Below the pieces are notes generated by a model, which ran no database searches, was not told the origin of the DNA, and saw only the letters and a program-made list of their open reading frames with translations. Of a stretch of 22,223 bases of DNA, positions 1 through 22,223 are shown one piece after another. The DNA lies in IMG/VR virus record IMGVR_UViG_3300017772_000155, positions 1 to 22,223 of that record, one strand, 5' to 3'. Origin of the DNA: a virus. The stretch's first letter is position 1, and the number at the start of each line of letters is the position of its first letter. The position numbers and the translations under genes were made by a program.

Positions 1-105
1 AACGAAATATTTCACGCATTTAGAGAACGTGAAAGAAAAATCAAGGAAGCCATAACTTTTTTGAAAAAAAACGAATATGTAATCTATAAAAAAACCAAAG
101 TATGA
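1..105 (+). CDS. 3' end of an unknown phage gene (5' truncated)
   Basis: An open frame enters from the window edge and runs 34 codons to a TGA at 103-105. The visible C-terminus is rich in Glu, Arg and Lys and looks alpha-helical (an ERERK segment, then ITFLKKNEYVIYKK). The next gene starts at an ATG that overlaps this stop as ATGA, the same translational coupling seen through the early region, which supports it as a real gene end. No function can be assigned from this fragment. Confidence 0.6.
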   Translation, partial: NEIFHAFRERERKIKEAITFLKKNEYVIYKKTKV

Positions 106-242
106 AACTAGGAGATTTAGTGTATTACTTCACGAAGTATACAGGTATTAGGTGGATCTGGAAAAAAATTAATCCAAATTGTGAATGCGACAAACGAAGA
201 GAAGAGTGGAATCAAATAAAAATAAACCGATGGAAGAATTAG
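102..242 (+). CDS. Small hypothetical phage protein with a CxCDxR motif (46 aa)
   Basis: A 46-codon frame that starts in the ATGA overlap with the preceding stop and ends at TAG 240-242. The N-terminal part (KLGDLVYYFTKYTGIRWIWKK) is hydrophobic and aromatic. It is followed by a Cys-x-Cys-Asp-x-Arg motif near residues 28-32. Small proteins with a similar layout, a TKYTGI-like stretch followed by a C-x-C-D-x-R-x-E-x-x-N segment, recur in flavobacterial phages, but I know of no defined function. Two Cys alone are too few for a clear zinc site unless it dimerises. It is supported mainly by its exact fit between neighbours. Confidence 0.6.
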   Translation: MKLGDLVYYFTKYTGIRWIWKKINPNCECDKRREEWNQIKINRWKN

Positions 243-427
243 ATAAAAAGGATTGGGAAAAATTTAGATCTAAAAATACTGATCGTGTTAGTAAAGTAGA
301 AGTAGAATTAATTTCAGAGTTACACGCAAAATATTATAATCACAAATATAATGTTCCTTGTAGTTGTAGTCCAAAGACCTTACAAAAATGGATAGACGAC
401 TTAAATCAAGTCTATGTCATTAAGTAA
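230..427 (+). CDS. Hypothetical phage protein (65 aa)
   Basis: The chosen start is the ATG at 230, giving 65 residues beginning MEELDKKDWEKF. An earlier in-frame ATG at 185 would add 15 residues but overlap the preceding gene by 58 bases. The 230 start overlaps it by only 13 and keeps the acidic helical start. The protein is mostly alpha-helical with a C-terminal CSCSPKTLQKWIDDLN segment. A similar Cys-x-Cys-S-P-K-x-x-x-x-W-I-D-D-L ending is familiar from small proteins of Bacteroidota phages. Its function is unknown. It overlaps the next gene by 14 bases. Confidence 0.6.
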   Translation: MEELDKKDWEKFRSKNTDRVSKVEVELISELHAKYYNHKYNVPCSCSPKTLQKWIDDLNQVYVIK

Positions 428-836
428 TGTACACAAATTAGAAAAGGCGGTTATATTATTGTTGAATTCATTTGATGGGTGGAATCTTACACACACAGGA
501 GGTAGTTACAGCTACTATGATGCAGAGGGGTATACTCCAAAAGGACACAAGTGTGTTATAGAAATGAAGTTTCGTAAAAAATACTACGAAAGCAAGATGT
601 TGGAAGTAGACAAGTATAATCGTCTTATGGCATTACCAGAAGATATAGTTAAGATCTACTTTGTAAGTGATCCTAAAGGAACATATTTTTTTTGGTTAGA
701 CGGAATAGATAAATTAAAATCTGTAGAAAAATATTGTCCAAAAACTACAATGTGGGACAATGGTAAAAAGAAAAAGAACGTGTATTTGTTAACTGAAGAT
801 CTAGCATCTTATGTGCATAAATCAAGTGACATTTAA
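414..836 (+). CDS. Putative PD-(D/E)XK-type nuclease (140 aa)
   Basis: The protein has the compact core expected of restriction-endonuclease-like folds: an N-terminal helix (about residues 5-20), an acidic residue after a beta hairpin (D36-A-E38), then a strand carrying E50-M-K52 (VIEMKFR), followed by a helix with KYNRL. A D...ExK pair with about 13 residues between is typical of PD-(D/E)XK nucleases, in which the acids bind a divalent metal for phosphodiester cleavage. The assignment rests on motif order only; the rest matches no family I can name. It is 140 residues, in the normal range for Holliday-junction-resolvase-like or VRR-NUC-like minimal nucleases. No alternative start keeps the N-terminal helix. 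It ends the first cluster before a short AT-rich gap. Confidence 0.55.
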   Translation: MSLSNVHKLEKAVILLLNSFDGWNLTHTGGSYSYYDAEGYTPKGHKCVIEMKFRKKYYESKMLEVDKYNRLMALPEDIVKIYFVSDPKGTYFFWLDGIDKLKSVEKYCPKTTMWDNGKKKKNVYLLTEDLASYVHKSSDI

Positions 837-909
837 AAAATTGCTAATAAACTGTTGATAAATCAATTATTTTCATTAAGTTTATACTTTAATCTTTAAA
901 AATAAACAA
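837..909 (+). promoter_or_regulatory. AT-rich intergenic gap, weak promoter candidate
   Basis: A 73-base gap in an otherwise overlapping gene block. It contains TTG at 855-857 and a TACTTTAA element near 885, followed by an A-rich leader before the ATG at 910. The spacing does not match the TTTG-N19-TAnnTTTG arrangement seen at 5918, 8081 and 8502, so it may be a weak promoter or only an A-rich translation leader. Confidence 0.3.
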
Positions 910-1047
910 ATGAACGAAGAGCAGTTACAAAAATTAATCAAGGATCAAGAATGGGCATTGAATTATCATTCTGACAAACTTATTGAAGCACAGGGTTTAA
1001 TGGCTTTGTATACTGAAACACTAGCAAAATTAATTGTAGATGAATAA
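910..1047 (+). CDS. Small helical hypothetical protein (45 aa)
   Basis: A 45-codon frame starting MNEEQLQKLIKDQEW and ending at TAA 1045-1047. It follows an A-rich leader (AAAATAAACAA) like those of other genes here and overlaps the next start by 8 bases (ATGAATAA). The sequence is predicted to be one or two amphipathic helices (LIEAQGLMALYTETLAKL). There is no recognisable domain. It is accepted because of the leader, the coupling with the next gene and the codon use, which matches its neighbours. Confidence 0.5.
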   Translation: MNEEQLQKLIKDQEWALNYHSDKLIEAQGLMALYTETLAKLIVDE

Positions 1048-1342
1048 GTATATCAATACAACGTTAGACCTGCAACATTCTGTAGATACTCAGTTAGTAT
1101 TAGAACTATTAATGAAATGGGGAAAAGCCAAGCCAGATAATATAGAATTGAAAGAGGTGTCAAAGGCATTTATGAATATAATTTTTTACACTAATAAACT
1201 CAGTATGGAGCGTTGGGGGTACGAAAAATATTGTAGTGATGCTAGAGAAGAACGTAATCGTGCTATTCTTAGAACGAGAAGCGCAGAGGAAGAAATAAAC
1301 AAATTAAAAGAACAATTAAAACAAGTAAATTATGAATTATGA
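1040..1342 (+). CDS. Hypothetical coiled-coil protein (100 aa)
   Basis: A 100-residue protein with no recognised enzyme motif. The N-terminal part (residues 10-55) is helical and mixed hydrophobic. The C-terminal third, from about residue 66 (SDAREERNRA) to the end (EEEINKLKEQLKQV), has the charged heptad-like pattern of a coiled coil, so it may dimerise or bind another phage protein. It is coupled to the small gene upstream and overlaps the next gene by 11 bases. Function is unknown. Confidence 0.65.
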   Translation: MNKYINTTLDLQHSVDTQLVLELLMKWGKAKPDNIELKEVSKAFMNIIFYTNKLSMERWGYEKYCSDAREERNRAILRTRSAEEEINKLKEQLKQVNYEL

Positions 1343-1475
1343 TGACTGGTTAGTACAAATGGAACACGATTATCGTGGGTGGAACGATTCTTTCGAATGT
1401 CCAGAATGCGGAGGAGATACAGAACGTGAGGGGCAACCTTGTAGCAGTATATGTTTTGAAGCATCAATGTTATGA
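1332..1475 (+). CDS. Small putative zinc-ribbon protein (47 aa)
   Basis: A 47-codon frame beginning MNYDDWLVQMEHDYRGWN. It contains CPEC at residues 23-26 and CSSIC at residues 37-41, an arrangement that could hold one zinc ion as a small ribbon or knuckle. Its start lies inside the preceding gene and its TGA overlaps the next ATG. Similar tiny CxxC proteins are common in phage early regions as DNA- or protein-binding modulators. That role is inference; only the Cys spacing is seen. Confidence 0.55.
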   Translation: MNYDDWLVQMEHDYRGWNDSFECPECGGDTEREGQPCSSICFEASML

Positions 1476-1954
1476 AAACAGGCACAATAGACTATCCGCC
1501 TTTAATAAACGAACAGGCATTGTACGTTGGCGGTATGCGAGATATTACTAATGCCTATATGAATGAGTTGCACCCTAAATACAAAAGAGGTAACCTGCAA
1601 GTAGATCAATTAGGTTGTAAGTGCGAGATGATTGTTCAATATCATTTCTGGGCAAAAAATTTAAAATACGACGCAGATCAAATGTTAGGAGGTAGACCAA
1701 TTGCTAGTTATGATATAATGGTTCATCAAATGCAAATAGACGTAAAGGGGATCTGGTCATACCAAACAGAATTACGAGTTAATTACGATGCTCATAAAAA
1801 GGATAAGGACGTTTCACACTATATGTTTATACAACCTATTTCAGAAAGTCTAGAAAACGACAAAGCATCTTGGTGGTTATACGCAAAATCAGATATAGAT
1901 AAATGGCAAGTTAAAGAATTAAAATACAGCAAAGCATATACTAAACAATTATGA
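1472..1954 (+). CDS. Putative PD-(D/E)XK-fold endonuclease (160 aa)
   Basis: The motif order fits a restriction-endonuclease-like nuclease: E52 in a helix (GCKCEMIVQYHF), D81 at the start of a strand (SYDIMV), then D90-V-K92 (QIDVKGIW) in the next strand, followed by a basic loop (YDAHKKDKDV) and a further strand ending MFIQP. The D...D-x-K signature with an upstream helical Glu is the usual metal site of this superfamily. Phage members act as resolvases, recombination nucleases or host-DNA degradation enzymes; which applies here cannot be told. It is ATGA-coupled on both sides, so probably co-expressed with the other nuclease genes. Confidence 0.6.
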   Translation: MKTGTIDYPPLINEQALYVGGMRDITNAYMNELHPKYKRGNLQVDQLGCKCEMIVQYHFWAKNLKYDADQMLGGRPIASYDIMVHQMQIDVKGIWSYQTELRVNYDAHKKDKDVSHYMFIQPISESLENDKASWWLYAKSDIDKWQVKELKYSKAYTKQL

Positions 1955-2100
1955 AAACAAAAAAAACAAGTTGGAAGCAATTACCAAGTGGGGTTTATTG
2001 CAGATCAGTAAACGGAAGAGTTGAGGTATTAACACCTCAAGAATATGAAAACTTACATAGTGAGTGGTGGTTAAACGTTTTAAAGAAATATTTTATATGA
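1951..2100 (+). CDS. Small hypothetical protein (49 aa)
   Basis: A 49-codon frame (MKTKKTSWKQLPSGVYCR...) between two nuclease-like genes, overlapping each by 4 bases. The N-terminus is basic (KTKKTSWK), the middle looks like a short beta hairpin (SGVYCRSVNGRVEVL), and the C-terminus is helical and aromatic (SEWWLNVLKKYF). No domain is recognised. The precise double ATGA overlap is the main evidence that it is translated. Confidence 0.5.
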   Translation: MKTKKTSWKQLPSGVYCRSVNGRVEVLTPQEYENLHSEWWLNVLKKYFI

Positions 2101-2894
2101 AAATAAAACTGTTAGACGGCAAGATGTACGATAAGAAATTGCTGTTAGATAATATGTACGAAGATGAGTTCTACTATGGAGAGTTAAACAAACTAGCATT
2201 ATCGTCTAGTTCACTAAAGTTATTGTTAGAGAGTCCTAAAAAATACTACTATGTAACTAAGTATGGTAATAATTTAGATACTCAAGGAATACGTGACGGC
2301 AGACTATTGCACACGTTAGTTCTAGAACCAGATAAGTTCGAGCAATTTCATTTTGTTGACGTACAAAGTAAAAACACTAAAAAGTACAAGGAAGCAAAAG
2401 CAGAGTATGGTATGGTCTATACTATGAAAGAAAAGTCAGATGCAGAACGATTAGCTGATGCACTACTAAGAAACGACATAGCAATTGATATGTTAAAAGA
2501 TACTGAGTTTGAAGTACCTGCGATCAATAATGTGTTCGGCTATCCGTTTAGAGGTAAAGCAGATATACTTTCCAAAAATGGTGTTTGCGACATCAAAACC
2601 ACAACTGATATACGTGCATTCAAGTATAGTGCATTACGTTACGGATATGATGTACAAGCGTACCTGTATTGCGAGTTATTCAACAAAAAGTATTTTGACT
2701 TTAAGTTCTTGGTATTAGACAAGGGCAGTCTAGACATAGGTGTGTTTGAATGTAGTGAGGAGTTCTACTTAAAAGGCGAGGAAAAAGTAAAGTTTGCAAT
2801 AGAACGATACAAGGAATACTTCGCAGGTAAAGACTGGACAACTACAGAGATAGCAGAGCAGTTAGACAATTACATTATTAAAGATATATTATGA
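2097..2894 (+). CDS. RecE/ExoVIII-like PD-(D/E)XK exonuclease (265 aa)
   Basis: This protein probably degrades one strand of double-stranded DNA to feed phage recombination or replication, like the ExoVIII/lambda-exonuclease group. Seen in order: a SSSSLKLLLESPKKYYY segment at residues 36-52, typical of the N-terminus of this family; G68-R-L-L-H72-T with E77-P; E139; D156 in GKADIL; D165-I-K167-T-T, the D-x-K active-site strand; and YDVQAYLY (184-191), the Q-x-Y motif of RecB-like nucleases. The ATG at 2097 is preferred over 2064 because it makes the ATGA overlap with the preceding gene. A partner single-strand annealing protein is not visible in the window. Length is normal for phage members. 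Confidence 0.85.
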   Translation: MKIKLLDGKMYDKKLLLDNMYEDEFYYGELNKLALSSSSLKLLLESPKKYYYVTKYGNNLDTQGIRDGRLLHTLVLEPDKFEQFHFVDVQSKNTKKYKEAKAEYGMVYTMKEKSDAERLADALLRNDIAIDMLKDTEFEVPAINNVFGYPFRGKADILSKNGVCDIKTTTDIRAFKYSALRYGYDVQAYLYCELFNKKYFDFKFLVLDKGSLDIGVFECSEEFYLKGEEKVKFAIERYKEYFAGKDWTTTEIAEQLDNYIIKDIL

Positions 2895-3289
2895 CAGTAT
2901 TACAAAAAAGGATAGCGGACAAGGTACGTTCAGTTACTGGTGTTGATCCGTTTGTAAACACACGGAAAAGAGAATATGTAGAAGCAAGATCTTTGTTGGT
3001 GTTTATATATTACAAAGTATGCAGGTTAAACTACACGCAGATCACTAGATTGTTTCAAAGTCAAGGTAAGGATATGCACCACGCAACAGTAATACATTCG
3101 TTAAGAAATTTCGATATGTATAAAAAATTCAATCCTTTGTTTAACGAACTAGTAACAGATGTCCTAGCACAAGATAGTTGGGGATCTACAACACAAAAAA
3201 CTGAGTACATTAAACAACGTTTAGACAACGCTCCTAAAGAAGTAGTAGAGGACGTATACACAATAATATCAAACGAATATAGAATATGA
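2891..3289 (+). CDS. DnaA domain IV-like DNA-binding protein (132 aa)
   Basis: The central region resembles the C-terminal DNA-binding domain of the replication initiator DnaA. An ARSLLVFIYYKVCRLNYTQI helix pair (residues 32-51) is followed by IxxxF, then KDMHHATVIHSLRNF (60-74), matching the DnaA signature D-H-x-T-V-x-H-A. In DnaA this helix-turn-helix and signature loop reads DnaA boxes. The AAA+ ATPase domain is missing, so it cannot be a complete initiator; it could mark a phage origin, recruit host replication proteins, or compete with host DnaA. A C-terminal acidic helix follows. It is ATGA-coupled to the exonuclease upstream and to the deacetylase downstream. Confidence 0.7.
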   Translation: MTVLQKRIADKVRSVTGVDPFVNTRKREYVEARSLLVFIYYKVCRLNYTQITRLFQSQGKDMHHATVIHSLRNFDMYKKFNPLFNELVTDVLAQDSWGSTTQKTEYIKQRLDNAPKEVVEDVYTIISNEYRI

Positions 3290-3906
3290 AAGCACCAAAA
3301 AAAATTTTAGTAATATCCCCTCACATAGATGACGAAGTATTAGGAGTTGGTGGTTATATGGCTAAAGATCATATAGAAGCAGATGTATTGTTAGTTAATT
3401 ACACTTTGGAAAGATTGTATGAACACAACAATATGAAAAAAATAGTAGGCGTAAACAACACGTTTACCTTGTATGATGATAAAGATGGTAAAAACGATTT
3501 AATGCCTAGTCTGGATCTTATAAAGTATATAGACAATTTGTTGGAGTTCAATGAATATGACGAATTGTTCATTCCGTATAAAAGTCATCATCAAGATCAT
3601 CAAAAAATTTACGATTGTTGTTTAGCGGCAATTAGACTAAGACAAGATGTATCGCCAGTTCCGTTAGTTGCAATGTATGAATACCCTTTTATCAATGAAA
3701 CGCCAAACGGAGGTGCTTGGTATGTAAACATTGATGATACTATAAATAAAAAAGTAGAAGGATTTCTAGAAAACAAATCGCAGTTAAAAAGAAAACCTGC
3801 TCCGTTAAATAAAGAAAGTGTATTAACGTTAGCTAAAATGAGAGGTATGGAATGTGGATCAGAATATGCTGAAAAATTTTATATAGTTAGACTTATTACA
3901 AAATGA
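3286..3906 (+). CDS. PIG-L/LmbE-family N-acetyl-sugar deacetylase (206 aa)
   Basis: Seen: a Rossmann-like start (KKILVISPHIDDEVLG) with the family motif P12-H-x-D-D-E17, and a second motif H101-H-Q-D-H105 equivalent to the family HPDH. In PIG-L and MshB-type enzymes H13, D16 and H105 would hold zinc and D15 acts as general base, removing acetate from N-acetylglucosamine-type groups. Length (206) is typical of minimal members. It is the first gene of a four-gene overlapping cassette with WbqC-like, ParB-like and glycosyltransferase genes, so its substrate is probably a sugar attached by that cassette, on DNA or on a virion or cell glycan. The fold and chemistry are well supported; the substrate is inference. 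Confidence 0.92.
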   Translation: MKAPKKILVISPHIDDEVLGVGGYMAKDHIEADVLLVNYTLERLYEHNNMKKIVGVNNTFTLYDDKDGKNDLMPSLDLIKYIDNLLEFNEYDELFIPYKSHHQDHQKIYDCCLAAIRLRQDVSPVPLVAMYEYPFINETPNGGAWYVNIDDTINKKVEGFLENKSQLKRKPAPLNKESVLTLAKMRGMECGSEYAEKFYIVRLITK

Positions 3907-4586
3907 TAGTTACAGCACATCAGCCAGAATTTATGTCTTATGTAGGTTATTTCGATAAGATATGTAAAGCAGACAAATTAGTAGTATTAGACTCGGTTGC
4001 TTATAGGAAAAACTATTTTCAAAACAGGAATCAGATACTAGGCAAAGATGCACAAAAATGGATTACAATACCAGTACAAAAATATAGTTTAGGTACTAGA
4101 ATAGCAGATATAAAAATAAACCACGATTTGCATTGGCAGAAAAAAATGATTACAACAATAAAACAGTCTTATGCAAAGGCAAATTTTTTTGACCAGTATT
4201 TTCCGAAACTAGAAAAGTTGTTAATTCAAAAAGACGAATACTTATGGCAGTATAATTTAAGGTTCTTGGATTTTTTCTTAAATGAATTAGGTATTGATAT
4301 ACAAAAAATAATGTCTAGTAGTTTGGATCTTCAAGAAAGTAAAGATAAAATGGTGTTAGAATTGTGTGTTAAAACAAAAGCCGATACATACGTAGCAGGT
4401 ATTTCTGGAAAAGACTATCTAAATGAAAACGACTTTAAAAAAGCAGGTGTAAAATTATACCATCACGATTATATACAAAAGCCATATAAACAGTTTAAAC
4501 ACAAGTTTGTGCCATATATGTCGGTGTTGGATTTATTAATGCACGAAGGAAGTCAATCTAAAAATTATATAAACAGTAAATTATGA
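3903..4586 (+). CDS. WbqC-like family protein (227 aa)
   Basis: The N-terminus carries the WbqC-family signature: HQPEFMSYVGYFDKI (residues 6-20), then a KADKLVVLDSVAYRKNYFQNRN stretch (22-43) and KWITIPV (72-78), with YVAGISGKDYL near residues 162-172. WbqC-like proteins occur in O-antigen and surface-glycan clusters and are thought to be transferases acting on sugars or amino-sugars, but their reaction is poorly defined. Here the gene overlaps the PIG-L deacetylase by 4 bases and the ParB-like gene by 4, which suggests it acts right after deacetylation, for example on the freed amine. That step is inference. No signal peptide is seen, so it acts in the cytoplasm. Confidence 0.88.
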   Translation: MIVTAHQPEFMSYVGYFDKICKADKLVVLDSVAYRKNYFQNRNQILGKDAQKWITIPVQKYSLGTRIADIKINHDLHWQKKMITTIKQSYAKANFFDQYFPKLEKLLIQKDEYLWQYNLRFLDFFLNELGIDIQKIMSSSLDLQESKDKMVLELCVKTKADTYVAGISGKDYLNENDFKKAGVKLYHHDYIQKPYKQFKHKFVPYMSVLDLLMHEGSQSKNYINSKL

Positions 4587-5197
4587 AAGTTAGAAATTAC
4601 AAAATCACGGATTTAAAAAAAGCAGAGTACAATCCTAGACAGTTAAAAAAGGAACAGTACCTGCAAATCAAAAAGAGTATAGAAACATTCGGTTTCGCAG
4701 AACCGCTAGTAATTAATACCCACAAGGATAGAGAAGGTGTTATTATAGGTGGACATCAAAGGTTTAGAATTGCAAAAGATCTAGGTTTTAGAGAAGTTCC
4801 TTGTGTTGAATTAGATTTAGAACCAGAAAAGGAAAAGGAATTAAATATTAGATTAAATAAAAACACAGGAGAATTTGATTTCGATTTATTAGCAAACTTA
4901 TTTGATAAGGAGTTTCTTTTAGATGTAGGTTTTAAAGAAGGGGAGTTAGGAATGTTCTTAGATGACTATGAAGATGAGTTTTATAAGATAGATGACACTA
5001 ACGCAGAAATGCCAGTAATACCTAAATTCTCGGAAAAATATGATTGTGTTATAATTACAAGTGACAACGAAATAGATACAACGTACTTAGAAACAGTATT
5101 AGAAATAAGTAAGGCACAAAGTTATAAGAATCAGCATATGGGTAAGGCAATGGTATTAACAGTTAAAGACTTTCAGAAATTATGGGCATCAAAATAG
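4583..5197 (+). CDS. ParB/Srx-fold (ParB-like nuclease domain) protein (204 aa)
   Basis: Residues 1-95 match the ParB/sulfiredoxin-fold domain: YNPRQ (16-20), a helix KKEQYLQIKKSIETFG, a strand PLVIN, then the nucleotide-binding motif G56-G-H-Q-R60-x-x-A and VPCVEL. Phage members of this fold are often next to DNA methyltransferases or other DNA-modification genes, where the domain may bind DNA or a nucleotide and hydrolyse or transfer phosphate. The C-terminal half (about 125-204), with KYDCVIITSDNEIDTTYLE, is a second alpha/beta region typical of phage versions. It lacks the ParB helix-turn-helix and dimer domain, so plasmid partition is unlikely. Its place between the WbqC-like gene and the glycosyltransferase suggests a role in targeting modification. 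Confidence 0.85.
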   Translation: MKVRNYKITDLKKAEYNPRQLKKEQYLQIKKSIETFGFAEPLVINTHKDREGVIIGGHQRFRIAKDLGFREVPCVELDLEPEKEKELNIRLNKNTGEFDFDLLANLFDKEFLLDVGFKEGELGMFLDDYEDEFYKIDDTNAEMPVIPKFSEKYDCVIITSDNEIDTTYLETVLEISKAQSYKNQHMGKAMVLTVKDFQKLWASK

Positions 5198-5922
5198 AAG
5201 TAATAATTCCATCGCACAAAAGAGCAGGTAGAGTTCCTACTCTTAAAGCAATAGATAACGCAAAATTATGTGTGCCTAATTCACAAAAGGAAGAATACGA
5301 ATCACACCACCCAAATACGGAAATTATAGGACACCCAGACAGTGTAATAGGTTTGACAGCAAAACGTCAATGGATATACGAAAACTATCCAAACGTATTT
5401 ATGATTGATGACGATATAAAAAACTTTATGAGATTATATATAGAGAAAGGAGAAGATGCTAAAATGTTACCAGACGAAGCGTATGAATTAGTGCAATGGT
5501 TAGGTAATGTAGCAAAATTAATGGGGTGTTATTTGTTTGGTGTAAATAAAAATCCAAGTCCTGCTCAATATATGGAGTACAAACCTATCAAACGAACTGG
5601 TTATATAGGTGGAACTATTGGTATGTTAGAGGGATCAAAATTGTATTATGATACAGATATGCAGGTAGTAGAGGACTATCAAATATGTGCGTTAAACGCT
5701 TATTACCATAGGCATAGTTTTATTGATACTAGATTTTCGGTAGTAGGTACTGATACATTTGGGAATGTAGGTGGTTGTGCTAGTTACAGAACTAAGGAAG
5801 TAGAAAAAAATGATACGTTAATGTTAAGGAAAAAATATGGAGAGATCATTGGACTAAAAAAAGATACTCAATTAGCATCAAGAAAACACGAATTTATGAG
5901 AACCTTGAAAGTGCCATTTTGA
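5182..5922 (+). CDS. Putative TET/JBP-associated-type (GREB1-like) glycosyltransferase (246 aa)
   Basis: The protein starts like a GT-A glycosyltransferase: IKIEVIIPSHKRAGRVPT (3-20). A LTAKRQWIYENYPNVF segment and M74-I-D-D-D78-I follow, the DDD acting as the metal and sugar-nucleotide site. Further on come GGTIGML and VVEDYQICALNAYY, where the E-D could supply the catalytic acid. This layout, IPSxKRA then MIDDDI, is that of phage glycosyltransferases related to GREB1 and the J-base transferase, proposed to glycosylate hydroxymethylated pyrimidines in DNA. The gene overlaps the ParB-like gene by 16 bases. It could instead glycosylate a virion or surface target. No oxygenase or hydroxymethylase making an acceptor base is in the window. 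A promoter overlaps its stop codon. Confidence 0.75.
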   Translation: MGIKIEVIIPSHKRAGRVPTLKAIDNAKLCVPNSQKEEYESHHPNTEIIGHPDSVIGLTAKRQWIYENYPNVFMIDDDIKNFMRLYIEKGEDAKMLPDEAYELVQWLGNVAKLMGCYLFGVNKNPSPAQYMEYKPIKRTGYIGGTIGMLEGSKLYYDTDMQVVEDYQICALNAYYHRHSFIDTRFSVVGTDTFGNVGGCASYRTKEVEKNDTLMLRKKYGEIIGLKKDTQLASRKHEFMRTLKVPF

Positions 5923-5948
5923 TATCTAATTTAATTTTTGTACATTTG
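5918..5948 (+). promoter_or_regulatory. Consensus Bacteroidota promoter
   Basis: TTTG at 5918-5921, a 19-base spacer, then TACATTTG at 5941-5948: an exact match to the Bacteroidota -33/-7 pattern TTTG-N19-TAnnTTTG. The -33 element overlaps the stop codon of the glycosyltransferase gene. Transcription would start about 5955, leaving an A-rich leader before the ATG at 5972. Confidence 0.8.
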
Positions 5949-5971
5949 TGTAAACTTTAAACAAAAAAACA

Positions 5972-6574
5972 ATGGCAGATTTTACAATGCAAACTAAAAA
6001 AGGTTATGATTTCTTTGAAGTATCATCGTCTTTTCAAAAATCAATTCGTAGATGTATGGAAGAGGAATCTCTATACTGGGCAATCGAATTGTGGGAATCC
6101 AATTACAAGGAATACGTATGGAAACGTATGTTAATTATCGCATCGGAAGATGTAGGTATTGCTGAACCTAATATGGTTACAAATATTTGGTCTTTGTATC
6201 AAGTTTATACATTATTAGCAAAGAAAAAGGACAAGCATTGTCCAGAAAAATTACATTTTGTACAGGCAATAGTTATGTTAGCTAGGTGTAAAAAATCCAG
6301 ATATATTGATATGATATTGTGCCAAAAATTTATGTCGCACAAAAATACGTATTTGGAAATACCAGAATGGGCGTATGATATGCACACCAGAAAAGGACGT
6401 AAAATGGGTAGATCTGGTAAAAACGGAATCGCTCATTTTTATGAATCCTCAGCAAAAATAAATAATAACGGAAATGTAGCAGGGGAAAAGGAATTGTTCG
6501 AGCAGGTAATGGAAACCGAAATGAATGAGTTCAAACCAAAAGTCCCTGCAAATTTATTCGATACAGATCAATAA
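5972..6574 (+). CDS. RarA/MgsA C-terminal-domain-like protein without ATPase (200 aa)
   Basis: Residues 10-70 resemble the helical C-terminal region of RarA/MgsA, the replication-restart ATPase: QKSIRRCMEEESLYWAIEL followed by VWKRMLIIASEDVGIAEP (49-66). The latter parallels the RarA stretch R-R-L-x-x-x-A-S-E-D-I-G-L-A-D-P. In RarA this part drives tetramer formation. The AAA+ ATPase part is absent, so the phage protein could bind host RarA or act alone at forks or DNA ends. It has a Lys/Arg-rich stretch near 145-155 (RKGRKMGRSGKNG) and a C-terminal VPANLFDTDQ. It follows a consensus promoter with an A-rich leader and directly precedes the terminase genes. The domain call rests on remembered motif similarity. 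Confidence 0.65.
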   Translation: MADFTMQTKKGYDFFEVSSSFQKSIRRCMEEESLYWAIELWESNYKEYVWKRMLIIASEDVGIAEPNMVTNIWSLYQVYTLLAKKKDKHCPEKLHFVQAIVMLARCKKSRYIDMILCQKFMSHKNTYLEIPEWAYDMHTRKGRKMGRSGKNGIAHFYESSAKINNNGNVAGEKELFEQVMETEMNEFKPKVPANLFDTDQ

Positions 6575-6575
6575 T

Positions 6576-6965
6576 ATGAAAAGCAAAGAAAAATTTTTAG
6601 AAAACTTTAAATTGTCGTTAGGTAACATTAGTATAAGTTGTGAAGCGTCTGGCATATCTCGTCAGACGTATTACAATTGGACAAAGCAAGATGCGGATTT
6701 CTCAAGTCAATGTAGAGATATTGAAGAACGTAATCTAGATCTAGCAGAAATGAAATTGCTAAGTGCTATTAGGGAAGGTAAAACCGCAGAGTTATTGTTT
6801 TACTTAAAGACCAAAGGCAAGAAGCGAGGATACGTAGAACGCCAAGAGATAACAGGAGCAGAAGGACAGCAATTGTTTGAAGTACGAATCATAGATACAG
6901 CAGATCAACTTGAAAGTAATACACACGAACAAAGTATTCCGACACTTACAACAGGACAGGAGTAA
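6576..6965 (+). CDS. terS: Terminase small subunit (129 aa)
   Basis: The start at 6576 is preferred over an in-frame ATG at 6525 because it sits one base after the upstream stop and gives the expected short N-terminus. Residues 14-36 form a helix-turn-helix (LGNISISCEASGISRQTYYNW), as in small terminases that recognise the packaging site. Next come an acidic helix (DIEERNLDLAEMKLLSAI) and LLFYLKTKGKKRGYVERQEITG (70-91), a stretch very typical of phage small terminases. It forms the DNA-recognition part of the packaging motor with the large subunit encoded just downstream. The gene overlaps the large subunit by 56 bases, so the two are probably translationally coupled. Confidence 0.85.
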   Translation: MKSKEKFLENFKLSLGNISISCEASGISRQTYYNWTKQDADFSSQCRDIEERNLDLAEMKLLSAIREGKTAELLFYLKTKGKKRGYVERQEITGAEGQQLFEVRIIDTADQLESNTHEQSIPTLTTGQE

Positions 6966-8064
6966 GATAGTAGTACAGCAAGGTGGTACACGTTCTGGAA
7001 AAACGTATAACATTTTGATGTGGATCATTTTCGCCTATTGTCAACAAAACAAGGGTAAGATGGTTACTGTCGTGCGTAAATCATTTCCTGCTGTTAGGGG
7101 TACTGTTATGCGTGACTTTTTTCAGATCCTGCGAGATTACAATATGTACTCAGAAGATTTGCATAGCAAGTCTAATAATGAATATGTAATAGAAGGTAAC
7201 ACTGTCGAGTTTATTTCATTAGACATACCGCAAAAGATACGAGGTAGGAAACGTGATCTGCTATTTGTAAATGAAGCAAACGAATTAAACTTCGAGGACT
7301 GGCAACAGTTAGTATTCAGAACAACGGAACAAATCATAATAGATTACAATCCATCGGAGGAGTTTCACTGGATATATGACAAAGTATTAACTAGAGATGA
7401 TTGCTCTTTTTATCAGACTACGTATCTAGATAATCCGTTTCTGCCAGTTCAGATCGTAGAAGAGATAGAACGACTTAAAGAAACAGACGAGAACTACTGG
7501 AGAGTATACGGACTAGGAGAACGTGGTCAGAGTCGATCTCTTGTATTTACTTTCAGTACGATACCTAGTATACCACCTAGAGCAAAACTAATTAGCTACG
7601 GACTGGATTTTGGATTTAGTAATGATCCTACAGCAATGGTCGGTACTTATATGGAAGGCGACAATATCTATGTAAACGAATTGATATATCGTACAGGTAT
7701 GACAAACCAAGATATAGCAAATGAATTAGGTAAACTAGGACTAGATAGGCGTGATGAGGTTTTTGCAGATAGTTCTGAACCTAAAAGTATAGAAGAGATC
7801 CATCGAATGGGTTGGAATGTAAAGTCGGTAAGCAAAGGAACGATCAATCAAGGTATAGATATGTTACGAAGGTACAAGTTGCATATAACAGAAAGCAGTA
7901 GTAATGTCATAAAGGAGATGCGAAACTATAAATACATTGAAGATAAAAACGGAGATCTAACTAACAAGCCGTTAGATAAATACAATCACGCTTGTGACGC
8001 TCTCAGATACTCAGTAATTAACAAACTGAACAGACCAAACTACGGAACATACGCTATTAGATAA
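6910..8064 (+). CDS. terL: Terminase large subunit (384 aa, TTG start)
   Basis: This is the packaging ATPase and nuclease. Seen: Walker A G25-G-T-R-S-G-K-T32; Walker B DLLFVNEA (116-123) with catalytic E122; a C-terminal RNase H-like nuclease with D233 (GLDFGFSNDPTA), D287 (VFADSSEP) and D363 (HACDALRYS). It belongs to the PBSX/phage large-terminase type and has a normal length. The frame opens after a TAG at 6892, and the only usual start before Walker A is TTG at 6910; the next ATG (7018) would delete Walker A. So TTG, inside terS, is very likely the true start. No intein or frameshift is seen. It is followed by a promoter region and small genes, not by a portal gene. Confidence 0.95.
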   Translation: MKVIHTNKVFRHLQQDRSKIVVQQGGTRSGKTYNILMWIIFAYCQQNKGKMVTVVRKSFPAVRGTVMRDFFQILRDYNMYSEDLHSKSNNEYVIEGNTVEFISLDIPQKIRGRKRDLLFVNEANELNFEDWQQLVFRTTEQIIIDYNPSEEFHWIYDKVLTRDDCSFYQTTYLDNPFLPVQIVEEIERLKETDENYWRVYGLGERGQSRSLVFTFSTIPSIPPRAKLISYGLDFGFSNDPTAMVGTYMEGDNIYVNELIYRTGMTNQDIANELGKLGLDRRDEVFADSSEPKSIEEIHRMGWNVKSVSKGTINQGIDMLRRYKLHITESSSNVIKEMRNYKYIEDKNGDLTNKPLDKYNHACDALRYSVINKLNRPNYGTYAIR

Positions 8065-8080
8065 AAAAAAAGATTTTTAT

Positions 8081-8111
8081 TTTGACACTATTGTAAACAT
8101 TCGTACGTTTA
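8081..8111 (+). promoter_or_regulatory. Near-consensus Bacteroidota promoter
   Basis: TTTG at 8081-8084, a 19-base spacer, and TACGTTTA at 8104-8111, one base off TAnnTTTG. It sits between terL and the 8143 gene and is followed by an A-rich leader (repeated AAACAAA) with no Shine-Dalgarno site. Confidence 0.7.
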
Positions 8112-8142
8112 TACCAACAAACAAATAAACAAAAAAAACATT

Positions 8143-8520
8143 ATGAGTGATTTTCAAAACATTAGAATAATCTGGGAGTTCATCAAGGACGAGTTAGACC
8201 TAGAACCTACAAAGGAAGAAATGTCAGTTTTACTTACAGAGATGGATATGGAATATGATGTCTATGCTGAACTAGATGGCGGAGAATGGCGTGTTATACA
8301 CGAGGACGTTATAGACGACATAGCAACAGACGAAATCAAAGACTTAGTACAAGACTGCTACCTTAATGGAACAGACTTAGATAAACACTGGTGGATAGAG
8401 ATCGATTGGGAGAAAACTGCAAGGAACTGTATTACAGCTGATGGGTACGGACACCACTTCTCTTCGTACGATGGTAATGAGTTTGAACTCAATGGGTGGT
8501 ATTTCTTTAGGGTAAATTAG
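8143..8520 (+). CDS. Acidic protein with ArdA-like C-terminus, putative antirestriction (125 aa)
   Basis: About 32 of 125 residues are Asp or Glu against 9 Lys or Arg, giving a strong negative charge as in DNA mimics. The C-terminal part, WIEIDWEKTARNCI (84-97) and then a tail ending GWYFFRVN, resembles the ending of ArdA-type proteins (a D-x-E-x-x-A-R-x motif followed by Y-x-F-R). ArdA proteins copy the shape of B-form DNA and block type I restriction enzymes. The gene has its own near-consensus promoter and a following one, so it may be expressed strongly or at a separate time. The ArdA link is a remembered resemblance over a short segment; another acidic inhibitor is possible. Confidence 0.5.
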   Translation: MSDFQNIRIIWEFIKDELDLEPTKEEMSVLLTEMDMEYDVYAELDGGEWRVIHEDVIDDIATDEIKDLVQDCYLNGTDLDKHWWIEIDWEKTARNCITADGYGHHFSSYDGNEFELNGWYFFRVN

Positions 8521-8532
8521 TTTACATATTTG
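8502..8532 (+). promoter_or_regulatory. Bacteroidota-type promoter, two mismatches
   Basis: TTTC at 8502-8505, a 19-base spacer, and CATATTTG at 8525-8532: one mismatch in each element of TTTG-N19-TAnnTTTG. The -33 element lies in the end of the ArdA-like gene. A long A-rich leader follows up to the ATG at 8581. Confidence 0.55.
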
Positions 8533-8580
8533 TACAATTAAAATATTATCTGTAAGTTTAATAAACAAAAAAACAAAACA

Positions 8581-8868
8581 ATGTCAGCATTTCAAATTTT
8601 CGGTTATCACAAAGACTATTGGATCAATGGTAAATATGTAGGTCATATTCGTATGGCAGAACCAGATCGGGATCTTCACGGATACTCTGGACGTATTACA
8701 GAGGTTCTAACGCAACCAATTCAATTAAACAACAAAACACTACCTGTAGGGGTAAAAGTAACACACGAGTGCATTCCATTGTGTGGAAAAATCAAGGGAG
8801 CAACACTCAATGATAGATTGCAGGTATTAAAAGAGCATTATCAAAATTCACCTTATAAACAAAAATAG
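8581..8868 (+). CDS. Hypothetical protein (95 aa)
   Basis: A 95-residue protein not assigned to any family. It begins MSAFQIFGYHKDYWINGKYVG, a beta-rich, aromatic start, followed by an acidic and arginine-containing turn (MAEPDRDLHGYSGRI). A middle beta hairpin (PIQLNNKTLPVGVKVTHECIPLCGK) contains two Cys four residues apart. The C-terminus is a basic helix. It has its own promoter at 8502 and an A-rich leader, which supports expression. It heads a run of four small genes ending at the 9586 terminator; such runs usually hold host-takeover or accessory functions, but nothing specific can be said. Confidence 0.65.
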   Translation: MSAFQIFGYHKDYWINGKYVGHIRMAEPDRDLHGYSGRITEVLTQPIQLNNKTLPVGVKVTHECIPLCGKIKGATLNDRLQVLKEHYQNSPYKQK

Positions 8869-8869
8869 T

Positions 8870-9025
8870 ATGAGAACACAAGCAGACGATCTAAGAGTCG
8901 AGAAACAAAACCTATTAGGTATTATGGCACATATCGAAAAACTGGGAGCAACCGATACAGATATGTACAAGTATTATCAAAACCGCTACTATGATGTAGT
9001 TAGCACAATAAACAACATACGATGA
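8870..9025 (+). CDS. Small hypothetical protein (51 aa)
   Basis: A 51-codon frame starting right after the preceding stop (TAG, one base, ATG) and ending in an ATGA overlap with the next gene. It is mainly helical: MRTQADDLRVEKQNLLGIMA, then a Tyr-rich helix (DMYKYYQNRYYDVV). No domain is recognised. The tight fit and the continuous helical pattern support translation. Confidence 0.5.
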   Translation: MRTQADDLRVEKQNLLGIMAHIEKLGATDTDMYKYYQNRYYDVVSTINNIR

Positions 9026-9276
9026 CTAGATACGAACAAGACCAAAAGGTAGCTATCAAAATAAACGATGGCATTGCAACAAGAGCGTGGTACAACTTAG
9101 TAGTTAGTATCAGAGATGTAAAATTATGGAAGGCAGGTATGAAACCTCACAGGCATTGGCGGATCACTGACGTTAAAAATTACTTTGGAGTTAAAGGTAA
9201 TACGCAAAAGGTTCTAGACCAGTTAGTTACATTAAAAGAAGAGTACGAAACAGGCAAAACAAATTTGACAAATTAG
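9022..9276 (+). CDS. Hypothetical phage protein (84 aa)
   Basis: An 84-residue basic protein with AWYNLVVSIRDVKLWKAGM (22-40), PHRHWRITDVKNYFGVKG (42-59), then a helix ending in a charged tail. The HWRITDVKNYFGVKGNTQKVLDQL part looks like a short helix-turn-helix, and similar sequences recur in Bacteroidota phages as unnamed small proteins. A DNA-binding role is possible but not shown. It is ATGA-coupled to the gene upstream. Confidence 0.6.
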   Translation: MTRYEQDQKVAIKINDGIATRAWYNLVVSIRDVKLWKAGMKPHRHWRITDVKNYFGVKGNTQKVLDQLVTLKEEYETGKTNLTN

Positions 9277-9298
9277 ACACCTATAAAAAAAGGAACAA

Positions 9299-9562
9299 AT
9301 GAAAGAAGCATTTATATTAAAAACAATATCGTTACACTCTAGTCCAGACGTAGTTCATATTGAATCTATAGGATACGATCAAAGCGAAGCATTAATGATT
9401 GAGTATGACGCAAGAGCATTGTTAGAGGATATACCTTCATTGTATAGAATGGCAAAGCAATCAATCGAACAAGGAGAAAAATACGAACGTAAGAAATACA
9501 AAGAGTTTGAAAAACAACTAGCAGAAGATTTCAAAGGTAAGCGTGGTAGACCACGTAAGTAG
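9299..9562 (+). CDS. Hypothetical protein with C-terminal AT-hook (87 aa)
   Basis: The N-terminal half (residues 1-35) is beta-rich, the middle is a charged helix (MAKQSIEQGEKYERKKYKEFEKQLAEDF), and the last eight residues, GKRGRPRK, contain the AT-hook core R-G-R-P flanked by basic residues. AT-hooks bind the minor groove of AT-rich DNA, so the protein may coat or organise DNA or modulate transcription. A preceding 22-base gap has an A-rich leader. The gene ends 24 bases before a strong terminator, so it is the last gene of the small-gene unit. Confidence 0.6.
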   Translation: MKEAFILKTISLHSSPDVVHIESIGYDQSEALMIEYDARALLEDIPSLYRMAKQSIEQGEKYERKKYKEFEKQLAEDFKGKRGRPRK

Positions 9563-9585
9563 TGATTATTTTTTAGTTAATGACT

Positions 9586-9613
9586 GGGGTAGCAGAGATG
9601 TTGCCCCTTTTTT
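9586..9613 (+). terminator. Rho-independent terminator
   Basis: An 8-bp stem GGGGTAGC (9586-9593) with GTTGCCCC (9600-9607), including two G-U pairs, a 6-base loop, then six T. It separates the small-gene unit from the tail genes. Confidence 0.85.
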
Positions 9614-9642
9614 ATGTCTAGTACAATTGTCGTTAGTAATTT

Positions 9643-9654
9643 GTTATATATAAT
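9643..9654 (+). promoter_or_regulatory. GTTATATATAAT element, copy 1 of a recurrent late-gene motif
   Basis: GTTATATATAAT lies just after the terminator and 27 bases upstream of the tail chaperone ATG. The same GTTATATA core occurs before genes at 16711, 17943 and 20264. It could be the core of a late promoter used by a phage factor or another start-proximal signal. It does not fit TAnnTTTG. Confidence 0.4.
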
Positions 9655-9669
9655 ATAAAGCGATCTAAG

Positions 9670-10323
9670 ATGCAAATAGAAATAGAAGTACCCTCTAACC
9701 TATCGGAAATAACTTTACAGCAATACACACGTTATTTAAATCTCATAGAGGTTAATCAAGACGTAGAACACATAGACAAGTTTATGTCGTTGAAGATGTT
9801 AGAAATCTTTTGTAATGTTCCGTATAAGTCAGCATTAGAATTAAAAATAACTGATGTAAACAGGGTAGTGGATCACATAGTAGAACTGCTAAATCAAAAA
9901 CCAGAACTAGTACAAACGTTTACAATTGGAGATACAGAATTTGGTTTCATTCCTAAGTTAGACGATATGACATTTGGGGAGTATATAGATTTAGATCAGT
10001 TTCTAGGTAACTGGGAGAATATGTATAAAGCAATGGCAGTATTATACAGACCAATCAACAAGCGAGTAGGTAAGTTTTATAATATAAAAGAATACTCTGG
10101 GGACAGCTACTGGGAAGCAATGCAGTTAACACCATTAGACGCAGTATTAAGTTCTACACTTTTTTTTTATCATTTAGGGATCGACTTGTCGAAACTTATG
10201 ACGAACTCTTTACTGGAGAATCAAGCGGAAGTAACCTTGCCAAAGGATTTGGAAAAAAATGGGGTTGGTATCAATCAGTTTACGCACTCGCTCAAGGAGA
10301 TGTTAGACGATATGAAAATATAA
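9670..10323 (+). CDS. Tail assembly chaperone, short form (gpG-like, 217 aa)
   Basis: This is the zero-frame product of a gene with the lambda G/GT layout. It is helical, starts MQIEIEVPSNLSEITLQQY and lies shortly upstream of the tail proteins and tape measure. The sequence alone gives no strong family motif. The call rests on a slippery site near its 3' end and a following -1 frame whose 53 residues look like the C-terminal part of phage tail chaperones (see next entries). In lambda the short form coats the tape measure and the long form recruits the tail tube protein. Upstream are a terminator and a GTTATATA element, so this is the first gene of the tail unit. Confidence 0.7.
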   Translation: MQIEIEVPSNLSEITLQQYTRYLNLIEVNQDVEHIDKFMSLKMLEIFCNVPYKSALELKITDVNRVVDHIVELLNQKPELVQTFTIGDTEFGFIPKLDDMTFGEYIDLDQFLGNWENMYKAMAVLYRPINKRVGKFYNIKEYSGDSYWEAMQLTPLDAVLSSTLFFYHLGIDLSKLMTNSLLENQAEVTLPKDLEKNGVGINQFTHSLKEMLDDMKI

Positions 10324-10421
10324 CTAGTATGAATATGCACACGTGTTTATTAGCACTTAGTTTCGAAAAAGAAAAGCAAGAAATAGAAAACAAGAACATA
10401 CAAAATAAATTTAAGAGATGA
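9670..10421 (+). CDS. Tail assembly chaperone, frameshifted long form (gpGT-like, about 250 aa)
   Basis: After the -1 slip the protein continues KWGWYQSVYALAQGDVRRYE, then NITSMNMHTCLLALSFEKEK and ends NKNIQNKFKR at the TGA 10419-10421, adding 53 codons from 10260. The extension has no ribosome start of its own near 10260 and carries the WGWY...YALAxGD...ITxxNxHxCLxxLxFEKEK pattern of phage tail chaperone T-domains, which supports translation as a fusion. Its stop overlaps the next ATG as ATGA, as normal genes do here. An internal ATG at 10329 exists but would start past the conserved part. Confidence 0.7.
10254..10260 (+). promoter_or_regulatory. -1 ribosomal frameshift slippery heptamer A AAA AAT
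   Basis: In the zero frame the codons read GAA AAA AAT, so A10254, AAA 10255-10257 and AAT 10258-10260 form a canonical X XXY YYZ heptamer. Slipping back one base re-pairs AAA in both sites and continues with TGG at 10260. The frame reached has no stop until 10419-10421. Confidence 0.75.
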
Positions 10422-10906
10422 GTTTAGCAAAAGGAAGTAGAGCATTCTATAGATTAACCGAAGCAGTAAGGGATTTCTTATTAACCTTAGATGACGTTAA
10501 TACAGTAACCTTTGGCGATATAACGGAGGTTGACTTGAATAAGCACACTATATTCCCTTTGTCGCACGTAATGGTAAACAACGTAACCCTAAGTGATGGA
10601 ACACTAACGTTTAGCGTAACAGTATTAGCAATGGACGTAGTACACGAGGATAAAGAATTGAACACAGGAAATGTAGACGACACTTATTTTGGTGTAGATA
10701 ACGAACAAGACGTATTGAATACTCAGTTAGCAGTAACTAACTTATTGAACCAGTCTTTGTCTAGGAAATCGTTAAGAGGTAATGGATTTGAATTAACTGG
10801 ATTAGGATCTTGTGAACCATTTACAGATAGATTTGAAAACAAGTTAGCAGGTTGGGCATATACGTTCTCAGCGTTTGTAGCAAACGATATAAACATATGT
10901 GAGTAA
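10418..10906 (+). CDS. Putative tail completion/terminator protein (162 aa)
   Basis: A 162-residue alpha/beta protein. It begins AKGSRAFYRLTEAVRDFLLT (helix). It continues with strands (TVTFGDITEVDL, PLSHVMVNNVTLSDGTLTFSVTVLAMDVV), then helix NEQDVLNTQLAVTNLLNQSL, and ends CEPFTDRFENKLAGWAYTFSAFV. The pattern of helix, long beta sheet and a DRFENKLAGWAxTF ending recurs in Bacteroidota phage genes beside tail genes and fits tail terminator or head-tail joining proteins. The role is inferred from fold pattern and position. It starts in the ATGA overlap with the chaperone extension, and its TAA shares one base with the next ATG. Confidence 0.6.
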   Translation: MSLAKGSRAFYRLTEAVRDFLLTLDDVNTVTFGDITEVDLNKHTIFPLSHVMVNNVTLSDGTLTFSVTVLAMDVVHEDKELNTGNVDDTYFGVDNEQDVLNTQLAVTNLLNQSLSRKSLRGNGFELTGLGSCEPFTDRFENKLAGWAYTFSAFVANDINICE

Positions 10907-11412
10907 TGGATTTGTTAAACACTAAGAAAGCATTAAAGGTTTGGACTGATATAGTAATAGACAGAGCCAAGCGTAATCTTATTAGACAAGACAAGAACGC
11001 TAGTGGTAAATTACTAGAAAGTCTAAAGTCTGGAGAACCTATTTATAAAGATGGAGTATTGTCTACCGACATACAAATGGAAAACTACGGAGTCTTTGTT
11101 GACAAGGGGGTTAGTGGTATAAATAAAAAGTATAACACTCCCTATTCGTATAAAAAGAAGATGCCACCGCCTAGTAAACTAGATAAGTGGACAATACGTA
11201 GAGGTATAGCACCACGTGACGAAAAGGGTAAGTTCTTACCTAGAAAGTCTGTTTTATTTTTAATAGCTAGGGGGATCTATAGGAATGGTATGAAACCAAC
11301 GTTGTTCTTAACTACTCCGTTTAATAGAATGAAAAAGGAATTGCCTGTATCATTAGCAACAGCATTTACAGAAGATGCAAAGGCAGTATTAACAATAGAA
11401 ATAAATAAATAA
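10906..11412 (+). CDS. Putative neck/head-tail joining protein (HK97 gp10-type, 168 aa)
   Basis: A basic 168-residue protein. The helix IVIDRAKRNLIRQDKNASGKLLESL, the hairpin ENYGVFVDKGVSGINKKYNTPYSYKKK and the segment KLDKWTIRRGI are followed by FLIARGIYRNGMKPTLFLTTPF. This order (N-terminal helix, Y-x-x-F-V-D-x-G, a late RxIYxxGxKPxxFL) is that of HK97 gp10-like neck or tail-completion proteins. Position directly after the tail-terminator-like gene fits the connector between head and tail tube. There is a single-base overlap upstream and three bases to the next ATG. The fold is likely; exact role uncertain. Confidence 0.65.
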   Translation: MDLLNTKKALKVWTDIVIDRAKRNLIRQDKNASGKLLESLKSGEPIYKDGVLSTDIQMENYGVFVDKGVSGINKKYNTPYSYKKKMPPPSKLDKWTIRRGIAPRDEKGKFLPRKSVLFLIARGIYRNGMKPTLFLTTPFNRMKKELPVSLATAFTEDAKAVLTIEINK

Positions 11413-11415
11413 AAA

Positions 11416-12528
11416 ATGGCAAACGTATTTGTAAGAAGTCCGTATTATATAAACGCACAGAATTCTCAAGCGATAGGCGGATATGCAATATTAACTATTA
11501 GTACAAGTGGCACAGTCCGTTATACAATTAAAAAAAACACAAGTAGTAACGGAGCAGTATTGTATGAAATATCAGAATTGTTGAGAGATTACCTAGATCA
11601 AGTATTGTATTCAGAAAACGGAGGTTATGGTGTATTTTCTCATAGCATTACTTATAATACAGTTTTGCAATTTTACAATAGTTCTGGTAACTCGGACGGT
11701 AGTGCTGTAGCACAAAGTGGGTTTTGTATTGATGCTTATGGTTATTATATGGAGGGGTATAATCCATCTACGACACGAGGATTAATGCAAAGTAATAATA
11801 TTATATATCGTTTACGTAATTCAGATTGTACAATACCAATTGACATAAACAACGCTACAAAACTTGTTTGGCTAAACAATGGAGAAATTATAGAAACTAG
11901 ATCAATACCAAATAATAGTTGGGTGTTTAGTTATTACTCTAATAGACTTTATGGTGCAGATTCATTCAAAGAAAGAATACAGATAGCAGGAGGAACGTAT
12001 GAAGATAACCAATGTATTTATAAATTCTTAGATACTAATGAATTGTTTGATGTAGATGAGGTTAGGGTAGAAACAACAGACGGACTTAAAATACTGAAAG
12101 TCATAACATTAGAAGAGTGTAGATATAAACCAGTTAAGTTAACATTCTTTAACCGATGGGGGGCGCAACAAGACTTATGGTTCTTTAGAAAATCAGTAGA
12201 GTCGTTAAGTTCTAGTAAGGAAGAATTTAAACGTACTGAAATTAATCCTGCTGGATACTATGATGTGTTAAAACACCCTAGATCTATATTTAACGTAAAA
12301 ACAAAACGTAAGATTACTATCAATACAGGATATGTAGACGAGTCTTATAATGAATTAATGCAAGAGGTTATGCAAAGTGAAAAGGTATGGATAGAACAAG
12401 ACACAATAGTAAGACCTGTTATAGTAACAAGCAATAGTTTAACATTTAAGACAAGTGTAAACGATAAGTTAGTGGACTACAGTTTAGAATTAGACTACGC
12501 TTATGACGAGATACAAAACATTAGATAA
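11416..12528 (+). CDS. Putative tail/baseplate protein (370 aa)
   Basis: A beta-rich protein starting ANVFVRSPYYINAQNSQAIG, with VRYTIKKN and VLYEISELLRDYLDQV (about residues 49-65). Several aromatic strands follow, with a C-terminal region RKITINTGYVDESYNELMQEVM. Proteins with this opening (FVRSPYY, then a ISELxRDYL helix) accompany tail genes in flavobacterial phages but lack an accepted function. They could be a distal tail, baseplate or fibre-linking protein. It precedes the large tail protein without a gap, which suggests co-assembly. No enzymatic motif is seen. Confidence 0.6.
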   Translation: MANVFVRSPYYINAQNSQAIGGYAILTISTSGTVRYTIKKNTSSNGAVLYEISELLRDYLDQVLYSENGGYGVFSHSITYNTVLQFYNSSGNSDGSAVAQSGFCIDAYGYYMEGYNPSTTRGLMQSNNIIYRLRNSDCTIPIDINNATKLVWLNNGEIIETRSIPNNSWVFSYYSNRLYGADSFKERIQIAGGTYEDNQCIYKFLDTNELFDVDEVRVETTDGLKILKVITLEECRYKPVKLTFFNRWGAQQDLWFFRKSVESLSSSKEEFKRTEINPAGYYDVLKHPRSIFNVKTKRKITINTGYVDESYNELMQEVMQSEKVWIEQDTIVRPVIVTSNSLTFKTSVNDKLVDYSLELDYAYDEIQNIR

Positions 12529-14616
12529 ATGCAAATAATCCAATTATATATACAGGGTACTAGAGTAGATATGTTTAAAGATGAAAGCGTATCTATAACA
12601 GACACTATAAAAAACGTTAAGGACGTAAGTAAAGTATTTACTGAATTCACAAAAACGTTTAGTTTACCTGCTAGTAAATCAAATAATAAACTGTTTAAGC
12701 ATTTTTACAACTTTGATATTACTGGAGGATTTGACGCAAGAGTTAGAGTATCTGCTGAAATAGAATTAAATCATATTCCGTTTAAAAAGGGATTCATAAA
12801 ACTAGAGGGAGTAAAACTAAAAGACAATAAAGCACATACATACAAAGTAACGTTCTTTGGTAATACAGTATCACTTAAAAACAAGTTTGGAGAAGATAAG
12901 TTACAGGATCTAACTTGGCTTAGTAATTTTAATACAGATGGTAGTGGAAACGATATAACGTTCACGCCAACTGGTATACGTCAATTTTTACATACTGGTA
13001 CTAATACTAAAACAATAGACTCCGTTACTTACTTGAATTATCTTATAGTTCCTTTGATGACGCATACGCAAAGATTGTATTTTGACTCTGGAGAAAATTT
13101 AAAAGACACAGGTAATTTACATTATAGTCAGTCAAGTGGGGGAGGTCAGCATTTACACGGAGTAAAGTGGAATCAATTAAAATATGCTTTACACGTTCCA
13201 GTAATTATAAAGGCAATACAAGAACAGTATGGTATAACATTTAGTACGGATTTTTTATCGTTAACAAACAACAGTTATAATGCTTTATACTTATGGTTGC
13301 ACAGAGCAAAGGGAGAAATAAGAAGTGCAGGACAAACCGCAGAATTTACTCACTTTATTAATGAGGGAGATTTTACAAGTGGACAAGGTACAGAATCATA
13401 TATGGCTAATGGATATCTGTTTTTTCCAAATGGTGCGTTAGATACAGAGTTATTTGTTGCGGTGTCCCCTCAAAGTGGATATACTAATGTTAGTTATAGT
13501 TATGAAATATTCTTATGGGGTACTAGTGTTTACTCTAGTGGATCTGTAACTGGATCACAAAACAATACAATTTTAAATGCGGCTACTGGTATGCCTTATA
13601 GTATACAGATAACAACAACTGGTACAATGGCTTTTAGTAATGTACAATTTAGAGCAAGAGGAGAAATTCAAGTCGACGGCATATTTCTAGATTCTTTTTA
13701 TACTGGAGCGTTTACTTTACAGGGAGTATTTTCTCATATCATTTCTCAGCAAATACCAGAAATGAAAGTTATAGATTTTGTTACCGCATTATTTAAAATG
13801 TTTAATCTTATAGCGTACGTTGACCAAGATACGGACGTAATCGTTGTTAAGACTCTAGATGATTATTATAGCGACGGAGGATCTTATGATATAAGTGAAT
13901 TTATTGACGTTAACAATAGTGAAGTAGATTCTGCTTTACCTTTTAGAGAAGTAACTTACACGTATGAGGGATTAGAAACATTCTTGTCTGCAAACCACAG
14001 TCAGTTAACTGGTAAGGAATGGGGTAAAGAATCATTTACAAACAATAGTTCAGATGTATATGCAGGGGGGATCTTTAATTATAAAATTCCATTTGAGCAT
14101 ATGAAATTTGAAAGAATATATAATCCTACAACTAATGCACCAAGTCAAATGCAATGGGGATATTGTGTTGATGATAATCAAGAATCGTATATAGGAAAAC
14201 CTATTTTGTTCTACGCACAATTAGGAGGATCTAGTCAATATTCATTTGTAAATGAAGTGGATTCAGATGGAGTACCAACAGACAGACAAAGTAATTTGTA
14301 TCATTGGCGACCTTGTAATTCAAATATGAATGTGTCGTCTAACCAACCATCGTTAAACTTTTTTCCAGAAGCAGATGAGTTTACGGCAATAACAAATCCT
14401 AATACATTGTTTGCTCAGTATCACACGACATATATAACCGACTTGTTTCAACAAAGTAGACGTATATCAAAGTTTACTGCTTATTTGCCACAAAGAATAT
14501 TATTAAACCTCAATTTAAATGATCGCCTTGTTATAAATAACCAGAGTTATAAAATAAATAGTATAACGACCAACCTGCTGACAGGCAAAAGCACATTAGA
14601 ATTATTAAACGAATAA
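12529..14616 (+). CDS. Large minor tail protein (695 aa)
   Basis: A 695-residue beta-rich protein. The N-terminal 110 residues (IQLYIQGTRVDMF; VFTEFTKTFSLPASKSNNKLFKHFYNFD; IPFKKGFIKLEGV) resemble a conserved module found at the start of Bacteroidota phage tail proteins. The central part is Ser/Thr/Gly-rich, like a surface or sugar-binding domain. The region around PEMKVIDFVTALFKMFNLIAYVDQDTDVIVVKT (about 415-447) looks like a baseplate-hub-type fold. It starts the base after the preceding stop and lies just upstream of the tape measure gene. It may form the tail tip and contact the host receptor. No lysozyme or peptidase motif is seen. Confidence 0.65.
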   Translation: MQIIQLYIQGTRVDMFKDESVSITDTIKNVKDVSKVFTEFTKTFSLPASKSNNKLFKHFYNFDITGGFDARVRVSAEIELNHIPFKKGFIKLEGVKLKDNKAHTYKVTFFGNTVSLKNKFGEDKLQDLTWLSNFNTDGSGNDITFTPTGIRQFLHTGTNTKTIDSVTYLNYLIVPLMTHTQRLYFDSGENLKDTGNLHYSQSSGGGQHLHGVKWNQLKYALHVPVIIKAIQEQYGITFSTDFLSLTNNSYNALYLWLHRAKGEIRSAGQTAEFTHFINEGDFTSGQGTESYMANGYLFFPNGALDTELFVAVSPQSGYTNVSYSYEIFLWGTSVYSSGSVTGSQNNTILNAATGMPYSIQITTTGTMAFSNVQFRARGEIQVDGIFLDSFYTGAFTLQGVFSHIISQQIPEMKVIDFVTALFKMFNLIAYVDQDTDVIVVKTLDDYYSDGGSYDISEFIDVNNSEVDSALPFREVTYTYEGLETFLSANHSQLTGKEWGKESFTNNSSDVYAGGIFNYKIPFEHMKFERIYNPTTNAPSQMQWGYCVDDNQESYIGKPILFYAQLGGSSQYSFVNEVDSDGVPTDRQSNLYHWRPCNSNMNVSSNQPSLNFFPEADEFTAITNPNTLFAQYHTTYITDLFQQSRRISKFTAYLPQRILLNLNLNDRLVINNQSYKINSITTNLLTGKSTLELLNE

Positions 14617-14618
14617 GT

Positions 14619-14774
14619 ATGTTAGAGAATATAATGCTGTTGTTAGATACAGACTTTAAACAAAGCACACCATTAGTAGATATTGCTAAAGGTAAATACA
14701 AACTACCAGAAAATGGTAAAGATCTTTTAAACGCTATTAAAATAATAAACAGAGAATGGAAAAGTTCACGCTAG
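14619..14774 (+). CDS. Small hypothetical protein before tape measure (51 aa)
   Basis: A 51-codon frame (MLENIMLLLDTDFKQSTPLV...) starting two bases after the preceding stop and overlapping the tape measure start by 19 bases. It has two predicted helices joined by a short IAKGKYKLPENGK hairpin. No domain is known. It lies where small tail-tip or chaperone-like genes are often found, but function is unknown. Confidence 0.5.
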   Translation: MLENIMLLLDTDFKQSTPLVDIAKGKYKLPENGKDLLNAIKIINREWKSSR

Positions 14775-16690
14775 AAATAGAAGCAAAGTTAGATAAAGCA
14801 ACTAAGGGTGTAGAAAATCTTACAAAGGAGATCACTACATTAAAGGAAGCACAGGCAGAACAGGTAGAGGGACTTGAAAAACAAGTAAAGGATCTTACTA
14901 AACAACAAGGTAAAGCAACAAAAGCAGTTAAGGGACTAGCCAATGGATTCAAAGGTGTAGGTCTTGCGATGAAAGCGGCAGGTATTGGAATAGTCTTAGC
15001 ATTGTTCAATAAACTGGGCGAAGCAATGATGAAAAACCAAGCAGTAGCGGACACAGTAGAAACTGTATTCACTGCTATAGGTATGGTATTCAAGGAAGTA
15101 AGTGATCGTTTGTTAACAGTATATGAATCAGTAAGTGAAGCAACAGGCGGATTTGACGCATTGAAAAAAGTATTAGGCGGAGCATTAAGTATTGCTATAA
15201 ACACTATCGTACTTAGTATACAAGGAATAGTATTAGGTGTACAAAAAGCACAGTTGGCTTGGGAGGAATCGTTTCTAGGTGGGAATGATCCAGAAAAAAT
15301 CAAAGAGTTACAGGATAGTATTGATGCTACTAGTGATAAGATAGACGCTACAACAGACAGAATAAAAACAGCAGGTAAGGATATTGCAGATAACTTTGTA
15401 GAAGCAGTAGGAGAATTTGGAACATTAGCAGAAGCGGTAGCAACAGAAACTGCAAACGCTATTGAAGATATTAATATGGATAAGATTGCTAGTGACGCTC
15501 AAGCACTAGTAGAAAGTAAAAAGAACTACGCATTACTGGAAGCACAAAGTCGTAGACTAATTGAACAATATGATCTAGAAGCAGAACAGCAAAGACAGAT
15601 ACGAGATGATGTTAGTTTAAGTGTACAGGAACGTATAGACGCTAATACAAAACTAGGCGAGATACTAAAAGAACAAAGTGAAGCAGAGAAAGATGGAATA
15701 CAGGCACGTATAGGAGCGTTAAGAACCCAGATAGCACTAGAAGGAGAAAGTCACGAATTAACTACTCAGTTATATGATCTGAATACAGAAATGTTAGCCA
15801 TTGATGCAAAGGTAGCAGGATTTAAGTCAGAGCAACTAACAAACGAAACGGCATTAAAACAAGAACTAGTAGATCTAGATAAGGCACGTTTACAAAGTGC
15901 TAGTGATCTAGCTGTAGGGGAAGCAAACTTCTTAGCAGAGTCAGAAACCAACGAACTAAGAAAAGTACAACTCAAACGTGAAGCATTTGAATTAGAAAAA
16001 GAAATAGAGTTAGAAAGACTCCAGTTCAATATTGATAACGCTAAGGAAGGTACACAAGCACGTATTGATGCAGAAGCAGAATTAGCGGCAAAGCAACAAG
16101 AATTTGGTCATCAAAAAATCGAGTTAGACAAGTTAGAAGCGGAAACCAAAAAAGCAATGGTTGCTCAATCATTAGACGCAGTAATAAATGCGGCAGGAGC
16201 AGAGTCTAAGGTAGGTAAGGCATTGTTTATTGTAAAACAGGCATTAGCACTTAAGGAATTAATTATGAACGCTAAAAACACTCTTAGTAAATCTACTATG
16301 AATGCGGCAGAATCTGGAACAGACATAGCAAAGGGTGCAGGTAAAGCGGCAAGTTCAGCACCACCGCCATTCAACTTATTACCGATAGCAATGTTTGCGG
16401 CACAAGCCGTAGGTATCATAGCTAGTATACGTCAAGCAATGCAAAAATCTAAACAGGCAGTAGCTAGTGCAGGGGGAGGAGCAGGAGGAGGTTCAACAAC
16501 AATCTCAGCACCACCAACAGCATCGTCAGCACCGCCTGCATTTAATGTTGTAGGTCAAGGTGGATCAAGTCAGTTAGCAGAAGCAATAGGCGGACAAGAA
16601 TCACAACCTGTACAAGCATACGTTGTATCAAACGATGTAACCTCAGCACAAAGTATGGAACGAAATATTATTGAAACGACTAGTTTATAA
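14756..16690 (+). CDS. Tape measure protein (644 aa)
   Basis: Residues 1-60 are a coiled coil (LEIEAKLDKATKGVENLTKE...). Hydrophobic segments follow at about 66-90 (GLAMKAAGIGIVLALFNKLG) and 140-160 (GALSIAINTIVLSIQGIVLG). A long charged helical region runs to about residue 500 (repeated AEAELAAKQQE-like heptads). Then come an Ala/Pro-rich hydrophobic stretch (PPPFNLLPIAMFAAQAVGII), a Gly-rich linker and a C-terminal AYVVSNDVTSAQSMERNI motif common in tape measures of Bacteroidota phages. The tape measure sets tail length and later crosses the host envelope. At about 0.15 nm per residue this implies a tail near 95 nm, which suggests a siphovirus. No peptidase domain is seen. Confidence 0.9.
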   Translation: MEKFTLEIEAKLDKATKGVENLTKEITTLKEAQAEQVEGLEKQVKDLTKQQGKATKAVKGLANGFKGVGLAMKAAGIGIVLALFNKLGEAMMKNQAVADTVETVFTAIGMVFKEVSDRLLTVYESVSEATGGFDALKKVLGGALSIAINTIVLSIQGIVLGVQKAQLAWEESFLGGNDPEKIKELQDSIDATSDKIDATTDRIKTAGKDIADNFVEAVGEFGTLAEAVATETANAIEDINMDKIASDAQALVESKKNYALLEAQSRRLIEQYDLEAEQQRQIRDDVSLSVQERIDANTKLGEILKEQSEAEKDGIQARIGALRTQIALEGESHELTTQLYDLNTEMLAIDAKVAGFKSEQLTNETALKQELVDLDKARLQSASDLAVGEANFLAESETNELRKVQLKREAFELEKEIELERLQFNIDNAKEGTQARIDAEAELAAKQQEFGHQKIELDKLEAETKKAMVAQSLDAVINAAGAESKVGKALFIVKQALALKELIMNAKNTLSKSTMNAAESGTDIAKGAGKAASSAPPPFNLLPIAMFAAQAVGIIASIRQAMQKSKQAVASAGGGAGGGSTTISAPPTASSAPPAFNVVGQGGSSQLAEAIGGQESQPVQAYVVSNDVTSAQSMERNIIETTSL

Positions 16691-16699
16691 AAACCAAAT

Positions 16700-16710
16700 G
16701 TTATATAAGT
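16700..16710 (+). promoter_or_regulatory. GTTATATAAGT element, copy 2
   Basis: The recurrent motif lies immediately before the protease ATG (16711), in the 20-base gap after the tape measure stop. See the copies at 9643, 17931 and 20253. Confidence 0.4.
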
Positions 16711-17754
16711 ATGGAAATAATAGAATTAATATTATCAGACGATGAATTAGCTGTAGGAGTAGAAGCCATCAGCGTAGTAGAAGAACCTGCTATAGAAGAG
16801 GACTTTGTTGCACTTAAAAGTCAAGAATATAAATTTGCAGAAGCAGATAAAGAAAAGAAGATCCTTGTTGGTCCATTGTTAATTCCAAATAAGCCGATAT
16901 TCCGCAAGGAGGGAGATAAGGAATACTATATATATTTCTCACGTAATACTGTCTTAAAAGCATCGCAAATGTTCTTAAAGGCAGGAAATCAATCTAAGTC
17001 AACACTAGAACACGAAACAGAAATAAAAGGATTGACACTTGTAGAATCTTGGATAGTAGAAGATCCAGAAATGGATAAGTCTAAGTTATACAATATGTCT
17101 TTGCCTAAAGGTACTTGGGTAGGAACAGTAAAAGTAGACAACGATGATATCTGGGACAACTACGTAAAGACTGGTAAAGTAAAAGGATTTAGTATAGAGG
17201 GATACTTTGCAGATAAGGCAGAACGACCTAAAGAACTTATTCCAGAAGAATTGTCTAAAGAACAAGAAGCAGATCTTATTGTAGATCAATTACACGAAAT
17301 GATACTTACTTTTAAAGAAACAGGTAGCGTAGAGTTAGAAAGTTATAGTGATTACCCTAGTGGAGTAAAGAACAATGCTAAACGTGCATTAGAATGGGTA
17401 GAAAAAAATGGTTGGGGATCTTGTGGAACTGGTGTTGGTAAGCAAAGAGCAAACCAATTAGCAACAGGTAAACCAATATCAGTAAGTACAATTAAACGTA
17501 TGGCGTCTTATTTAGAACGTCACGCTAAAGACTTAGAAGCAAGTAAATCATATAGTGATGGTTGCGGAAAACTTATGTATGATAGTTGGGGAGGTAAGGC
17601 AGGACTCAAATGGTCTAATGGTAAGTTGAATGAATTAGGATTATCTGCAATGGAAACTCTTAAAAAACCTTGTTGGGCAGGATACGAACAAATAGGAACA
17701 AAAACATTAAAAGGTAAGGAAGTACCTAATTGCGTACCAATAAAACGAAAGTAA
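16711..17754 (+). CDS. XkdF-type prohead serine protease with extra C-terminal domain (347 aa)
   Basis: Residues 1-170 fit the XkdF-like capsid maturation protease: SVVEEPAIEEDFVAL (21-35), ILVGPLLIPNKPIFR, YYIYFSRNTVLKASQMFLK, then STLEH101E, ESWIVEDP and VKGFS161IEGYF. H101 and S161 are the likely catalytic pair, in herpes-type prohead protease order. It would trim scaffold and capsid before DNA packaging. From about 205 a second domain follows: YPSGVKNNAKRALEWVEKNG, ISVSTIKRMASYLERH (256-271), DGCGKLMYDSWGGKAG (283-298). This add-on is known in Bacteroidota phage proteins, but its function is undefined. The gene lies upstream of the scaffold-like and capsid genes, as expected. Confidence 0.85.
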   Translation: MEIIELILSDDELAVGVEAISVVEEPAIEEDFVALKSQEYKFAEADKEKKILVGPLLIPNKPIFRKEGDKEYYIYFSRNTVLKASQMFLKAGNQSKSTLEHETEIKGLTLVESWIVEDPEMDKSKLYNMSLPKGTWVGTVKVDNDDIWDNYVKTGKVKGFSIEGYFADKAERPKELIPEELSKEQEADLIVDQLHEMILTFKETGSVELESYSDYPSGVKNNAKRALEWVEKNGWGSCGTGVGKQRANQLATGKPISVSTIKRMASYLERHAKDLEASKSYSDGCGKLMYDSWGGKAGLKWSNGKLNELGLSAMETLKKPCWAGYEQIGTKTLKGKEVPNCVPIKRK

Positions 17755-17906
17755 TGAAAGAAAAAGAATTTATTACACCTAGCAACACTAGTCCAGTAGG
17801 AGGTAGACGTGCTTGTTTATGTACAGACGAGGATACATATCGTATAGATTGCTGTGATGGAAACCTAATTAATCAAGGTATTGGTCCTATCAGTAGAAAT
17901 GGCTAA
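17754..17906 (+). CDS. Small Cys-rich phage protein (50 aa)
   Basis: A 50-codon frame overlapping the protease stop by one base (TAATG). It carries CLC at residues 21-23 and CC at 33-34, within GGRRACLCTDEDTYRIDCCD, then ends NQGIGPISRNG. A near-identical layout (RRGCxC-x-D-G...CCDGxLxxQGIG) recurs beside structural genes of Bacteroidota phages and prophages. The four Cys could bind a metal or form disulfides in the virion. Function is unknown. Confidence 0.65.
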   Translation: MKEKEFITPSNTSPVGGRRACLCTDEDTYRIDCCDGNLINQGIGPISRNG

Positions 17907-17930
17907 ACGCCCAGTTAAGAAACATTTAAA

Positions 17931-17942
17931 GTTATATATAAG
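17931..17942 (+). promoter_or_regulatory. GTTATATATAAG element, copy 3
   Basis: The motif ends directly before the ATG at 17943, in the 36-base gap after the Cys-rich small gene. Confidence 0.4.
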
Positions 17943-18605
17943 ATGAAAGCAACCAATTTATTAAAACGTTTTGAAACTTTTTTAAACAGGTATGAGTTCG
18001 CACAAATGAAACTAGATAATGGTACAGTCTTAGAAGCAGACGAGTTTGCAGTAGATAGTACAGTATTCATAGTTACTGAGGACGAAAGAGTACCGTTACC
18101 TGTTGGAGAATATACTTTGGAAGATGGTACAATGTTAGTTGTAGCAGAAGAGGGAGTAATAGGAAAAATGGGAAAAAAAGAAGAAGAACAAAAAGAAACA
18201 TCAATGGAAGACGAAATTAAAAAAGAAGAAGAGGTAGTAGAAATGAACTACGCTTCTAAACAAGAACTGGAAGAAGCAGTCGCTGAGGTCAAAGAAATGA
18301 TTGACGAAGTAAAAGCGATGATCGAACCAGAAAAAAAAGAAGAAGTTGAGGAAGTAGAAGAAGTAGAAGCATCTGAAGAATCAACAAAATCTTTAAAAAC
18401 AAGAACAGTTAAAGAAGAGTTTTCGGAAGAAGTAAATGAGGAAGAAGTAGAGTTAGCTAAAGAATTAGCAAAACCATCAGCTGAACCATTAAAACACAAT
18501 CCAGACGCTGACAAGCAAATCAATCTAAAAAAGATCGGAATGCAACGTAAAGGTACAACTCCAATGGATCGTATCCTAGCAAAAATAAGTAACATAAATA
18601 ACTAA
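17943..18605 (+). CDS. Acidic scaffold-like protein (220 aa)
   Basis: Residues 20-75 form a beta-rich module (MKLDNGTVLEADEFAVD; VPLPVGEYTLEDGTMLVVA). Residues 78-160 are very rich in Glu and Lys and should form a coiled coil (KQELEEAVAEVKEMIDEVKAM; EEVEEVEEVEA, which at DNA level is an imperfect repeat at 18340-18370). The basic C-terminal end (KKIGMQRKGTTPMDRIL) could bind the capsid protein. Between the protease and the major capsid gene, an acidic helical protein with a basic tail is typical of a scaffold that the protease then destroys. The call rests on composition and position, not on a family motif. Confidence 0.65.
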   Translation: MKATNLLKRFETFLNRYEFAQMKLDNGTVLEADEFAVDSTVFIVTEDERVPLPVGEYTLEDGTMLVVAEEGVIGKMGKKEEEQKETSMEDEIKKEEEVVEMNYASKQELEEAVAEVKEMIDEVKAMIEPEKKEEVEEVEEVEASEESTKSLKTRTVKEEFSEEVNEEEVELAKELAKPSAEPLKHNPDADKQINLKKIGMQRKGTTPMDRILAKISNINN

Positions 18606-18625
18606 GAAAATAAAATTTAAAAAAG

Positions 18626-19558
18626 ATGGCACAACCACAACCAACATTAACAACTAGTTACGCAGGAGAATTTGCAGGAGAGTATATTTCTGCGGCACTT
18701 TTGTCTGGTAACACTTTGGCAAATGGTCTTATTACTATTAAGCCAAACGTAAAATACAAATCAGTATTAAAAACATTCGCAACGGATACGTCTAGTATTG
18801 CTGATGCGTCTTGTGCGTTTACAGATACTGCTGATATTTCATTGGCAGAAAAAATTCTTGAACCAAAAGAATTCCAACAAAACTTAATCTTATGTAAGGA
18901 TCAGTTTTTAACTGACTGGGAAGCAGTACAAATGGGTTACTCTGCATTTGATAACTTACCTCCAAAGTTTAGCGACTTTTTAATTGCACACGCATCTGAG
19001 CAAGTTTCTCAATTCGTAGAGCAAAAAATCTGGAGTGGAGCAAATAATAATGCAGGATCGTTCAAAGGATTTACTCAAAACCTAAAAGATGACGGAACTG
19101 TTACCGACGTAGCAAAAGCAACAGTAACAGCGGCAAACGTAATTGCAGAAATGGGTAAGATTGTAGACGCTATTCCATCTGCTGTTTATGGTAAAGAAGA
19201 TATGTTTATCTATGTATCACAAAATATGGCTCGTGCTTATGTAAGAGCATTAGGCGGATTTGGAGCGGCAGGTCTTGGTGCAAATGGTACAGACAACAAA
19301 GGTACTCAATGGTACAATGGCGGAGGTTTATCTTTCGACGGAGTAAAGATTGCAGTAGCAAATGGTCTTGCTGACAACCACGCAGTAGCGGCACAAAAAT
19401 CAAACCTTTACTTTGGTACTGGTCTTTTATCAGATCACAATCTTGTAAAAGTAATTGATATGGCTGACATTGACGGATCTCAACAAGTAAGAGTTGTTAT
19501 GAGATTTACAGCAGGTATTCAACACGGAATCGGATCAGATATCGTATTGTACTCATAG
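18626..19558 (+). CDS. Major capsid protein (310 aa)
   Basis: The protein starts AQPQPTLTTSYAGEFAGEYI and has a pattern seen in HK97-fold capsid proteins of flavobacterial phages. A FLTDWEAVQMGYSAF segment and a long spine-type helix (FSDFLIAHASEQVSQFVEQKIWSG) are followed by a region with YVSQNMARAYVRALGG, GVKIAVANGL, YFGTGLLSDHNLVKVIDM and a final strand QVRVVMRFTAGIQHGIGSDIV. It follows the protease and scaffold-like genes, has an A-rich leader and is followed by a terminator, so it may be made in large amount. It lacks a long cleaved N-terminal delta domain, in keeping with a separate scaffold. HK97 fold is inferred. Confidence 0.85.
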   Translation: MAQPQPTLTTSYAGEFAGEYISAALLSGNTLANGLITIKPNVKYKSVLKTFATDTSSIADASCAFTDTADISLAEKILEPKEFQQNLILCKDQFLTDWEAVQMGYSAFDNLPPKFSDFLIAHASEQVSQFVEQKIWSGANNNAGSFKGFTQNLKDDGTVTDVAKATVTAANVIAEMGKIVDAIPSAVYGKEDMFIYVSQNMARAYVRALGGFGAAGLGANGTDNKGTQWYNGGGLSFDGVKIAVANGLADNHAVAAQKSNLYFGTGLLSDHNLVKVIDMADIDGSQQVRVVMRFTAGIQHGIGSDIVLYS

Positions 19559-19581
19559 TAGAATAATTAAATAATCAAAAG

Positions 19582-19615
19582 GGGTAGGTTGGAATAGTCT
19601 TGCCTACCCTTTTTT
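19582..19615 (+). terminator. Rho-independent terminator after the capsid gene
   Basis: Stem GGGTAGG (19582-19588) pairs with CCTACCC (19603-19609), with a 14-base loop and a following run of T (19610-19615). The A run before the stem can pair with the T run, so it may act in both directions. Confidence 0.8.
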
Positions 19616-19629
19616 AATACAAAAAAAAT

Positions 19630-20166
19630 ATGGCGTGTTTATTAACAAAAGGAAGAACAGAACCTTGTAAGGACTCAGTAGGTGGCTTGACAGCTGTTTA
19701 CTTTGCAGACTTTGGAGATTTTAATATGGGGGATCTAACGTATGCTTCTAATAGTGGAGAAATTACCGATATAGCTAATGGAGGAACAATATACAAGTAC
19801 GAATTGAAAGGTACTAGCACATTTGAACAAACTATTACATCAAGTAGAGAAAACGGAACAACGTTTTACGATCAAGTATTAACTTTAAGTTTCAAGAAAC
19901 TAGACAAAGCAACACACGATGAAATAGCATTATTGGCAACAGCTAGACCAAAGGTATTTGTTGAAGATAACAACGGAAACGTTTTTCTAGCAGGATTGGA
20001 ATATGGAATGGACTGTAATGGTGGATCAATTGTAACAGGAGCGGCAATGGGAGATTTGTCTGGATACTCACTAACGTTACAAGGAATGGAAAAGAAACCT
20101 GCTAACTTCTACAGTCTTGCAGGTATAACGGCAGACTTCACAATCGGAGCATCAATTAATCCGTAG
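19630..20166 (+). CDS. Putative major tail tube protein (178 aa)
   Basis: A 178-residue beta-rich protein starting ACLLTKGRTEPCKDSVGGLTAVYFADFGDF. It has alternating strands (YKYELKGTSTFEQTITSS; TFYDQVLTLSFKKL), a helix KATHDEIALLAT, then KVFVEDNNGNVFLAGLEYGMDCNGG and SGYSLTLQGMEKKPA. The T-K-G-R-x-E-P-C-K-D-x-x-G-G opening and the xxxLTLxGxExxPA ending are familiar from tail tube-type proteins in Bacteroidota phages. It is placed next to the capsid gene and bounded by its own upstream and downstream terminators, as expected for an abundant structural protein. A virion decoration role is the main alternative. Confidence 0.7.
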   Translation: MACLLTKGRTEPCKDSVGGLTAVYFADFGDFNMGDLTYASNSGEITDIANGGTIYKYELKGTSTFEQTITSSRENGTTFYDQVLTLSFKKLDKATHDEIALLATARPKVFVEDNNGNVFLAGLEYGMDCNGGSIVTGAAMGDLSGYSLTLQGMEKKPANFYSLAGITADFTIGASINP

Positions 20167-20192
20167 CAATTAGTAACTGCTAACCAATTAGA

Positions 20193-20221
20193 GGGGTGTA
20201 CATTCGTATGCCCCTTTTTTT
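20193..20221 (+). terminator. Rho-independent terminator after the tail-tube-like gene
   Basis: A 9-bp stem GGGGTGTAC (20193-20201) with GTATGCCCC (20206-20214), including two G-U pairs, a 4-base loop ATTC, then seven T. Confidence 0.85.
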
Positions 20222-20252
20222 ATACACTTGCACCAGTTGTAATATTTTGGTT

Positions 20253-20263
20253 GTTATATATAT
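20253..20263 (+). promoter_or_regulatory. GTTATATATAT element, copy 4
   Basis: This copy lies directly before the ATG at 20264 and 31 bases after the terminator T run, so if this unit is transcribed independently a promoter should be here. Nearby TTG triplets (20228, 20237, 20247) have no fixed spacing to it. Confidence 0.45.
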
Positions 20264-20644
20264 ATGAATGTAATTAGTCCAACAGGCGATAGTACAATTG
20301 AAATTATACCTAGAGCAGAGTATACCTATGTATCTGTAGTATATACTAACGTTTCAACTAATTTAGATCACACTATTGCTGTTACTCCTACGTATACGGA
20401 TAATTCTGTTACGTTTACTATGACACAAGCAGTAAAAACTGCTGTTAAATTAAATAAAGGAGAGTTTATAAACATAAATGTGTATGGAACAAATAGTAAC
20501 GGACAGACTCCAAATAAATTAATGTATCGTGGCAGGTTGTTTACGACAGATCAAAGTATAAATCAAATCACTAATCAGACTTACTCAGTAAATAAGGATA
20601 CTTATACGGAAAATACGAGTGATAACGATTATATAATTATTTAA
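20264..20644 (+). CDS. Small beta-rich protein before the portal gene (126 aa)
   Basis: A 126-residue protein of alternating beta strands (STIEIIPRAEYTYVSVVYTN; HTIAVTPTYTDNSVTFTMT; KLNKGEFININVYGTNSNG), then LMYRGRLFTTDQ and an acidic C-terminus ending NDYIII. A protein with the ending xLYRGxxFxTxQ...YxVNxxxYxxExxxDNxYIII is often found just before portal genes in flavobacterial phages. The fold is probably a small beta sandwich, perhaps a decoration or head-joining protein. Function is unknown. It starts right after a GTTATATA element and ends one base before the portal ATG. Confidence 0.6.
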   Translation: MNVISPTGDSTIEIIPRAEYTYVSVVYTNVSTNLDHTIAVTPTYTDNSVTFTMTQAVKTAVKLNKGEFININVYGTNSNGQTPNKLMYRGRLFTTDQSINQITNQTYSVNKDTYTENTSDNDYIII

Positions 20645-20645
20645 A

Positions 20646-22223
20646 ATGAGTGAAATAAAGATAGTTCAGTTAAAATCGTACACGGCTCCAGAAATTAAAG
20701 TCGATAAACGTGATAATTACGTTACATACGGCAACAAAAATAGTTACTTCAACTACTTAATAGAGCGTTATACAGGTTCTCCGACAAACAATGCAGTAAT
20801 AAACGGAGTATCACAAATGGTATTTGGTAAAGGACTAGATGCAACTGATAGTAATAAAAAGCCAGAAGAGTATGCTAAAGCAGTAACATTATTAAATAAA
20901 GATTGTGTTAGAAAGTTGGTATATGATCTTAAATTAATGGGACAATGTGCTATTCAAGTAATATACTCTAAGGATCGTAAGACAATTGCACAAGTAGAAC
21001 ATATGCCAGTAGAAACACTAGCTATGGAAAAGTGTAATGATGAGGGAGAAATCGAGGGATTTTATTATTGTGCAGACTGGAGTAAAGTAAAACCAAGTGA
21101 GGAATTAAAAAGAATACCTGCATTTGGAACTAGTAAAGAAAACATTGAAATATTATACGTAAGACCTTATGTAGCAGGACATTACTATTATAGTCCTGTA
21201 GATTATCAAGGAGGTTTACAATATGCTGAGTTAGAAGAGGAAATCAGTAATTACCATTTGAACAATATTATGAATGGTCTTGCACCTAGTATGTTAGTTA
21301 ATTTTAACAACGGAGTGCCAAACGAAGAAGAAAGGTCAAATATTGAGCAAAGAATTATCCAAAAGTTTAGTGGATCTAGTAACGCAGGTAAATTCATATT
21401 ATCATTTAACGAAAGTGCAGAAACAGCGGCAGATATACAGCCAGTACAATTAAGTGACGCACATAATCAGTACCAGTTCCTTAGTGACGAGAGTATGAAA
21501 AAAATTATGGTAGCACACAGGGTAGTTAGTCCAATGTTATTGGGGATTAAAGACCAGACTGGATTAGGAAATAACGCAGAAGAATTAAAAACTGCTAGTA
21601 CGTTAATGGATAATGTAGTGATTAGACCATTGCAGAATTTATTAATTGAAGCATTTGATAAAATACTTGCATTCAATAGTATCAGTTTAAATTTATACTT
21701 TAAAACACTTCAGCCACTAGAGTTCGTTGATCTAGAAAATGTAATTGACGAAGAAACACGTGAAGAAGAAACAGGACAAAAAATAGAAGAGGGTGTTAAT
21801 CAGCAACTGGCTAAACTTTCTAAGGAAGAAAAAGGAGATATTAATTTATCAGATGACGAGTATCTAGGTTTATTGTCAGAATTACACCCAGACGTGGTAA
21901 CAGATGAATGGGAAGAGGTTACTGTACGTCCTCACAGCGATTCTAACGAGTCTGATGAAGAGTGGGCATCACAATATATCAAATCAAAAGAAACACCGCT
22001 ACAAAAGTTAGCAAATGTAATTAGTTCAAAGCCGAGCGGATTTTCTTATTTAGATAAATCATTTTATAAAATACGTTATCGTTATGCTGAAAAATACAGT
22101 AACAGCAACACACGTAAATTCTGTAAAGCAATGATGGCGAGAAACAAAGTATACCGACTTGAGGATATTGATACCGCTAGTAGAAATGGTGTTAACAGAA
22201 AATTTGGACATAAGCAAAAGCCA
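20646..22223 (+). CDS. Portal protein (3' truncated at window end; 526 codons visible)
   Basis: The frame starts at ATG 20646 and stays open to the last base. Residues 1-400 have portal features: a helix-rich start with YFNYLIERYTGSPTNNAVINGVSQMVFG, a central region with HMPVETLAM and GFYYCADWS, then IEILYVRPYVAGHYYY, the stem-like helix ELEEEISNYHLNNIMNGLAPSMLVNF and AHRVVSPMLLGIKDQTGLGNNAEELKTAS, a signature of this portal type. An acidic stretch near 360-445 follows, and from about residue 464 a separate C-terminal module (SYLDKSFYKIRYRYAEKYSN, FCKAMMARNKVYRLEDIDTASRNGVN) known from Bacteroidota phages. Its place after the tail-tube-like gene, far from terL, is unusual. Confidence 0.88.
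   Translation, partial: MSEIKIVQLKSYTAPEIKVDKRDNYVTYGNKNSYFNYLIERYTGSPTNNAVINGVSQMVFGKGLDATDSNKKPEEYAKAVTLLNKDCVRKLVYDLKLMGQCAIQVIYSKDRKTIAQVEHMPVETLAMEKCNDEGEIEGFYYCADWSKVKPSEELKRIPAFGTSKENIEILYVRPYVAGHYYYSPVDYQGGLQYAELEEEISNYHLNNIMNGLAPSMLVNFNNGVPNEEERSNIEQRIIQKFSGSSNAGKFILSFNESAETAADIQPVQLSDAHNQYQFLSDESMKKIMVAHRVVSPMLLGIKDQTGLGNNAEELKTASTLMDNVVIRPLQNLLIEAFDKILAFNSISLNLYFKTLQPLEFVDLENVIDEETREEETGQKIEEGVNQQLAKLSKEEKGDINLSDDEYLGLLSELHPDVVTDEWEEVTVRPHSDSNESDEEWASQYIKSKETPLQKLANVISSKPSGFSYLDKSFYKIRYRYAEKYSNSNTRKFCKAMMARNKVYRLEDIDTASRNGVNRKFGHKQKP

Follow-up and report, generated by a model that had tools for sequence, protein, structure and literature searches.

What could a phage make with an N-deacetylase, a WbqC-family protein, a ParB-fold protein and a TAGT glycosyltransferase encoded in a row? 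The question is raised by a 22,223-nucleotide stretch of DNA (the window), a linear IMG/VR fragment from a phage of Bacteroidota-type bacteria. We give an even chance to the reading that the four genes carry out phage DNA hypermodification following bacillithiol chemistry, with a DNA base replacing malate. The TAGT would move an N-acetylamino sugar onto phage DNA (probably GlcNAc, with UDP-GlcNAc as donor), and the ParB-fold protein (ParBx), perhaps also a stand-alone MgsA/RarA C-terminal domain protein (MgsA_C), would aid it in engaging DNA. The PIG-L deacetylase would then strip the acetyl group from the DNA-attached sugar, and the WbqC protein, with its predicted small BshC-like class I-synthetase fold, would couple the amine so exposed to an amino acid (or another acid). 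The product, an aminoacyl-glucosamine-decorated base, should guard the DNA against restriction or CRISPR.

A conserved cassette within a longer operon

The cassette, on the plus strand throughout like the context genes below, comprises a PIG-L/LmbE-type Zn-dependent N-deacetylase (positions 3286-3906; PF02585, E 1.9e-6), a WbqC-family protein (3903-4586; PF08889, E 1.6e-67), ParBx (4583-5197; PF02195, ParB_N, E 1.3e-10) and the TAGT (5182-5922; PF20691, E 1.6e-12; phrog_842, E 7.6e-27). The overlaps of 4, 4 and 16 bases described in an earlier note on this DNA were confirmed, and the catalytic motifs named there are intact and invariant in small alignments. Upstream, a DnaA C-terminal-like HTH protein (2891-3289; PF08299, E 1.2e-5, under the Pfam cut-off) overlaps the PIG-L gene by 4 bases, and downstream MgsA_C (5972-6574; PF12002, E 2.3e-11) starts 49 bases after the TAGT. 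Thus, the cassette belongs to a longer operon that reaches MgsA_C and the small (TerS, 6525-6965; phrog_4044, E 2.1e-9) and large (TerL, 6910-8064; phrog_2, E 1.9e-43) terminase subunits. The context also includes an exonuclease VIII-like nuclease (2064-2894; PF12684, E 1.8e-20; phrog_412, E 2.2e-35).

The same four genes occur in the same order in L004, L005 and L007 (TAGT identity 87-88%) and in L008/L009 (58%). Because the order is kept in relatives down to 58% TAGT identity, the gene array is non-random.

ParBx and the TAGT form a constant core

The TAGT scores 48.2 bits against PF20691 in the Pfam search (curated cut-off 27.5), and D76, D77 and D78 of its M-DDDI motif, together with E164 and D165, are invariant in an alignment of six relatives. 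It is predicted to transfer a GlcNAc-type sugar to DNA. The TAGT of T6 type is a DNA beta-glucosyl-HMC-alpha-glucosyltransferase (PMC13216743), and the window protein shares PF20691, phrog_842, the GT-A-type DDD motif and an association with DNA-modification genes with this T-even/T6 enzyme and with the TET-associated glycosyltransferases. Unlike them, it is accompanied by ParBx, MgsA_C and the tailoring enzymes PIG-L and WbqC. TAGT matches among named phages come mainly from T-even-like phages and one Streptococcus prophage, and the four-gene cassette was demonstrated in none of the listed matches. A solitary TAGT has been reported in 288 of 753 phage genomes, which were noted as likely encoding novel transferases (PMC13216743). 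The cassette supplies a concrete, testable chemistry for one group of such phages.

ParBx consists of a ParB N-terminal domain, whose GHQR motif is invariant in a small alignment, and a C-terminal domain of about 75 residues. When TAGT proteins were clustered at 90% identity, ParBx was found within 5 kb of the TAGT in 46 of the 51 distinct groups and within 60 bases in 36 of them. ParBx beside the TAGT is the constant core, and the sugar-tailoring genes around it vary. Among the neighbouring genes scanned, which are modification and terminase genes, there is no ParA as in a ParABS partition system, and we consider ParBx a putative DNA-modification accessory protein. ParB-N domains are likewise encoded with DNA-modifying enzymes in other phage modification loci, as ParB-methyltransferase fusions or as ParBc beside CmoX (PMC12783734); ParBx, in contrast, stands alone as a small protein, carries a C-terminal domain of its own and has a glycosyltransferase as partner. 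MgsA_C frequently accompanies the ParBx-TAGT pair, in Bacteroidota and Clostridia loci, and is a possible fifth component of the system.

A DNA-modification slot beside the terminase

In sister phages, the place beside ParBx and the terminase is taken by TET/JBP (L085, E 4.4e-12; L120, E 1.6e-9), Mom (L096, E 3.8e-45), a C5-cytosine methyltransferase (L139, E 4.2e-69) or a DpdA/QueC/D/E set of deazaguanine enzymes (TGT-like, QueC, QueD and QueE in L110). Since related phages place such enzymes there, the position is a DNA-modification slot, and the cassette occupies it. In L085, ParBx and TET/JBP are in turn flanked by a TAGT (E 1.4e-8). ParBx homologues in named phages lie mostly within genes annotated as DNA methyltransferases. 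The ParBx slot next to the terminase offers a practical marker for finding more DNA-modification systems.

The slot bears on a quite unlikely alternative, in which the cassette builds or decorates a virion or host-surface glycan and the TAGT glycosylates a protein or a lipid. The WbqC family is named after surface-polysaccharide gene clusters, and other phages carry adjacent PIG-L and WbqC genes in glycan-type clusters (L151-L159); the negative searches for an acceptor-base enzyme described below would also fit a glycan. However, the pairs in L151-L159 have epimerase, dehydratase and glycosyltransferase genes around them and lack the ParBx-TAGT core, whereas no further nucleotide-sugar or glycosyltransferase genes surround the window cassette, which is flanked by the exonuclease, the DnaA-C-like gene, MgsA_C and the terminase. 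Both the core pairing and the replacement of the cassette by TET/JBP, Mom, methyltransferase or deazaguanine enzymes in the same slot argue for DNA. Since the L151-L159 pairs exist, a PIG-L and WbqC pair by itself does not imply DNA as the target.

Search for an enzyme preparing the acceptor base

The earlier note had proposed hydroxymethylated pyrimidines as the acceptor. While its DNA-modification reading agrees with the slot and with sugar tailoring by PIG-L and WbqC, this part of it found no support. With the profile PF12851, run with positive controls, TET/JBP was not found in 28 TAGT records of up to 96 kb (including contigs of 32-96 kb), all of them possible fragments, but was found in all three controls. 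Thymidylate-synthase-type enzymes (PF00303) likewise gave no match in the 28 possibly fragmentary records, with positive controls in nine cellular genomes. Within these records, this is a further difference from the T-even/T6 and TET-associated systems. The earlier note had counted against DNA modification a pattern of homologous cassettes always beside surface-glycan or capsid genes with no pyrimidine-modifying partner; no such partner was found in the TAGT records searched, but the cassettes stand beside ParBx and the terminase, not beside surface-glycan genes.

A somewhat unlikely alternative is that the cassette is a conventional TAGT system, with additional tailoring, acting on a hydroxymethyl-pyrimidine; the enzyme that makes this base would be encoded outside the recovered part of the genome or have diverged beyond recognition. 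Such a system would be compatible with the bacillithiol-like reading. The window and many of its relatives are indeed fragments, and a few TAGT records (L019, L023) encode a C5-methyltransferase elsewhere. The empty TET/JBP and thymidylate-synthase searches, which extended to the longest contigs and were backed by the controls, speak against it. Sugar transfer with no visible hydroxymethylating partner would suggest a new route to the acceptor or glycosylation of an unmodified base.

Predicted sugar tailoring by PIG-L and WbqC

The PIG-L protein scores 28.8 bits against PF02585 (cut-off 28.2). Its Zn ligands and catalytic aspartate (H13, D15, D16, H102, D104 and H105, in the PH-DD-E and H-DH motifs) are invariant in six relatives, and across the whole domain its profile aligns with the structures of diacetylchitobiose deacetylase and BshB1. 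It is predicted to remove the acetyl group from the transferred GlcNAc.

The WbqC protein (227 residues) matches PF08889 over its full length (228 bits, profile positions 1-217 of 218), and its HQPE motif is invariant in a small alignment; a search of named phages returned four WbqC matches, none of them shown to have all four cassette genes. Its AF2 model (pLDDT 93.1) is most similar to BshC (4wbd; VIA-align Z 14.0, 217 of 227 residues, rmsd 3.2), with a class I LysRS also matching (Z 11.7). The model thus suggests a class I aaRS/HUP nucleotidyl-transferase fold closest to that of BshC, a likeness that appears to be new in this analysis. A Pfam search did not match WbqC to the BshC family (PF10079), and Foldseek with the model returned nothing at E <= 0.001 (best E 0.05). 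Since the comparison of the WbqC profile with 25 BshC proteins (hhalign probability 0.3%) and of a segment around the HQ motif (an 11-column alignment only) gave no sequence match, the link to BshC would be one of fold. BshC is also much larger (about 530 residues). WbqC is predicted to act on the amine of the sugar, ligating to it an amino acid or a different acyl group.

In bacillithiol synthesis, BshA, BshB and BshC are the glycosyltransferase, the deacetylase and the putative Cys ligase, although ligase activity of BshC itself had then not been shown in vitro (PMC4360819). Because the WbqC model matches BshC, the TAGT, PIG-L and WbqC would parallel these three enzymes (glycosylate, deacetylate, ligate an amino acid). 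The order of glycosyltransferase, PIG-L-type deacetylase and class I-synthetase-fold ligase is common to bacillithiol and mycothiol (MshA-MshB-MshC) synthesis; in the window the glycosyltransferase is a TAGT rather than BshA, and the predicted acceptor is DNA rather than malate. The earlier proposal that PIG-L and then WbqC tailor the sugar is supported, and the BshC-like fold sharpens it. The parallel also gives an initial hint of the mechanism of the WbqC family, so far uncharacterised, including its members in glycan-type clusters. In a bolder version, which we regard as improbable, the product would be a DNA-anchored bacillithiol analogue: the TAGT would glycosylate an ordinary base without prior hydroxymethylation, PIG-L would bare the amine and WbqC would attach an amino acid, cysteine or a different one, so that the DNA would bear thiols or amines; the whole WbqC family would then be amino-acid ligases for amino sugars.

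Variation around the core

The tailoring genes occur as PIG-L alone (L082), as PIG-L with WbqC (the window cassette and its relatives) and as PIG-L with an ATP-grasp and a decarboxylase-like protein (L010, L029, L080); some loci have a second TAGT. A prophage of Tenacibaculum sp. MAR_2009_124 (L169) has the core of ParBx and TAGT but lacks PIG-L. Other partners at TAGT loci are an SDR epimerase (L074), an FkbM methyltransferase (L092), a methyltransferase (L048) and a UDP-sugar (nucleotide-sugar) dehydrogenase (L172). PIG-L follows one TAGT clade, with 2 changes on a 48-row tree compared with 10.0 in shuffles (minimum 7).

Tailoring could also precede transfer, with PIG-L and WbqC acting on the nucleotide sugar and the TAGT moving a ready-made unusual amino sugar onto DNA. 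The nucleotide-sugar enzymes next to the TAGT in L172 and L074 would suit this order, as would the GDP-mannose-dehydratase-like genes beside the pairs in L151-L159. We think it unlikely, given that BshB and MshB remove the acetyl group once the sugar has been transferred (PMC4360819) and that L082 has PIG-L without WbqC. Very improbable is a role of PIG-L and WbqC as an auxiliary metabolic pair, adjoining ParBx and the TAGT incidentally and making a small molecule such as a thiol resembling bacillithiol. The BshB/BshC parallel would allow it, and Bacteroidota have a BshC of their own, present in 41 of 41 sampled genomes, but the association of PIG-L tracks the TAGT clade, and between PIG-L and ParBx WbqC is swapped at the same position for the ATP-grasp and decarboxylase-like proteins.

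The ATP-grasp proteins of L010 and L080 match Pfam weakly (E 0.017 and 0.0077) and also carry conserved motifs. The decarboxylase-like assignment is tentative, based on a partial profile match at a G-S motif (hhalign probability 66%), and the predicted structure is a poor model (pLDDT 46.6). This protein also has apparent hydrophobic membrane helices, which would be odd for a DNA-modifying enzyme.

Organization of the cassette and its operon

The four-gene cassette (PIG-L, WbqC, ParBx and TAGT; 3286-5922) is predicted to encode phage DNA hypermodification in a new form. ORF calling confirmed the four ORFs of the earlier note, including their positions, common strand and overlaps, and each has a Pfam family match (PIG-L, WbqC, ParB_N and TAGT, respectively). 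The match to PIG-L is weak, yet exceeds the family cut-off. Within the window, a linear fragment of a virus (IMG/VR record), ORF calls and matches to Pfam and phrog families extend the operon past the cassette on both sides, with consecutive genes overlapping or separated by short gaps. Upstream, the operon encodes an exonuclease VIII-like protein (start 2064), followed by a DnaA-C-like gene (start 2891) that precedes the cassette. After the cassette are genes encoding a stand-alone MgsA/RarA C-terminal domain protein (MgsA_C; 5972-6574), TerS (start 6525) and TerL (start 6910). ARAGORN called a tRNA-Ser at 6964-7042, within the start of the TerL gene (P-loop region), that is probably a false positive.

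A DNA-modification slot beside ParBx

In other phages, the ParB-fold protein ParBx (4583-5197 in the window) adjoins DNA-modifying enzymes near the terminase: TET/JBP (related loci L085 and L120), Mom (L096) and a C5-cytosine methyltransferase (L139). At L110:8525-11217, the genes after ParBx are TGT-like and QueC-, QueD- and QueE-like; they form a set for 7-deazaguanine modification of DNA and occupy the slot that the cassette fills in the window. The DNA-modification context proposed in the earlier note is thus supported. In L085, TAGT, ParBx and TET/JBP are grouped together, and in L088 and L102 ParBx is within a longer protein. ParBx homologues in named phages mostly coincide with genes annotated as DNA methyltransferases. 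ParBc proteins have also been reported adjoining CmoX, a cytosine carboxymethyltransferase (PMC12783734). Given that the partners named here all act on DNA, DNA is, from this context, the most economical target for the TAGT (5182-5922) as well.

Also adjoining ParBx is an ABC-type ATPase fused to a GNAT acetyltransferase (L114:8149-9270), or the two encoded by separate genes together with a formyltransferase-like gene (L127:4103-5923). These may represent an uncharacterised acyl-type DNA modification (phrog_11143).

Similarity to bacillithiol synthesis

The AlphaFold2 model of WbqC is confident (pLDDT 93.1). Each of its Foldseek matches is insignificant, and class I synthetases and nucleotidyl transferases account for many of the top ones. 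The top VIA-align match of the model is BshC (Z 14.0, 217/227 residues, rmsd 3.2), followed by a class I LysRS (Z 11.7). BshB1 is among the solved structures matched by the PIG-L profile. In bacillithiol synthesis, the glycosyltransferase BshA is followed by the deacetylase BshB and then by BshC, a putative cysteine ligase (PMC4360819). An order of glycosyltransferase, deacetylase and ligase would therefore be common to BshA/BshB/BshC and TAGT/PIG-L/WbqC. Together, the BshC-like fold of the WbqC model and the PIG-L profile match to BshB1 suggest a logic shared with bacillithiol synthesis and agree with the sugar tailoring anticipated from sequence. The predicted likeness of WbqC to BshC is one of analogy, through fold and order, and not of family membership; WbqC is not counted as a BshC family member because a comparison of the two profiles was negative.

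In L151-L159, PIG-L-WbqC pairs lie within phage gene clusters that also encode epimerases, glycosyltransferases and GDP-mannose-dehydratase-like proteins.

The acceptor base

We identified no TET/JBP and no thymidylate-synthase homologue in 28 TAGT records, all possibly fragments; a repeat of the TET/JBP search recovered this family in 3/3 positive controls. C5-MTases occur in only a few TAGT records, L019 and L023 among them. For two long relatives, of 32 and 36 kb and also possibly fragments, the Pfam tallies list genes for helicase, ERF, RadC, portal, holin and MazG, and no oxygenase was found. Thus, of the earlier reading, the gene observations, the slot and the tailoring logic hold, and the hydroxymethylated pyrimidine acceptor is unsupported in these 28 possibly fragmentary records.

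A weak C5-MTase-like gene (L051:6512-7249; 245 residues) lies directly upstream of ParBx, TAGT and a second TAGT.

A ParBx-TAGT core with variable tailoring genes

Relatives of TAGT, ParBx, WbqC and a decarboxylase-like protein were gathered by scanning viral contigs. The four-gene order is kept in the close relatives L004, L005 and L007 at ~70-88% identity, except for the PIG-L of L007, and the four genes are also retained in L008/L009, where TAGT identity is 58%. PIG-L is just ~40% identical in L007 and L011 amid neighbouring genes at >70%, suggesting that this gene was exchanged.

Clustering of TAGTs at 90% identity gave 51 groups. ParBx is within 5 kb of TAGT in 46/51, a proportion somewhat inflated because ParBx served as the query for some loci, and within 60 bases in 36/51. 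The accompanying tailoring genes encode PIG-L with WbqC, PIG-L without another partner (L082), PIG-L together with ATP-grasp-like and decarboxylase-like proteins (L010, L029 and L080; partial in L031), a second TAGT, an SDR epimerase (L074), an FkbM methyltransferase (L092), a methyltransferase (L048) or a nucleotide-sugar dehydrogenase (L172). On a TAGT tree of 48 rows, 2 changes account for the PIG-L label (mean of 10.0 and minimum of 7 in shuffles) and 1 change for the second-TAGT label (shuffle mean 10.8, minimum 7). Tailoring type therefore tracks TAGT lineage, which is what sugar handling specific to each lineage would predict.

The decarboxylase-like protein resembles phosphatidylserine decarboxylase, is encoded between ATP-grasp and ParBx (L010:7829-8881, L029:6335-7390 and L080:6955-8004), and has apparent membrane helices and a conserved pyruvoyl-forming G-S pair. 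The stand-alone MgsA_C protein accompanies ParBx-TAGT in many phages (L033, L034, L061, L169 and L172, besides the window), including Tenacibaculum and Clostridia loci. Where the locus examined was of the TET, Mom, C5-MTase or deazaguanine kind, no such protein was found adjoining ParBx. At L169:9333-10744, ParBx-TAGT lies, probably in a prophage, in a named isolate (Tenacibaculum sp. MAR_2009_124) that offers a practical test system.
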